A stretch of DNA of 64,000 bases from Glycomyces albidus (GTDB taxonomy: Bacteria > Actinomycetota > Actinomycetes > Mycobacteriales > Micromonosporaceae): assembly GCF_009451885.1 (NCBI RefSeq), contig NZ_WIAO01000002.1, positions 248,001 through 312,000 of the forward strand. Reading direction: 5' to 3'. Below the pieces are notes generated by a model, which made no database searches, was not told where the DNA came from, and was given only the letters and a program-made list of their open reading frames with translations. This document shows positions 1-64,000 of the stretch, piece by piece (positions within the stretch are counted from its first letter, which is position 1; every line of letters starts with the position of its first letter). Made by a program: the position numbers and the translations under genes.

Positions 1-1
1 C

Positions 2-307
2 CGCGACAACCTCGACGCCTTCCAGTCCGACGAGGTCCAGGTCCTCAGCGTCTCCGTCGACTCGCCGTTCGCCCACAAGGTGTGGGCCCAGCGCGAGGGC
101 TTCGAGTTCCCGCTGCTGAGCGACTTCTGGCCGCACGGCGCGGTCGCCCAGGCCTACGGCGTCTTCAACGACGAGAAGGGCATGGCCAACCGCGGCACGT
201 TCGTCATCGACAAGACCGGCGTCGTCCGCTTCGCCGAGATGAACCTGCCCGGCGAGGCCCGCGACCAGTCCCGCTGGCAGAAGGCCCTCGCCGAACTCCA
301 GGGCTAG
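2..307 (+). CDS. Peroxiredoxin, AhpE/TSA type (3' part only)
   Basis: The C-terminal about 100 residues of a thioredoxin-fold peroxiredoxin; the start and the peroxidatic cysteine region lie left of the window. Visible family features are VLSVSVDS followed by H and W, the PLLSDFWPHG segment, AQAYGVF, RGTFVIDKTGVVRF and a short C-terminal helix. This pattern fits the AhpC/TSA superfamily, AhpE/Bcp-like branch, which reduces hydroperoxides in the cytoplasm. No resolving cysteine is present in the visible part, as expected of a 1-Cys enzyme such as AhpE. The frame is open from the window edge to TAG. Confidence 0.85.
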   Translation, partial: RDNLDAFQSDEVQVLSVSVDSPFAHKVWAQREGFEFPLLSDFWPHGAVAQAYGVFNDEKGMANRGTFVIDKTGVVRFAEMNLPGEARDQSRWQKALAELQG

Positions 308-445
308 CCTTCGCAGCGCTCCGGGCGCGCCGATCTCCGGCGCGATTCCCCGGTCGCGCCGATCTCCGCGGGCGCACCGTGCAACCGCGCGGTGCGCCCG
401 CGGCGTATAGGCGGGCATCAGCCCCTGAGAGAACGGGTTCCCATC

Positions 446-1585
446 GTGCCGCCGAAGACCCGAATCGCCGCCGCCCTCGCGATCCCGCTGGCCGCCGCCG
501 GCTGCTCCTGGTTCGAGCCCGAAGCGGAGGACCTCGACTTCGCCGAGTACGAGCAGCAGCTCACCGAGACCTACAACGAGAGCGTGCGGCTGTCGGCCGA
601 ACTCGACGCCGCCGAACACCGGATCATCCAGTCGTGCCTGGAAGCCCAGGGCTTCACCGTCCACGACCCCTCCGAGTTCATCGTGTTCGAGGAGGAGCGG
701 GACTCCTTCATGGACCAGCCGCCGTACCTGTGGTTCCTGCCCACCGCCGAGGAGGCCGAGCGGCGCGGGTTCTGGCAGTGGGCCGAACTCGGGACCGAGG
801 ACGTCGAGGACGGGGAGGCGCTGGCGGCCGAGAACGAGGCGTTCAAGACCGGGATGGGCTGGCTCGTGTTCGACGCCGAGGACCTGGAGCCGCAGGAGGG
901 GCCGGAGTTCGACACCCTGTCCGAGGACGAGCGGTTCGCCTGGTACGTGGCCTACGGGGGCGAGGCGTGGGCGACGGCCATGCAGCCCGAGCTCGCCGGC
1001 GTCGAGGAACCCGAGACCGGCGAGGACGACGAGGGGGAAGCGGGCAACCCTCCGCTCGGCGGCTGCAAGCTCGAGATGATCGAAGCCGTCTACGGCGGCC
1101 TCGAGGAGGGCGAGGACGAGTACTCCGTCCGGCCGGACCAGCCCGACGGCAACTGGTCCGCCATGAACGAGCGGTACCGAGAGGGCACCGCCGAGGCCGA
1201 GAACGCGTTCCTCGACTGCCTCGACGGGCGCGGCCACGCCGGCTGGGAGTTCTACGAGGGCCAGATCCTCGTCCACTCCTACCTCGTGGAGGCCGGCGAC
1301 GGCGAGTACCCGCTCACCTCCTACCCCGACGCCGGCGTGCGCTGGCCCGACCCGCCGACCGACGTCCCCGACGAGGGCGATGCCCAGGGCTGGCTCGACT
1401 TCGAGCGGGCCCTCGCCGTCGACTTCGCCGAGTGCGGCGACGAGTCCGGCTTCCGCAAGGCCGCCGAGCACGCCTGGCAGCAGGCGCAGCTCCGGTACTA
1501 CCTCGACATCGAGGGCGCGACCTTCGCGTGGCAGGCCGAGATGAGAGACCTCATCGAGCGAGCCCAGGAGGTCATCGGGGGCTGA
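446..1585 (+). CDS. Putative secreted lipoprotein, unknown function
   Basis: A 379-residue protein starting at GTG 446, chosen because a GAGAGAA ribosome site lies about 13 nt upstream and it gives a proper lipoprotein signal peptide: basic MPPKTR, a hydrophobic run, then the lipobox LAAAGC with the cysteine near residue 20. Longer upstream starts would bury the signal. The mature part is very acidic (many D/E) and contains scattered cysteines and tryptophans; no enzyme family is recognised. It probably sits on the outer face of the membrane. Its last 14 bases overlap the 3' end of the convergent metal transporter. Confidence 0.8.
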   Translation: MPPKTRIAAALAIPLAAAGCSWFEPEAEDLDFAEYEQQLTETYNESVRLSAELDAAEHRIIQSCLEAQGFTVHDPSEFIVFEEERDSFMDQPPYLWFLPTAEEAERRGFWQWAELGTEDVEDGEALAAENEAFKTGMGWLVFDAEDLEPQEGPEFDTLSEDERFAWYVAYGGEAWATAMQPELAGVEEPETGEDDEGEAGNPPLGGCKLEMIEAVYGGLEEGEDEYSVRPDQPDGNWSAMNERYREGTAEAENAFLDCLDGRGHAGWEFYEGQILVHSYLVEAGDGEYPLTSYPDAGVRWPDPPTDVPDEGDAQGWLDFERALAVDFAECGDESGFRKAAEHAWQQAQLRYYLDIEGATFAWQAEMRDLIERAQEVIGG

Positions 1586-2585
1586 GTCCCGCGTCGCCGC
1601 CGTGCTCTGGTGAGGCATTGCCTCCGTCCACCGAGGGGGAGTCGCCGCCGTCCTGCAGAGGGGCGTCGCCCCAGGGGCTCAGGTACACGTACGTGATCTG
1701 CGGGTAGCGCTCGCGCAGTCGCGCTTCGGCGGCGCGGCTGGCCGCTTCGATCGCGGCGCCGTCGGCGCTGTCGCGGTAGTCGATCTTGGCCGCGACCAGC
1801 ACCGAGGTCGGCCCGAGCTGGAGGGTCAGCAGCTCCTGGACGGCCGCGATCTCCTCTCCCGCTTCGAGCTGCGTCCGCACCGCCGCCTGGAAGCGCGGCG
1901 GCAGGCTCCGTCCGATCAGGAGCGACAGGTTGGCGTGGCCGAGCATCACCGCGACCACCAGCAGCAGCACCCCGATGAGGATCGAGGCGCCGCCGTCGAA
2001 GAACGGGTCGCCGGTGATCTCGGTGAGCGCCAGCCCGGCCGCGGCCAGCAGCAGGCCGATGAGCGCGGCGAGGTCTTCGAGGAACACGGCCTTCAGGCTG
2101 GTGTCGGGCGTGTGCTTCAGGAACCGGCTCGGGCGCACGTTCCACTGCCGCGACTCGCTGCGGAGCTGGACGATGGTCCGCCCGAACGAGACCGCCTCGA
2201 GGACGAACGAGATCCCCAGGACCACATAGGAGACGAGGAAGTCGGTCTCGCCCTCCGCGTCCATCGAGTGGAAGCCGTGCGTGATGGAGAACAGGCCGCC
2301 CGCGACGAACGTGAAGGCCGCCGCCAGCGCCGCCCACATGTACGCGGTCGAACCGTACCCGAACGGGTGCGCCTCGTCGGGCCGCTTCACGCTGTTGCGC
2401 AGGGCGATGTAGAGCATGATCTCGGTGACCGTGTCGGCCGCCGAGTGGGCGGCCTCGGAGACCATCGCCGCCGAGCCCGACAGGATCCCGGCGACGAGCT
2501 TCGCGACCGCGATGGCGAGGTTCATCAGGCCCGCCAGGAGCACGGTCAGGACGCTCTCCGACTTCACTTCGGTCGCATCGCTCAT
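1572..2585 (-). CDS. Cation diffusion facilitator (CDF) family transporter
   Basis: A 337-residue inner-membrane exporter of divalent metal cations driven by proton exchange. Six hydrophobic segments fill residues 10-215. The CDF signatures are seen: HSAADT in the second segment (H47, D51), a HPFGYGS loop like the usual HPYGYGR (from H73), and a second metal-site segment near FDGGASILIG. The cytoplasmic C-terminal domain is residues 215-310, with a variable G/S/D-rich tail. The ATG is preceded by TAGGCT seven bases upstream, so the mRNA is probably leaderless. Which metal it moves cannot be read from the sequence; the first site has H and D rather than the DD of some manganese exporters. Confidence 0.93.
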   Translation of the reverse strand: MSDATEVKSESVLTVLLAGLMNLAIAVAKLVAGILSGSAAMVSEAAHSAADTVTEIMLYIALRNSVKRPDEAHPFGYGSTAYMWAALAAAFTFVAGGLFSITHGFHSMDAEGETDFLVSYVVLGISFVLEAVSFGRTIVQLRSESRQWNVRPSRFLKHTPDTSLKAVFLEDLAALIGLLLAAAGLALTEITGDPFFDGGASILIGVLLLVVAVMLGHANLSLLIGRSLPPRFQAAVRTQLEAGEEIAAVQELLTLQLGPTSVLVAAKIDYRDSADGAAIEAASRAAEARLRERYPQITYVYLSPWGDAPLQDGGDSPSVDGGNASPEHGGDAGLSPR

Positions 2586-2592
2586 CCTCGGA

Positions 2593-2598
2593 AGCCTA
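2593..2598 (-). promoter_or_regulatory. -10 box of a leaderless promoter (CDF transporter)
   Basis: On the minus strand TAGGCT is followed by 7 nt and then the ATG of the CDF gene; no Shine-Dalgarno sequence is present. Transcription would begin at or next to the start codon. Confidence 0.55.
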
Positions 2599-2700
2599 GT
2601 GCGCGCCCGGGCCCGATGCGCCGGGCCGCGACGAGCGCTCGGCCCGGAGCTTGCTTGAGATGCCCGGGGCGGGGGAGGTGCACCGCGTCGGCGGCGGGCT

Positions 2701-3249
2701 TCAGCGGAGCTGGTCGAGGTGGAGGCGCAGGGCCGAGCCGGTGCGGGCCGTGTCGCCGGTGGCGAGGAGGTCGAGGATCGCGCCGCGCAGGACCGCGAGG
2801 ACGAGGGTGCGCCGGGCCGGGTCGGCGCCGGGGTCGCACGCGGCGAGGACGCCGAGCCAGTCGTCCACTGTGGCTTTCGCGAAGCCGGCCCAGGGGCCGT
2901 CCGGTTCGACCAGGGAGCGGCCGTACGCCTCGACCCACAGCCGCAGCAGCGGGCGGTGCTCGGGAGCGGCGGCCCAGGCCCAGAGGCGTTCGGCGGCGGC
3001 CGCGAGGCCCACGGGCCCGTCGAGGCGGTCCAGGAGCACGAGCTCGTCGGCGCGGGCGCGGGCCAGCAGTTCGCGGATGAGGCCGTCCTTGCTGCCGAAC
3101 AGGAACAGCAGCACGCGGGGGCTGGAGCCGATCGCGGCCGCGAGCGGGCGCAGCGACAGGTCGGTGAGGCCGCGGTCGAGCACGTACCGGTAGGCCGCTT
3201 CGAGGAGCTCGGTCCGGCGGGCGGAGGGGCTGGCGCTGTCCTGGGTCAT
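2701..3249 (-). CDS. TetR/AcrR family transcriptional regulator
   Basis: A 182-residue repressor-type protein. The N-terminal helix-turn-helix covers residues 8-55 (RRTELLEAAYRYV, LSLRPLAAAIGSS, VLLFLFGSKDGLI); the C-terminal ligand domain carries a tryptophan-rich LWAWAAAPEHRPLLRLWVE segment. The frame continues upstream, but ATG 3249 is preferred: it is six bases downstream of a TATGCT -10 box, giving a leaderless transcript, and family proteins begin just before the helix-turn-helix. It diverges from the GNAT gene, and a 20-bp palindrome lies between them, so self-control and control of the GNAT gene are likely. Confidence 0.88.
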   Translation of the reverse strand: MTQDSASPSARRTELLEAAYRYVLDRGLTDLSLRPLAAAIGSSPRVLLFLFGSKDGLIRELLARARADELVLLDRLDGPVGLAAAAERLWAWAAAPEHRPLLRLWVEAYGRSLVEPDGPWAGFAKATVDDWLGVLAACDPGADPARRTLVLAVLRGAILDLLATGDTARTGSALRLHLDQLR

Positions 3250-3255
3250 GGCGCT

Positions 3256-3261
3256 AGCATA
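3256..3261 (-). promoter_or_regulatory. -10 box of the TetR gene
   Basis: Minus-strand TATGCT, six bases before the ATG at 3249, a leaderless arrangement. The operator palindrome at 3267-3286 lies directly upstream, where a bound repressor would block RNA polymerase. Confidence 0.6.
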
Positions 3262-3266
3262 AAGGC

Positions 3267-3286
3267 ACTGAAACAGTCGTTTCAGT
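3267..3286. promoter_or_regulatory. Palindromic operator of the TetR/GNAT pair
   Basis: Perfect inverted repeat ACTGAAAC-AGTC-GTTTCAGT (8-bp arms, 4-bp spacer) midway between the divergent TetR and GNAT starts. Length and place are typical of an operator bound by two TetR subunits. Confidence 0.75.
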
Positions 3287-3312
3287 TCCTTGTGAAGCCT
3301 GGAGGACTCCCG

Positions 3313-3840
3313 ATGGCGCACATCGACATCCGCCGTGCCGACCGGCCCGGCGACCTCGGCTGGATCGTCATGGCCCAAGGTGCGGCCTACGCGGCCGAGT
3401 ACGACTGGGACGCCGAGTACGAGGGCCTCGTCGCGCAGATCGTCGCCGACTACGCGGCCGCCCGCGCCGGCCGGGTCCCGGGGCGCGACCCCGACCGGGA
3501 GGCCGCGTGGATCGCCGAGGTCGACGGCGAGCGCGCCGGGAGCATCGCCCTCGTCGCCGACGGCCAGGGCGGGGACCGGACCGCGGCCCGGCTCCGGATC
3601 CTCTTCGTGTCCCGCGAAGCGCGCGGTCTCGGCCTCGGGTCGCGCCTGGTCGCGCAGTGCCTCGACTTCGCCCGCGCCGCCGGGTACGAGCGGGTCGTCC
3701 TGTGGACCTCGAGCCACCTCGGCGCCGCCCGCCGCATCTACGAGGCGAACGGCTTCACGCTCGTCGGAGCGGAGCCGCTCCACCGCTTCGGCCACGACCT
3801 CGTCGGCCAGGACTGGGTCCTCGAGCTCAAGCCTCGGTAG
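3313..3840 (+). CDS. GNAT family N-acetyltransferase
   Basis: A 175-residue acetyl-CoA-dependent acyltransferase. The acetyl-CoA binding motif A is REARGLGLGSRL (residues 101-112), preceded by the beta strand LRILFVS and followed by LVAQCLDFARAAGY and the motif-B segment ARRIYEANGFTLVG. The sequence resembles the GNAT half of MarR-GNAT fusion proteins. The substrate is unknown. ATG 3313 has a strong GGAGGA site 6 nt upstream. The gene is divergent from the adjacent TetR regulator and probably is its target. Confidence 0.9.
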   Translation: MAHIDIRRADRPGDLGWIVMAQGAAYAAEYDWDAEYEGLVAQIVADYAAARAGRVPGRDPDREAAWIAEVDGERAGSIALVADGQGGDRTAARLRILFVSREARGLGLGSRLVAQCLDFARAAGYERVVLWTSSHLGAARRIYEANGFTLVGAEPLHRFGHDLVGQDWVLELKPR

Positions 3841-4026
3841 ACGTTCCGCGCCTGCTGCGCGGCGCCTTCGTGGCTCGCGTCGACGCGCGCGCGGCCTCCG
3901 GGGTCCCGGATGCGGGCCCGAGGACCTGCCGCGGGCTCGGCGGCGCTTGCAGGACGCGAATCCGCGCCGCACGTCGTCGCACGGACTCGGAAGGCGCTTC
4001 CCGAGCGCATCGTTGCTCGACGCGCT
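3841..4026. other. Intergenic region without a supported gene
   Basis: About 190 bases between the convergent GNAT and minus-strand membrane-protein genes. It holds short GC-rich inverted repeats (for example around 3848-3866) but no frame with coding character. Confidence 0.4.
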
Positions 4027-4647
4027 TCAGTAGACCTTCCGTTCGCGGCGGCGCGGCGGGCGCCGGTGGTCGGCGATCCGCAGGTGCGGCCGGAACCGCG
4101 CCACCGCCGCCTCGATGTCCTTCATGCCCGAGGCGCTGATGGGCACGCTGCAGCGAGCCAGCGCCGTCGAGATGTGCGGCGGCACGCCCATGCGCACCCG
4201 CTCCTCGGCATACGCGCCCTCGAGCGCGTCGACCCGGCCCTCGCCGACCCGGGGTGGCCGCGGCGACGACCGCACCGGCTCGATGCCGGCCATGGTGACC
4301 AGGTGCGCGCCTTCGCGCTTGCGCCAGAAGACGATCGACCGGATCTCGGACCACTCGTACTCGACGGCGGGCCGCAGCTCCCGTGTATGGACGCCGGGCG
4401 CGGTCTCGCGGTACAGCCGCGCACCGTACCGGTCGAACTCGGCGGCCACGGGCCGCTTCGCCAGCCGCCGCCAGCGGCCTCCGGCCCACCCGACCGCTCC
4501 GGCCGCGGCCAGGATCGCCATCGGCCACCCGACGCTCGTGCCCGCGGCTCCCGCGGCGATCGCCCCGGCCGCGACCGCCGCACCCGCCCCGGACCGCACG
4601 CCGTCGCGCCAGTTGGGACGGTCGGTGACCTGCTCGATGTCGGGCAT
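4027..4647 (-). CDS. Small membrane protein with a PH-like cytoplasmic domain, unknown function
   Basis: A 206-residue protein. ATG 4647 is chosen for its AAGGAGA ribosome site; the longer open frame upstream has no coding character. Residues 15-60 form two alanine/glycine-rich membrane segments (GAGAAVAAGAIAAGAAG and WPMAILAAAGAVGWAGG). After them comes a soluble part with DRYGARLYRET and YEWSEIRSIVFW, the pattern of bacterial PH-like domains (compare the protein at 32770). The tail is very basic (RRPPRRRERKVY). No function is assigned. Confidence 0.72.
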   Translation of the reverse strand: MPDIEQVTDRPNWRDGVRSGAGAAVAAGAIAAGAAGTSVGWPMAILAAAGAVGWAGGRWRRLAKRPVAAEFDRYGARLYRETAPGVHTRELRPAVEYEWSEIRSIVFWRKREGAHLVTMAGIEPVRSSPRPPRVGEGRVDALEGAYAEERVRMGVPPHISTALARCSVPISASGMKDIEAAVARFRPHLRIADHRRPPRRRERKVY

Positions 4648-4810
4648 GCGGTCTCCTTCGGGCCGAAGGGCGGGGCCGGTTCCATGCTCCCACGGAACCG
4701 GCCCGCGGGGCCGGCGCCGAGGGCGCCGGGCCACCCGCCCGCCCCGGCCCGCCGCCGGCGAACGATACTGTCCGCTGACCAGGCAGGCGATTCGAGAGGA
4801 CGGTGCCCCC

Positions 4811-6082
4811 ATGGTGGAGGCGAAGCGCTGGCGGGTGCCGATGGCGACCCGCGACCACACGGAGGGCCACCGGCAGGCGACCTGGCTCGAACTGTTCTTC
4901 GACCTCGCGTTCGTCGTCGCCGTCGCGCAGGCGGCGGGCCAGTTCGAGCACGCCGCGGCCGAAGGCCACCTCGGCGAAGGGCTCGTCGGCTACCTGTTCG
5001 CGTTCGCCGCGATCTGGTGGATCTGGGTCTCGTTCACGTGGTTCGCGAACTTCTTCGACACCGACGACGTGCCCTACCGGCTCCTCATGATGGTCATGAT
5101 CGCCGGATCGCTCGGCCTCGCCGCCGGCGTCCCGGCGGCGGCGCACCTCGACTTCCGCATCTTCGTCGTGTCCTATGTGGTCATGCGTCTGGCGTACGTC
5201 GCCCAATGGGCCCGCGTGTACCGCACCGGCGAGCCGGTGATGCGCCGGCTCGCCGGGCGCATCATCGTCCTCACCGTGCTGGTCCAGGCCGGCTGGGTCG
5301 CGTTCCTCCTCGTGCCCGCGGAATGGCGGGTCGAAGCCTGGATCGCCTGGTTCGCCCTCGACCTCGCCGTCCCGGCCCTCTCCCGCTGGAACCCGCGCCT
5401 GGGCGGCCACTGGGGCCACATCAAGGAGCGCTACGGCCTGTTCACGATCATCGTGCTCGGCGAGACCGTCGCCGCCGCCACGATCGCCGTCTCGCACGCC
5501 GTCGACTCCGGGCTCGACTTCGACACCGCGCCGCTGCTCACCCTCGCCGCCGCCGGGCTCGTCACCGTCTTCTGCCTGTGGTGGATCTACTTCGACTTCA
5601 GCGGCGGCCACGCCTTCGAGCGCGGCCCGGTCACCGTCTACGTGTGGGCGTACGCGCACTACTTCGTGTTCGCGGCCATCGCCGCGCTCGGCGCCGGCAT
5701 CGCGCTGGCGGTCGCCCGGATCACCGATCCCGACCACGTCCACCTGAGCGACCGGGCGGTCGCCCTCGTCCCCGGCGTCGCCGTCGCGGTCCTGCTCGTC
5801 GTCGTCGTGGTCATCGAGTCGGTGAGCGAGCGCGGCATCGGCACCCGCCACCTGGTCTCCAAGCTCCTCGCCGCCGCCGTCTGCGTCGGCGCCGCGCTCC
5901 TCGCGCCGGTCCTCACCATCCCGGGCGCCGCCGTCGTCGGCTCGCTCGCGCTCGCCGGCCTCGTCGTGTACGGCGTGATCGAGCAGCACCGCCGCTACCG
6001 CCGCTCGCCCGGGACGGAGGCGGGCGCCGACGCATTACGATCGACCGACCACCGCCCTACGACCCCCGGGGAAACGACGTGA
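4811..6082 (+). CDS. ltrA: Low-temperature-requirement A (LtrA) family membrane protein
   Basis: A 423-residue polytopic membrane protein of the LtrA family, first described in Listeria for growth in the cold; the biochemical role is still unknown. The family opening TWLELFFDLAFVVAVAQ is at about residues 23-39, and the later hallmark YGLFTIIVLGETV at about 210. About ten to twelve hydrophobic segments follow one another, ending in a short polar tail. ATG 4811 has GAGAGGA about 10 nt upstream. Its stop codon overlaps the start of the next gene (GTGA), so the two are translationally coupled. Confidence 0.9.
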   Translation: MVEAKRWRVPMATRDHTEGHRQATWLELFFDLAFVVAVAQAAGQFEHAAAEGHLGEGLVGYLFAFAAIWWIWVSFTWFANFFDTDDVPYRLLMMVMIAGSLGLAAGVPAAAHLDFRIFVVSYVVMRLAYVAQWARVYRTGEPVMRRLAGRIIVLTVLVQAGWVAFLLVPAEWRVEAWIAWFALDLAVPALSRWNPRLGGHWGHIKERYGLFTIIVLGETVAAATIAVSHAVDSGLDFDTAPLLTLAAAGLVTVFCLWWIYFDFSGGHAFERGPVTVYVWAYAHYFVFAAIAALGAGIALAVARITDPDHVHLSDRAVALVPGVAVAVLLVVVVVIESVSERGIGTRHLVSKLLAAAVCVGAALLAPVLTIPGAAVVGSLALAGLVVYGVIEQHRRYRRSPGTEAGADALRSTDHRPTTPGETT

Positions 6083-7233
6083 CCGCCACCGCCGAAACCG
6101 AAGCACCAGTCCGCAAGCGCCGCAAGGGGCTGCGCGGCGCGATCATCGCCGCCGCGGTGGTCCTCGTGCTCGCCGCCGCCGGGCTCGCCGGCGCCGGCTG
6201 GTACTTCTCGAACGAGGTCCTCAAGCCCGACCACACCGGCACCGAGCCCTACCTGACCGTCGAGGCCGTCGACGCCGGCACCGTGACGCTGCCGCGCGAC
6301 GAGCACACCGAGAAGCCCGGCACGTGGGGCCTGGCCTGGGACGACGGGCAGGCGCTCATCGGCGGCATCGTCGACGAGGACGACGACTCGGTGACCCGCG
6401 TGCTCGACCGCGTCCTCTTCGGCGACCTCACCGAGGGCACGAAGGTCCGCGTCGACACCTACGCCTACGGCGGCGACCCGCAGACCGCGCTCGGCCTCGC
6501 CTTCGAAGAGGTCCAGGTGCCCACCGAACTCGGCGACGCCCCCGCCTGGCTCATCCCCGGCGAGCGCGACACCTGGGTCATCACCGTCCACGGCCGCAAC
6601 GCCTCCCGCGCCGAGACGCTCCGCGCCGACGAGGTCTACAGCGGACTCGGCTACCCGGTCCTCGCGGTCACCTACCGCAACGACGAGGGCGCGCCGGCCG
6701 CCGAGGACGGGCTGATGAGCCTCGGCGAGTACGAGAGCGACGACGTCCTCGCCGCCGTCGACTACGCGGTCGACAACGGCGCGCAGGACGTGATCCTCCA
6801 CGGCATCTCCATGGGCGGGTCCACCGTGGCCATGGCCGCGCGGAAGATCGAGGACCGGTCGCTCATCCGCGGCGTCGTCCTCGACTCCCCGTGCATCGAC
6901 TGGAACTCGACCCTCGACATGCAGGCCGCCGACCGGGACGTCATCCCGCCGATCACCTGGGCCGCCAAGCGCGTCGTCGAGTTCCGCGCCGACATCGACC
7001 TCGACCGGCTCGACCAGCGCAACCACGCCGACGAGTTCTGGATGCCGATGCTCCTGTTCGTCGACACCGCCGACGCCACGGTCGACCACACCGCGACCCT
7101 CGAGTTCGCCGAGCTCCTCGACCCCGAGCGGACCACACTCGTCGAGTCCGCCGCCGGCCACACCGCGACCTGGAACGAGGACCCGGCGACGTACGCGGCC
7201 GAACTCGAGACCTACCTCGCGTCGCTGTCCTAG
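6079..7233 (+). CDS. Membrane-anchored alpha/beta hydrolase
   Basis: A 384-residue protein with a basic N-terminus, one membrane anchor (residues 20-42, GAIIAAAVVLVLAAAGLAGA) and an outside alpha/beta-hydrolase domain. The nucleophile elbow is HGISMGGST (Ser 244); VITVHGRNASR supplies the oxyanion strand, LLFVDTADATV the acid region and ESAAGHTATW the histidine near residue 362. It resembles the YqkD/BEM46-type hydrolases of unknown substrate. GTG 6079 overlaps the LtrA stop by 4 nt, suggesting joint expression. The 3' end overlaps the convergent reductase gene by 4 nt. Confidence 0.88.
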   Translation: MTATAETEAPVRKRRKGLRGAIIAAAVVLVLAAAGLAGAGWYFSNEVLKPDHTGTEPYLTVEAVDAGTVTLPRDEHTEKPGTWGLAWDDGQALIGGIVDEDDDSVTRVLDRVLFGDLTEGTKVRVDTYAYGGDPQTALGLAFEEVQVPTELGDAPAWLIPGERDTWVITVHGRNASRAETLRADEVYSGLGYPVLAVTYRNDEGAPAAEDGLMSLGEYESDDVLAAVDYAVDNGAQDVILHGISMGGSTVAMAARKIEDRSLIRGVVLDSPCIDWNSTLDMQAADRDVIPPITWAAKRVVEFRADIDLDRLDQRNHADEFWMPMLLFVDTADATVDHTATLEFAELLDPERTTLVESAAGHTATWNEDPATYAAELETYLASLS

Positions 7234-8354
7234 CGGGCGTCGTAGAGCGGGTTCGCCCCGGGCGGCCGCTCCTCGGCCGCCACGGGGCCCGGCGGGGTCC
7301 CGTCGCCGAACGGCGAGCCGCCGAGCCGCTCGCGGCCGTGCTCGGACAGCCAGTTCGCGAGGTCGGGCCCGGCCGGGACGACCTGCGTCGGGTTGACGTC
7401 CTCGTGGACCACGTAGTAGTGCCGCTTGATCTGGTCGAAGTCGACGGTGTCGCCGAACCCGGGGGTCTGGAACAGGTCCCGCGCGTACGCCCACAGGTTC
7501 GGCATCTCGGTGAGCTTGTTCCGGTTGCACTTGAAGTGGCCGTGGTAGACCGCGTCGAACCGGACCAGGGTCGTGAAGAGCCGCACGTCGGCCTCCGTGA
7601 GGTGCGGGCCCATGAGGTACCGGCTGCCGGCGAGGCGGTCCTCCAGCCAGTCGAGGGCCGCGAACAGCCGCTCGTACGCGCGCTCGTAGGCGCGCTGCGA
7701 CCCGGCGAACCCGGCCCGGTAGACGCCGTTGTTGACCTCCTTGAAGATCCGCTCGATCACCGGCAGCATCTCCTCGACCAGCGCCTCGGGCACCAGGTCC
7801 GGGGCGCCGTCGCGGTGGAACGGCCGCCACTGCGTCGACAGGTCGAACGTGATCTGCGGGTAGTTGTTGGTGACCACCTGCCCCGAAGGGACGTCGACGA
7901 TCGCGGGCACCGTGATGCCCCGCGGATAGTCCGGGAAGCGCTTGAAGTAGTGCTCCTGGAGCCGCTCGGTCCCCAGCACCGGGTCGCGCCCGTCCGGCCC
8001 GAGGTCGAACGTCCACGACCGCACGTCGTGCACCGGTCCCGGCGTCGCCAGCGAGATCGCGTCCTCCAGGCCCAGGAGCCGGCGCACGATGATCGACCGG
8101 TGCGCCCACGGGCACGCCCGCGCCGCCACCAGCCGGTACCGGCCCGGCTCGACCGGCCACGCCTGCGCGCCCTCGGTCAGTCCCGCGATCCGCGGGTCGC
8201 CGATCGGCGAGTGCGCCTCCGGTCTCGCGGCCCGCGCCGCCGCCGGGTCGGCCACGATCCGGTCCTCGATGTAGTTCGTGTCCCGAGTGAACTCGCCGCC
8301 GGTCACGTAGGCGCCCTTGGTCGAGTGCTCGGCCTCCTTGCTCTGCTCTCCCAT
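7230..8354 (-). CDS. Glutathionyl-hydroquinone-reductase-like protein (omega-class GST, YqjG/Ecm4 family)
   Basis: A 374-residue two-domain glutathione-S-transferase-like protein. The thioredoxin-like domain has the catalytic ACPWAHR motif (Cys 81), and ITVPAIVDVPSGQVVTNNYPQI provides the thiol-binding segment; the helical C-terminal domain has LTEADVRLFTTLVRFDAVYHGHFKCN, a strong family signature. These enzymes remove glutathione from conjugated hydroquinones; because actinomycetes mostly use mycothiol, the physiological thiol here may be mycothiol (inference). ATG 8354 follows a TAGGCT -10 box by six bases and is probably leaderless. It is divergent from a phosphotransferase gene. Confidence 0.9.
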   Translation of the reverse strand: MGEQSKEAEHSTKGAYVTGGEFTRDTNYIEDRIVADPAAARAARPEAHSPIGDPRIAGLTEGAQAWPVEPGRYRLVAARACPWAHRSIIVRRLLGLEDAISLATPGPVHDVRSWTFDLGPDGRDPVLGTERLQEHYFKRFPDYPRGITVPAIVDVPSGQVVTNNYPQITFDLSTQWRPFHRDGAPDLVPEALVEEMLPVIERIFKEVNNGVYRAGFAGSQRAYERAYERLFAALDWLEDRLAGSRYLMGPHLTEADVRLFTTLVRFDAVYHGHFKCNRNKLTEMPNLWAYARDLFQTPGFGDTVDFDQIKRHYYVVHEDVNPTQVVPAGPDLANWLSEHGRERLGGSPFGDGTPPGPVAAEERPPGANPLYDAR

Positions 8355-8360
8355 GGCTCC

Positions 8361-8378
8361 AGCCTACGCAAGTAGGCT
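8361..8378. promoter_or_regulatory. Face-to-face -10 boxes forming a palindrome
   Basis: AGCCTAC-GCAA-GTAGGCT is a perfect inverted repeat. Each arm reads TAGGCT on its own strand, one six bases before the leaderless ATG at 8354 and the other about 30 bases before the plus-strand start at 8407. The two divergent promoters would share this spot, so one polymerase should exclude the other. Confidence 0.5.
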
Positions 8379-8406
8379 CGGCGGGTCATCGAAGAGAGGA
8401 ACCGCC

Positions 8407-9264
8407 TTGGACGACTTGACGATCGACGATGCGCTCGTGCGCTCGCTCCTGCACGACCAGCACCCCGACCTCGCCGGCCTCGAGCTGCGGCCCGTCGACG
8501 GCGGCTGGGACAACCGCATGTGGCGCCTCGGCGACGGCCTCGCCCTGCGCCTGCCCCGCACCGATCGCGCCCCGGTCCTGCTCGAACGCGAGCACCGGTG
8601 GCTCCCCGGCCTCGCCGCGGACCTGCCGCTCCCGGTCCCCGTCCCCGTCCGCCTCGGCGCACCCACCGAGCGCTTCCCGAAACCGTGGCTCGTCACCACC
8701 TGGGTCCCCGGCACGCCCGCCGACCTCGCGCCCGTCACCCGGGCCGAGTCCGCCGGGGCGCTCGCGGGATTCCTCGCCGCCCTGCACCGGCCCGCGCCCG
8801 CCGGCGCCCCCGAGAACCCCGACCGCGGCGTCCCCCTCAGCGCCTTCGCCGACACCATGGACGGCCTCGACGCGCCCCTGCGGGAGGTCTGGGACGACGC
8901 GCTCGCCGCACCCGCATGGGACGGGCCGGCGCTCTGGCTCCACGGCGACCTGCACCCCGCGAACGTCCTCACCGCGGACGGCGCGCTCACCGGCGTCGTC
9001 GACTTCGGCGACCTCTGCTGCGGCGACCCCGCCACCGACCTGTCCGCGGCCTGGCTGCTCCTCCCGGACCCGGAGGCGCTCTTCGAGCACTACGGGACCG
9101 ACGACGCGACGGTCCGCCGCGCCCGCGGCTGGGCCCTCCGGCGCGCCCTCGGCCTGCGCCAGATCGGCCTCGCCGGCGAAGCGGGGAAGCACTGGGGCAA
9201 ACCGACCTGGAGACCTGCGGGCGACGCGGCGCTGGAGCGGGTCCTGGCGTCCGCCGCCCGGTAG
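8407..9264 (+). CDS. Aminoglycoside phosphotransferase-family kinase
   Basis: A 285-residue APH/choline-kinase-fold protein. The catalytic loop HGDLHPANVL (H179-L188; Asp 181 catalytic, Asn 186 metal) and the DFG-like VVDFGD (Asp 199) are intact; the N-lobe has GGWDNRMWRL and LALRLPRT. Such proteins phosphorylate hydroxyls of aminoglycosides, macrolides or small metabolites; the sequence does not say which, and chromosomal homologues often are not resistance genes. The TTG start at 8407 is chosen for GAGAGGA about 8 nt upstream and because the protein aligns from there. Confidence 0.85.
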   Translation: MDDLTIDDALVRSLLHDQHPDLAGLELRPVDGGWDNRMWRLGDGLALRLPRTDRAPVLLEREHRWLPGLAADLPLPVPVPVRLGAPTERFPKPWLVTTWVPGTPADLAPVTRAESAGALAGFLAALHRPAPAGAPENPDRGVPLSAFADTMDGLDAPLREVWDDALAAPAWDGPALWLHGDLHPANVLTADGALTGVVDFGDLCCGDPATDLSAAWLLLPDPEALFEHYGTDDATVRRARGWALRRALGLRQIGLAGEAGKHWGKPTWRPAGDAALERVLASAAR

Positions 9265-9479
9265 CGACGGCATGAGGGGGACGGGTCGTCGCCCTCGGCT
9301 CCCCGCGTCTCCCGGCCGACGAGTTCCCTTCCGGCGCACCGCTCCTCCCGGTCGCCGGCGATCACTGAGCCGCGATCACGCGGTCCTGCGGCATTGCCGG
9401 GACGCTTCGGCGGACGACCTCGATCTGCCGCCGCCGGCCTATCGGGGCGCCGGCCGCGCCCGAGTCGCCGAAAGACCGC
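9265..9479. other. Intergenic region without a supported gene
   Basis: About 215 GC-rich bases between the convergent phosphotransferase gene and a small minus-strand gene. No frame shows coding character and no clear terminator hairpin was seen. Confidence 0.4.
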
Positions 9480-9851
9480 TCAGCCGTCGGCGGCGCGGGC
9501 GGCGAGGATCGCGAGCGCGCCCGCCGCGTCCTGGATCTGCTCGTCGTCGACGTCGCAGCCGTGCTTCTCGAGCACGTCGAGCAGGTCCGCCACCATCGGC
9601 CCGGCGGCCTCGATCGCCCAGGACCGGTCGACCGGGTGCGCGTGGTCCGCGCCGCCGAGCCGCATCCCCTCGTGGTTCCACACCGCCGCGGCGGCCGCCG
9701 CGATCCGGCGCGCCCGCAACTCCGTGTCGCCGAAGCGCCCTTCGGATTCCGGTTCGTCGCGGACCAGCCGCGGCGCCGCGTACGTGGGCCGCGCAGGGGT
9801 CCGGTAGCGGTCGTCGCCGAACGACTCCCGGAAATCGCCGATGCCGTGCAT
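9480..9851 (-). CDS. Small conserved-looking protein of unknown function
   Basis: A 123-residue protein; ATG 9851 is preceded by a GGGGGAGG ribosome site about 9 nt upstream. It has a polar N-terminal half with a DDRYRTPARPTYAAPR stretch and an alanine-rich helical C-terminal half (DRSWAIEAAGPMVADLLDVLEKHGCDVDDEQIQD, given here only as an impression of helices separated by a turn). No transmembrane segment and no known domain recognised. It diverges from the ROK regulator gene, with about 165 bases between the starts. Confidence 0.65.
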   Translation of the reverse strand: MHGIGDFRESFGDDRYRTPARPTYAAPRLVRDEPESEGRFGDTELRARRIAAAAAAVWNHEGMRLGGADHAHPVDRSWAIEAAGPMVADLLDVLEKHGCDVDDEQIQDAAGALAILAARAADG

Positions 9852-10016
9852 GCCGCGCTCGCCTCCCCCCGCCTCTGACGGGTGATCCGTTCCTCTATTT
9901 GTACCGGTCGCTCTCCGGACGTCCCCCAGGGGAGTCCCCCGACCGGGTAGAACCGGGTTCGTGTTCCGCCCGAACATTGCTAGTCTTCCTCGTCGACCGA
10001 GGATTCTGGAGGGCCC

Positions 10017-12596
10017 ATGGCCGCCGCACCGCGAACGTCCCGCGACATCCGCAGCGAGTCGCGGCTCATCGTCATGCGCGCCCTGCTCGCGGCGGGGGAG
10101 TCGACCCGGAGCGAGCTCGCCGAGGTCACCGGCCTGAGCCCCGCGACGGTCTCGACCGTGGTCGGCGACCTCCTCCAGTACGGCATCGCCGCCGAGACGC
10201 GACTGCTCAACGGCGCCGTCGGGCGGCCGACGACCGGCCTGCGCCTCAACGCGGACCGCGGCCGCGTCGTCGGCGTCTACGTCGAGGACCGGTACCTCCA
10301 GGCGACCGTGTTCGACACGGGGCTCGGGCGCCTCGCCACGGTCGAAGCGCGCGCCGACGAACCCGTCGAAGCGGCGGACGACGTGATCGACTGGATCGTC
10401 CGCGCCCTCGACTCCGCCCTCGAACGCGCCCAGGCGAACCGCGGCGACGTCCTCGGCGTCGGCATCCTCCTGCCCGGCGGCATGCAGCGCCCCGTGAAGG
10501 CCGCCCTCGTGCCTGACGCGATCTGGCTCCACCTCGACCGCCTCCGCGACCGCCTCGGCCTCCCGGTCGTCGTCGACAACCCCCTCAAGGCCGTCGGAAC
10601 GGCGGAGCTGTGGCTCGGCGCCGGGCGCCGCGCCGCGAACGTCGTCGCCGTCAACCTCGGCTTCGGCGTGGGCGCCGGCATCGTCCAGGACGGCGCGCTC
10701 CTGCGCGGCGCCACGAACGCCGCCGGCGAATGGGGCCACAGCCTCCTCGTCTTCGACGGGTGGGAATGCGAATGCGGCCGCAGAGGATGCGTCGAGGCGT
10801 ACATCGGCGTCCCGGGCATGCGGCGGACCCTCGCCGAGCTCGCCCCCGGCCATCCGCTCACCGAAGGGCCCGACCGGTTCACCTTCCTCGAGGCGCTGGC
10901 CGACGCCGCGCAGGCCGGCGACCCGGCCGCCGCCGCGACCATCGAGCGCACCGCCCACTACCTCGGCGCCGCGCTCACCGACCTCGTCGCCGTCCTCAAC
11001 CCCGAGGTCCTCGCGCTGGCCGGATGGACCTCGTTCCCCGCGGCCGGCGAGCTGGCCCTGCCGATCGTCCGGCAGCGCATCCGCGACGACGCCCCAGGCG
11101 ACGCCGCGGCCCACCTCGCGATCGAGCGCTCCACCAGCTCCGGCATGGAAGGGATCGCCGCGATCGCCTTGGAGCGCTTCATGAGAGACCTCGGCCTGGT
11201 CACCACCAGGGTCCTGCCCGCCTTGTTAGCGGGCGGCGGACCGGCGGCCGCCGAGCGCCGAGAAGCCGAGCAGCACGGCCCCGGCGAGGACTGCGGTCGC
11301 CGCGGCGGCGACCGCCGAGGTCGCGAGCGTCAGCGCCCCGCCGGCGACGGCCAGGCCGACGAGGATCCATCCGAGCGGCGTGAACACCGGCGCCGCGAAG
11401 GCCCGGGCGAACGGCAGGAAGTGCGCGCCGACGACCAGCACGACCCAGCAGACCGTCAGGTCCGGCTGCTCGAGCACGTTGTTGATCACCGAGGCACCCA
11501 ACGGGATCGCGACGACTTCGGCCGCGACGCAGATCCAGTACGTCCGCAGCGCGCTCCGCGACGGCGGTTCGCCGGCCGCCGGCGGGCGGCGGAGCACGAG
11601 CCAGAGGACGAGCGCGAACGCCGCGGCCCCGGCGATGCGTGCGTGCACCGGCAGCGGGCCGGGGAGCCCGCCGGCGTTCACCAGGATGAAGACCAGTCCG
11701 CCGACGGCGCCGATCATCGCACCGATTCGCTCTCCTTGCACCGGGGCATTAAAGCACGCCTGTTCGAATCGTCGCTCTGTCGCGCCCCGGGCGCGCCGAA
11801 AGGCCCGGCGGCGGTCGCCGAGCCTTCGGGTCCGTTGCGGGCGTTAGTTTCCCGCGATGGCGCGGCCGGCCTCGCGCGCGGCCTCCAGCGCCTGCCGGTG
11901 CTGCTCGGCGGCGAGGTCGAGCAGGCCTTCCATGCCGGGCGTCGTGGCGGCGAGGGTGAGCTCGCGCTTGACGACCGTCAGGTCCGCGCCCCACAGGTCG
12001 CCGACGACGCGCTCGAGGTACGGCGTGGAGTGGTCCCAGCCCTCCCGGGGCGCGCCGGGGCCGTAGCCCCCGCCGATCGAGGTGACGAGCACTGCCGGCT
12101 TGCCCTTGAGGACCGGCGTCGTCGCCCCGGCGCCGGAGATGACCAGGTCGGCCCAGGTCTTGAAGTGCTGCGAGACACCGTAGTTGTAGAGCGGGACGGC
12201 CAGGATCGCCGCGTCGGCGGCCTGGACCTCCTCGGCGAGCCGGGCGGCCAGGTCGAGGGCCCGCCGGTGCGGCTCCTCGCGCTGGTCCTCGGGGGTGAAC
12301 CCGGCGGCGACGGCGTTCGGCCACGCGTCGGCGGGCAGCGGGTCGGTGCCGAGGTGGCGGCGGACGACGGTGCCTCCCGGGTGGGCGGCGGACCATTCGG
12401 CCTCGGCCAGGTCGGCGATCTCGGCGCTGGTGGAGGTGCCGGGGAGGATGCTGGCGTCCAGGCGGAACAGGTTCATGAAAACGGCTCCTTGAAGCGGGTG
12501 GACCGCGCGGGGCGGTCGGGCGGGAAGGGCGCGGCGTCGGGCCCGTCGCCAATTAAACGGACTTTACCCCGCTTATATTTCCGCCAGGTAGATTGA
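10017..12596 (+). CDS. ROK-family transcriptional regulator; frame lacks a stop at the expected end
   Basis: Only about the first 400 codons (to about 11,225) are ROK protein; no in-frame stop follows until 12594-12596, so the formal frame is 859 codons and its second half is antisense to two clear minus-strand genes. The true part has an N-terminal winged helix (residues 12-75, STRSELAEVTGLSPATVS), a sugar-kinase-like fold with VVVDNPLKA, VNLGFGVGAGIV, EWGH (238-241) and the zinc motif CECGRRGCVE (Cys 251, 253, 258). Such proteins (NagC/XylR type) repress sugar genes and respond to sugars. GGAGGG lies before ATG 10017. A one-base indel near 11,180-11,225 would end it normally: TAG occurs at 11227 and TGA near 11,180 in other frames. 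Confidence 0.7.
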   Translation: MAAAPRTSRDIRSESRLIVMRALLAAGESTRSELAEVTGLSPATVSTVVGDLLQYGIAAETRLLNGAVGRPTTGLRLNADRGRVVGVYVEDRYLQATVFDTGLGRLATVEARADEPVEAADDVIDWIVRALDSALERAQANRGDVLGVGILLPGGMQRPVKAALVPDAIWLHLDRLRDRLGLPVVVDNPLKAVGTAELWLGAGRRAANVVAVNLGFGVGAGIVQDGALLRGATNAAGEWGHSLLVFDGWECECGRRGCVEAYIGVPGMRRTLAELAPGHPLTEGPDRFTFLEALADAAQAGDPAAAATIERTAHYLGAALTDLVAVLNPEVLALAGWTSFPAAGELALPIVRQRIRDDAPGDAAAHLAIERSTSSGMEGIAAIALERFMRDLGLVTTRVLPALLAGGGPAAAERREAEQHGPGEDCGRRGGDRRGRERQRPAGDGQADEDPSERREHRRREGPGERQEVRADDQHDPADRQVRLLEHVVDHRGTQRDRDDFGRDADPVRPQRAPRRRFAGRRRAAEHEPEDERERRGPGDACVHRQRAGEPAGVHQDEDQSADGADHRTDSLSLHRGIKARLFESSLCRAPGAPKGPAAVAEPSGPLRALVSRDGAAGLARGLQRLPVLLGGEVEQAFHAGRRGGEGELALDDRQVRAPQVADDALEVRRGVVPALPGRAGAVAPADRGDEHCRLALEDRRRRPGAGDDQVGPGLEVLRDTVVVERDGQDRRVGGLDLLGEPGGQVEGPPVRLLALVLGGEPGGDGVRPRVGGQRVGAEVAADDGASRVGGGPFGLGQVGDLGAGGGAGEDAGVQAEQVHENGSLKRVDRAGRSGGKGAASGPSPIKRTLPRLYFRQVD
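11226..11741 (-). CDS. Small four-helix membrane protein of unknown function
   Basis: A 171-residue protein with four to five hydrophobic segments (MIGAVGGLVFILVNAG, AAAFALVLWLVL, YWICVAAEVVAIPLG, VCWVVLVVGAHFLPFA, GWILVGLAVAGGALTLA) and a short basic tail. Similar small proteins with an R-I-G-A start and LVNAG occur widely in actinomycetes without known function. GTG 11741 is chosen because a TTTAAT box lies six bases upstream (leaderless); ATG 11717, 14 nt after an internal AAGGAG, is the alternative. Lies wholly antisense to the run-on part of the ROK frame. Confidence 0.75.
   Translation of the reverse strand: MQGERIGAMIGAVGGLVFILVNAGGLPGPLPVHARIAGAAAFALVLWLVLRRPPAAGEPPSRSALRTYWICVAAEVVAIPLGASVINNVLEQPDLTVCWVVLVVGAHFLPFARAFAAPVFTPLGWILVGLAVAGGALTLATSAVAAAATAVLAGAVLLGFSALGGRRSAAR
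11748..11753 (-). promoter_or_regulatory. -10 box of a leaderless promoter
   Basis: Minus-strand TTTAAT six bases before GTG 11741 of the small membrane protein; no Shine-Dalgarno sequence precedes that GTG. Confidence 0.45.
11844..12476 (-). CDS. azoR: FMN-dependent NADH:quinone/azo reductase
   Basis: A 210-residue flavodoxin-fold oxidoreductase of the AzoR family, which reduces quinones and azo compounds with NAD(P)H and bound FMN. Hallmarks are the N-terminal phosphate-binding region LDASILPGTSTS, VPLYNYGVSQHFKTWAD (isoalloxazine and dimer contact) and TSIGGGYGPGAPREGWDH. Length matches the family (about 200-210). ATG 12476 has AAGGAG 7 nt upstream. It is divergent from a TetR gene, the usual arrangement for an inducible quinone-detoxifying reductase. 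Confidence 0.93.
   Translation of the reverse strand: MNLFRLDASILPGTSTSAEIADLAEAEWSAAHPGGTVVRRHLGTDPLPADAWPNAVAAGFTPEDQREEPHRRALDLAARLAEEVQAADAAILAVPLYNYGVSQHFKTWADLVISGAGATTPVLKGKPAVLVTSIGGGYGPGAPREGWDHSTPYLERVVGDLWGADLTVVKRELTLAATTPGMEGLLDLAAEQHRQALEAAREAGRAIAGN
12589..12594 (+). promoter_or_regulatory. -10 box of the leaderless TetR gene
   Basis: TAGATT, six bases before the GTG at 12601; there is no ribosome site. The AT-rich stretch 12551-12580 upstream, unusual in this genome, probably holds the azoR promoter and the operator. Confidence 0.6.
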
Positions 12597-12600
12597 TGCC

Positions 12601-13221
12601 GTGGACCGACCCGTCGTACCTCTGGGCAGACCGCGCGCCGAACGCGCCGACGCCAAGCGGAACCGCTTGCGCCTCTTGGCGGTCGCGCGCGAGATGATCG
12701 CCGAGGGCGGCGTCGGGTCTGTGACGATGGACGCACTCGCCGAGCGGGCCGGGCTCGGCAAGGGCACCGTCTTCCGCCGCTTCGGCACCCGCGCCGGCAT
12801 CTTCAAGGCCCTCCTCGAGGAGGAGGCCCACCGGTTCCAGGAGCAGGTCCTGAACGGCCCGCCGCCCCTCGGCCCCGGCGCCCGCGCCGAAGCGCGCCTC
12901 GTCGCCTACGGCCGGGCGCGCATCGACTTCCTCATCGACAACCTCGACGTCGCCCGCGCCGCGACGGACCGCGGCTTCGTCGCGGGCCCGCCCGCCGCCG
13001 TCGACATGACCCTGACGCACTTCCGGGTGCTCCTGCGCGAGGCCGGCCTCGGCCTGCGCGACCCCGAGATCCTCGCCGTCCAGCTCGCGGCCGCCCTCGA
13101 GGGACCCCTTCTCGGCTACCAGGCGCAAGGAGCCGGACTGCCTGCGCCGGAAGCGGGTCCGCGCCTCGCCGACGGCTGGCGGGACCTCGTCGAACGACTC
13201 TTCCGCGGCGAGCCGAATTAG
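12601..13221 (+). CDS. TetR family repressor, probable regulator of azoR
   Basis: A 206-residue regulator. The helix-turn-helix covers residues 18-65 (RLLAVAREMIAEG, VTMDALAERAGLGKGTVFRRFG), a textbook TetR pattern; the ligand domain follows with a helical LVAYGRARIDFLIDNL segment. The GTG start at 12601 has no ribosome site but sits six bases after TAGATT. Divergent from azoR across 124 bases, so control of azoR in response to quinones or dyes is the natural reading (inference from context). Confidence 0.88.
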   Translation: MDRPVVPLGRPRAERADAKRNRLRLLAVAREMIAEGGVGSVTMDALAERAGLGKGTVFRRFGTRAGIFKALLEEEAHRFQEQVLNGPPPLGPGARAEARLVAYGRARIDFLIDNLDVARAATDRGFVAGPPAAVDMTLTHFRVLLREAGLGLRDPEILAVQLAAALEGPLLGYQAQGAGLPAPEAGPRLADGWRDLVERLFRGEPN

Positions 13222-13407
13222 CTCTCGATCCGGTCTCGCTTTTCCCCGCCCGCGGCGCTAGGCTGAGCGAGTTGCGTGTGCAATCCGACAACCCACATGA
13301 GCGGACTGCCCGTCACGGTCGAGGCCTGGAGCCACCCGTGAGGCAGGAGCACCGAACTTCCCGAAAAGCGCGGTACGCCTTTCGTCCATGATCCGACATC
13401 ACCCGTA
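13222..13407. other. Intergenic region upstream of the small-protein unit
   Basis: No supported gene. It contains a TAGGCT box (13260-13265) followed by two very short frames, too short and unlike proteins to call. Confidence 0.35.
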
Positions 13408-13427
13408 GTGAGTAATGTGACACTCAC
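13408..13427. promoter_or_regulatory. Inverted repeat, possible operator
   Basis: GTGAGT-N8-ACTCAC, perfect 6-bp arms, in the -35 region of the promoter at 13444. Two turns of helix separate the arm centres only partly, so a small dimeric regulator is the likely binder. No regulator gene is adjacent. Confidence 0.5.
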
Positions 13428-13443
13428 TTTGCGGATTCCTCCA

Positions 13444-13449
13444 TAGGAT
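13444..13449 (+). promoter_or_regulatory. -10 box before the 51-codon frame
   Basis: TAGGAT, six bases before ATG 13456, the same leaderless geometry as at other genes in this window. Confidence 0.5.
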
Positions 13450-13455
13450 TCGATC

Positions 13456-13611
13456 ATGGTCCCCGCCATGATTCCCCCGCCGCACCCGGTCCCCGGACCG
13501 GCCGACACCAACACCTCCGCCGGTTCACCCGGCCGGACTCTCGCCGGAACACCGGCGCCCCCCACCGCCGCGGCACCGACCGGTGGCACCACCTGGACCC
13601 AGGAGGTCTAG
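13456..13611 (+). CDS. Small proline-rich protein, 51 residues (tentative)
   Basis: Starts MVPAMIPPPHPVPGP and ends TWTQEV; rich in P, A, T and G, no cysteine or hydrophobic segment. Support comes from context: a TAGGAT box six bases before the ATG, an inverted repeat further upstream, and a stop codon three bases before the GTG of the next gene, whose AGGAGG ribosome site lies inside this frame. It may be a real small protein, a leader peptide that couples translation of the membrane protein, or a chance frame. Confidence 0.4.
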   Translation: MVPAMIPPPHPVPGPADTNTSAGSPGRTLAGTPAPPTAAAPTGGTTWTQEV

Positions 13612-13613
13612 AC

Positions 13614-13928
13614 GTGGAACTCAGTTTCGACGGCGACTTCGTCCGACAGGCCGTCGCCATCCTCCTCAGCGCGAACCAGCTCATCGCCTACTGGCTCGCG
13701 GGAAACAAGAACAACCTCGGCTGGCTCCTCGGCGTGCTCGGCGGCGTGCCCTGGGCCGTGTTCATCATCGTCTGGGACGTGTGGGGCCTGGCCCCGCTCG
13801 TCATCGGGCTCCAATTCATCTACATCCGCAATCTGATGCGCTGGTGGCGTGAAAGCCGCAGCGCCGAACCGGTACTCGACCCGCCCGTGGTGGCGCCGGC
13901 CAAGGTCGGAGCGCCGTCCGCCACGTGA
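13614..13928 (+). CDS. Small membrane protein, phage/actinomycete type, unknown function
   Basis: A 104-residue protein with three hydrophobic segments: VRQAVAILLSANQLIAYWLAG, LGWLLGVLGGVPWAVFIIVW and LAPLVIGLQFIYIRNLMRW, then a polar proline-rich tail. The N-N-x-GW-LG-x-G-PW pattern is shared by small proteins found in actinomycete genomes and their phages, distantly like single-unit pieces of PnuC-type folds; no function is known. GTG 13614 has AGGAGG at 13601-13606. It follows the 51-codon frame by two bases. Confidence 0.7.
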   Translation: MELSFDGDFVRQAVAILLSANQLIAYWLAGNKNNLGWLLGVLGGVPWAVFIIVWDVWGLAPLVIGLQFIYIRNLMRWWRESRSAEPVLDPPVVAPAKVGAPSAT

Positions 13929-14009
13929 CACGAGTCCGCCGGAGACGGCTGCGGAGGGACGGTCCCCGGACCGTGCAGCCGCCCCCGGCGCACTCGTGCC
14001 GCCGCCCGA

Positions 14010-14896
14010 TCACCAGGGCCGCAACCGGTCCAGGAACGACCGCAGCGCCGCCGCCACCGCCTCGGGCGCCTCTTCCGCCATGTGGTGGCCCGAATCCACC
14101 ACCGCCGTCCGCACCGGCAGCTCGCACCACGGCTCCCACACCGCCGCCGGATCCCCGTACAGCTCCTCCATGTCGTCGAACCGCGACCACATCACCAGCG
14201 CCGGCGCCCGCACCCGCCGGCCGGCGGCCCGGTCGGCCGCATCGTGCTCCCGGTCCCTCGTGAGCCCGGCCCGGTAGTCCTCGAGCATCGCCCGCACCGT
14301 CCGCGGATCCGAGACCGCGGCGACCGCGTCCTCGTAGTTCCCGCCGCCCATCGCGGCCTCGTCGAACCGGTACCACGCGAACGGATCCGCGTTGATCACG
14401 CGCTCGGCATGCGGCGAGGCCCCGAAGAAGAACCAGTGCCACCACTTCGCCGCGAACCGCGCGTCGGCGCGCTCCAGCGCCTCGACGATCGGCACGCCGT
14501 CGCACACCGCCAGGGCCGCAACCCGGTCGGGAAAGTCCATCGCGGTCCTGAACGCGGCGTAGGCGCCCCGGTCGTGCCCGGCGACCGCGAACCGGTCGTG
14601 CCCGAGCGCCGACATGAGCGACGCGGTGTCCGCCGCCATCGCCCGGTCGCAGTACACCAGGTGGTCGGGATCGGGTTCGGGCTTCGCCGACCGCCCGTAG
14701 CCCCGCAGGTCGGGGCAGACCACCGAGAACCCGGCCGCGGCAAGGGCCGGCGCGACCCGGTACCAGGTGGCGTGCGTGCGGGGATGCCCGTGCAGCAGCA
14801 CCACCGCCGGGCCGTCCCGCCGGAGCGGCCGTGCAGCACGATCCCCGGGGAGACCTCGAGGTCCCACTCGTCGAATCCGGCGAACCAGTCGTCCAT
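14010..14896 (-). pseudogene. Alpha/beta hydrolase (haloalkane/fluoroacetate dehalogenase-like), frameshifted
   Basis: Read from ATG 14896 the first about 26 residues (MDDWFAGFDEWDLEVSPGIV, then LHGRSGG) match the family start, but the rest of the domain is in the next frame. Joining them at about 14813-14818 restores GDGPAVVLLHGHPRTHATW. One G is missing in the GGCGGG-ACGG run. Downstream everything is intact: DLRGYGRS, the nucleophile AGHDRGAYAAF (Asp), WSRFDDMEEL and the histidine in DSGHHMAEE, i.e. an HxD-elbow hydrolase of the dehalogenase/epoxide-hydrolase group, about 295 residues. It may be a sequencing error in a homopolymer rather than a dead gene. Confidence 0.72.
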
Positions 14897-14956
14897 CCCG
14901 CCCGATTACCCGCCGATCGTTTCGACACACACCCGGCGCTGTGGCATCATCGCCTG

Positions 14957-15337
14957 ATGCTCAAGCTCACCGATTTCATCATCGACTGCCCGGATCCGAT
15001 GAAACTGGCGGCCTTCTACGCCGAGGTGACCGGCCGGGCACCCAAGCCCGACAGCCACGACGACTGGGCCGGCATCGTCTTCGGCGAGGTCGAGCTCGCC
15101 TTCCAGCGGATCGGCGACTACCGCCCGCCGACGTGGCCCTCCAGCGAACACCCCAAGCAGTACCACCTCGACTTCGAAGTGGACGAATTCGAACCCGAGC
15201 AGCGCCGCGTGACCGCCTTGGGCGCCACGCTGAAGCAGGAGTTCATCAACGACGAGGGCTACGGCTGGCAGGTCTACACCGACCCGATCGGCCACCCGTT
15301 CTGCCTGTGCCGCAACAAGGGCACCGTCTGGCCGTAG
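14957..15337 (+). CDS. VOC family protein (glyoxalase/bleomycin-resistance fold)
   Basis: A 126-residue single vicinal-oxygen-chelate protein made of two beta-alpha-beta-beta-beta units: LTDFIIDCPDPMKLAAFYAEVTGR, then QYHLDFEVDEFEP and YTDPIGHPFCLC. The GHPFCL ending is typical of the large actinomycete VOC group of unknown substrate. Metal ligands would be H at about residue 75 and the glutamate/aspartate region, but the set is incomplete, so enzyme activity is uncertain. ATG 14957 follows CATCAT by six bases (weak leaderless signal). The 3' end overlaps the convergent DivIVA-like frame by 92 bases. Confidence 0.85.
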   Translation: MLKLTDFIIDCPDPMKLAAFYAEVTGRAPKPDSHDDWAGIVFGEVELAFQRIGDYRPPTWPSSEHPKQYHLDFEVDEFEPEQRRVTALGATLKQEFINDEGYGWQVYTDPIGHPFCLCRNKGTVWP

Positions 15338-16019
15338 ACGCGGGAAGCACCAGGGCGGCGGCCGCGCCGCTCGGGGCGGCCGCCGCCCCCGCCGGGGGGC
15401 CGGCCGCCCCCGCGCCCGCGTAGCGCGGGGGCGTCGCGACCTCGTGCTCGAGCTCCTGCCGGGTCAGGCGGAGCTGCTCCTCGGCGACCTCGACGGCCTC
15501 GAGGAAGCTGCGGGCCCGCACGAGCTGCCTGATCCGGTCCTCCGCAGCGCTGTCGCGGCGGCCCTCGTTCTCCCGGCGGTACTCGGCGACGGCCCGGTCG
15601 GCCTCCTCCTTGGCGCGCGCCTGCGTCTGTCGCATGAGCTCGGACGCCTGCGACCTCGCCTGGGCGATGATCTGCCGCGAGTAGTGCTGCGCCTGGTTGA
15701 CGTAGCTTTCGGCCTGCTGCTGCGCCTGCGAGACCAGGTTGACCGCCGTCGAGGTCGGCGTCGCCGGGACCGGGGACTGGAGCCGCTGCGAGTTCTGCTG
15801 CGACTGCCAGGACCGCAGCGCCTCCTTCAGCTTCTCCGCGTCGGTCCGCAGGGCGGCCTCGCGCTGGTCGCGGCTGGCCAGTTCGTCGGCGACGAGCTCG
15901 AGGAAGCGGTGGACCTCGTCAGGCTGGTAGCCGCGCCGGGTCAGGCTCGTCATCGAGAACCTGGCGTTGTTGACCTGTCCGACGGTGACTTTCACATCGC
16001 GCGAACGATAGTTGTACAT
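15246..16019 (-). CDS. DivIVA-domain coiled-coil protein
   Basis: A 257-residue protein. Residues 8-50 match the DivIVA N-terminal domain (VNNARFSMTSLTRRGYQPDEVHRFL in pieces: NARFSMTSL, RRGYQPDEVHRFLELVADEL), followed by a long charged coiled coil (about 50-190, with QAQQQAESYVNQAQ and ARAKEEADRAVAEYRRENE). DivIVA/Wag31 proteins mark curved membranes and organise polar growth; this shorter variant, with YNYRSRDV at its start and a RSWQSQQ segment, is like a group found in Micromonosporales. ATG 16019 has GAGAGGA 9 nt upstream. It is third in an operon behind two globin genes. The Ala/Gly-rich tail after about residue 200 runs antisense into the VOC gene and may not be conserved. Confidence 0.82.
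   Translation of the reverse strand: MYNYRSRDVKVTVGQVNNARFSMTSLTRRGYQPDEVHRFLELVADELASRDQREAALRTDAEKLKEALRSWQSQQNSQRLQSPVPATPTSTAVNLVSQAQQQAESYVNQAQHYSRQIIAQARSQASELMRQTQARAKEEADRAVAEYRRENEGRRDSAAEDRIRQLVRARSFLEAVEVAEEQLRLTRQELEHEVATPPRYAGAGAAGPPAGAAAAPSGAAAALVLPASTARRCPCCGTGRTGGRSGRCRPASRSPRR
15353..15388. terminator. Strong hairpin between convergent genes
   Basis: GGGCGGCGGCCGC and GCGGCCGCCGCCC form a perfect 13-bp stem with a 10-nt loop, 16 bases after the VOC stop codon. No U-run follows. It lies inside the 3' part of the DivIVA-like frame. Confidence 0.55.
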
Positions 16020-16035
16020 GATGGAACGTCCTCTC

Positions 16036-17142
16036 TCACGCGCCCGAGGGCTCGAAGTGGATGGCCTCCGACCGGATGCCGGTGTCGGCGAGGTACTTCC
16101 TGCTCGACTCCACCATCCCGGGCGGCCCGCACATGTAGATGTCGGCGCCCGCGCAGCGCCCGTGCGCCACGGCCAGGTCCGCCGGGGAGCCCACGCGGAT
16201 CCCGGAGCCGAACAGGTCCTCGTCGACGCACGGCACCAGTTCGAGCCACTCGTACCGGGCCGACAGGGCGCGCATCTGGTCGAGGCAGTACAGGCCCGAG
16301 GGGTTTCGCGCGCCCCAGTACAGGCTGACCGGCCGCGGAGTGGCGGCGATCTGCTCGATGAGCGCCTTCATCGGGGCGACGCCGGTGCCGCCCGCGATCA
16401 TCGCGACCGGGCCCGAGCCGGGGCGCAGCGTGAGCCCCGAGCCGAAGGCCGGTCCGACCCGGAGCGTGTCGCCGGGCCGCAGCAGGGACACCAGCGCGGT
16501 CGAGACCTCGCCGCCGTCGACGGCGCGGACGTGCAGTTCGATGGTGCCGTCGGGCCGGGGCGCGTTCGCCGGGGAGTAATGGCGCCAGGCCCGCGGCCGC
16601 AGGCTCGTGCACAGCGAGACCGACTGGCCGGGAAGGAAGTCGAGCCGGGTCTTGGGGTCGATGGTGATGACGGCGGTCTCGAGGTCGCGGCGCTCGTGGG
16701 CGACGACCTCGGCGTCCCACCAGGCCGGCGTGTAGTGGGCGGCCGCGTCGGCGGCGTCGGCCATCGTGGCGGCGACGAGTTCGTATGCCGCGGCCCAGTC
16801 CGCGGCGATCGCGGGCGTCCAATGAGGACCACTGAAGTGCTCGAGTGTGGACAGCAGCGCTTCACCGACGGCGGGGTAGTGGCCGCGCAGGGCGCCGAAC
16901 TTGCGGTGGTCGCGGCCGAGCGCCTGGAGGGTGGGGACGACCGCCTCGATGGTGTCGACGTTGCTGACCACCGCTCCGAGCGCGTTCACGAGCTTGTCTC
17001 GCTGCGCGGCCATGTTCATGGGGAACAGGTCGCGCGTCTCGGGGTGGGTGAGGAACAGGGTCGAGTAGAAGTACAGCGGGACCTTGTCGCCGTGGGCGGC
17101 GACGAGGCTCCAGTTCTTCTTCAACCGGTCGGCGTCGATCAT
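16036..17142 (-). CDS. Flavohaemoprotein-like globin-FAD/NAD reductase
   Basis: A 368-residue protein with an N-terminal globin domain (about 1-135) and a ferredoxin-reductase domain (about 140-368). The globin part has the proximal histidine in LGRDHRKFGAL and HYPAVGEALLSTLE, like bacterial flavohaemoglobins. The reductase part has RHYSPANAP (FAD), GGTGVAPMKALI (NAD(P)H) and MCGPPGMVESS. Flavohaemoglobins turn nitric oxide and oxygen into nitrate. It is slightly shorter than Hmp (about 400). It starts 4 bases after the truncated-haemoglobin gene and ends 16 bases before the DivIVA-like gene, so the three form one operon. Confidence 0.9.
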   Translation of the reverse strand: MIDADRLKKNWSLVAAHGDKVPLYFYSTLFLTHPETRDLFPMNMAAQRDKLVNALGAVVSNVDTIEAVVPTLQALGRDHRKFGALRGHYPAVGEALLSTLEHFSGPHWTPAIAADWAAAYELVAATMADAADAAAHYTPAWWDAEVVAHERRDLETAVITIDPKTRLDFLPGQSVSLCTSLRPRAWRHYSPANAPRPDGTIELHVRAVDGGEVSTALVSLLRPGDTLRVGPAFGSGLTLRPGSGPVAMIAGGTGVAPMKALIEQIAATPRPVSLYWGARNPSGLYCLDQMRALSARYEWLELVPCVDEDLFGSGIRVGSPADLAVAHGRCAGADIYMCGPPGMVESSRKYLADTGIRSEAIHFEPSGA

Positions 17143-17146
17143 GCGC

Positions 17147-17530
17147 CTAGTCGACCGCCCCGATGACGTCGGGGGCGACCGATTCGAGGACCTTGCCGAC
17201 GTGGTCGATGATGTCCTGCGGGACCTCGAGCTCTTCGAGGACGGCCGTGAGGTGCCCGCCGACGGCCTTGTACTGCCCGACGGAGATGTCCATGTTCCGG
17301 TGCGCCTCGGCGAGCTCGCGGCCGGCGTAAGACTTGGGCCCGTCGAGGACCTGCGAGATGAGGGCGACCTGGTGGCGCTTGAGCACGGTCAGGTCGGCGT
17401 CCTCGAAGAACGGGGCGAGCTCGTCGTCGGCCAGCAGGCGCCGGTAGAAGCGCTCCACCGCCTCGGTGACCGCGGGCGCCCCGCCGATGCGGTCATAGGC
17501 GGACATCGGCTGCTCTTCGGCTGTTTTCAT
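17147..17530 (-). CDS. glbN: Group I truncated haemoglobin
   Basis: A 127-residue two-over-two globin of the trHbN class: SAYDRIGGAPAVTEAVERFY at the start, FFEDADLTVLKRHQVALISQ, a GGP-type segment (LDGPKSYAG) and the proximal histidine in LAEAHRNMDIS. In mycobacteria trHbN oxidises nitric oxide to nitrate, with a reductase needed to recycle the haem; here a flavin reductase-globin follows directly. ATG 17530 has AAGGACG about 8 nt upstream; an inner ATG (MSAYDRIGG) is the alternative start. Confidence 0.92.
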   Translation of the reverse strand: MKTAEEQPMSAYDRIGGAPAVTEAVERFYRRLLADDELAPFFEDADLTVLKRHQVALISQVLDGPKSYAGRELAEAHRNMDISVGQYKAVGGHLTAVLEELEVPQDIIDHVGKVLESVAPDVIGAVD

Positions 17531-17630
17531 GGTCAGTCGTCCTTAAACGTGATATCGGATACGCGCCAGAGCCTACCGACGATCGCTCCCAAGATCCATA
17601 GTGAAGCTCAGGTTTCAACGACTTCCCTTG

Positions 17631-17649
17631 TTGCGATAGTAAATCGTAA
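17631..17649. promoter_or_regulatory. Imperfect inverted repeat upstream of the globin operon
   Basis: TTGCGAT-AGTAA-ATCGTAA (6 of 7 arm positions pair), about 100 bases before the trHb start, within a locally AT-rich stretch. A regulator site is possible; no known NsrR or other NO-sensor consensus is matched. Confidence 0.3.
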
Positions 17650-17758
17650 GTGGACGGTCACCGTTCGCGTTCGCGGCGCCCTCAGTCGAACTCGCGGAGT
17701 GAGTCCTGCGCAATTCGCCGATCCGGGTAAGTGAGCCCGAGACTCTCGGTGGTGCTCG

Positions 17759-18358
17759 TCAGGCGGCACTCCTGGTGGGGTGCAGGGCGTCCAGTACCAG
17801 GTCGAGCAGGCGCGCGGTCTGGTCGGCGTCGGTGCGGACGGGCATCAGGGCCCCGGCGACGAGGATGACGACGTCCTGGGGGTCCACATCGGCTCGGAGT
17901 GACCCTTCCTGCGCTCCGGCGTGCAGCATCGGGGTGATGGCGTCGGCGATGCGCTTGAGGGTGCGGGTGTGGTCCAGTGCCCCGGGGCCGGCGACGGCGC
18001 CGAACCCGAGGACTTCGACCATGCCCCGCTTCGCGGCCGCGAAGCCGGCGAACTCGACCAGCCACGACCGCAGCGCCTCCCGGGGAGGCATCCGGTCGGC
18101 CAGCTCTGCGGCGCGGGTGACCAGGCGGTCGACCTCGGCCTCGTAGACGGCCTCGACGAGCTGCTCGCGGTTGGCGAAGTTGCGGTAGAGCGTGCCGATC
18201 CCCACGCCGGCTTCACGGGCCACCGACTCGAGCGAGAGCGAGCCCTCGCCGCTCGACAGGGCCCGGCGGGCGGCCTCCACGAGGCGGTCGCGGTTGCGCC
18301 GCGCATCCGAGCGCCGGGGGCGACCTTCGGCGGGCGACGGCTCAGGGGACTGCGACAT
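17759..18358 (-). CDS. TetR family transcriptional regulator
   Basis: A 199-residue repressor. Helix-turn-helix at about residues 18-65 (RRNRDRLVEAARRAL, LSLESVAREAGVGIGTLYRNF), then a ligand domain with AELADRMPPREALRSWLVEF and a C-terminal SetR/TetR_C-like helix pair. The frame is open further upstream, but ATG 18358 gives the usual length and has GGAGGAC about 10 nt upstream, within its own operator. It diverges from the aldo/keto reductase, and two near-identical palindromes fill the space between them. Confidence 0.9.
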   Translation of the reverse strand: MSQSPEPSPAEGRPRRSDARRNRDRLVEAARRALSSGEGSLSLESVAREAGVGIGTLYRNFANREQLVEAVYEAEVDRLVTRAAELADRMPPREALRSWLVEFAGFAAAKRGMVEVLGFGAVAGPGALDHTRTLKRIADAITPMLHAGAQEGSLRADVDPQDVVILVAGALMPVRTDADQTARLLDLVLDALHPTRSAA

Positions 18359-18410
18359 AGCGGAGGGTCCTCCGTTTCGTGTAGGCTCGAACGTAACGGA
18401 GGAACCTCCG
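18359..18410. promoter_or_regulatory. Two matching operators of the TetR/aldo-keto reductase pair
   Basis: Site 1 (18361-18374) CGGAGG-GT-CCTCCG and site 2 (18397-18410) CGGAGG-AA-CCTCCG are perfect palindromes, 36 bp centre to centre. Read on opposite strands they share the 18-bp pattern AGCGGAGGnTCCTCCGTT with one variable base. Site 1 touches the regulator start codon and contains its ribosome site; site 2 lies between the two genes. Strong evidence for autoregulation and control of the reductase. Confidence 0.85.
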
Positions 18411-18450
18411 CTTCTGGGGTTCCATGATGCCACGAAACGAGGACGAACCC

Positions 18451-19395
18451 ATGCCTGCACGCTCCGAAGCCTCCGACCGGTCCGCGACACCTCGCCCCGG
18501 CGGCCTGTATTCGATGGCCGGACACGACCTCGCCCGCGTCGGGTACGGCACGATGCAGCTGCCGCGCCTCAAGGACGCCGCCGCCGCGCGCAAGGTCCTG
18601 CGCCGGGCGTTCGAGCTGGGCGTGAACCATTACGACACCGCGCACTTCTACGGCGACGGAGCGGCCAACGAGCACCTCGCCACCGAACTCGGCGCAGAGG
18701 ACATCGTCGTCGTCACGAAGGTCGGCGCCCGTCCCGCCAAGCGCGGCCCCATGCCCCTGGTCCCGGCCCAACGCCCCGAAGAGCTCCGCCAGGAAGTCCA
18801 CCGCAACCTCCGCAGCCTGCGGACCGACCGGCTCGACGTGGTCAACATGCGCCGCATCGCCCCCGGCTCGTTCCCGCTCACCCCGAGCCAGAAAGTCGCC
18901 TTCGACGACCAGATGGCCGCGATGGTCGCCATGCGCGACGAAGGACTGATCGGCGCGATCGGCGTGAGCACCGTGAGCCTGGCCGAACTGCGCCGCGCGC
19001 TCCCGGCCGGAATCGCCTGCGTGCAGAATCCGTACAGCCTCACCGCCCGCAAGCAGGAGCCCGTCCTCGAGCTGTGCCGCGCCGAGCACATCGCCTGGGT
19101 GCCGTACTTCCCGCTCGGCGGGGCCTTCCCCGGCTCGGCGAAGGTCACCCACGAGCCCGTCGTCCAGGAGATCGCCCGGTCCATGGGCGCCATGCCGGCC
19201 CAGATCGGCCTGGCCTGGCTGCTCCACCACGCCGAGAACACGCTGCTCATCGCCGGCACGTCCTCGGTCGACCACCTCGAGCAGAACGTCGCCGCCGGCG
19301 CAGTCCGACTCGACGACCAGATGATGGCAGCCCTCGACCGAATCCGCCCCGCCGCCGGACTCAGGGGCTTCCTCAAACGCTTCCGCCGCCCCTGA
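18451..19395 (+). CDS. Aldo/keto reductase
   Basis: A 314-residue NADPH-dependent TIM-barrel oxidoreductase. The active-site Asp and Tyr are in NHYDTAHFYGDG and the Lys in VVVTKVGAR; the usual catalytic histidine position reads VVNMRRI, as in the group of bacterial oxidoreductases close to YdhF/pyridoxal-reductase-like enzymes, so its reaction may differ from the classical carbonyl reductases. The cofactor region LLIAGTSSVDHLEQNV is intact. ATG 18451 has GAGGACG 6-7 nt upstream. Expression is probably repressed by the divergent TetR protein through the two operators. Confidence 0.9.
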   Translation: MPARSEASDRSATPRPGGLYSMAGHDLARVGYGTMQLPRLKDAAAARKVLRRAFELGVNHYDTAHFYGDGAANEHLATELGAEDIVVVTKVGARPAKRGPMPLVPAQRPEELRQEVHRNLRSLRTDRLDVVNMRRIAPGSFPLTPSQKVAFDDQMAAMVAMRDEGLIGAIGVSTVSLAELRRALPAGIACVQNPYSLTARKQEPVLELCRAEHIAWVPYFPLGGAFPGSAKVTHEPVVQEIARSMGAMPAQIGLAWLLHHAENTLLIAGTSSVDHLEQNVAAGAVRLDDQMMAALDRIRPAAGLRGFLKRFRRP

Positions 19396-19470
19396 AACCC
19401 TTCACGGCCAAGCGCTTTGGAACACGCCGACATGTCGCCGAATCACGGCTTCTGAACTACGAATATGCGG

Positions 19471-19542
19471 TGGGTGCTACAGGGATCGAACCTGTGACCA
19501 CCTCCTTGTAAGGGAGGTGCTCTACCGCTGAGCTAAGCACCC
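19471..19542 (-). tRNA. tRNA-Val, anticodon TAC
   Basis: Read on the minus strand: acceptor arm GGGTGCT/AGCACCC, D-arm GCTC/GAGC with AGCGGTA loop, anticodon stem CCTCC/GGAGG with loop CTTACAA (anticodon TAC, reads GUA and by wobble other valine codons), T-arm ACAGG/CCTGT with loop TTCGATC. 72 nt to the discriminator A; the CCA end is not fully encoded. Confidence 0.97.
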
Positions 19543-19666
19543 GTGGGGCGCGGTAGGGCGCGCCGAGCCTGAGAAAGGGTACCTGAACGGGGGCTTGGGC
19601 GCGAGTGCAGGGGGAGAGGCGCCGCACAGTCGGAATTCAGTGGAAGCTTCAAGTGTTGGTGCTGGC

Positions 19667-20398
19667 GTGACGACGCTTGAGAACAACACGCTGCGCGTGG
19701 ACATCTGGTCCGACATCGCCTGCCCTTGGTGCTACGTCGGGAAGGCCCGGTTCGACAAGGCCGTGGAGCAGCTCGACGGGAAGGTCGCCGTGGAGGTGCG
19801 GCACCGGTCGTTCGAGCTCGACCCGGACCGCCGGCCCGGGGAGGTCGCCGAGGTCGTGCCGATGATCGCGAAGAAGTACGGCATCAGCCCGGCCCAGGCG
19901 CAGGCCAACGAGTACAAGCTCGGCGAGCTCGCCGAGCTGGAGGGACTCGAGTACCGGACCGAGGGCCGCGACCACGGCAACACCTTCGACCTGCACCGGG
20001 TGCTGCACCTCGCCGCCGACCGCGGGCTCGAGGCCGAAGTCTGGAAGGCGTTCTACACCGCGAACTTCGCCGAGGAGGCGTCGGTCTTCGAGCGCGACCG
20101 GGTCGTCGAGGTGGCCGTCGCCGCCGGGCTCGACAAGGACGAGGTCGTCGCGGTGCTCGACGACCCGGAGCGGTACCGCGACGCCGTCCGCGCCGACGAG
20201 GCCGAGGCCGCCGCGCTCGGGGCCACCGGAGTGCCCTTCTTCGTCATCGACCAGAAGTACGGCGTCTCCGGCGCGCAGCCGACCGCGCTGTTCGCCGAGA
20301 TCCTCGAAAAGGCTTGGGACGAGAAGAAACCCGCGATCACGACCATCACCGGCGCCGACGGCGCCGACGCGTGCGGGCCGGAGGGCTGCGCGATCTGA
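19667..20398 (+). CDS. DsbA-family (FrnE-like) thiol oxidoreductase
   Basis: About 243 residues. The thioredoxin-fold active site is SDIACPWCYVGK (CPWC about residues 18-21), with the long helical insert typical of FrnE and a cis-Pro loop in ATGVPFFVIDQKYGVSGAQP. The end DACGPEGCAI adds a C-x5-C pair seen in many FrnE proteins. Without a signal peptide it should act in the cytoplasm, in disulfide exchange. GTG 19667 is taken as start since it aligns with the family; GTG 19640 in the same frame is possible. No strong ribosome site precedes either. Confidence 0.87.
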   Translation: MTTLENNTLRVDIWSDIACPWCYVGKARFDKAVEQLDGKVAVEVRHRSFELDPDRRPGEVAEVVPMIAKKYGISPAQAQANEYKLGELAELEGLEYRTEGRDHGNTFDLHRVLHLAADRGLEAEVWKAFYTANFAEEASVFERDRVVEVAVAAGLDKDEVVAVLDDPERYRDAVRADEAEAAALGATGVPFFVIDQKYGVSGAQPTALFAEILEKAWDEKKPAITTITGADGADACGPEGCAI

Positions 20399-20478
20399 TC
20401 GAAGTGGCGAAACCTTCACGATTCGGAGGCAACGGGCATATCCTGAGGCGAATTCCGATCAACGAGGAGGCGGTAGCC

Positions 20479-21645
20479 ATGCCCATGGATCGCGAGACGC
20501 AGCTCAGGCTGGTGAACCTGCGGGACGACGCCGGCGTGCTCTCGCTCTACGTCAACGCCGACCCCCGGCAGGAAGGATCGACCCCGCCCTGGAAGAACCG
20601 GCTCGATCAGGGCCTCAAGAAGCTGCTCGAAGCCGTCGAGAACGGCACCCGGCCCCTCCTGGGCCGGCGGCTCGAAGAGCTCAAGCTCGACCTCGAAGCG
20701 CTCGTCCGCCCCGGCTCGCCCGGGATCGGGCGGGCGCTGTTCGTCGCGCTCAGCACCGGCGACACCTACCGCGTCGAGATGCAGACGCCCCTGACCGACC
20801 GGGTCGCCCTCGCACCCCGCTCCCACATCGCCCCGATGTTCGGCGCCTGGGCCGAAGGCTCACCGGTCGGCGTCGCGGTCGTCGACGGGAAGGGCATGCG
20901 GCTGCTCGACAGCCGCTTCGGCAAGTGCGAGGAGGTCTCCGGTCTCGGCTTCGAACTCGACACCGACGAATGGCGGGTCATGAAGGGCCCCGCGGCCGTC
21001 CGCAGCGCTTACGGCAGCCGCGACGGCTACATCTCGTCGAACCAGCAGGACCTGTTCGACTACCGCGTCGCCGAGCACCTCCAGAAGTTCCTCGCCGCCG
21101 CGCACTCCACACTGGAGGAGCACGTGGCGACCTACGGCTGGGAGCTCCTGGTCGTCACCGGCGAGCCCGAACTCGTCGAGGCCGCCTCGAAGTCGCTGCG
21201 CAACGGCGTCAAGGCCGAGGTCGTCCCGTCGAAGCTGGTGCTCAGCCAGTCCACGCCCGCGCAGATCCAGCAGGCCCTCGCGCCCGAGATCGCCGCCGCC
21301 AGGCGGGCCCGGGACGAGCGGCTCGCCTCCGACTTCGCCGAAGCGCCGCCCAAGGCCGCGATCGGATCGGAGGAGGTCCTCGACGCCCTCCAGGCCGGCC
21401 GCGTCGACCGGCTGCTCATCGAGCGCGACTCCGCCTGGAACGGCCAGCGCATCCCTGCGGGCGCCGTACTCGCCGACGCGGTCGCTCCCGGCGAGCCCGA
21501 GGTCGCGACCGCGATCTCCGAGGCGCAGCTCGGCGAGGCGATGATCGAGATGGCGCTGGCGTCCGACGCCCGCGTGTCGATCCTCAGCGCGGGAGTCGAC
21601 CTGGGGGAGAAGGCCGGCGGCGTCGGGGCGATCCTGCGCTGGTGA
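20479..21645 (+). CDS. VLRF1-type (Rv2629/Vms1-like) putative peptide-release factor
   Basis: A 388-residue protein related to mycobacterial Rv2629 and the VLRF1/baeRF group, bacterial relatives of eRF1 and Vms1 proposed to free stalled peptides from tRNA at the ribosome. The N-terminal part (VLSLYVNADPRQ, LLGRRLEELKLDLEAL) and the middle FDYRVAEHLQKFLAAA, then WELLVVTGEPELVEAASKSL, match. The C-terminal eRF1-like domain ends with SDARVSILSAGVDLGEKAGGVGAILRW, a family hallmark. ATG 20479 has GAGGAGG 8 nt upstream. The role is inferred from the family. Confidence 0.82.
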   Translation: MPMDRETQLRLVNLRDDAGVLSLYVNADPRQEGSTPPWKNRLDQGLKKLLEAVENGTRPLLGRRLEELKLDLEALVRPGSPGIGRALFVALSTGDTYRVEMQTPLTDRVALAPRSHIAPMFGAWAEGSPVGVAVVDGKGMRLLDSRFGKCEEVSGLGFELDTDEWRVMKGPAAVRSAYGSRDGYISSNQQDLFDYRVAEHLQKFLAAAHSTLEEHVATYGWELLVVTGEPELVEAASKSLRNGVKAEVVPSKLVLSQSTPAQIQQALAPEIAAARRARDERLASDFAEAPPKAAIGSEEVLDALQAGRVDRLLIERDSAWNGQRIPAGAVLADAVAPGEPEVATAISEAQLGEAMIEMALASDARVSILSAGVDLGEKAGGVGAILRW

Positions 21646-21650
21646 CGGGG

Positions 21651-21679
21651 TTGAGTCGTGAGTTAGGTTATGCTAACCT
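21651..21679 (+). promoter_or_regulatory. Promoter overlapping the iron box
   Basis: -35 TTGAGT (21651-21656), a 17-bp spacer and -10 TAACCT (21674-21679), covered by the IdeR-type box at 21663-21681. Transcription would start near 21686. Confidence 0.5.
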
Positions 21680-21681
21680 AT
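21663..21681. promoter_or_regulatory. IdeR/DtxR iron box
   Basis: TTAGGTTATGCTAACCTAT matches the actinobacterial consensus TTAGGTTAGGCTAACCTAA at 17 of 19 positions. It covers a promoter spacer and -10 box, so iron-loaded IdeR should block transcription to the right. Confidence 0.8.
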
Positions 21682-21697
21682 CTCCGGCAGTTCGAAC

Positions 21698-21732
21698 TAG
21701 GGCCGCGAGTCTCTCACCTTCTCGCGGCCCTA
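21698..21732 (+). ncRNA. Candidate iron-regulated short RNA or leader hairpin
   Basis: A perfect 12-bp stem (TAGGGCCGCGAG with CTCGCGGCCCTA) and an 11-nt loop, about 12 bases after the predicted transcription start of the iron-box promoter. There is no U-run behind it, so it may end a roughly 50-nt RNA poorly, or fold in the leader of the monooxygenase mRNA. Confidence 0.35.
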
Positions 21733-21800
21733 ACTGCTGTCCGGGGCCGTCCGGGCTTCTTCTGCGTCACATTGCCGCTGCGGGGCTTCCGCGCGCCGGA

Positions 21801-21836
21801 AATTCAACGTACATTGAATTCATCAAGCGATGAATT
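21801..21836. promoter_or_regulatory. Two overlapping palindromes before the flavin monooxygenase
   Basis: AATTCAA-N6-TTGAATT (21801-21820) and AATTCATC-AAGC-GATGAATT (21817-21836), sharing four bases, in the only strongly AT-rich stretch nearby. They resemble MarR- or TetR-type operators. No regulator gene is adjacent, so control would come from elsewhere. Confidence 0.65.
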
Positions 21837-21867
21837 TCTGAACGCGGCTCACCCCTAGGAGAACGCC

Positions 21868-23280
21868 ATGTCCGACCAGCAGCAAACCGAGGTCATCGTC
21901 GTCGGCGCCGGCCCCACCGGGCTCCTTCTCGCCGGCGATCTCGCCGAGGCCGGCGTCGCGGTGCTCGTGCTCGAGAAGCGCGGCGCCGAGATCTCGAACC
22001 TCTCCCGCGCCTTCGCCGTCCACGCGCGGACCCTCGAGGTCCTCGACGCCCGCGGCCTCACCGACGACCTGTCCGCGCTCGGCGGCAACCGCCTCAGCGA
22101 GCTCTTCCTCTTCGGCAGCGCCAAGATCGACCTGAGCGGCCTCGACACGCGCTTCCCGTGCGTGCTCATGACGCCGCAGTACAACGTGGAGCGCGTCCTG
22201 CGCGAGCGCGCCGCCGCGGCCGGCGCCGAGTTCCGCTTCGGGCACCGGGTCACCGGGATCGACCAGGCGGACGGCCGGGTCACCGTGCGCACCGACCGGG
22301 GCGACTTCACCGCGCCGTACGTCGTCGGCACCGACGGCGTCCACTCCGGCGTCCGCGAAGCCGTCGGCATCCCGTTCCCCGGCGAGGCCGTGCTGCGCTC
22401 GATGATGCTCGCCGACGCCGAACTCGACGCGCCGCCGGAGCACAGCCCGTCGGTCGGGAGCGCGAACGGCGCCTTCTGCTTCGTCGCCGAATTCGGGGAC
22501 GGGACCTGGCGCGTCATCGCCTGGAACGCGGCCGACCAGCAGGACGACGACGCACCCGTCACGACCGGGGAGATTCGGACCGCGCTCAAGCTCGCCTTCG
22601 GCACCGACTTCGGGATGCGCGAGCCGCGCTGGTCCTCGCGGTTCCACTCCGACGAGCGACAGGCCCCGACCTACCGCTCCGGCAACGTGTTCCTCGCCGG
22701 CGACGCCGCCCACTGCCACTCGCCCGCCGGCGGCATGGGCATGAACACCGGCCTCCAGGACGCGGCCAACCTGTCGTGGAAGCTCGCCGCGGTTCTGCGC
22801 GGCGCCGATCCGGCGCTCCTGGACACCTTCGAGGCCGAGCGCCACCCCGTCGGCGCGGCCGTCCTGCGCACCAGCGGCCGGATCATCCGCGCCGCCGCCA
22901 ACAAGTCCAAGGTCTTCAAGGCCGTGCGCGGCGTCGTCCTCGGCGCCGCGCTGCGCCTGGACCCGGTGATGCACAAGGTCACCGGCGAGATCAGCGGCAT
23001 CGACGTCCACTACGGACACGGCCCCGGCGGGCACCGCCTCGTCGGCAGGCGCGCCGAGGACGTCGACCTCGCCGGCGGTTCGCGCCTCTACGAGGCCCTG
23101 CGTGGCGGCAGGTTCGTCGTCCTCGACAGCGCCGAACCCACCGGCGCGGTGGACGCCGCCTCGGCCGAACCCGACGGCCTGACCCGCGTCGTCCGCCCCG
23201 ACGGCTACATCGGGTGGGCCGGCGAGGACGACCCGGCGGCGGTCCGCGCCTACCTGGAGGCGCACGCCGGAAGGCTTTGA
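21868..23280 (+). CDS. FAD-dependent aromatic monooxygenase (class A flavoprotein)
   Basis: A 470-residue flavoprotein hydroxylase of the PHBH family, close in style to rifampicin monooxygenase and polyketide hydroxylases. The FAD dinucleotide motif VIVVGAGPTGLLLAGDLA is at residues 9-26, the DG motif VVGTDGVHSGVR near 150, and the GD motif VFLAGDAAHCHSPAGGMGMN near 270. The thioredoxin-like C-terminal domain is short but present. It adds oxygen to aromatic compounds with NAD(P)H. ATG 21868 has TAGGAGAA 7 nt upstream. Upstream lie an iron box and two overlapping palindromes, suggesting double control. Confidence 0.92.
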   Translation: MSDQQQTEVIVVGAGPTGLLLAGDLAEAGVAVLVLEKRGAEISNLSRAFAVHARTLEVLDARGLTDDLSALGGNRLSELFLFGSAKIDLSGLDTRFPCVLMTPQYNVERVLRERAAAAGAEFRFGHRVTGIDQADGRVTVRTDRGDFTAPYVVGTDGVHSGVREAVGIPFPGEAVLRSMMLADAELDAPPEHSPSVGSANGAFCFVAEFGDGTWRVIAWNAADQQDDDAPVTTGEIRTALKLAFGTDFGMREPRWSSRFHSDERQAPTYRSGNVFLAGDAAHCHSPAGGMGMNTGLQDAANLSWKLAAVLRGADPALLDTFEAERHPVGAAVLRTSGRIIRAAANKSKVFKAVRGVVLGAALRLDPVMHKVTGEISGIDVHYGHGPGGHRLVGRRAEDVDLAGGSRLYEALRGGRFVVLDSAEPTGAVDAASAEPDGLTRVVRPDGYIGWAGEDDPAAVRAYLEAHAGRL

Positions 23281-23294
23281 TCAGGAAACCGGGA

Positions 23295-23321
23295 CGGCGG
23301 CGGGTCCAGGGCCCGCCGCCG
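23295..23321 (+). terminator. Hairpin terminator after the monooxygenase
   Basis: CGGCGGCGGG and CCCGCCGCCG form a perfect 10-bp stem with a 7-nt loop, 15 bases after the stop; no U-run, as often in high-GC genomes. Confidence 0.55.
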
Positions 23322-23475
23322 CCGTGCTGCGCGCCCGCGAAGGCACCGTCGCTTGTGGGCGAACGCCCGCGTCGACATGAGTTCGTCGCGCGTTCACGAA
23401 CTGAGGGTTGCACTCCCGCGGCATTTGTCGTGAACTTGCAGTCCACCCGGTTTCATCCTGAGATATAGAGGTTCA

Positions 23476-24402
23476 ATGAGAAACGTCCTTAGTCGACGCG
23501 GCGTGCTCGGCGCCGGCCTCGCCGTCGGCGCGACGGCCGTCGCCACCGGTGTCCTCTCCGGAACCGCGCACGCGGAGGAGTCCTTCGGCGGCCCCCTGAT
23601 CGGCGAGCCCCGCGGCGATCAACTCCACCTGCTCACCTTCAACCTCCGCTACGAGGGCGGCGACCCGTCGCCGCGCACCTGGGACGAGCGGCGCCCGCTC
23701 GTCAAGACCGTCCTCAAGCGGGAGAAGCCCTCGATCCTGTTCTCGCAGGAGGGCGTCTTCGGCCAGCTCCAGGACGTCCTGGAGGACCTCGGCGACAAGT
23801 ACGACTGGATCCACCTCGGCCGCCTCGGCGGCTCGAAGTCGGAGGCCACCGCGATCTACTGGAACACCAAGCGCCTCAAGGTGGTCGAGTACGACCACCT
23901 GTGGCTCTCCGACACCCCGCTGCTCATCGGCTCCAAGAACTGGGGCAACAACGTGGTGCGCATGCTCACGTGGATCCGGTTCCGGGACCTGCGCACCGGC
24001 AAGGAGTTCTACACCGTCAACAACCACTTCGACCACCAGTCGGAGAACGCCCGCCAGCGCGGCGCGCAGATGAACCTCGACGTCATCGCGCCGTGGGTCG
24101 AGCAGGGCTTCCCGGTCGTCAGCGCCGGCGACTTCAACCAGGTCCCCGACACCCCGACCTACACGATCCTCACCGACGGCGGCCTGGTCGACTCCATGCT
24201 CGCCGCCGAGGAGCAGGTCACCCCGGTGTGGGGCACCTGGAACGGGTGGAACCCGGTCCCCAGCGAGACCGAGCGCCGCATCGACTGGATCCTCACCACC
24301 CCCGAGATCCGCATCCTCAAGGCCGCGGTGAACACCTACACCGAGGACGACCGCACCCCGTCCGACCACTGGCCGGCGCAGGCGCTCATCGAGCTGCCCT
24401 GA
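23476..24402 (+). CDS. Secreted endonuclease/exonuclease/phosphatase (EEP) family protein
   Basis: A 308-residue protein with a Tat-type signal peptide: SRRGVLGAGLAVGATAVATG with a cleavage site after SGTAHA (about residue 34). The EEP fold is complete: LTFNLRYEGGD (metal Asn), SQEGVFGQ (metal Glu), FYTVNNHFDHQS (His), SAGDFNQVPDTPTY (Asp/Asn) and the final PSDHWPAQA (Asp/His). Members hydrolyse phosphodiesters in DNA, phospholipids or inositol phosphates; the extracellular place suggests a phosphodiesterase for nutrients or a DNase. AGAGG lies before the ATG. It is followed at once by a non-secreted paralogue. Confidence 0.9.
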   Translation: MRNVLSRRGVLGAGLAVGATAVATGVLSGTAHAEESFGGPLIGEPRGDQLHLLTFNLRYEGGDPSPRTWDERRPLVKTVLKREKPSILFSQEGVFGQLQDVLEDLGDKYDWIHLGRLGGSKSEATAIYWNTKRLKVVEYDHLWLSDTPLLIGSKNWGNNVVRMLTWIRFRDLRTGKEFYTVNNHFDHQSENARQRGAQMNLDVIAPWVEQGFPVVSAGDFNQVPDTPTYTILTDGGLVDSMLAAEEQVTPVWGTWNGWNPVPSETERRIDWILTTPEIRILKAAVNTYTEDDRTPSDHWPAQALIELP

Positions 24403-24451
24403 CCCGCGAAGCGCTGACGGGGCGGCGGCGCCCGGGTTATGGTCGTTGACC

Positions 24452-25339
24452 ATGAACGCCCTTCCGGCCGCCGCCCCGCAGGCGTCGGGCGCGGAGCCCG
24501 ACGCGCCGCCGGTGCTGCGCGGCACGCCGCTGATCGGCCCGGTGGAGCCGCCGTTCGTGCACCTCATGACGTACAACCTGAAGTCCGCTTCGGGCGCCGC
24601 CCCGAACGCGTGGTGGAAGCGCCGCCCGCTGGTGAGCGGGCTCGTCGCCGCCGAGCGGCCCACGGTGCTGTGCACGCAGGAGGGCCGGTTCCGGCAGCTC
24701 CGGGAGCTGCGCGAGGACCTCGACGGCTACGACTGGATCCACTTGGGACGCGGGGGCGGCTCGCGCTCGGAGTCGACCGCGATCCTGTGGGACGCCTCCA
24801 GGCTGGCCCCGCTCGACTACGACCACCTGTGGCTGTCACGGCGCCCCGACCGGATCGGCTCGCGCTCCTGGGGCTCGGCCACGGTGCGGATGCTGACATG
24901 GGTCCGCTTCGAGGACAAGGCGACCGGGAAGGACTTCCATGTCGCGAACGTGCATCTCGACCACCGGTCCGAGAAGGCCCGCCGCAAGGGCGCGGCGATG
25001 TGCCGCGACGTGGTGCGCCGCTTCCTCGGCCCGGCGGTCCTGGCCGGGGACTTCAACTGCGGGCCCGACTCCAGGGCCCACGCCGTCCTCGCCGGCGGGG
25101 GCCTGTCGGACGCCTGGGCGGTGGCCGAGCGGCGGCTCACCCCGGAGTGGGGGACGTTCAACCGCTGGAAGACCGCGCCCGCCGAAGGGCCGCGAATCGA
25201 CTGGATCATGGTGCGGTCCGGACCGCCCCGCGAAGAGCTCACGGTCCACCGGGCCGGCGTGAACGCCCGGACCGGGGACGAGCTGACCCCTTCGGACCAC
25301 TGGCCGGTCCAGGCGGTGTTCACCATCGGCCGGGAGTGA
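24452..25339 (+). CDS. EEP-family phosphodiesterase/nuclease, cytoplasmic paralogue
   Basis: A 295-residue paralogue of the preceding secreted protein, without a signal peptide. The same motifs occur in order: LMTYNLKSAS, CTQEGRFRQ, VANVHLDHRS, LAGDFNCGPDSR and PSDHWPVQA; WIHLG-R-GGS-SE-TAI-W and a DYDHLWLS segment are shared almost word for word with its neighbour, indicating tandem duplication. ATG 24452 follows TATGGT by eight bases and has no ribosome site. The start at TTG 24446 is unlikely. Confidence 0.88.
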   Translation: MNALPAAAPQASGAEPDAPPVLRGTPLIGPVEPPFVHLMTYNLKSASGAAPNAWWKRRPLVSGLVAAERPTVLCTQEGRFRQLRELREDLDGYDWIHLGRGGGSRSESTAILWDASRLAPLDYDHLWLSRRPDRIGSRSWGSATVRMLTWVRFEDKATGKDFHVANVHLDHRSEKARRKGAAMCRDVVRRFLGPAVLAGDFNCGPDSRAHAVLAGGGLSDAWAVAERRLTPEWGTFNRWKTAPAEGPRIDWIMVRSGPPREELTVHRAGVNARTGDELTPSDHWPVQAVFTIGRE

Positions 25340-25381
25340 AGGCCGGGCGGCCCGGTCAAGGAGCGGAGTCGGGAACCCCGG

Positions 25382-26440
25382 TCAGGACATCCGGTCGAGG
25401 TACTCGCGGATCTCCCGGACGGCCGCGCGGCCGGCCCGGTTGGCGCCGACCGTGCTCGCCGAGGGGCCGTAGCCGGCGAGGTGGATGCGGGGGTCGGCCG
25501 CGACCCTCGTGCCGTCCATGACGATCCCGCCGCCCGGCCCGCGCAGTTTGAGCGGTGCGAGGTGGTCGAGCGCGGCGCGGAAGCCGGTGGCCCACAGGAT
25601 CACGTCGGCCGGCTCGAACCGCCCGTCGTTCCAGGCGACGCCGCCGGGTTCGATCCGGTCGAACATCGGATGGCGCTCGAGGACGCCGGCCTCGCGCGCG
25701 GCCCTGATCTCGGGCGAGAGCGGGACGCCGGTGACGCTGATGACCGACTGCGGGCGCAGTCCCTTCCGGACGCGCTCCTCGACCATGGCCACGACCTCGC
25801 GGCCGCGGTCGGGGTTGAAGTCGCCGGCGCGCCACTGCGGCGGGCGGCGCGTCACCCAGGTCGTCGCGGCCGCGTACGGGTGGATCTCCATGAGGTGCTG
25901 GATCGCGGAGATCCCGCCGCCGACGACCACGACCCGCTCGCCCGCGAACTCCCACGGCCCGCGGTATTGGGCGGTGTGGAGCTGGCGGCCTTCGAAGGCG
26001 TCCTGCCCGGCGTAGCGCGGCCAGAACGGGCGCTCCCAGGTGCCGGTGGCGTTGATCAGGGCCTTCGCGATCCACACGCCGCGGTCGGTGGCGACCTCGA
26101 GCCGCTTGTCCGGCAGCGAGCGCACCGACCGCACGGTGACCGGGCGCTGGACGCGCAGGTCGAATTCGCGCTCGTAGGCGGCGAAGTACTCGGAGATGAC
26201 CCCGGCGACGGGCGTGGACTCGTCGGGTTCGGGCACCGGCATCCCGGGGAGCTGGTAGACCCCGTTGACGGTCTTGAACGTGAGGGTCGGCCACCGGAAC
26301 TGCCAGGCGCCGCCCGCGTGCGGCGCGTGGTCGACGACGACGAACCCGGTTTCGGGCTCGAAGTGCTTGCGCAGGAAGTACGCGGCCGAGAGCCCGGCCT
26401 GACCGGCGCCGATGACGACGACTTCCACTTCGCGGATCAC
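25382..26440 (-). CDS. FAD/NAD(P)-binding flavoprotein monooxygenase-like protein
   Basis: A 352-residue oxidoreductase with two Rossmann motifs: VVVIGAGQAGLSAAYFL (FAD, residues 7-23) and VVVVGGGISAIQHL (NADPH, about 170-183), and the ATGF-type segment ILWATGFRAAL. It lacks the full-length Baeyer-Villiger fingerprint but resembles CzcO/TrkA-like flavoproteins and small flavin-containing monooxygenases. The substrate is unknown. The GTG start at 26440 has GAGG nearby upstream; GTG codons four residues further in are alternatives. Confidence 0.87.
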   Translation of the reverse strand: MIREVEVVVIGAGQAGLSAAYFLRKHFEPETGFVVVDHAPHAGGAWQFRWPTLTFKTVNGVYQLPGMPVPEPDESTPVAGVISEYFAAYEREFDLRVQRPVTVRSVRSLPDKRLEVATDRGVWIAKALINATGTWERPFWPRYAGQDAFEGRQLHTAQYRGPWEFAGERVVVVGGGISAIQHLMEIHPYAAATTWVTRRPPQWRAGDFNPDRGREVVAMVEERVRKGLRPQSVISVTGVPLSPEIRAAREAGVLERHPMFDRIEPGGVAWNDGRFEPADVILWATGFRAALDHLAPLKLRGPGGGIVMDGTRVAADPRIHLAGYGPSASTVGANRAGRAAVREIREYLDRMS

Positions 26441-26520
26441 ACCAGGCGAAACGCCTCAGGACGGACCCGGATTCCGCGAGGTGAGGCTCTTCACGCGCCG
26501 GCGGTGCGTTATGGCGCGGG

Positions 26521-26759
26521 CTTGCTTCGGCTTCGGCTTCGGGTTGTGCCTGCGGTTCGCTACGCGTTCGGCTTCGGGTTGTGACGCGGGTTTGCTGCGG
26601 CTTCGGCTTCGGACTGTGCCGCCGGTTCCCTACACCTCCGGCTTCGGACTCTGCCGCCGGTTCCCTACGCCTTCGGCTTCGGACTCTGCCGCCGGTTCCC
26701 TACGCCTTCGGCTTCGGACTCTGTCTCCGGTTCCCTACGCCTTCGGCTTCGGGAACTCC
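26521..26759. repeat. 35-36-bp tandem repeats spanning a gene end
   Basis: Three good copies (26597-26632, 26633-26668, 26669-26703), one diverged copy (26704-26738), a partial copy running into the gene and older, decayed copies to the left. The unit contains TTCGGCTTCGGACT, CTGCCGCCGG and TTCCCTAC. Read on the minus strand each unit carries the last codons (Pro-Lys-Ala) and the TAG stop of the DUF3291-type gene, so the array looks like repeated duplication of that gene's end. Confidence 0.8.
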
Positions 26760-27187
26760 GCCTTGAGCGTGAACGCGTCGGCGGTCGGCCCCTTTTCGCG
26801 CAGGATCGTCAGGCGCTTCTCGGCGTCCTGGACCGTGGGCCGCTCGCCCGCGGGCACCCACCATAGGGCCGTGATCGCCTCCTTGAGGTGCTCGAACCAT
26901 TCGCGGCGCCGCTGGAGGTACGGTCGGTGCACCGATCCGTATACATAGGACCGAAGAGCCTCGGGTGTGGCCCACACCGACATGTTCACGATGAGCCATT
27001 CGTCGCCCCAGAACCGGAACCCGGTGGCGCCGTCGCCTTCGCCGTCGACCAGCCGCCACACGAATCCGTCGGCGGCGTCCGCTGCGGCGTTGACCTCCGC
27101 GAGACCGTCCATGAAGTCCTTCATCACCGGTGAGTCCAGAGGCGCGCGCATTCGTCCGATGTTCACTTGGGCCAGTTCGTAATCCAT
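26735..27187 (-). CDS. DUF3291 domain-containing protein
   Basis: A 150-residue cytoplasmic protein with the DUF3291 pattern: YELAQVNIGRMRAPLDSPVM at the start, FMDGLAEVNAAAD, DGFVWRL, WLIVNMSVWATPEALRSYVY, then a WWVPAGERPT segment. The fold is thought to be a dimeric ferredoxin-like (ABM/DUF3291) barrel; function unknown. ATG 27187 follows CAGGCT by six bases, a weaker form of the leaderless arrangement; an upstream ATG in frame lacks support. Its last codons lie in the tandem repeat. Confidence 0.85.
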   Translation of the reverse strand: MDYELAQVNIGRMRAPLDSPVMKDFMDGLAEVNAAADAADGFVWRLVDGEGDGATGFRFWGDEWLIVNMSVWATPEALRSYVYGSVHRPYLQRRREWFEHLKEAITALWWVPAGERPTVQDAEKRLTILREKGPTADAFTLKAEFPKPKA

Positions 27188-27281
27188 GCACCGAGCCTGC
27201 CAGCGCCGCGTCCCGTGCGTCAACGACCGGGACCGAAACCCAGTCGACTGGGATTTCGCGACCGGGTGTTCCGCGGGCGCG

Positions 27282-27309
27282 AAAAAAGGGCGGGCCCGAA
27301 GGCCCGCCC
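27282..27309 (-). terminator. Intrinsic terminator of aconitase
   Basis: On the minus strand GGGCGGGCC-TTCG-GGCCCGCCC followed by six U, 16 bases after the acnA stop: a perfect 9-bp stem, stable tetraloop and U-run, the cleanest Rho-independent terminator in the window. Confidence 0.95.
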
Positions 27310-27325
27310 TGTGGTGTCGGGTGTA

Positions 27326-30423
<3,098 letters not shown>

Positions 30424-31887
30424 CTACTCGCCCGCGAGCCGGGGCCCGGCCTCGCGCTGCTCGGCGAGCCAGGTCTCGACCTCCTCGGACGAGCGCGGGA
30501 GCCCGTCCGAGAGGTTCTCGCAGCCGTCGGCGGTGACCCGGACGTCGTCCTCGATGCGGATGCCGACGCCGCGCAGCTCCACGGGGACCAGCTCGTCGTT
30601 GGCCTGGAAGTACAGGCCGGGCTCCACGGTGAGGACGTAGTCCTCCTGGACGGCGCCCTTGTAGTAGTGCTCGGCGCGCGAGGCCGCGCAGTCGTGCACG
30701 TCGAGGCCGAGCATGTGCCCGAAGCCGTGCAGCGTCCAGCGGCGGTAGATCAGGGAGTCCTTGTCCATCGCCTCGTCGACCGAGCCGGGCAGGATGCCCA
30801 GGTCCTTGAGGCCCTCGGCCAGGACCCGCATGCAGGTCTGGTGGATCTCCTGGAACTCGGTGCCGGGCTTGATGACGTCCATGCCCGCCTGCTGCGAGGC
30901 GTGCACGATGTCGTAGACCTCGCGCTGGAGCGGGGTGAACCGCCCGTCGACCGGGATCGTCCGGGTGATGTCGGCGGTGTAGAGGTGGTGGTTCTCCACG
31001 CCCATGTCCATCAGGAGCAGCTCGCCGGTCTTGGTCGCGCCGTCGTTGGTGGTCCAGTGGAGCGTGGTCGCGTGCGAGCCGGCGCCGACGATCGAGTCGT
31101 AGCCGAGGCCGTTGCCCTCGAGGCGGGCGCGCGAGCGGAACACGCCTTCGATGAGCCGCTCGGAGACCGAGCCGGTGGCCGGGATGATCCGGGCCACGTC
31201 CTCGAAGCCGCGCACGGTGATGTCGACCGCGTCCTGGAGCTGCTCGAGCTCCCACGAGTCCTTGCGCAGCCGCAGCTCCGCGAGCACGGCCGCGAGCTCG
31301 CCGTCGCGGGTCAGCCCGTCCGCGGAGGGGTCCTCCTTGGGGAACCGGGCGTCGAGCGCCGCGTCGAAGCCGCGCAGCAGCCGCGTCCGCGACCGCTCCG
31401 CGCCCTGGAGCGCCTCCCCGAGCCCTTCGACGTCCTTGCACGGCAGGCCCAGGCGCACCTCGGTCTCCTCGAGCGAGTGCTTGCGGCCGATCCACAGCTC
31501 GCCGTACTTGGCCGAGCGGAAGAACTCGTCGGACTCGGTGCCCTTGCGGGGCCGGCGGTACAGGACGGCCTCGTGCCCGCCGCCGCTCGGGTGCAGCACC
31601 AGCACGCCCTCGGGGTCCTGGTCGCCGGTGAGCCACACGAAGTCCGAGCCGGCCCGGAACGGGTAGAAGGTGTCGTTCGAACGCACCTTCTCCTCACCCG
31701 TGGGGATGATCAGCACCTCGCCGGGGAAGGCCGCCGAGAGCGCCTCGCGGCGCCGCGCGGTGAAGGCCGCCTGCGGCAGCGGGGCCGCGTCCAGGTCCAG
31801 CGGCCCCCACCCGGAGCGCATGAACTCCAGGAACTTCTCGGGGAACTTCGGGTCGTGGGGGCGCTCCCCGGACTTCGTCTCGGCCAT
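30424..31887 (-). CDS. pepP: Xaa-Pro aminopeptidase P (M24B)
   Basis: A 487-residue metallopeptidase removing an N-terminal residue before proline. The N-terminal AMP_N domain covers about 35-190 (TFYPFRAGSDFVWLTG); the pita-bread catalytic domain follows with all ligands of the dinuclear metal site: Asp in LLMDMGVE, Asp in YTADITRT, His in LHGFGHMLGLDVHD, Glu in LTVEPGLYF and Glu in GIRIEDDV. ATG 31887 has AAAGGA 7 nt upstream; the longer open frame has no coding character. Confidence 0.95.
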   Translation of the reverse strand: MAETKSGERPHDPKFPEKFLEFMRSGWGPLDLDAAPLPQAAFTARRREALSAAFPGEVLIIPTGEEKVRSNDTFYPFRAGSDFVWLTGDQDPEGVLVLHPSGGGHEAVLYRRPRKGTESDEFFRSAKYGELWIGRKHSLEETEVRLGLPCKDVEGLGEALQGAERSRTRLLRGFDAALDARFPKEDPSADGLTRDGELAAVLAELRLRKDSWELEQLQDAVDITVRGFEDVARIIPATGSVSERLIEGVFRSRARLEGNGLGYDSIVGAGSHATTLHWTTNDGATKTGELLLMDMGVENHHLYTADITRTIPVDGRFTPLQREVYDIVHASQQAGMDVIKPGTEFQEIHQTCMRVLAEGLKDLGILPGSVDEAMDKDSLIYRRWTLHGFGHMLGLDVHDCAASRAEHYYKGAVQEDYVLTVEPGLYFQANDELVPVELRGVGIRIEDDVRVTADGCENLSDGLPRSSEEVETWLAEQREAGPRLAGE

Positions 31888-32027
31888 CGCCGTTCCTTTC
31901 TCAACAACCTGTCGCGCGGCAAGGGTCGCTTGCACCCCGACCGTACCGCGTCGGTGCGGACGCGGTGCCCGCGAGCGCCGCCCAGTCGAGGGCGCCACCG
32001 CGGTCGCCCGTTTCGCGACGGCACCGC

Positions 32028-32033
32028 TACCCT
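32028..32033 (+). promoter_or_regulatory. -10 box of the VapBC-like pair
   Basis: TACCCT seven bases before GTG 32041; no ribosome site is present, so the antitoxin mRNA is probably leaderless. Confidence 0.5.
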
Positions 32034-32040
32034 GAGAATC

Positions 32041-32346
32041 GTGACCGATCGCGCCAATTCGTCGCTCAACCCGCCCCCCAAACAGGGGGCGGCCCCCTCG
32101 CGCTCGAGCGTCACCCTCTCCGAAGCCCAGCTCGAGCAGATCCGCCGCCTCGTCGCGGTCGGCCGGGCCGAGTCCGTCGACGAGTACGTCGGCGCCGCCG
32201 TCGCCGAGCGCCTCGAACGCGACCGCTCCCTCACCGAACTCCAGGACCTCTTCGAACGCAAGGGCCAGGGCCCGAGCGAGGAGCACCTCGCGTGGGCGCG
32301 CGAGGTCCTCGGCGTGGAGGACAAGGACGCGGAGGGGCGTACATGA
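32041..32346 (+). CDS. Putative antitoxin of a VapBC-like module
   Basis: A 101-residue protein. The N-terminal 25 residues are polar; residues 24-55 (VTLSEAQLEQIRRLVAVG, ESVDEYVGAAVAERL) look like a ribbon-helix-helix/ParD-type DNA-binding and dimer region, and the charged C-terminal half (LTELQDLFERKGQGPSEEHLAWA) is of the kind that wraps a toxin. The GTG start is leaderless. Its stop overlaps the start of the next gene (ATGA), and that gene encodes a PIN-like protein, the classical antitoxin-then-toxin order. The assignment rests on this context. Confidence 0.65.
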   Translation: MTDRANSSLNPPPKQGAAPSRSSVTLSEAQLEQIRRLVAVGRAESVDEYVGAAVAERLERDRSLTELQDLFERKGQGPSEEHLAWAREVLGVEDKDAEGRT

Positions 32347-32738
32347 TCGGTGGCCGCATCCTGGACGTGTCGGCCATCGTCGGATTCGCCACCTCCATGC
32401 CCTATCCGCAGGCCGTGGTGTTCACCGCGCTCGAGCAGAACGTGGTCCTCGCGATCCCCTCAGGCGCGCTCGCGGAAGCCTGGTCGCAGGCCCGCCGCCG
32501 CGACCGGGACGCGCTGCTGGTCCTGCTCGGCCTGCCCGTCACGGTGGTCATGGACCTCGACCAGAAGTCCGCCCGCGACGTCGGGCTCATGCTCTCGCGC
32601 TCGCGCCAGCACGGGAACATCGCCGCCGGGCACGTCGCCTGGTGTGGCCTGAACCGCCCCGGGTGGCCCATCGTCACCGGCGAGCCGAAGACCCTGCTTG
32701 CATTCGATTCCAGCCTGGAGATCGACCAGCTTCCGTGA
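32343..32738 (+). CDS. PIN-like protein, putative VapC-type toxin
   Basis: A 131-residue protein with a PIN-domain outline: the first acidic residue in ILDVSAIVGFAT (Asp 8), Glu in PSGALAEAWSQ (about 45), central VVMDLDQKSARDVG, and a late GNIAAGHVAWCG with PIVTGEPKTL, where VapC proteins usually have a D-x-x-[DN] pair. The third and fourth acidic residues are weaker than in active VapC ribonucleases (a histidine in AAGHVA where aspartate is usual), so it may be a diverged or inactive toxin. The start overlaps the antitoxin stop by 4 nt. Confidence 0.65.
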   Translation: MIGGRILDVSAIVGFATSMPYPQAVVFTALEQNVVLAIPSGALAEAWSQARRRDRDALLVLLGLPVTVVMDLDQKSARDVGLMLSRSRQHGNIAAGHVAWCGLNRPGWPIVTGEPKTLLAFDSSLEIDQLP

Positions 32739-32769
32739 GCGGTCGCCCGAGGGACAATAGAGGAGCAAC

Positions 32770-33252
32770 GTGACCGCCGTACAGGAGCAGGGATCCATGC
32801 CCACGACCGACCCACTCGACGGAGCCTTCGAATACCGCCCCCGCAAGTCCCGGATCGGCGCCTGGATCGGCGCCGCCGTCGCCTTCGGCGGGTTCACCGC
32901 CCTCTCGTTCACGCTCGGCTCGACCACCGTCGAGGGCGGCACCGTCACCTGGGCCGACCAGGCCGCGATGATCGGGCTCGGCGTCATCGGCGCCGGGATC
33001 GCCCTGAGCTTCCTGCGGCTGCGCGTGCGCGCCGACGAGAAGGGCATCGAGGTCACCAACGTCGCCCAGAAGCGCTTCTTCCCGTGGCAGGTCGTCACCG
33101 CGATCAACTTCACCGACAAGATGACTTGGGCCACGGTCGAACTCGCGGACGACGACGAGATGTCGATCATGGCCGTCCAGGTCAGCGACAAGCAGCGCGC
33201 TGTGGCGGCGATCAAACACCTCCGTGCGCTCCTGGAGCAGTCCCGCAGCTAG
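32770..33252 (+). CDS. PH-domain-like small membrane protein
   Basis: A 160-residue protein with two membrane segments (about 32-52 IGAWIGAAVAFGGFTALSF and 66-86 AAMIGLGVIGAGIALSFL) followed by a PH-like domain with VRADEKGIEVTNVAQ, FFPWQVVTAI and a C-terminal helix. This layout is common in actinomycetes next to translation genes; function unknown. GTG 32770 has AGGAGC just upstream; ATG 32806-type inner starts are less likely. It lies directly before the infC leader. Confidence 0.8.
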   Translation: MTAVQEQGSMPTTDPLDGAFEYRPRKSRIGAWIGAAVAFGGFTALSFTLGSTTVEGGTVTWADQAAMIGLGVIGAGIALSFLRLRVRADEKGIEVTNVAQKRFFPWQVVTAINFTDKMTWATVELADDDEMSIMAVQVSDKQRAVAAIKHLRALLEQSRS

Positions 33253-33568
33253 GTGCTACCATTGCGTGTCGATCGCGTGCGCTCAGCGCATGCGACAGCA
33301 AGCGGAGTCCAGCTCCCACCCGCAGCCGGGTCCACTGGGTCGAGTACCCGGGACCGACAGGCGAACGGGTCACAAGACGGCGATCAGTTCGCCGTGCTTT
33401 GGAGTGGACCCCGGCATACGCTGGGGTCTTTCTTTGTTGGGACCTCATGCCCGAGGCCGCTGGGTCACGCTTGCGCGACAAGCCGCCGACGCACCCGCGC
33501 CGGCGACCCGAACGCCATAGGGGCGCCGGCGCGAACGCGCCGGCGAGAATCGCAACCAAGGAGGCCCC
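33253..33568 (+). promoter_or_regulatory. Leader region of the infC operon
   Basis: About 315 bases without a gene that can fold in two exclusive ways. GGGTCCAC (33328-33335) can pair with GTGGACCC (33404-33411), which uses up the left arm of the intrinsic terminator at 33407-33428. A separate stem joins GGCGAAC (33360-33366) with GTTCGCC (33387-33393). A TACCAT box at 33257-33262 could be the promoter. The design fits control by premature termination, as known for L20 on the infC operon of Bacillus, though no sequence likeness to that leader is claimed. Confidence 0.6.
33407..33438 (+). terminator. Attenuator-type terminator in the infC leader
   Basis: GACCCCGGC-ATAC-GCTGGGGTC, a 9-bp stem with one G-U pair and a 4-nt loop, followed by TTTCTTTGTT. 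It lies 130 bases before the infC coding region, on the same strand. Confidence 0.85.
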
Positions 33569-34210
33569 ATCAGCGATTTGCGCGTGAACGACCAGATCCG
33601 GACCAAGGAAGTGCGTCTGGTCGGCCCGCAGGGTGAGCAGGTCGGCATCGTGTCGATCGACAAGGCCCTGCAGCTGGCCGCGGACGTCGACCTGGACCTG
33701 GTCGAAGTCGCACCCACCGCCCGTCCGCCGGTCTGCAAGCTCATGGACTACGGCAAGTACAAGTACGAGTCCGCTCAGAAGGCCCGTGCCTCTCGCCGCA
33801 ACCAGCAGCAGACCGTCATCAAAGAGATGAAGCTCCGGCCCAAGATCGACAAGCACGACTACGAGACCAAAAAGGGTCACATCGTGCGCTTCCTGACGGC
33901 CGGGGACAAGGTCAAGATCACCATCATGTTCCGCGGGCGCGAGCAGTCGCGTCCCGAGCTGGGACGCCGCCTGCTGGACAAGCTGGCGGAGGAGATCTCG
34001 GACCTCGCGGTCATCGAGTCCGCCGCGAAGCAGGACGGCCGCAACATGATCATGGTCGTCGCCCCGATCCGCCCCAAGGGCGAGATCAAGGGCGGCGGTC
34101 GCAAGGGCCGCGACCGCGACGAGTCCGCGGCCGACGAGGCCCCGGCCGAGCAGGCGCCGGCCCAGGCCGATGCCCCGGCCGAGGCGCCCGATGAGCAGCC
34201 CGAGTCCTAG
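33569..34210 (+). CDS. infC: Translation initiation factor IF-3, probable AUC start
   Basis: A 213-residue factor that binds the 30S subunit and checks start codons. N-domain: [22 protein letters not shown]-domain: [18 protein letters not shown] and [19 protein letters not shown]; the A/E/P-rich tail beyond about 180 is an actinobacterial extra. The start is set at ATC 33569 (peptide SDLRVND after Met): AAGGAGG ends 4 nt before it. TTG 33578 (13 nt from the site) and GTG 33584 are the ordinary alternatives. Unusual starts are the rule for infC (AUU in E. coli), since IF-3 rejects them and so limits its own synthesis. Confidence 0.95.
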
Positions 34211-34282
34211 CACCCTGGCGAACGGACGGGCCGGGCGCGGCGACGCGCCCGACCTCGTCCGTCTGAACTAAGGAGAAGCACG

Positions 34283-34477
34283 ATGCCGAAGATGAAGACC
34301 CACAGCGGTGCCAAGAAGCGGTTCAAGGTGACCGGCTCGGGCAAGCTGATGCGCCGCAGCGCCGGCAAGAACCACCTCATGGAGCACAAGAGCGGACGCT
34401 TCAAGCGCGAAGCGCAGGGTCGCTCGGAAGTGTCCCCCGCCGACCAGAAGCAGGTCCGGAAGCTGCTGGGCCGCTAG
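34283..34477 (+). CDS. rpmI: 50S ribosomal protein L35 (bL35)
   Basis: A 64-residue, strongly basic protein with the family opening [20 protein letters not shown] and KNHLMEHKS. Full length for the family. AAGGAG lies 9 nt before ATG 34283. Second gene of the conserved infC-rpmI-rplT operon, 72 bases after infC. Confidence 0.98.
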
Positions 34478-34527
34478 CCCGCACTCCGATCGACCGCCAA
34501 CCGCTCGTAACGCAAGGAGACTGAACT

Positions 34528-34911
34528 GTGGCACGCGTCAAGCGTTCAATGAACGCCAAGAAGAAGCGCCGCGTCGTACTCGAAGAGGCCAAGGGCTACC
34601 GCGGGCAGCGCTCGCGGCTGTACCGCAAGGCCAAGGAGCAGCTGCTCCACTCGTACACCTACGCCTACCGCGACCGGAAGGCGCGCAAGCGCGAGTTCCG
34701 CAAGCTCTGGATCACCCGCATCAACGCCGCGGCCCGCCAGAACGGCATCACCTACAACCGCTTCATGCAGGGCCTGTCCCTCGCTGAGGTCGAGGTGGAC
34801 CGCAAGATCCTCGCCGAGCTGGCCGTCTCCGACGCGGCGGCGTTCACCGCCCTGGTCGAGGTCGCCAAGGCCGCGCTCCCCGAGGACGTCAACGCCCCGG
34901 TCGAAGCGTAA
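34528..34911 (+). CDS. rplT: 50S ribosomal protein L20 (bL20)
   Basis: A 127-residue basic protein needed early in 50S assembly; [15 protein letters not shown] start, [13 protein letters not shown] and [18 protein letters not shown], and a globular C-terminal part ([11 protein letters not shown]). The N-terminal tail binds 23S rRNA, and in Bacillus L20 also represses its own operon through the leader RNA. GTG 34528 has AAGGAGA 8 nt upstream. Its stop codon TAA directly precedes the ATG of the methyltransferase gene. Confidence 0.98.
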
Positions 34912-35736
34912 ATGCTGCCCCGTGAACCCGGGACGGACGCGCTCACGGCGCGATCGTCCCGGGTTGTCGCCGCCCGGAAGCTCCAGCGCCGCCGCGGCCG
35001 CGACAAGGCCGAGCGCTTCCTCGCCGAAGGCCCCCAGGCCGTCCGCGAGGCCGTGGCCGCCGGCGCCGTCGAGGACCTGTTCTACGACCTCGACGCCGAC
35101 GCCCGCCACTCGGACCTGATCGACGCCGCCGTCGCCGCGGGCGCCCACGTGCACCCGTGCACGGACGACGCGCTCGCCTCGCTCGCCGAGACCGTGACCC
35201 CGCAGGGGCTCGTGGCCGTTTGTCACTTTCTCGAGAAGCACGGTCTGGACCAGCGGGTCCCCTTCGCGGAGGCGAAGCTCGTCGCGGTCCTCCACGGCAT
35301 CACCGACCCCGGGAACGCCGGGACCGTCCTCCGCGCGGCCGACGCCGCCGGGGCCGACTGCGTGGTCTTCGGGACCGACTCGGTCGACCCGTACAACGGC
35401 AAGTGCGTGCGCGCCTCCGCCGGCAGCCTGTTCCACCTGCCGGTCGTCCGCGCCGCCGACACCGCGGACATGCTCGACCTCTTCGTGCACGCCCAGATCC
35501 TCGCGGCCGCGGCCGACGGGGAGGACCTGTACGCCCTCGACGCCGCAGGCGAGCTCGACGCGCCGACGGTGTGGCTCTTCGGCTCCGAGGCCCACGGCCT
35601 CGACGACGCCACGGCGGCGCTCGCCCACCGCAGGGTCGGCGTCCCCATCTGGGGCAAGGCCGAGTCGCTGAACCTCGCCGTCGCCGCGGGCGTCTGCCTC
35701 TACGCCTCCGCCGCCGCGCAGCGGCGCGCGTCATGA
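34912..35736 (+). CDS. SpoU/TrmH family RNA 2'-O-methyltransferase
   Basis: A 274-residue SPOUT enzyme methylating a ribose in rRNA or tRNA with S-adenosylmethionine. The N-terminal substrate domain (L30e-like, about 20-105) has FLAEGPQAVREAV; the knotted domain has motif 1 LHGITDPGNAGTVLRAADAAG in pieces (DPGNAGTVLRAAD), motif 2 VWLFGSEAHGL and motif 3 VPIWGKAESLNLAVAAGVCLY. This is the gene regularly found after rplT in actinomycetes and usually labelled 23S rRNA methyltransferase (TsnR-like); the target base is unproven. Start ATG 34912 abuts the rplT stop, indicating coupling. Confidence 0.92.
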   Translation: MLPREPGTDALTARSSRVVAARKLQRRRGRDKAERFLAEGPQAVREAVAAGAVEDLFYDLDADARHSDLIDAAVAAGAHVHPCTDDALASLAETVTPQGLVAVCHFLEKHGLDQRVPFAEAKLVAVLHGITDPGNAGTVLRAADAAGADCVVFGTDSVDPYNGKCVRASAGSLFHLPVVRAADTADMLDLFVHAQILAAAADGEDLYALDAAGELDAPTVWLFGSEAHGLDDATAALAHRRVGVPIWGKAESLNLAVAAGVCLYASAAAQRRAS

Positions 35737-35771
35737 GCGCGGCCGCGAACGCCGATGCTCGGCGCAGGAAG

Positions 35772-35777
35772 TAGAAT
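35772..35777 (+). promoter_or_regulatory. -10 box of the pheST leader
   Basis: TAGAAT, one base from the ideal TATAAT, six bases before ATG 35784. Transcription would start at or next to that ATG, making the short leader frame leaderless. Confidence 0.6.
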
Positions 35778-35783
35778 GGCCTC

Positions 35784-35840
35784 ATGTCGAACGGCTACCG
35801 CGCATTTATCCAGCCCGCCGGGTGCGGGCTGTGGCGTTAG
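35784..35840 (+). CDS. 18-residue leader peptide of pheST (candidate)
   Basis: MSNGYRAFIQPAGCGLWR, stop TAG. It sits directly behind a near-perfect -10 box. Codon 8 is UUU for phenylalanine, a codon very rare in this GC-rich DNA, placed four bases before a segment (35811-35821) that takes part in two competing stems. A ribosome waiting at UUU would cover that segment. This fits a one-codon version of pheST attenuation, known in E. coli with several Phe codons; the single codon makes the case suggestive, not proven. Confidence 0.45.
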   Translation: MSNGYRAFIQPAGCGLWR

Positions 35841-35866
35841 TCGACCACTTCCTCTCCGGCGGGCTG
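35811..35866 (+). promoter_or_regulatory. Alternative stem-loops in the pheST leader
   Basis: CAGCCCG (35811-35817) pairs with CGGGCTG (35825-35831), or the longer CAGCCCGCCGG (35811-35821) pairs with CCGGCGGGCTG (35856-35866), an 11-base perfect match. The two are exclusive. No U-run follows, only a pyrimidine stretch at 35882-35898, so termination could be factor-dependent or the effect could be on translation. Confidence 0.55.
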
Positions 35867-35922
35867 CGGCCGCGCCGCGCGCCTTCCTTAGACTTCTTGA
35901 GGTCCCGCACGGAGAGAGACAG

Positions 35923-36984
35923 ATGAGCACTGAGAACGAGGCTGGCCTGCTCCAGCCCGAGGCCCTTGCCAGGGCCGTGAAAGACGCCGCCGCCGTCATC
36001 GAGGCGGCCGCGAACCTGGCCGAACTCGCCGCCGCCAAATCCGCCACCCTCGGCGACAAGGCACCGGTGTCCTTGGCGCGCAGGGCGATCGGTTCGATCC
36101 CCGGTCCCGAGCGGGGTGAGGCCGGCCGGAACGTCAACGCCGCCCGCTCCGAGATCACGGCCGTGTACGAGGCCCGCGAGGAGGTCCTGAAGGCCGCCGA
36201 GGCGGCCCGGATCCTCCGCGAGGAGACCGTCGACGTCACGGCCCGCACGCCGCGCCGTCGCGAAGGCGCCCGCCACCCGATCAACGTGCAGATGGACCGC
36301 ATCGCGGACCTGTTCGTGGCCATGGGCTACGAGATCGGCGAGGGCCCCGAGGTCGAACTCGAGTGGTTCAACTTCGACGCGCTCAACATCCACCCCGACC
36401 ACCCTGCCCGGACCATGATGGACACGTTCCACATCGCCGACGGCAAGGGCGGGTACGGGTCGAACATGGTGCTGCGCACCCACACCTCGACCGTGCAGAT
36501 CCACACCATGCTCACGCAGGAGCCGCCGATCTACACGGTCGCGCCCGGCCGCGTGTACCGCACCGATGAGGTCGACGCGACCCACTCGCCGGTGTTCCAC
36601 CAGACCGAGGGCCTCGTGGTCGACCGGGGCATCACCATGGCCGACCTCAAGGGCACCCTCGACCACTTCGCGAAGTCCGTGTTCGGGCCCGACGCGATCA
36701 CCCGCCTGCGGCCCTCGTACTTCCCGTTCACCGAGCCCAGCGCCGAAGTGGACGTCTGGTTCGCGGCCCACAAGGACGGCCCCCGCTGGATCGAGTGGGG
36801 CGGCTGCGGCATGGTCAACCCGCGGGTGCTGCGCGCCTGCGGCATCGACCCCGACGTGTACTCGGGCTTCGCGTTCGGCATGGGGGTCGAGCGGGCGCTC
36901 ATGCTGCGCCACGGCATCACCGACCTGCGCGACATCATCGACGGCGACGTCCGGTTCCCGGCCGGCCTGCGAGTGGAGGAGTAG
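35923..36984 (+). CDS. pheS: Phenylalanine--tRNA ligase alpha subunit
   Basis: A 353-residue catalytic subunit of the (alpha-beta)2 class II synthetase. N-terminal coiled coil about 10-100; motif 1 region RRREGARHPINVQMDRIADLF in pieces (GARHPINVQMDRI), EGPEVELEWFNFDALNIHPDHPAR begins the core; motif 2 GRVYRTDEVDATHSPVFHQ and motif 3 GFAFGMGVERALMLRHG are intact. ATG 35923 has GGAGAGAGA upstream. It is followed by pheT after 3 bases and preceded by an apparent attenuator leader. Confidence 0.98.
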   Translation: MSTENEAGLLQPEALARAVKDAAAVIEAAANLAELAAAKSATLGDKAPVSLARRAIGSIPGPERGEAGRNVNAARSEITAVYEAREEVLKAAEAARILREETVDVTARTPRRREGARHPINVQMDRIADLFVAMGYEIGEGPEVELEWFNFDALNIHPDHPARTMMDTFHIADGKGGYGSNMVLRTHTSTVQIHTMLTQEPPIYTVAPGRVYRTDEVDATHSPVFHQTEGLVVDRGITMADLKGTLDHFAKSVFGPDAITRLRPSYFPFTEPSAEVDVWFAAHKDGPRWIEWGGCGMVNPRVLRACGIDPDVYSGFAFGMGVERALMLRHGITDLRDIIDGDVRFPAGLRVEE

Positions 36985-36987
36985 ACG

Positions 36988-39456
36988 ATGAGGATTCCCG
37001 TTTCCTGGCTCGCCGAGTACGCCGCCCTGCCCGCGGACCTGACCACGGAGGCGCTCGATTCCGCGCTGGTCGAGTCCGGTCTCGAGGTCGAGGAGGTCGA
37101 CGACCTCCGCGGCCGCGTCACCGGCCCGCTCGTGGTCGGCCGGGTCGCCTCGATCGAGGAGCTCACCGAGTTCAAGAAGCCGATCCGCCACTGCCACGTG
37201 GAGGTCGGCGAGGCCGAGCCGCGCTCGATCATCTGCGGCGCGAGGAACTTCGCCGAAGGCGACCTCGTCGTGGTCGCGCTGCCCGGCGCGGTGCTGCCGG
37301 GCGGGTTCGCGATCGGTTCGCGCAAGACCTACGGGCGCCTGTCGGACGGCATGATCTGCTCGGCCCGCGAGCTGGGCGTCTCCGACGACCACGACGGCAT
37401 CATCGTCCTGCCCGAGGGGACCGTGGGCGAGGACGCGCGGCCGCTCGTCGGGCTCGACGACGTCGTCTTCGAACTGGCGATCACTCCGGACATGGGCTAC
37501 TGCTTCTCGGTGCGCGGCATCGCCCGCGAGGTCGCGCACCGCCTCGGGGCCGCCTTCGCCGACCCGGCCGCGAAGGCCGACGAGCCGAAGACGACCGACG
37601 TCCCGCCGTACCCGGTGCGCGTCGAGACCGACGGCTGCACCCGGTTCACGCTGCGCGAGGTGCGCGACGTGGACGCGAACGCCGAGTCGCCCGAGTGGAT
37701 GGCGAAGCGGCTGGTCCAGGCCGGGATGCGCCCGCTGGGCCTCGCGGTCGACGTCACGAACTACCTGATGCTCGAGCTCGGGCACCCGCTGCACGCGTTC
37801 GACCGGGACGCCCTCGAGGACGTCATGGTGGTGCGCCGCGCGCAGCCCGGCGAGACGCTCACGACCCTCGACGGCGTGGAGCGCCGGCTCGACCCCGAGG
37901 ACATGGTCATCTGCGACGCGACCGGCCCGCTCTCGCTGGCCGGGGTCATGGGCGGCCTCACCTCCGAGGTCGCGCCCGGTACGCGGAACGTGCTCATCGA
38001 AGCGGCCCACTGGGACCCGGTGTCGATCGCGCGCACGTCGCGGCGGCACCGGCTGACCTCGGAGGCGTCCAAGCGCTACGAGCGCGGCGCCGATCCTGCG
38101 ATCTCGCTGCTCGCCGCCCAGCGCGCCGCGGACCTGCTCGTCGAGTACGGCGGCGGGACGCTCGTCGACGAGGTGGCCGACATCGACCGCCGCACGCCGG
38201 CCGAGCCGATCGCGGTCCCGGTCGACCTGCCCTCGCGGACCGTCGGCGTCGACTACGACCGGGCCACGGTCGTGTCGATGCTCGAAGCCGCCGGGTGCAC
38301 TGTGGACGGTGAGGGCGACGTGCTGTCGGTGACGCCCGCGTCGTGGCGACCGGACCTGACCGACCCGGCCGACCTGGTCGAGGAGGTCGTGCGGCTGCAC
38401 GGCTACGCGCACGTCCCGTCCGCGACGCCCCGCGCGATCGCCGGGACGGGCCTGACCGCCGCGCAGCGGCGCCGCCGCCGCGTCGCCCGCGCCTTGGCGG
38501 ACAACGGGTTCGTCGAGACCTACACGTTCCCGTTCGTCTCCCGCGACCGCGCCGACGAGCTGGGCCTGGACGAGAAGGACCCGCAGCGCGAGGCCGTCGC
38601 CGTGCTCAACCCGCTCGACGACGCCGCGCCGCTGCTGCGCACCACCGTGCTCGCGAGCCTGGTGAACGCCGTCAAGACCAACCTGGCGCGCGGCGCGAGG
38701 GACCTCGCGGTCTTCGAGGAGGGCCTGGTCTTCCAGCCCGCCGAGGGCTGGACCGAGCTCGACCTGGTGACGCTGCCGGTGTCCAAGCGCCCCGAGGACG
38801 AGGCCATCGCGGCCGCGATCCGGCGCCTGCCGGTGCAGCCGCGCCACGTCGCCGCGGTCCTGTGCGGCCAGGCGGTCCCCGTCGGGGTCGACGAGCCCGG
38901 CCGCGCCGTCGACTGGGCCGATGCGGTCGAGGCCGCCGAGATCGTGGCCGAGGCCGCCGGGGTGGAACTCCAAGTCGCCCAAGGGGAGGCCGCGCCGTGG
39001 CACCCCGGCCGCTGCGCCGAGCTGCGTGTGGACGGCGTCGTCGTGGGCCACGCCGGCGAGCTGCACCCGGAGGTGTGCGACCGCCTCGGGCTGCCGCGCC
39101 GCACCGCCGCGATGGAGCTCGACCTGACCGCGTTGCCGCTGCCGGACCTGGCGCCCGCGCCGGTGATCTCGCACTTCCCGGCGACGCTCATCGACGTCGC
39201 CGTGGTCGTGGCCGAGTCCGTCCCGGCCGGGCAGGTCGAGGCCGCGCTCCGCGAAGGCGCGGGGGAGCTGCTCGACTCGCTGCGCCTGTTCGACGTCTAC
39301 CGCGACCCGAAGCTCGGCGAAGGCCGGAAGTCGCTGGCGTTCAAGCTCGAGCTGCGCGCGGCCGACCGGACCCTCACCAACGAGGAGGGCGTCGCGGTCC
39401 GCGACGCCGCCGTCGCGGTCGCCGCCGAGCGCTTCGGAGCCGGCCTGCGCGAGTAG
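36988..39456 (+). CDS. pheT: Phenylalanine--tRNA ligase beta subunit
   Basis: An 822-residue tRNA-binding and editing subunit. In order: MRIPVSWLAEYAALP start, the OB-fold tRNA-binding domain (about 40-155, ICGARNFAEGDLV and RKTYGRLSDGMICSARELG), the B3/B4 editing domain (about 210-400, VDVTNYLMLELGHPLHAFD), B5 (about 405-480), the catalytic-like B6/B7 module and the FDX-ACB domain at the end (ISHFPATLIDVAVVV). All domains are present at normal length. ATG 36988 follows the pheS stop by three bases; GGAGGAG at the pheS end serves as ribosome site. Confidence 0.98.
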   Translation: MRIPVSWLAEYAALPADLTTEALDSALVESGLEVEEVDDLRGRVTGPLVVGRVASIEELTEFKKPIRHCHVEVGEAEPRSIICGARNFAEGDLVVVALPGAVLPGGFAIGSRKTYGRLSDGMICSARELGVSDDHDGIIVLPEGTVGEDARPLVGLDDVVFELAITPDMGYCFSVRGIAREVAHRLGAAFADPAAKADEPKTTDVPPYPVRVETDGCTRFTLREVRDVDANAESPEWMAKRLVQAGMRPLGLAVDVTNYLMLELGHPLHAFDRDALEDVMVVRRAQPGETLTTLDGVERRLDPEDMVICDATGPLSLAGVMGGLTSEVAPGTRNVLIEAAHWDPVSIARTSRRHRLTSEASKRYERGADPAISLLAAQRAADLLVEYGGGTLVDEVADIDRRTPAEPIAVPVDLPSRTVGVDYDRATVVSMLEAAGCTVDGEGDVLSVTPASWRPDLTDPADLVEEVVRLHGYAHVPSATPRAIAGTGLTAAQRRRRRVARALADNGFVETYTFPFVSRDRADELGLDEKDPQREAVAVLNPLDDAAPLLRTTVLASLVNAVKTNLARGARDLAVFEEGLVFQPAEGWTELDLVTLPVSKRPEDEAIAAAIRRLPVQPRHVAAVLCGQAVPVGVDEPGRAVDWADAVEAAEIVAEAAGVELQVAQGEAAPWHPGRCAELRVDGVVVGHAGELHPEVCDRLGLPRRTAAMELDLTALPLPDLAPAPVISHFPATLIDVAVVVAESVPAGQVEAALREGAGELLDSLRLFDVYRDPKLGEGRKSLAFKLELRAADRTLTNEEGVAVRDAAVAVAAERFGAGLRE

Positions 39457-39487
39457 GCCGCGCGAAACAGAACAGTCCGCATGAAAG

Positions 39488-39523
39488 AAGGGCGCGGTAT
39501 CACCGGAGTGGTATCGCGCCCTT
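39488..39523. terminator. Terminator after pheST
   Basis: AAGGGCGCGGTATCAC and GTGGTATCGCGCCCTT form a 16-bp stem with two G-U pairs and the loop CGGA, 31 bases after pheT. The RNA ends in CUUACUG, so the U-run is poor; the stem alone is very strong. Confidence 0.8.
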
Positions 39524-39595
39524 ACTGCGTGTCCGGGCCGCCGGTGTTTTCGGGATAAAGCCGGAGCCGCGGCTTGTCGCATGGTCCGCGCCTTT

Positions 39596-39601
39596 TAAGG
39601 T
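39596..39601 (+). promoter_or_regulatory. -10 box of the PBP-like gene
   Basis: TAAGGT, seven bases before GTG 39609; leaderless geometry. AAGG inside it could be a weak ribosome site instead. Confidence 0.45.
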
Positions 39602-39608
39602 ACGTGGT

Positions 39609-41174
39609 GTGAATAACGGGAACCCCTCTCGCGTCGGCAGGCGGCGGAGGCGGACCGGCTCGGAGGGCGGACCGTCCCGAAGCCACCGGGCCGGTGCCCG
39701 CGGAGCCGGATACAGCGGCAAGCGCCGTGCGGCGTCGTCGCTCCCGGTGCCCGAACGACTGCGCGGCCTGCGGTTCACGAAGCTGCACCTCGCCGTCGGC
39801 GGCGCGGTCGCCCTCGTGGTCGCGGTCGGCGTGTCCATCGTCCTCGGCAACCTCCCCGACGGCGGCGGGGCCGCCCAGGACAACGAGGACGCCGCGCTGC
39901 TCTACAACGACGGCAGCGCCGTCCCCGCCGACTTCGCCGACACCCACCCGACCCTGGCCGAGCGCATCTACACCGAACTCGAGACCCGCTACGGCATGAC
40001 CGCCGACGAGCTCTACGACGCGTCGTCCCGCCCCGACGGCTACCGTGTCGTCCTCACCCTCGACAAGGCCCTCCAGGACGCGGCCGAGGAGACCACCGGC
40101 GAGGCCGGCGTCGTCGCGATCGAGCCCGGCACCGGTGCGGTCCTGTGCTACTACGGCGCCGAGACCGCCACCGAGGCCGGCGTCGACCTCGTCAGCGCCG
40201 CCGCCCCGCACCCGCCCTCATCCGTGTTCGACATGATCACCGCCGCCACCGCCCTCGAAGCCGGCGCCTCCATCGAATCCTGGTGGAGCGACGACGACGC
40301 CGATGTCACCCTCGCCCAGGCCGTCAGCGAGGGCCGCGACGCCGCCATGGACACCGTCGCCGGCGAGTACGGCGCCGAGACCGTCCTCGAGACCGCGAAC
40401 GGCATGGGCCTCACCGCGATCGCCGACGCCGAGGGGACCGTCCGCGACCTCGCCTCGGGCGACTACTCCGGGTTCAGCGCCGCCGAGTTCGGCTCCTACC
40501 CGGTCCCGGTCGTCGACATGGCGAGCGTCTACGCGACGATCGCCGCCGGCGGCAAGTACGCCGAGACCCACGTCGTCGGGTCCGTCATCGGCTCGGACGA
40601 CCAGGAGATCGCGGCCGAGCAGGGCGTGCGCACCGAACAGGCCATCGCCGAGACCACCGCCCAGGACCTCCAGTACATCGGCCTCGGCGACAGCGAGGTC
40701 ATCGAGGACCGCGACTTCTTCGGCGTCGCCGCCGACTACCACGGCCAGACCACCGAGTCCTGGTTCGTCGGCGCCATCCCGCAGCTCAGCGTCGCCGCCT
40801 GGGCCAACGGATCCGCCGCCGACGATGGCGGTATCCCCTTGTGGCGCAACGTCATCGACACGGCCATCGAGACCAACGGGTACGAGGCCGAAGAACTCCC
40901 CGGCGCCTCGGGCGCCGGCGAGGACCTCACCGACGGCATCGCCGACGGCACGCTCGACCCCGACAGCGAGTACTGCCGGGCCAACCCCGACGACGCCGCG
41001 TGCAGCGCCTCGCCCTCGCCGAGCGAGGCCGAGTCCTCCAGCGAGGAGCCCGAGGAGACCAGCGAGGAACCGGAGGAACCGGAACCGACCACTTCTGAGG
41101 CCCAGGAGCCCGAGCCGACCACCTCGGAGCCCGAGGAGACCACCAGCGAGTGCAACTCCTGGCCCTTCTGCTGA
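39609..41174 (+). CDS. Penicillin-binding-protein-like protein without catalytic residues
   Basis: A 521-residue protein: 58 polar, basic cytoplasmic residues, one membrane anchor (about 60-80), then an outside domain similar to the transpeptidase half of class A PBPs (ALQDAAEETTGEAGVVAIEPGTGAVL, MASVYATIAAGGKYAETHVV, SWFVGAIPQLSVAAW). All three active-site motifs are gone: SxxK reads SVFD (Ser 205, Asp 208), SxN is SEG-like and KTGT reads GQTT. No glycosyltransferase domain exists. A tail of about 70 residues rich in S, E, P and T ends with NSWPFC. It may be a structural or sensing pseudoenzyme of wall synthesis. Starts at GTG 39609. Confidence 0.8.
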   Translation: MNNGNPSRVGRRRRRTGSEGGPSRSHRAGARGAGYSGKRRAASSLPVPERLRGLRFTKLHLAVGGAVALVVAVGVSIVLGNLPDGGGAAQDNEDAALLYNDGSAVPADFADTHPTLAERIYTELETRYGMTADELYDASSRPDGYRVVLTLDKALQDAAEETTGEAGVVAIEPGTGAVLCYYGAETATEAGVDLVSAAAPHPPSSVFDMITAATALEAGASIESWWSDDDADVTLAQAVSEGRDAAMDTVAGEYGAETVLETANGMGLTAIADAEGTVRDLASGDYSGFSAAEFGSYPVPVVDMASVYATIAAGGKYAETHVVGSVIGSDDQEIAAEQGVRTEQAIAETTAQDLQYIGLGDSEVIEDRDFFGVAADYHGQTTESWFVGAIPQLSVAAWANGSAADDGGIPLWRNVIDTAIETNGYEAEELPGASGAGEDLTDGIADGTLDPDSEYCRANPDDAACSASPSPSEAESSSEEPEETSEEPEEPEPTTSEAQEPEPTTSEPEETTSECNSWPFC

Positions 41175-41195
41175 GCCCCCGGCGGGCGCCTCGAC

Positions 41196-41201
41196 TACCA
41201 T
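41196..41201 (+). promoter_or_regulatory. -10 box of the PAP2 gene
   Basis: TACCAT, seven bases before ATG 41209. The earlier ATG at 41200 overlaps this box, which argues for the second ATG as start. Confidence 0.45.
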
Positions 41202-41208
41202 GCAGCCC

Positions 41209-41913
41209 ATGACTCCCAACGGCTTCCCGAAGTCCCGCCTGGTACTCGTCCTGGCGGTCCTGGTCCCGCTGGGGGTCCTCGGGGACGCGCTCTGGGTGCG
41301 CCTCGCCGGAGACGACGGCCCGCCCTGGCACGGGCTCGACGAGTGGTGGAACGGCCTCGTCGGCGGCCCCGCCGACGGCGTGCGCTGGCAGCTCGCGCAG
41401 CTCCTCAACCGCCTCGGCGGCGAACCCGGGCTCGCGCTCCTCGCCATCGCCGTGGTCGCCCTGCTCCTGATGCGGCGCTGGCGTTCGGCCGTGTTCGCGT
41501 GTGCGACCGTCGCCGCCACCTCGATCGCGATCGACCTCATCAAACGCGTCGGGGAGCGGCCGCGGCCGGCGGACGTCATGATCGAGACGGGCCCGTGGGC
41601 GTTCCCCTCCGGGCACGCCGCCCGCATGGCCGCGTTCGTCATGATCGTCGCGGTCGTCTGGATCCCGGCCCGGCACCTGCGGAACTGGTGGCCGGTAGCG
41701 GTGTTCCTCACCGTCCTGATGATGGGCGCCCGCACCTGGCAGCACGCCCACTGGCTCACGGACACGATCGGCGGCGCCGCCGTCGGCTGGGCCGTCACCG
41801 TGCTCGTCTGGCGCGCGTGCGCGCCGCTGCTCGACCGCGAGCGGACCGACCGCGAGGCCGCCGACGCCCCCGTGCTCGCGGAACCCGCGGCGGGCGACGA
41901 GCACTTAAGCTGA
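41209..41913 (+). CDS. PAP2-superfamily membrane phosphatase
   Basis: A 234-residue integral-membrane phosphatase. The three PAP2 motifs are present: KRVGERPRP (K-x6-RP), PSGH in FPSGHAARMAAF (acid histidine) and the ARTWQHAHWLTDTIGG segment (Arg, nucleophilic His, Asp). Five to six hydrophobic segments surround them. Family members dephosphorylate phosphatidate, diacylglycerol pyrophosphate or undecaprenyl pyrophosphate. ATG 41209 is chosen from the TACCAT box; ATG 41200 is three codons upstream. No ribosome site is seen. Confidence 0.92.
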   Translation: MTPNGFPKSRLVLVLAVLVPLGVLGDALWVRLAGDDGPPWHGLDEWWNGLVGGPADGVRWQLAQLLNRLGGEPGLALLAIAVVALLLMRRWRSAVFACATVAATSIAIDLIKRVGERPRPADVMIETGPWAFPSGHAARMAAFVMIVAVVWIPARHLRNWWPVAVFLTVLMMGARTWQHAHWLTDTIGGAAVGWAVTVLVWRACAPLLDRERTDREAADAPVLAEPAAGDEHLS

Positions 41914-41942
41914 GGTGACCAGGAACGACCGAGAGGTGCCCG

Positions 41943-42380
41943 ATGTCAACGCCCGACCCCGCCAACCCCGAGCAGCAGCCGCCCCCGCCGCAGTACTACG
42001 GCCAGCCGCCCTACGCCCCGTACGGGGCCTACCCGCCGCCGTACGGCTACCCGTACCCGCCGCCGAAGCCGGTCAACGGGATGGCGATCACCGCGATGAT
42101 CCTCGGCATCGTCGGCGCCTGCAACCCGATCGGCGTCCTCGGCCTCATCTTCGGGCTGATCGCCAAGCGCCAGATGGCCGAAAGGAACGAAGGCGGCGAC
42201 GGCTTCGCCACCGCCGGGATCGTTCTCGGCTGGATCGGGGTCGCCTCGATCGTGTTCTGGATCGGCTACGTCCTGTTCTTCGCCACCGTCTTCGGCACCG
42301 CCTTCGAGCAGCTCGAAGACCTGCCGACCGACGACCCGACCTGGGACTACAGCGTCCTCACGCCGGCCGGGGTCGCCTGA
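41943..42380 (+). CDS. DUF4190-type small membrane protein
   Basis: A 145-residue protein with a Pro/Tyr/Gly-rich cytoplasmic head (residues 1-42, repeated PPYxPYG) and two membrane segments, MAITAMILGIVGACNPIGVLGLIFGLIA and TAGIVLGWIGVASIVFWIGYVLFF (shown in parts: MAITAMILGIVG, GIVLGWIGVAS). The NGMAI-A-ILGI pattern and the GFATAGIVLGW repeat are the DUF4190 signature. Function unknown. ATG 41943 has GAGAGG 8 nt upstream. The gene end overlaps the convergent next gene by 23 bases. Confidence 0.85.
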   Translation: MSTPDPANPEQQPPPPQYYGQPPYAPYGAYPPPYGYPYPPPKPVNGMAITAMILGIVGACNPIGVLGLIFGLIAKRQMAERNEGGDGFATAGIVLGWIGVASIVFWIGYVLFFATVFGTAFEQLEDLPTDDPTWDYSVLTPAGVA

Positions 42381-42768
42381 CGTACGTCGTCACCGCCGTG
42401 TTCGCCGCCGCGAGCACCGCGAACGCGATCGCCGCGGCCGACAGGCCCAGGCCCCACAGGGCGGCCGCGCCGGCCCCGAACGCGAGCGCCTTCACCGCCA
42501 CGGTCCCGGCCGCCGGCAGCGGCACCCGGGCCTTCGGGGACGCGAACGCCCCCCACAGCACCACCAGCGCCCCGACGGCGGCGACCGCGATCAGCAGCCG
42601 CGTCCACAGGGCGTCGTCCAGTGCGAGGGCCCACCAGGCGACGAACACGAGCATGGCCAGTTCGAGCGCGAACGCGAGGAACGCGTTGCACATCACGAGA
42701 TTGCGCAGCACCCCGCTGTACCGGTCCCATTCGGGACGGGGCGCCTGAGGAGGATTCGGTTGGGTCAC
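42358..42768 (-). CDS. DUF2568 (YrdB-like) membrane protein
   Basis: A 136-residue protein with four hydrophobic segments: MCNAFLAFALELAMLVFVAWWAL, TRLLIAVAAVGALVVLWGAF, KALAFGAGAAALWGLGLSA and IAFAVLAAANTAVTTYV (pairs of helices), with the AFASPKARVPL loop typical of DUF2568. Function unknown. GTG 42768 is chosen; CATCAT lies six bases upstream, a weak leaderless signal. Confidence 0.8.
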   Translation of the reverse strand: MTQPNPPQAPRPEWDRYSGVLRNLVMCNAFLAFALELAMLVFVAWWALALDDALWTRLLIAVAAVGALVVLWGAFASPKARVPLPAAGTVAVKALAFGAGAAALWGLGLSAAAIAFAVLAAANTAVTTYVRRPRPA

Positions 42769-42883
42769 CCGAACATGATGAACCGTGCGGGTCTCGCGGG
42801 GTGCGTTGGGTGCGACCAAAGTCGGAGGCCGGTTCCCCTCCCGGACTGAGGCCGCGGGCACGCGGACGTGATGGGATGGGGGC

Positions 42884-44140
42884 ATGACCAGTCCGCCCGG
42901 CCTCCTCGCTCGCGTTCGCAGAGGCGACCTCATCGCCGCCGTGCTCCTGTTCCCGGCCGGGTCGCTCCTGATCGGACTGGGCAACATCGAGCAGTACATG
43001 CCCGAGGTGCCGCTGGCCGTGCGGTTCATCCCGCTCGCGCTGGTCTGCCTCGGCGTGGTCGTTCGGCGGGCCGCCCCCGCCTGGTGCCTCGCCGTCGGCA
43101 CGGTCGGCTTCGGCATCGAGATCGGCATCGGCCTCACCCTCGCCACGGTCTGCGTCTACACCGACAACCTCTACGCGTACGCGCGCTACGGCCCTCCCCG
43201 CAAGGTCCGCGTGCTCCTGCCCACCGTCGCCGCCGGGGTCCTGGTGCTCAGCGCGCTCACGATCCTCGACGGCGGCGACGCGGGCGAGGTCGTCTCGGTC
43301 GTCGCGATCGGCGCGGTGGTCCTGCTCTCGCCGATCGCCACCGGCGTCATCGTGCGCCAGGCCCACGACCGCGCCGAGCTCGAACGCGAGCGCGCCGAGC
43401 AGACGGCGCGCCTCGCCGACGTGCGCCGCCGCGAAGCGGTCCTGCGCGAGCGCACCCTCATGGCCCGCGAACTGCACGACACGGTCGCCAACTTCCTGTC
43501 GGCGATCGCCTTGCAGTCCACGGCGCTCCAGTCCCGCAAGGACCTCGAATCCGACGCCGTGCGCGGCTCCATCGACGCGATCCGCGCCTCCAGTGTCGAC
43601 GGTCTCGCCGAGCTGCGCCGCATCATCGGCATCCTCCGTGCCGGCGACGAAGGGGAGGAGCTGGCCTCCTACCGGATCGACCAGATCCCCGAACTCGCCG
43701 AGCGGATGCGCGCGGTCGGCCTCAAGGTCGACTTCCACGTCGAGGGCCCGCCGCGCGACCTGCCGGGCGAAGTCGAGCTGACCGCCTACCGGGTCGTCCA
43801 GGAGGCGCTCACGAACGCCCTCAAGCACGGCCGCGACGCGGAGGCGACCGTGCGGTTCGTGCCCGGCGCGCTCGTCGTCTCCGTCGTGAACGCCTTGGGG
43901 GACAATGAGACGCCTGTTCCGGGAGCCGGCGCCGGCCTGGTCGGGATGACCGAGCGGGTCCGCCTCCTGGGCGGTAAGGTGCACGCCGGACCGGAAGGCG
44001 AACACTGGACGGTCCGCGCCGAGATCCCCACGGGAGGCGACCACCGGTCCGCTCCCGGCTCGATCGGGACCGCCGATGACGCGGACGTGCCGCCGCGCCG
44101 GACCGGCTCGCCGAGCCCGCCTCGCTCGGAGCAGGAGTGA
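42884..44140 (+). CDS. Sensor histidine kinase, NarL/DesK type
   Basis: A 418-residue membrane kinase. Five to six hydrophobic segments fill about 15-160; the dimerisation domain HisKA_3 carries the phosphorylated histidine in LMARELHDTVANFLSAIA (about 193); the ATP-binding domain has the N-box VVQEALTNALKHG, a weak G1 (LGDNETP) and the G2 GAGLVGMTERV. The serine/proline-rich tail is variable. It pairs with the response regulator 94 bases downstream. The signal is unknown. Confidence 0.93.
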   Translation: MTSPPGLLARVRRGDLIAAVLLFPAGSLLIGLGNIEQYMPEVPLAVRFIPLALVCLGVVVRRAAPAWCLAVGTVGFGIEIGIGLTLATVCVYTDNLYAYARYGPPRKVRVLLPTVAAGVLVLSALTILDGGDAGEVVSVVAIGAVVLLSPIATGVIVRQAHDRAELERERAEQTARLADVRRREAVLRERTLMARELHDTVANFLSAIALQSTALQSRKDLESDAVRGSIDAIRASSVDGLAELRRIIGILRAGDEGEELASYRIDQIPELAERMRAVGLKVDFHVEGPPRDLPGEVELTAYRVVQEALTNALKHGRDAEATVRFVPGALVVSVVNALGDNETPVPGAGAGLVGMTERVRLLGGKVHAGPEGEHWTVRAEIPTGGDHRSAPGSIGTADDADVPPRRTGSPSPPRSEQE

Positions 44141-44234
44141 ACGCCGATGCGCCCGGAGCCCGCCGCAACCCGGCGCCGCTCCGGAGCGCAAGCCACCGCC
44201 CACCCGCCTTTCTGTCGAACCGGAGTGAACACGA

Positions 44235-44876
44235 ATGACCAGGGTCCTGCTGGCCGACGACCACGCGGCCGTCCGCGCCGGGCTGCGGATGCTGCTCGAC
44301 AGCGCCGACGACATCGAGGTGGTCGGCGAGGCCGCCGACGGGGTCGAGGCGGTCGCGCTGGCGCACGAGCTGCGGCCCGACGTCGTCGTCATGGACATCC
44401 GGATGCCCCGCAAGGACGGCATCGCCGCCGCGGCCGAGCTCCGCGGCACCGCCGACGTCCTCGTCCTCACCTCGTACGGCGACGACGCGAACGTCTTCGA
44501 CGCCCTCCGCGCCGGCGCGAGCGGGTTCCTGCTCAAGGACGCCGACGCCGAGACCCTCGTGGAGGCCGTGCGCACCATCGCCCGCGGCGACGGCCTGATC
44601 TCGCCCGCGGTCACGCGCGGCCTCATCGCCGAGTTCGCGCGCTCGCGGCCGGCCTACGCCCCGATCGAGGTCGACGGCGCCGGACTCGCGGCCCTCACCC
44701 CGCGCGAGACCGAAGTGCTCTCGCTCATAGGTGAAGGCATGTCGAATGCCGAGATCGGCGCTGAACTCGGCATGGCCGAGGCTACGGTGAAATCGCACGT
44801 CACGCGCGTGCTCGCGAAGCTCGGCCTGACCAGTCGCGTCCAGGCCGCCATCTTCGCCCGCGAACAGGCCCGCTAG
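44235..44876 (+). CDS. LuxR/NarL-family response regulator
   Basis: A 213-residue regulator. Receiver domain (1-120): acidic pair in LLADDHAAVR, phosphoacceptor Asp in VVVMDIRMPRKDG (about 54), Thr in VLVLTSYGDD and Lys in GFLLKDAD. C-terminal LuxR helix-turn-helix (about 145-205): LTPRETEVLSLIGEGMSNAEIG and VKSHVTRVLAKLGL. GGAGTGA lies before the ATG. Partner of the kinase just upstream; targets unknown. Confidence 0.95.
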   Translation: MTRVLLADDHAAVRAGLRMLLDSADDIEVVGEAADGVEAVALAHELRPDVVVMDIRMPRKDGIAAAAELRGTADVLVLTSYGDDANVFDALRAGASGFLLKDADAETLVEAVRTIARGDGLISPAVTRGLIAEFARSRPAYAPIEVDGAGLAALTPRETEVLSLIGEGMSNAEIGAELGMAEATVKSHVTRVLAKLGLTSRVQAAIFAREQAR

Positions 44877-45112
44877 GGGAGGGGCCTCGCGTCCGCGTCC
44901 AGGAACGATGAACACGACGCGGGGCGTGACTTCCCGGGTCAGCGGTCGCGCGTCGCGTGGGAACAGACCGGTTGCGGGAGGAGCCGCGGCGGTCGTCGGT
45001 CGCCCGCGAACAGGCTGGGCCGGCCGGCCGCGCCACCGCACTCTGCGCGCGTCCCGCGAATCGCGGCGACGGTCACATCCCACTCACCGGAATATCCGCT
45101 TCGCGGTCTCAT
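44877..45112. other. Intergenic region before the arginine operon
   Basis: About 235 bases with no supported gene; base composition becomes more AT-rich near 45090 where the arg promoter and operators begin. Confidence 0.45.
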
Positions 45113-45146
45113 TGAATGCTGATACAGTTCTCTGCATAGTCATTCA
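45113..45146. promoter_or_regulatory. Two tandem ARG boxes (ArgR operator)
   Basis: TGAATGCTGATACA (45113-45126) and TGCATAGTCATTCA (45133-45146) each match the ArgR half-site pattern TGAAT-N4-ATTCA with one mismatch. Their starts are 20 bp apart, about two helix turns, close to the 21-bp spacing of paired E. coli ARG boxes. They end 15 bases before the argC start, so arginine-loaded ArgR should block transcription of the whole operon. Confidence 0.82.
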
Positions 45147-45161
45147 AGACGGAGGTTTCCA

Positions 45162-46175
45162 GTGACGTTCAAGGTCGCCGTGGCGGGAGCCAGCGGTTAC
45201 GCGGGAGGCGAGGTGCTCCGGCTGCTGGCCGACCACCCGCAGCTCGACGTCGTCGCCGCGGGCGCGCACAGCAACGCCGGTGAGTACATCACCGCGGTCC
45301 ACCCCCACCTGTCCGCGTACGGCGACCGACGCTTCACCCCGACCACCCCGGACGCCTTCGACGGCGCCGACCTGGTCGTCATGACCCTCCCGCACGGCCA
45401 GTCCGCCGCGCTCGCCGCGCAGCTCCCCGCCGGGCAGAAGATCGTCGACCTCGGCGCCGACCACCGGCTCGAAGACGCCGCGGCCTGGGAGTCCTACTAC
45501 TCCGGCCCGCACGCCGGCGCCTGGACCTACGGCCTCCCCGAGCTCCCCGGCCAGCGCGAGCGCATCGCCGCCGCCGACCGGGTCGCCGCGACCGGCTGCT
45601 ACGCCGTCGCCACGATCCTCGCGCTGCGCCCGCTCCTGGACGCCGGGATCGCCTCGCCCGAGGACGTCGTCGTCGTGGCCGCCTCCGGCACCTCCGGCGC
45701 CGGCAACGCCCCGAAGAAGCACCTCCTCGCCTCCGAGGTCATGGGCGCGATCAGCGCCTACAAGGTCGGCGCCCACCAGCACGTCCCCGAGATCAAGCAG
45801 GCCACCGGCGCCGCGTCGCTGTCGATGACCCCGCTGCTCGCCCCGATGCCCCGCGGCATCCTCTCGACGGTGACCGCCAAGGCCGCCGCCGAGACCGCCG
45901 CGGAGGACGTGCGGGCCGCGCTGGCGAAGGCGTACGACGGCGAGCACTTCGTGCACGTCCTGCGCGGGGGCCAGTGGCCGACCACGGCCGCCGTCTACGG
46001 CACCAACGCCGTGCAGCTCCAGGGCACGGTCGACAAGGACTCGGGCCGGATCATCGTCACCGCCGCGATCGACAACCTCGGCAAGGGCGCGGCCGCGCAG
46101 GTCGTGCAGTGCGCGAACCTCATGCTCGGCCTCCCCGAGGCCGCGGGCCTCACCGTGAACGGGGTGGCGCCGTGA
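45162..46175 (+). CDS. argC: N-acetyl-gamma-glutamyl-phosphate reductase
   Basis: A 337-residue NADPH-dependent enzyme of arginine synthesis, converting N-acetylglutamyl phosphate to the semialdehyde. N-terminal [14 protein letters not shown] (nucleotide binding) at residues 8-21; catalytic cysteine in [14 protein letters not shown] (about 148); [20 protein letters not shown] and [13 protein letters not shown] follow. GTG 45162 has GGAGG 6 nt upstream. First gene of argCJBDFRGH; its stop overlaps argJ (GTGA). Confidence 0.98.
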
Positions 46176-47322
46176 CCGTGACGTCCCCCAAGGGCTTCCG
46201 GGCCTCCGGCGTGACCGCCGGCCTCAAGCCCTCCGGCAAACCCGACATGGCCCTGGTCGTCAACGACGGCCCGCTCCAGGTCGCCGCGGGCCGGTTCACC
46301 GGCAACCGCGTCAAGGCCGCCCCGGTCAAATGGTCCCAGCAGGTCCTGACCACGGGCGCGCTGAAGGCCGTCATCCTCAACTCCGGCGGCGCGAACGCCT
46401 GCACCGGCCCGGAGGGCTTCCAGGACACGCACGCCACCGCAGAGAAGACCGCCGAGGTTCTCGGCTGCGGCGCGGTCGAGGTCGCGGTCTGCTCGACCGG
46501 GCTCATCGGCGAGCGGCTCCCGATGGACAAGCTCCTGCCGGGCGTCGAGGCCGCCGCGAAGGCCCTCGCCGCGGACGGCGGCGAGCAGGCCGCCACCGCG
46601 ATCATGACCACCGACACCGTCGCCAAGAACGCCGCGATCACCAGCCCCGCGGGCTGGACCGTCGGCGGCATCGCGAAGGGCGCGGGGATGCTCGCGCCCG
46701 GCCTGGCGACGATGCTGGTCGTCCTCACCACCGACGCGGTCGTCGGGCAGCCGCTCGCGGACGCCGCGCTCGGCACCGCCTGCCGGTACTCGCTCGACCG
46801 GCTCGACTCCGACGGCTCGATGTCGACCAACGACACCGTGCTCCTGCTCGCCTCGGGCGCCTCCGGCGTCGAGGCCGCGGCCGACGAGTTCATCGCCGCG
46901 CTCACCGACCTGTGCAAGGACCTCGCGCACCAGCTCCTGTCGGACGCCGAAGGCTCCACGAAGGACGTCGCGATCACCGTCTCGGGCGCGGCGAGCGAGG
47001 ACGACGCGGTCGAGGTCGCCCGGATCGTCGCCCGCGACAGCCTCGTCAAGACCGCGCTGTTCGGCTCCGACCCGAACTGGGGCCGCATCCTCGCCGCCGT
47101 CGGCACCGCGAAGGCGCCGTTCGACGCCGACGCGGTCGACGTCGCCGTCAACGGCGTGTGGATCTGCAAGGCCGGCGCCGCCGGCGAGCCGCGCGACCTC
47201 GTGGACCTCAAGGGCCGCGACGTCGCGATCGACATCGAGCTCCACCACGGTGCCGCCTCGGCCACGATCTGGACCAACGACCTGTCCCACGACTACGTCC
47301 ACGAGAACTCGGCGTACAGCAC

Positions 47323-47326
<4 letters not shown>
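46172..47326 (+). CDS. argJ: Bifunctional ornithine acetyltransferase/N-acetylglutamate synthase
   Basis: A 384-residue enzyme that moves the acetyl group from acetylornithine to glutamate, closing the acetyl cycle. [13 protein letters not shown] start; [11 protein letters not shown] (oxyanion site), and the self-cleavage site in [14 protein letters not shown], where the Thr becomes the nucleophile of the beta chain; GKGAGMLAP-type segment ([15 protein letters not shown]) follows, and the C-terminal [16 protein letters not shown] is complete. GTG 46172 overlaps the argC stop by 4 nt. Confidence 0.98.
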
Positions 47327-53530
<6,204 letters not shown>

Positions 53531-53560
53531 GCGTGCGGGGCGCCGCGGCGCCCCGCACGC
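53531..53560. terminator. Bidirectional terminator between argH and the CBM2 gene
   Basis: GCGTGCGGGGCGCC-GC-GGCGCCCCGCACGC: a perfect 14-bp stem filling the whole 31-base gap between the two convergent stop codons. No U-run on either side. Confidence 0.8.
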
Positions 53561-53561
53561 C

Positions 53562-54389
53562 TCACATCTCGGTGCACCGGTGCCCGTCGGCCCACACCTC
53601 GAGGTGCGGCGGCGCCTGATACGGGCCTGAGACCAGGAATCCGAACGCGGCGCTGCCGCCGGCGGGGATCTCCCGGTTCCACGGGGCCGGACCGATCGCG
53701 AGCTCCGAGCCGTTCCGGGTCGCGGTGGCGTTCCAGATGTGGGCGAGCGTCTGGCCGCCGGGGAGGGCGACGATGGCGTGCCAGTCGCGGATCGCCTCGA
53801 TCGCCGTGATGGTCACCTGCATCGCGTACCCGGTGCCCCACTGGCCCGTCACGTCGGCGGTGAACGTGCAGTGCTCTGAAGCGGCCCCCTGCTCGATGAC
53901 GATGTTGGGCCCGCAGCGGCCGAGCCACTCCGAGCCGTCGGCGCGGCGCTCCTGGCAGATCTTCATCGTCACGTACTCGATCGGGGCGCCGCCGGGGGCG
54001 ACCAGGTCGAAGGCGTACGTCTGGTCCGCCGAGCCGAGCGGCATCGGCACGATGTGCTCCACCGCCGCCCAGTCGTTGACGTGGCCGGTGAACTCGATCT
54101 GCCGGTCGGCGGGGATCACCGGCAGGCACGGGTTGCCGTCCGAGCCGTCGCGGATCACCGCGACGCCGCTGACGGCCACGCGGTGCTCCTCGGGCGGGTG
54201 CACGGCGGGCCAGGAGGCCTCGCCGGAGGTCTCGAAGAGCGTGCATCCGTCCTCGCCCCGGACGCTGTTGTAGAACGGGGTGGGGGCCTGCTCGGGGTGC
54301 TCGGCCGCGGCCGGCGCGGCGAGCGCGCCCGCCGTCAGCAGTCCGGTCAGGACGGCGAGCGCTCGAAGGAGGCGTGGCGGTCGTTTCAT
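53562..54389 (-). CDS. Secreted protein with a CBM2-like C-terminal domain
   Basis: A 275-residue exported protein. Sec signal peptide MKRPPRLLRALAVLTGLLTAGALAAPAAA, given in outline, with cleavage near residue 29. The middle part (about 30-165) has four cysteines and resembles no family I know. Residues about 170-275 match cellulose-binding family 2: QWGTGYAMQVTITAI, WHAIVALPGGQTLAHIWNA, and GGSAAFGFLVSG, with the usual tryptophans; C-terminal CTEM closes a disulfide. It may bind polysaccharide without cutting it. ATG 54389 has GGGAG 5 nt upstream. Confidence 0.78.
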   Translation of the reverse strand: MKRPPRLLRALAVLTGLLTAGALAAPAAAEHPEQAPTPFYNSVRGEDGCTLFETSGEASWPAVHPPEEHRVAVSGVAVIRDGSDGNPCLPVIPADRQIEFTGHVNDWAAVEHIVPMPLGSADQTYAFDLVAPGGAPIEYVTMKICQERRADGSEWLGRCGPNIVIEQGAASEHCTFTADVTGQWGTGYAMQVTITAIEAIRDWHAIVALPGGQTLAHIWNATATRNGSELAIGPAPWNREIPAGGSAAFGFLVSGPYQAPPHLEVWADGHRCTEM

Positions 54390-54484
54390 GGGAACTCCCA
54401 AGGGAAGTGGGGCGCTCCCAACCGCGGCGGTCCGCACGCCTGCGCCGACGTTGGATCTAAATATCCAAATGTAACGGTCTATTG

Positions 54485-56500
54485 TCAAGTCCCCGGCCGC
54501 TGCCAGCCGGTGGCGTCGAGGACCGTGCGCTCCACGAACGGCGCCAGCGTGGCCGCGTACGTGTCCGTCAGGTGCGAGGTGTCGCGGTAGACCAGGATGT
54601 TCCCGATCGCCGCCGGGCACTCGCCGTCGGGGCACACGTACGGCGTGAGGTCCGCGAACGCGACGTTGTCCGGGACGTCCTCGAGGGCCGCGCTCGGGTC
54701 GGTCGGGTCGTGGCTCGGTTCGGCCTCGAACACGCAGGCGCCGGCGCCGATGCGCGCCACGCATTCGGGCACCGGGTCGGGGAACCGCGGCAGGTCCCGC
54801 AGGGCGAGCACCGGGATCCCCCAGGCGTCGAGTTCGCGCCACCGGTCGACGAAGCCGGGGTAGGCCCGCTCGTCGTCGGTGTGGGCCCGGCCCGAGAGCG
54901 TCACGACCAGGTCCGGCCGCTGCTCCTCGAGCTGCCCGAGCGCCCACTCGTTGTACTCGGCGCAGTCGGCGTCGAACTCCCCGCGCACCTCTTCGATCCC
55001 CGGCTCGGACGTGAACTGGCAGCTGCTCTTGGACAGCACCAGGAGCCGCCAGCCGTTGCCGAGCGCGGCCTGCTCGAACGCCGGGAAGTAGTGCGCGATG
55101 CGCGAGGCCCCGACGAGCGCGACCGTGCGCTGCCCCTCGGCGTCGCCGAAGACGCACAGGCGCCGGGCGCCGTCGCAGTCGTCCTCGCCCTTGTAGACGC
55201 GCGGGAGGTCCTGCGCGACGGTCTCCAGCGGCGGCAGGAGCGGCATGTCCTCGGGGAGCGACTCGGCGAGGGCGGGGTCGTCGAGGACGGCCGCACCGGG
55301 GTAGGCGTCGCCGTCCTCGAGGGCTTCGGCGATCTCGGCCTCCAGCCGCTCCTGCCGCTCGGCGAGCTGCGCCTGGGCCGCGCCGGCGGTGACGACCACC
55401 GGGACGAGGAACGCCGCCGCAACCGCGACCGACCAGCGGCGGGTGCTGGTGCGCCGCGGGGCGGTCCGGTCCTCGACGAACCGCTTCGTCAGGTACGCGG
55501 CCGCGAGCGAGAGGCCGAGCACGAGGACGCCGCCGAGGACCGTGGCGGTCGAGCGGCCCGCGATGTACAGGTAGGCGACGAGGATCGGCCAGTGCCACAG
55601 GTACAGCGAGTACGAGTGGTCGCCGACGGCGGCGAGCGGCCGCCAGGTGAGCAGCCGGTCGGCGCCCCAGCGGCTCCCGGTGGTGCCCGAGACGATCACG
55701 AGCAGCGCCGCCCCGGTGGGCCACAAGGCGATCCATCCGGGGAACATGGTCGAGACCTCCAGGAGCGCGCCGCACGAGAGCAGCGCGGCGAGTCCGGTCC
55801 AGCCGAGCACGACCCGGACGCGTTCGGGGAGCTTGAGGAACGGCAGCGCGATGGCGAGCATCCCGCCGAGGGCGAACTCCCACAGCCGCGCCCCGGTGTC
55901 GAAGTACGCCCACTGCTGCCGCTCGGCGGTCGCGGCCACCGAGTACGCGAGCGAACCGGCGAAGACGGCGGCGCAGCCGGCGAGCACCGCGGCGCGCGGA
56001 CTCGCCTTGAGCGCCTTGGCGGCGGCCGCCGCGAGCGCGACGAGCACCAGCCAGGCCAGGTAGAACTGGCCCTGGATCGACAGGGACCAGAAGTGCTGCA
56101 GCGGGCTCAGGGGCTTGTCGCGGGCAAGGTAGTCCACAGTGTTGCTCGCGAGCGTCCAGTTCTCGAAGTACAGGGCCGAGGCGACGGTCTCGCAGGCCAC
56201 GTCGTACTGGCGCGTCCCGGGCAGCAGCAGCCAGCCCATGAGGAGCACGGCGAGCAGGACCACCGCGGCGGCCGGGAAGAGCCGGCGGGCGAGCCGGGCC
56301 AGGAACGCGACGGGCTGGACGCGCCCGTCGCGTTCGACGCCGCGAAGCAGCGAACCGGTGATGAGGAAGCCGGTCAGGAACAGGAAGACGTCGACGCCGC
56401 CGGACACCCGGCCGAACCAGATGTGGTAGACGGCGACCAGCAGGACCGCGAAGGCGCGCAGTCCCTGGATCTCGGGGCGGTACACATGCGAGGACGGCAC
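54485..56500 (-). CDS. Acyltransferase 3 with SGNH domain (OafA/YrhL type)
   Basis: A 671-residue membrane O-acyltransferase. About ten hydrophobic segments (residues 10-380) form the AT3 domain with YRPEIQGLRAFAVLLVAVYH (catalytic His) and the R/K-rich FLARLARRLFPAA; a periplasmic-side SGNH-like domain follows (about 420-671) with VALVGASRIAHYFPAFEQ (Ser block) and DTSHLTDTYA (Asp/His). Such enzymes acetylate cell-wall or surface glycans. GTG 56500 is preceded by TAGATT six bases upstream (leaderless). Confidence 0.93.
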   Translation of the reverse strand: MPSSHVYRPEIQGLRAFAVLLVAVYHIWFGRVSGGVDVFLFLTGFLITGSLLRGVERDGRVQPVAFLARLARRLFPAAAVVLLAVLLMGWLLLPGTRQYDVACETVASALYFENWTLASNTVDYLARDKPLSPLQHFWSLSIQGQFYLAWLVLVALAAAAAKALKASPRAAVLAGCAAVFAGSLAYSVAATAERQQWAYFDTGARLWEFALGGMLAIALPFLKLPERVRVVLGWTGLAALLSCGALLEVSTMFPGWIALWPTGAALLVIVSGTTGSRWGADRLLTWRPLAAVGDHSYSLYLWHWPILVAYLYIAGRSTATVLGGVLVLGLSLAAAYLTKRFVEDRTAPRRTSTRRWSVAVAAAFLVPVVVTAGAAQAQLAERQERLEAEIAEALEDGDAYPGAAVLDDPALAESLPEDMPLLPPLETVAQDLPRVYKGEDDCDGARRLCVFGDAEGQRTVALVGASRIAHYFPAFEQAALGNGWRLLVLSKSSCQFTSEPGIEEVRGEFDADCAEYNEWALGQLEEQRPDLVVTLSGRAHTDDERAYPGFVDRWRELDAWGIPVLALRDLPRFPDPVPECVARIGAGACVFEAEPSHDPTDPSAALEDVPDNVAFADLTPYVCPDGECPAAIGNILVYRDTSHLTDTYAATLAPFVERTVLDATGWQRPGT

Positions 56501-56506
56501 GCGAAC

Positions 56507-56512
56507 AATCTA
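56507..56512 (-). promoter_or_regulatory. -10 box of the acyltransferase gene
   Basis: Minus-strand TAGATT, six bases before GTG 56500, identical to the box before GTG 12601; no ribosome site. Confidence 0.6.
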
Positions 56513-56578
56513 CGCAAGTACCGCAAAGCCTGCGTTGTCCCGGTCTGCACTCGCGGTGAACAGGACGTGGCGGCCCGG

Positions 56579-57112
56579 TCAGATCTCCTGCGAGAGCCGG
56601 CGCAGCCGCACGCTCGTGACGACCGTGAGCAGGCCCCAGACCACCGCGAAGAACCCGATGGTCACCACCAGCGCGATCGCGCCCTCCTCGGGGTCGGCGA
56701 GCAGCAGGATCCCCAGGATCACCCCGGCGAGTCCGGAGAGGATGAACAGCCAGCGGCCGCCGGGGTCGCCGGCGAGGCCGACCCCGCTCACGATCGAGCC
56801 GATGCCGGTCACGATGGCCCAGAACGCGATCACGTACAGCAGCGCGAGCGCCGAGATCCCCGGCCAGACGAGCGCTATGATGCCTGCGACGACGCCGAGC
56901 ACGCCGACGCCGATGAGGACGGCGCGGCCGGTGTGCCGCCGCATGCCCATGGCGATCGCGGTGGCGCCGTCGACGACCGCGTACGCGCCGAACAGGATCA
57001 CCATCGCGATGAGCGTGATCCCGGGCCACAGGATCGCCAGCGCCCCGAACAGGATCGTGACGATCCCGCGCGCCAGCACCCAGGCCCAGTTCCTGGCGAG
57101 CAGCTCGAGCAT
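56579..57112 (-). CDS. HdeD/DUF308 family membrane protein
   Basis: A 177-residue protein with six hydrophobic segments in three pairs, the DUF308 repeat: RNWAWVLARGIVTILFGALAILWPG, then ALALLYVIAFWAIVTGIGSIVSG and RWLFILSGLAGVILGILLL (outline of repeats). The W-LARG--ILFG-LA-LWP pattern is the HdeD family hallmark, linked to acid resistance in E. coli; the role here is open. ATG 57112 taken; GTG 57121 in frame is an alternative. Confidence 0.88.
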   Translation of the reverse strand: MLELLARNWAWVLARGIVTILFGALAILWPGITLIAMVILFGAYAVVDGATAIAMGMRRHTGRAVLIGVGVLGVVAGIIALVWPGISALALLYVIAFWAIVTGIGSIVSGVGLAGDPGGRWLFILSGLAGVILGILLLADPEEGAIALVVTIGFFAVVWGLLTVVTSVRLRRLSQEI

Positions 57113-57178
57113 TCCGACCACCCCGTTCCACCTGCGGCGACGCCCTACCAGCCACGCTAGTCCCGACCGCCCCGGGCG

Positions 57179-57361
57179 ATGCCGTTTCCACGGAAACCGG
57201 GCCGCCGGATCGAGCCGCAACGCCGGACCCGGATGCTCGTCGACCGGATGCGGACCATCGACACCCGTTCCGTGACCGGTGACCTGGTGGACTTCCTCAA
57301 CCCGGAGGACATGGAGCAGGTCGAGTACGCCGTCGTCCGCTATCTCGGCCTGATGGGCTGA
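57179..57361 (+). pseudogene. MazF/PemK toxin remnant (C-terminal half)
   Basis: A 60-codon frame whose residues 18-59 (RMLVDRMRTIDTRSVTGDLV, then LNPEDMEQVEYAVVRYLGL) look like the C-terminal half of MazF/PemK ribonuclease toxins, where LVDQVRTI-RLG--VG-LS-EDM--VD-AL---LGL is usual. The N-terminal half with the RNA-binding loop and the DxxPTxGSE-type region is missing: an in-frame stop precedes the ATG, and no antitoxin gene is adjacent. Probably a decayed toxin gene; a short functional protein is less likely. Confidence 0.6.
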
Positions 57362-57372
57362 GCGAACGCGGC

Positions 57373-57401
57373 AGGGCCCCGGCGCCGCGCGCCGGGGCCC
57401 T
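57373..57401. terminator. Hairpin between the MazF remnant and MMPL gene
   Basis: AGGGCCCCGGCGC-CGC-GCGCCGGGGCCCT, a perfect 13-bp stem, 10 bases after the MMPL stop codon (minus strand) and 12 after the MazF remnant. No U-run. Confidence 0.75.
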
Positions 57402-57411
57402 CGGTCTCCTT

Positions 57412-59529
57412 TCAGACCCGGGCGGGTTCGCGGGCCGGTTCGGGTTCGGGTTCGACCGTGACGTGGGGGAGGACCCGGTCGAGCCACGCCGGCATCCACC
57501 AGGCGCCGCGGCCCATGACCTTCATGATCGCGGGGACCAGGAGGACCCGGATGACGAAGGCGTCGATGAAGATCGCCGCGGCCATGCCGACGCCGAACTG
57601 CTGGAGCATCCGCGACTCGCTGAAGATGAACGCGCCGAACACGGCGATCATGATCGCGGCCGCGGCGGTGACGACCCCGCCGGTGGATGCGAGGCCCTTG
57701 CGGACGGCCTCGGTGGCGTCGCCGGTGCGCACCCACTCCTCGCGCATGCGGGACATGAGGAACACCTCGTAGTCCATCGAGAGCCCGAAGATGATCGCGA
57801 ACGACATGACGGGCACGAACGCCTCGATCGGCCCCGGCTCGGCGCCGAGGGCGCCGTCCTGGAACATCCAGGTGACCAGGCCCAGGCTCGCGCCGATGGT
57901 CAGCAGGTTGAGGATCGCGGCCTTCACGGGGATGAGGATCGAGCGGAACACGACCATGAGCAGGAGCATGGACAGGCCGACGACGAGGATCAGGAACAGC
58001 GGGGCCCGCTGCTCGATGATGTCGCTGAAGTCGATCGCCGCGGCGGTCGCGCCGCCGACGAGTTGGTCGCCCGCGGCCTCGTCGAGGACGTCGCCGCGCA
58101 GCTGGTGCACCAGGTCCACGGTCGCCTCGTCGCTGGGCCCGCCGGTGCCGATCACGGTCGACATCCACAGGTCGTCGCCGATCGGGAACGCCGGCGTCAC
58201 GAACTCCACGGTGTCCAGTTCGTCGATCGCCCGGTAGGCGGCGTCCGCCTCGGTCGCGGTCCCGTCGGTGACGACCAGGAGCGGCCCGTTGAAGCCCTTC
58301 CCGAAGCCCTCGGAGAGCAGGTCGTACGCCTGGCGGCTCTGGAGCTCCTCGGCCTCGGTGCCCGCGTCGGCGAACCCGAGCCGGACGCCCGTCAGCGGTG
58401 CCGACAGGGCGACCAGGCCCACGGTGACGAGGACGATCGCGAGCCACGCCTGCTTCTCGACCAGGCGGGACCACGCGTTCCAGCGCCGCCCCGGCACGCC
58501 CTTGGCCTTCGCCGCGTGCTTCCTGACGCGCTTCTCGATCCGCTTGCCGAACAGCGCCAGCAGCGCCGGCAGCAGCGTCACCGACGCGAGCATCGTCACC
58601 AGCACCACGAGCGCCACCGCGACGGAGACCGACTGCAGTGCACCGAGACCCAGCGCGTACAACCCGATGAGCGCCACGATGACGACGGACCCGGCGAACA
58701 GGACCGACCGGCCCGCGGTGTCGAGCGCGGTCGCCGCCGCGTCCCGGCGGCTCGCGCCGCCGAGCAGCTCGGAGCGGAACCGCGCGAAGATCAGCAGCGC
58801 GTAGTCGACGCCCACGCCCAGGCCCACCAGGAACAGGATCGGCGTCAGGTACGTCGGCAGGGTCGTCGCATGGGACACGATCTGCGCCAGGCAGAACGTG
58901 GTCCCGACCGCGAACACCGCGGTGATCAGCGGCAGGCTCGCGGCCAGGAACGACCCGAACATGAGCACGAGGATCACCAGCGCCGCGAGGATGCCGATGC
59001 CCTCGGCGGCCCCGCCGCCGCCCTCCTCGGCCTCGCGGACCGGGTCGCCGCCGAGCGCGACCTCGAGGCCGTCCCCGGAGGCGTCCTCGGCGACCGGCAG
59101 CAGCGCCGCGGCCTGCTCGGTGGTCCCGTCGAACGCGGCGGTCGCGTACCCGACGGTCCCGTCCGCGCTGATCGCGCCGGGCTCGGTGAACGGGTCGGTG
59201 ACGTCGCCGACGCCGGGCATGGCGGCGATCTCGTCGAGCAGCGCCGCGACGCGGTCCTGCTCGGCCGCGACCGAGTCGGCCGCGAAGACCACCTGCACCG
59301 AGACCTGGTCGGCCTCGGGGGCGCGGTCGGCGAGGAGGTCGGACAGCTCCTGGGACTCGGTCCCGGGCATCGAGTAGTCGTCCTCGAACGCGGAGCCGAT
59401 CGCCGCGGCGGCGCCGATCGAGCCGGCGAACACGAGGACCCACAGGAGGAGCGCGATCAGCGGGCGCCGCTGGGTCCGGTCGGACAGGCGGGCCATCGCC
59501 GAACGTCGTGAGGCAAGGTCTGGTTCCAT
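57412..59529 (-). CDS. MMPL family (RND-type) membrane transporter
   Basis: A 705-residue exporter of the mycobacterial-membrane-protein-large family, usually moving lipids or toxic compounds outward with proton force. Twelve hydrophobic segments in two halves, each with a large outside loop: the first after TM1 (EDDYSMPGTESQELSDLL), the second near residue 390. GLGVGVDYALLIFARFRSEL in TM4 and FGLSMDYEVFLMSRMREEW in TM10 carry the proton-path Asp-Tyr pairs. ATG 59529 has GGGAGAG 9 nt upstream; MARLSDR 12 codons in is an alternative. Confidence 0.93.
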   Translation of the reverse strand: MEPDLASRRSAMARLSDRTQRRPLIALLLWVLVFAGSIGAAAAIGSAFEDDYSMPGTESQELSDLLADRAPEADQVSVQVVFAADSVAAEQDRVAALLDEIAAMPGVGDVTDPFTEPGAISADGTVGYATAAFDGTTEQAAALLPVAEDASGDGLEVALGGDPVREAEEGGGGAAEGIGILAALVILVLMFGSFLAASLPLITAVFAVGTTFCLAQIVSHATTLPTYLTPILFLVGLGVGVDYALLIFARFRSELLGGASRRDAAATALDTAGRSVLFAGSVVIVALIGLYALGLGALQSVSVAVALVVLVTMLASVTLLPALLALFGKRIEKRVRKHAAKAKGVPGRRWNAWSRLVEKQAWLAIVLVTVGLVALSAPLTGVRLGFADAGTEAEELQSRQAYDLLSEGFGKGFNGPLLVVTDGTATEADAAYRAIDELDTVEFVTPAFPIGDDLWMSTVIGTGGPSDEATVDLVHQLRGDVLDEAAGDQLVGGATAAAIDFSDIIEQRAPLFLILVVGLSMLLLMVVFRSILIPVKAAILNLLTIGASLGLVTWMFQDGALGAEPGPIEAFVPVMSFAIIFGLSMDYEVFLMSRMREEWVRTGDATEAVRKGLASTGGVVTAAAAIMIAVFGAFIFSESRMLQQFGVGMAAAIFIDAFVIRVLLVPAIMKVMGRGAWWMPAWLDRVLPHVTVEPEPEPAREPARV

Positions 59530-59817
59530 GCCGCGACTCTCCCGGCGGGCCGCCCCGCCCCGCATCGGCCGCGCAGCGGCAATCGCGCTACACCCGCAGG
59601 ATCACGACCGGCCCGGACCGTACCTCCCCGGTAGCATCACGGCCCGCCGGTCCGCGCGGGGTGCACCGACCAGACCCCGGACGCGGTCGCCACCGGCGCA
59701 CCCGGGCGTTCCGCCGAGCGAGCCGAGACGCAACGCCCGTCCCGTCGGCGGCGGCCCCGGCCGCATATGCGACATCAATCCACAGAGGGCGGACCTGGTC
59801 TCGTACGCGGTCGCCAC

Positions 59818-59985
59818 CGACTTCTCGGCGCGGCGGGCGGCTTCGGGGATGGCGGCCATGAGGGCGCCGACGTCGGCTTTCGTGGCGGGCCGGCCGAGCG
59901 CGAACCGCAGGAAGGAACGGACGTCGTCGGGGTCGGCGCCCATGGCGAGCAGCACGCGGGCGGGCTGGGCGATCCCGGCCGATTC
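59818..59985 (-). pseudogene. Cysteine desulfurase remnant (C-terminal about 56 residues)
   Basis: Minus-strand codons read ESAGIAQPARVLLAMGADPD, then DVRSFLRFALGRPATKADVGALM and IPEAARRAEKS (split here), the well-known C-terminal end of NifS/IscS-type cysteine desulfurases (S-VL-AMG----A--SLRFSLGR-T---D). The PLP domain, the active cysteine loop and a natural stop are missing: upstream lies the neighbouring regulator gene and downstream the frame runs on to 59602 without coding character. A leftover of a gene cut by deletion. Confidence 0.65.
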
Positions 59986-60051
59986 CCGTCCGGGTGCGCG
60001 GCCGGCGAATCGAAGCCGACCGCCCGCCTCCTCAGCGGCCGTCTCGCGGCA

Positions 60052-60723
60052 TCATTCGCCTTCGGTCCACGTCGGACGGACCAGCCCGGCCTCGTACGCG
60101 GTCACCACGAGCTGCGCCCGGTCCCGCGCCGACAGCTTCGACATGATGCGGCTGACGTGCGTCTTCGCCGTCGCCGGCGACAGGAACAGCGTCTTGGCGA
60201 TCTCGTCGTTGCTCATGCCCGTCGCCACGAGCTTGAGGACCTCGGTCTCCCGCTCGGTCAGCGCGCCCAGCTTCGAGCTCGGCTCGGGCCGCGCGACCCG
60301 CCCCGCGAACTCGGCGATGAGCCGCCGCGTCACCTTCGGCGAGATGAGCGCCTCGCCCGCCGCGACCACGCGGATCGCGTGCAGCAGCTCGTCCGGGTCG
60401 GTGTCCTTCACGAGGAACCCGCTCGCGCCGGCCCGCAGCGCCCGGTACACGTAGTCGTCCTCGTCGAACGTCGTCAGGATGACGACCTTGACGCCGTCGA
60501 GCTTCGGGTCCCGCCCGATCCGCTCGGTCGCCTCCAGGCCGTCCATGCGCGGCATCCGGATGTCCATGAGCACCACGTCGGGCCGCTTGCTGCGCACCAG
60601 CTCCAGCGCCTCCGAGCCGTCGCTCGCCTCGGCGACCAGCTCGATGTCCTCCTCGTCGCCGAGGATCGACGCGAACCCGGCCCGCACCAGCCGCTGGTCG
60701 TCGACGAGCATCACCCGGATCAC
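60052..60723 (-). CDS. LuxR/NarL-family response regulator
   Basis: A 223-residue regulator. Receiver domain: VMLVDDQRLVRAGF (Asp pair), phosphoacceptor in VVLMDIRMPRMDG (about 54), VVILTTFDED (Thr) and GFLVKDTD (Lys). DNA-binding LuxR domain near the end: LTERETEVLKLVATGMSNDEIA and AKTHVSRIMSKL. The GTG start at 60723 overlaps the kinase stop by 4 nt (GTGA), so the pair is translationally coupled. Similar to but not a close duplicate of the regulator at 44235. Confidence 0.95.
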   Translation of the reverse strand: MIRVMLVDDQRLVRAGFASILGDEEDIELVAEASDGSEALELVRSKRPDVVLMDIRMPRMDGLEATERIGRDPKLDGVKVVILTTFDEDDYVYRALRAGASGFLVKDTDPDELLHAIRVVAAGEALISPKVTRRLIAEFAGRVARPEPSSKLGALTERETEVLKLVATGMSNDEIAKTLFLSPATAKTHVSRIMSKLSARDRAQLVVTAYEAGLVRPTWTEGE

Positions 60724-61859
60724 TTCGCTACCTCCAACGGCCACGTGGCCTCGACGATGAAGCCGCCGTCCTCGCGCGGCCCCGCGTCGAAGGTACCGCC
60801 GAGCCCTTCGGCCCGCTCGCGCATCCCCGTCAGACCGTTCCCGGCCGCCTTCTGGCCCTTGGCATCCCCAACGCCGTCGTCGGCGACCGCGACCGCCAGC
60901 GTCGACGTCCCCGTCACCACCCTGACCTGCACCCGGGACGCCCGCGCGTGCCGCATCACGTTCGTCAGCGACTCCTGCACCACCCGGTACGCGGCCGCGT
61001 CCACGGCCGCCGGCAGCTCCGCGCTCCCGTCGACGCGCAGCTCCACGTCGAGCCCCGACGCCCGCGCCGCGTCCACGAGGGACGGCAGGTCGTCCAGGCC
61101 CGGCCCCGGCCCGGTCGGCGAGTCCTCACCGGCCTCCCGCAGCACCCCGACCATCGCCCGCAGCTCCCGCAGCGAGAGCTGCGTGGTCTCCGCGACGATC
61201 GCCAGCACGTCCTCGGTCCGGTAACCGGGGTCCTTGCGGAGCTTGCGCAGCGCGGCCGCCGTCTGCACGTTGATGAGCGACAGGTGGTGCCCGACCGCGT
61301 CGTGCAGCTCCCGCGCGATCCGGATCCGCTCCTCGGCGACGCTGCGCCGCCGCGCCTCGTCCAACGCGATCAGCGTCTCGGCCCGGTAGCGCCGGTAGTG
61401 CGCCACCACGGCCCCGATCGCCGGGACCGCGACGATCCACCCGCCGAGCATGAGCGTCTCGCTCACGGTCATGTGCGCGAAGTTCGAGACGACCTCGGAG
61501 ACCACGACGATCACGAACGTGGCCGCCGCGATCACCGACGCCGCGACCAGCCGCCCCAGCGACGCGAGCGTGTACAGCGCGATCACGAACGCCGACAGCA
61601 TCGGCCCGTCCGTCGACGACGACGGGTAGTACACGATCGTGGCCGCCCACGTGGCCACCGTGACCGCGAGCGGGTACGCCGAGCGGAAGAACAGCACCAC
61701 GACCGACACCGACATCGCGATCCAGCCGAGGTTCTCGCTGAGCCCCTGCACGTCGATGCTCTTGAGCTCCCACTGCACCAGCGACCAGGCGATGACGACC
61801 ACCGCGTTGACCGACCCCACGACGAGGTCGATCGGCCGGAACAGGGAACCGAACGTCAC
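60720..61859 (-). CDS. Sensor histidine kinase, NarL/DesK type
   Basis: A 379-residue kinase. Four to five hydrophobic segments (about 10-150) form the sensor part; HisKA_3 has the phosphorylated histidine in RIRIARELHDAVGHHLSLIN (about 181); the ATPase domain has VVQESLTNVMRHA (N-box), VAVADDGVGDA (G1, DxGxG) and GNGLTGMRERAEGLGG (G2). GTG 61859 is seven bases after a TAGGCT box and has no ribosome site; the longer open frame upstream is not supported. Confidence 0.93.
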   Translation of the reverse strand: MTFGSLFRPIDLVVGSVNAVVVIAWSLVQWELKSIDVQGLSENLGWIAMSVSVVVLFFRSAYPLAVTVATWAATIVYYPSSSTDGPMLSAFVIALYTLASLGRLVAASVIAAATFVIVVVSEVVSNFAHMTVSETLMLGGWIVAVPAIGAVVAHYRRYRAETLIALDEARRRSVAEERIRIARELHDAVGHHLSLINVQTAAALRKLRKDPGYRTEDVLAIVAETTQLSLRELRAMVGVLREAGEDSPTGPGPGLDDLPSLVDAARASGLDVELRVDGSAELPAAVDAAAYRVVQESLTNVMRHARASRVQVRVVTGTSTLAVAVADDGVGDAKGQKAAGNGLTGMRERAEGLGGTFDAGPREDGGFIVEATWPLEVAK

Positions 61860-61866
61860 GCCGCCA

Positions 61867-61872
61867 AGCCTA
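61867..61872 (-). promoter_or_regulatory. -10 box of the two-component pair
   Basis: Minus-strand TAGGCT, seven bases before GTG 61859, same hexamer and geometry as at 2593 and 8361. Confidence 0.6.
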
Positions 61873-61924
61873 GGACGGCCGAGGGCGGCCCCGGGAGCGC
61901 CCGGGTCCCGGGCGCTCCCGCCGG

Positions 61925-64000
61925 TCACTTCGCGAGCCCCGCGCGGCGCAGCGCCTCGGCCATGGCGCTCTCCGGCGCGGCCTGCCGTCCGCCGCGCTGG
62001 CTCGGCTGCTGCCGTCCGCCGCCCTTGCCGCCCTTCGGGTTCGGGCCCTGGCGGCGCTGTCCCCGGCCTTGGCCCCCGCCGGTCTCGGGCTCGTCGTCGA
62101 GGCGCATCGTCAGCGAGATCCGCTGCCGGGCGAGGTCCACGGAGAGGACCTTGACCTTGACGACGTCGCCGGGCTTGACGATCTCGCGCGGGTCGGCGAC
62201 GTACCGGTTGGCGAGCGCGGAGATGTGCACGAGGCCGTCCTGGTGGACGCCGATGTCGACGAACGCGCCGAACGCGGCGACGTTCGTGACGGCGCCTTCC
62301 AGGAGCATCCCGGGCTTGAGATCAGCGACCTTCTCGACGCCCTCCTTGAACGCGGCGGCCTTGAACTCGGGCCGCGGGTCGCGGCCGGGCTTTTCGAGCT
62401 CGGCGAGGATGTCGGTGACGGTGGGGACGCCGAAGCGGTCGTCGGCGAAGTCGCCGGGCTTGAGCTTGCGGAGGGTCTTCGCGTCGCCGACGATCCCGTT
62501 GACGGTGGCGCCGGTGGCGGCGAGGATCCGCTCGACCACCGGGTACGCCTCGGGGTGGACCGCGGAGGCGTCGAGCGGGTTCTCGCCGCCCGGCACCCGG
62601 AGGAACCCGGCGGCCTGCTCGAACGCCTTGGGGCCGAGCCGGGGCACGCTCAGGAGCGCCTTGCGGTCGGGGAAGCGCCCGTGCTCGTCGCGGTAGGCGA
62701 CGATGTTCGCGGCGACGCTCTCGCTCAGGCCGGACACGTGGGACAGGAGCGGCACGGAGGCGGTGTTCAGGTCGACGCCGACGGCGTTCACGGCGTCCTC
62801 GACGACCGCTTCGAGCGACCGTGTGAGCTTGGACTCGGTGAGGTCGTGCTGATATTGGCCGACGCCGATGTGCTTGGGCTCGATCTTGACGAGTTCGGCG
62901 AGCGGGTCCTGGAGGCGGCGGGCGATCGAGACGGCGCCGCGCAGCGACACGTCCATGCCCGGGAGCTCCTTGGTGGCGTATGCGGACGCCGAGTAGATCG
63001 AGGCGCCGGCCTCGGAGACGACGATCTTGGCGATGTCGGCCGTGCCGGCGAACGCCTTGACGAGCTCGGTCGCGAGCCGGTCGGTCTCGCGGGAGGCGGT
63101 GCCGTTGCCGATGGCGATGAGCTGCACGCCGTGCTTCTTCACCAGGGCGCCGAGGACGGCGAGGGCGTCGTCCCAGCGGTTCTGCGGCTGGTGCGGGTAG
63201 ATCGCGGTGGTGTCGAGGACCTTCCCGGTGGGGTCGACGACGGCCACTTTGACGCCGGTGCGGTAGCCCGGGTCGAGGCCCATGACGGCCTTCGGCCCGG
63301 CGGGGGCGGCGAGCAGTAGGTCCTTGAGGTTCGCGGCGAAGACGCGGACGGCCTCGTCCTCGGCCTGCTGCCAGAGCCGCATCCGCAGGTCCACGCCGAG
63401 CTTGACGAGGATCCGGGTGCGCCAGGCCCACGAGACGGTCTTCGCGAGCCACGCGTCGGCGGGCCTGCCCTCGTCCCGGATGCCGAACTTCGCGGCGATC
63501 ACGGCCTCGCAGTCGGCGCCGTCGGTCTCGGCCTCGCCCGGCTCCAAAGACAGCGAGAGGACCTCTTCCTTCTCGCCGCGGAACAGCGCGAGCACCCGGT
63601 GCGAGGGGAGCGTGGTGAACGTCTCTGCGAAGTCGAAGTAGTCGGAGAACTTCGCGCCCTTCTCCTCGGCGCCGTCGCGGACCTTGGAGACGACCCGGCC
63701 CTTGCGCCACATGCGCTCGCGCAGGTCGCCGATGAGGTCCGCGTCCTCGGAGAACCGCTCGGTGAGGATCGCGCGCGCCCCGGCGAGCGCGGCGGCGGCG
63801 TCGGCCACCTCCTTGTCCGGTGCGACGAACGCCGCGGCGGCGGTCTCCGGGTCCTGTGAGGGATCACTCAGCAGCAGGTCGGCGAGCGGCTCCAGGCCGG
63901 CCTCGCGGGCGATCTGGGCCTTGGTGCGGCGCTTGACCTTGAACGGCGCGTAGAGGTCCTCGAGCCGGGCCTTCGTGTCGGCCGCGTCGATCTGCGCGGT
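61925..64000 (-). CDS. tex: Tex-family transcription accessory protein (N-terminus outside window)
   Basis: The C-terminal 691 residues of an RNA-binding protein of about 790-800; the start lies beyond the right edge (the frame is open at position 64000, reading TAQIDAADTKARLEDLYAPF). Domains in order: end of the N-terminal Tex helical region, the YqgF/RuvC-like domain (VMGLDPGYRTGVKVAVVD, VSEAGASIYSASAYA), helix-hairpin-helix (LSHVSGLSESVAANIV) and S1 (LEGAVTNVAAFGAFVDIGVH). A Gly/Gln/Arg-rich tail follows, common in actinomycetes. Tex relatives bind nucleic acid and influence transcription and toxin genes; the exact role is unsettled. Confidence 0.97.
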   Translation of the reverse strand, partial: TAQIDAADTKARLEDLYAPFKVKRRTKAQIAREAGLEPLADLLLSDPSQDPETAAAAFVAPDKEVADAAAALAGARAILTERFSEDADLIGDLRERMWRKGRVVSKVRDGAEEKGAKFSDYFDFAETFTTLPSHRVLALFRGEKEEVLSLSLEPGEAETDGADCEAVIAAKFGIRDEGRPADAWLAKTVSWAWRTRILVKLGVDLRMRLWQQAEDEAVRVFAANLKDLLLAAPAGPKAVMGLDPGYRTGVKVAVVDPTGKVLDTTAIYPHQPQNRWDDALAVLGALVKKHGVQLIAIGNGTASRETDRLATELVKAFAGTADIAKIVVSEAGASIYSASAYATKELPGMDVSLRGAVSIARRLQDPLAELVKIEPKHIGVGQYQHDLTESKLTRSLEAVVEDAVNAVGVDLNTASVPLLSHVSGLSESVAANIVAYRDEHGRFPDRKALLSVPRLGPKAFEQAAGFLRVPGGENPLDASAVHPEAYPVVERILAATGATVNGIVGDAKTLRKLKPGDFADDRFGVPTVTDILAELEKPGRDPRPEFKAAAFKEGVEKVADLKPGMLLEGAVTNVAAFGAFVDIGVHQDGLVHISALANRYVADPREIVKPGDVVKVKVLSVDLARQRISLTMRLDDEPETGGGQGRGQRRQGPNPKGGKGGGRQQPSQRGGRQAAPESAMAEALRRAGLAK

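Follow-up and report, generated by a model that had tools for sequence, protein, structure and literature searches.

The Glycomyces albidus DNA analysed here (64,000 nucleotides, referred to as the window) has, 5' of the genes for phenylalanyl-tRNA synthetase, a short open reading frame with a single, rare phenylalanine codon. This raises the question whether that one codon serves to sense Phe-tRNA and thereby to regulate pheST. We find that the element is genuine, that it is conserved, and that it goes with pheST. As judged from sequence, the UUU is most likely there because one codon senses Phe-tRNA, and we see an even chance that the region is a ribosome-controlled attenuator of pheST, with this single UUU as its sensor of charged Phe-tRNA. 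Regulation of pheST and the sign of this regulation are what we infer from the arrangement of the RNA segments described below.

On the forward strand, the window contains infC, rpmI, rplT, an rRNA methyltransferase gene, the leader region, pheS and pheT, in this order; the names infC, rpmI, rplT and pheT are presumed from position. The genes next to the leader region are the following:

34912 to 35736, forward strand: gene for a SpoU/TrmH-family rRNA methyltransferase, the upstream neighbour (Pfam PF00588, E 1.9e-35)
35923 to 36984, forward strand: pheS (PF01409, E 2.9e-96)
36988 to 39456, forward strand: pheT, the open frame directly 3' of pheS

Between the methyltransferase gene and pheS lie the leader frame and two hexamers that resemble -10 elements:

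35772 to 35777, forward strand: TAGAAT (P1), a -10-like hexamer six bases 5' of the leader ATG and a candidate leaderless start
35784 to 35840, forward strand: leader frame of 18 codons and a stop, with its ATG at 35784; it translates as MSNGYRAFIQPAGCGLWR
35805 to 35807, forward strand: UUU, codon 8, the proposed single Phe-tRNA sensor codon, as judged by conservation
35889 to 35894, forward strand: TAGACT (P2), a -10-like hexamer directly before pheS, with a putative promoter role

The initial annotation had placed TAGAAT six bases before the ATG and UUU at codon 8, and both placements are confirmed by sequence and translation. Its description of UUU as a rare codon also holds, with one TTT against 44 TTC among the 1856 codons of six neighbouring genes in the window. 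The leader has this one Phe codon and no run of regulatory codons. A scan for consensus promoters and terminators (the latter in 35600-36000) found none. An Rfam search of 35600-36000 returned nothing relevant, its single match being below the cut-off and on the opposite strand, and a T-box covariance model had no match in the same interval up to an E-value of 5.

The leader is a stable feature of the genus. PheS was found in 21 of 22 Glycomyces genomes, the window's own included, and the addition of three named records, which have the same leaders as L003, L005 and L013, brings the total to 24 loci (among the matches listed from named genomes, the closest PheS proteins are those of Glycomyces records, with 94-97% identity). 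All 24 loci keep the UUU, the frame and a stop 33 nt after the UUU, and all 24 have TANNNT exactly 6 nt before the leader ATG. In 22 loci the UUU is the eighth codon of the frame, and in the other two (L005 and L024) it is the seventh. In L019 the frame is kept and the 3' pairing arm lies beyond an insertion; this locus was retained in the counts despite its displaced arm, as were the repeat leaders L023-L025 in the counts of loci.

The proposed regulation depends on several RNA segments in and after the leader frame:

35811 to 35821, forward strand: A1, CAGCCCGCCGG, the 5' arm, three bases after the UUU, the complement of B (supported by the swap test below)
35825 to 35831, forward strand: A2, CGGGCTG, a local competitor that can pair with the first 7 bases of A1 (7 bp)
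35841 to 35855, forward strand: spacer from the leader stop to B, pyrimidine-rich and G-poor
35856 to 35866, forward strand: B, CCGGCGGGCTG, the 3' arm of A1:B, which complements all 11 bases of A1
35861 to 35884, forward strand: Bh, the hairpin GGGCTGCGGC-CGC-GCCGCGcGCCT, with a weak T-rich tail at 35882-35889
35904 to 35916, forward strand: CCCGCACGGAGAG, which includes the pheS Shine-Dalgarno site and is complementary to CTCTCCGGCGGG (spacer end plus B), as seen in a masked fold of the window

Thus A1 can indeed pair either locally over 7 bp or with 35856-35866 over 11 bp, as had been claimed from the window alone, and it starts on the fourth base after the UUU. Since Bh overlaps B, it excludes the full A1:B helix. 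The fold of 35784-35925 has a free energy of -63.8 kcal/mol (z -2.26, with 3 of 200 shuffles equally low), which is weak taken alone. Spacers in Glycomyces have a G content of 0.12 and a C content of 0.51, compared with 0.35 G in the region.

Similar short leaders, of the form F-x-x-P-A-[GVS] and followed by A1 and B, are found in Micromonospora, Salinispora, Actinoplanes, Dactylosporangium and Catellatospora. In two Phytohabitans loci (L035 and L037) a short leader with A1 and B is absent. The P2 hexamer TAGACT is also present in such leader-less loci, including these two, in which a TAGACT-like hexamer is so near that pheS itself looks leaderless; many pheS loci have a hexamer of this type just 5' of the gene, whether or not there is a leader.

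From 48 distinct prepared leaders, we aligned 34; L019, L098, L012, L063, L055, L069, L081 and L028 had been omitted before the list of 48 was made. The UUU is invariant in all 34. In these loci, A1:B is paired in 96.8% of 374 cells (slid controls 35-44%), A1:A2 in 89.5% of 238 cells and Bh in 95.9% of 340 cells; slid controls for the three helices together range over 31-59%, far below the observed pairing. Covariation within the 34 leaders did not exceed shuffle controls (72, 78 and 73 of 500 for A1:B, A1:A2 and Bh), because the columns are nearly invariant. The sequence support for the helix comes from the comparison across families, not from the short-leader lineages alone.

This comparison leads outside the window, and it is by following the element there that we came upon a second arrangement. 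In kinase-type loci, whose families, judged by sequence and the known order of genes, we take to be Streptomyces and relatives, there is no short leader; instead, a histidine-kinase gene stands between trmH and pheS, and the UUU and A1 make up its final codons. Its tail reads TTC CGA TTT ACG CTG CCC GTG (FRFTLPV). In one such locus (L193) the gene order is infC-rplT-trmH-kinase-pheS, with a kinase-type frame of 392 residues between the methyltransferase gene and pheS, and a kinase fragment from another (L175) matches HATPase_c with an E-value of 1.9e-28, as well as HisKA. The window's genome, 5.76 Mb in size, lacks a close copy of this kinase, its 15 kinase-like matches elsewhere being at best 36% identical, and the leader frame occupies the kinase gene's place.

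The initial annotation had also envisaged a leaderless start and conservation of both stems, and each of these survives in part. The leaderless start is supported by the TANNNT motif throughout Glycomyces; elsewhere it is not needed, given a Shine-Dalgarno-like stretch before the ATG in Micromonospora leaders such as L027 (seen by eye) and the lack of any short leader in kinase-type loci. A1:B is conserved, with compensating changes between families, but the local 7-bp stem A1:A2, like Bh, is found in short-leader lineages, and nothing comparable was seen in kinase-type loci. Kinase-type spacers are likewise not G-poor (G 0.35).

To collect elements without presupposing the codon, we used 191 loci: 80 from named genomes, 20 from the order (chosen from 61 genomes), 70 from the class (30 + 40, from 114/118 genomes with a match) and 21 from the genus. 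Since the named-genome set consists of the best 80 of a longer list, it favours close relatives. Of the 191, 186 were placed and analysed (all except L103, L138, L162, L163 and L171). The codon-blind query asked for an in-frame GCCC, a downstream complement of 8 nt with at most two G-U pairs, and a stop 24-54 nt after the tested codon. It returned 75 candidates in 73 of the 186 loci, and the tested codon was TTT in 69, TTC in three (L114, L135 and L142) and another codon in three. The last three, GTG in L014, ACC in L060 and ATG in L140, are probably chance hits; two of them are in loci that also bear a UUU element. Together with the invariant codon of the 34 aligned leaders, the 69 of 75 candidates bear out the expected conservation, in frame, of the Phe codon in relatives.

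When a Phe codon is required, there are 92 elements, 85 with UUU and seven with UUC; 94 of the 186 loci have no element by this definition, which is that of the swap test. Hits in L088, L059 and L089 and one second hit in L184 had been dropped by hand as chance before that test. The stop lies at +33 or +36 from the UUU in 80 of the 92 elements and elsewhere in 12, and B usually begins 40-65 nt after the UUU. The spacing from the UUU to CCC, six bases on, is a condition of the search, not a result. By eye, L119 has segments like A1 and B with UUG (Leu) at the place of the sensor and CGA still preceding it, and it may have a lost or retuned sensor.

The element thus stands 5' of pheS in most Micromonosporaceae examined and in several other actinomycete families, though not in all. 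Two sequence patterns extend this. Of 296 class genomes, 82 have the pattern TTCCGATTTNNNNTGCCC, at 83 places, and none has its reversed control; TTTANNNRGCCCGCYGG occurs in 117 of 150 family genomes and is weaker taken alone, because its control also matches 33 of the 150. From these we fetched 40 loci (30 of the 83 TTCCGATTTNNNNTGCCC places and 10 of the 121 TTTANNNRGCCCGCYGG places, at least seven of them in genomes sampled earlier). A same-strand pheS lies downstream in 39 of the 40, an 8-nt complement is present in 38, and the stop is at +33 or +36 in 39; the one locus without pheS, L222, is near a contig end. One genome (G150) has a second kinase-tail pattern match at C9:51843-51860, on a contig other than that of its pheS.

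Frames of other kinds also occur upstream of pheS. By eye, L093, L101 and L122 (two Amycolatopsis records and one further genome) have a different short leader, MERSVRSSTLFTA or MERGVRSSTLFTA followed by a stop, in which the single Phe is encoded by UUU as the third codon from the end. L091, L132 and L098 have further short frames, each with one UUU close to its 3' end; the tails before the stop read GRFLQR, GRFRRR and RRFLWPVLGPRG.

Across families, the two arms of A1:B match one another. In the swap test, each of 51 distinct A1 segments was paired with its own or another species' downstream region; the summed energy with own partners was -1258.8, compared with a mean of -1142.4 (sd 17.9) for swapped ones, and none of 20000 permutations reached it. 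A second, non-circular test anchored B on the first GGGC after the stop (lacking in two of the 92 elements) and considered the five bases next to the anchor in 30 distinct combinations: 118 of 150 positions were paired, against 104.5 (sd 3.5), a value reached in 7 of 20000 permutations, and all five bases are paired in 64 of 90 loci. As related sequences are not independent, these permutation counts are not probabilities. Individual loci illustrate how A1 and B change together: GCCCACCGG goes with CCGGTGGGC (L166, L180 and L184), GCCCGTGG with CCACGGGC (L123 and L170), and GCCCGCCAG with CTGGCGGGC (L028).

The codon and the helix also go together in kinase tails. Our table of kinases adjacent to pheS has 39 rows, selected by kinase-tail pattern; it includes three strays of the regular expression (L125 GGC, L187 GGC and L086) and misses L148. 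An 8-nt complement is present in 16 of 19 rows with UUU, in 3 of 8 with UUC and in none of 12 with another codon, the strays being among the 12. The difference between UUU rows and the rest has a Fisher value of 1.9e-5, which is not corrected for kinship. Because the complement tracks the codon, these rows point to a helix and a codon that belong together.

These data bear on the reading that there is no regulation here at all, and that the pattern reflects either constraint on the kinase-tail protein plus chance complementarity in GC-rich DNA, or an inverted repeat in DNA that is bound by a protein. An FxFxLP-like tail is usual in histidine kinases, and GC-rich sequence pairs easily: A1 averages -24.7 kcal/mol with its own partner and still -22.4 kcal/mol when swapped between species. 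Yet the element persists in the window's genome without a close copy of the kinase, kinase tails that lack the Phe have no B (none of the 12 rows), and the choice of UUU over UUC and the distance to the stop are hard to explain by a DNA-binding protein. We regard this reading as very improbable.

A different possibility is that the UUU is kept merely as a slow codon, so that any slowing of translation, by antibiotics or general starvation, would switch pheST. The preference for UUU over UUC in 85 of the 92 elements is compatible with such a general sensor of translation speed, as is the element retained with UUG in L119, if judged correctly by eye. So is the codon that precedes the UUU: CGA, a rare codon in GC-rich actinomycetes, stands directly before it in all 19 kinase-type UUU rows (for example, L123, L166, L182 and L192). 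It also stands before UUC in the three UUC rows with a complement. What speaks for phenylalanine is that the element stands before the Phe-tRNA synthetase genes, and that of the six codon-blind candidates without UUU, three have UUC, still a Phe codon, and the other three look like chance. We therefore consider a general speed sensor doubtful, with a probability well below that of Phe-tRNA sensing. CGA before UUU was also observed in frames of other kinds (L098, L111, L132 and L176), and it is possibly a slow or poorly held P-site codon.

Two further candidates were set aside. Peptide-specific arrest by F-x-x-P-A-G does not fit kinase-type tails, which read LPVG, VPTG, MPAG and the like, and frameshifting at UUUA does not fit because the base after the UUU is not always A.

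How might a ribosome on the UUU act on pheST? With this codon in the A site, a ribosome extends over some 8-12 bases further 3', so the start of A1 would be under the ribosome. A ribosome on the leader stop codon has a footprint of about +16 to +46 and would occupy the stretch that separates A1 from B, so the helix is expected to close only once this ribosome has moved off. In the mechanism that we prefer, a ribosome anywhere between the UUU and the stop would cover A1 or fill the A1-B gap, and the GC-rich A1:B helix could close only after its departure. With plentiful Phe-tRNA, the ribosome would clear in time for A1:B to close behind the polymerase, and transcripts that start at P1 or enter from the upstream gene would then end before pheST. 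With scarce Phe-tRNA, the ribosome would wait at the UUU, A1:B would stay open, and the polymerase would read into pheST. The putative second promoter, P2, would keep a basal level of pheST. As there is no U tract in the 10 nt after B (T 0.10-0.12) and no consensus terminator, this model needs Rho or another factor.

Masked folding agrees with this model in part. Without a ribosome, A1:B forms. With a ribosome stalled at the UUU, the means of three groups depend on where its 3' edge is placed: an edge at +8 keeps 5.8-7.2 A1:B pairs, one at +11 leaves 2.3-4.4, and one at +14 leaves 0.5-1.0. Since the outcome varies with the assumed edge, the regulatory sign is not fixed by folding. When the ribosome mask is placed over the stop codon instead, A1:B is still present in the computed fold (5.9-9.8 pairs); that a ribosome there would prevent the helix is a steric argument, which we infer from the footprint.

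The same sensor could also act through a helix with the opposite role, A1:B being an antiterminator and anti-sequestor, and Bh and the pairing of B with the pheS Shine-Dalgarno site being the OFF state. A ribosome at the UUU would then melt only the first bases of A1:A2 and leave CCCGCCGG free to hold B, and an edge at +8 does leave about 6-7 A1:B pairs on average. In Glycomyces, two pairings are available to the arm that a stall would free, one a hairpin that resembles a terminator and the other a duplex that hides the Shine-Dalgarno site of pheS. Bh overlaps B and has a T-rich tail, with 51% T in the 8 nt that follow; in full-length masked folding of the window, blocking of A1 leads B to pair with the Shine-Dalgarno region. 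This anatomy, as far as it can be read from sequence, suggests a sign opposite to that of the preferred model. However, the 8 nt after Bh are not T-rich in other groups, Micromonospora among them, neither A2 nor Bh is seen in kinase-type loci, and B in kinase-type loci has no better downstream partner than shuffled sequence. A terminator-like hairpin as a general downstream partner of B in all lineages is not supported (group mean z -0.8 to +2.0 relative to shuffled sequence), Bh being specific to certain lineages. Overall, we rate the opposite role of the helix as unlikely, but as an alternative of some weight.

Returning to the preferred model, in which A1:B stops transcription, the two forms of the element invite a common origin. 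In S. coelicolor, pheS is SCO1595 (PMC10771440) and the orphan kinase OhkA is SCO1596 (PMC9739842), so the kinase-pheS arrangement matches this species by adjoining locus numbers. The short leader of Glycomyces and its relatives is, on sequence grounds, probably a relic of the kinase gene. More broadly, we propose tentatively, at somewhat less than an even chance, that a full-length, functional histidine-kinase gene at the ohkA position (SCO1596, beside pheS, SCO1595) has a second function in Streptomyces and many other actinomycetes: its 3' end would serve as the leader of a pheST attenuator that responds to phenylalanine through one UUU. On this proposal, the short leaders of Glycomyces and Micromonosporaceae would be the remnant after loss of the kinase, and the leader would have arisen from a normal coding sequence, which it still overlaps in many genomes. 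This may provide a testable route for the origin of leader peptides, in which the gene body is lost and the tail survives. It also suggests that deletion of ohkA, which has been studied as a regulator of antibiotic production (PMC9739842, accessible part), might disturb pheST control in cis.

Published work bears on the attenuator reading from both sides. Against it counts that single-step competition with one regulatory codon gives hyperbolic, not hypersensitive, control, according to the accessible text of PMC1183508. It also counts against it that pheS of S. coelicolor, in one operon with pheT, is treated as dependent on HrdB, for which a site is predicted upstream of the gene (accessible text of PMC10771440). 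On the other side, PMC4824070 indicates, in its accessible part, that a ribosome near a stop codon can repress a terminator, which supports the corresponding step of the preferred model. Our literature search, which covered few subscription papers, recognised no actinomycete pheST attenuator, and pheS terms had no match in PMC13236596 or PMC2965389. Within the reach of this search, this would be the first description of a pheST attenuator in actinomycetes; for the actinobacteria that it studied, PMC1262725 (accessible part) reports that phenylalanine operons have no conserved RNA structure upstream.

The claim that a leaderless leader with a single sensor codon is an undescribed arrangement has to be withdrawn, as such a leader before a synthetase gene is not new. 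The trpL2 leader before trpS of S. lividans is likewise leaderless, with one regulatory codon, a synthetase gene and no uridine-rich sequence downstream (PMC8079986). It differs in responding to tryptophan, and the accessible text of that paper contains no comparative evidence; of the eight S. lividans leader peptides treated there, none is for Phe. The leaderless poly-cysteine short ORFs of mycobacteria are a further amino-acid-responsive attenuator of actinobacteria that uses a leaderless short ORF, but with poly-Cys frames and before other genes (cited in PMC13236596). The terminators repressed by a ribosome near a stop codon (PMC4824070, accessible part) and pyrBI resemble the proposed element in that occupancy by a ribosome prevents a hairpin and lets the polymerase pass.

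In the proposed element, a charged tRNA would be sensed through a codon, unlike in pyrBI. Attenuation of pyrBI senses UTP through the speed of the polymerase.

Features of the attenuator class, a frame with the cognate codon 5' of pheS and alternative RNA pairings, are present by conservation. Leader-peptide attenuators such as those of gammaproteobacterial pheST likewise place a frame with the cognate codon before cognate synthetase genes (PMC1262725, accessible part) and have RNA arms whose pairing follows the position of the ribosome. The actinomycete element differs from them in having one codon instead of a run, in lacking a clear U-tract terminator, and in using, in many species, the tail of a histidine-kinase gene instead of a short leader.

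Its sensor codon lies only a few bases from the arm that a stalled ribosome would cover, compared with a distance of about 15 nt to the start of the released arm in the trp attenuator of E. coli. The common picture of an amino-acid attenuator is a dedicated short leader that contains a run of codons. For the element described here, a single codon seems to suffice, and in many genomes the last part of a full gene takes the place of such a leader.
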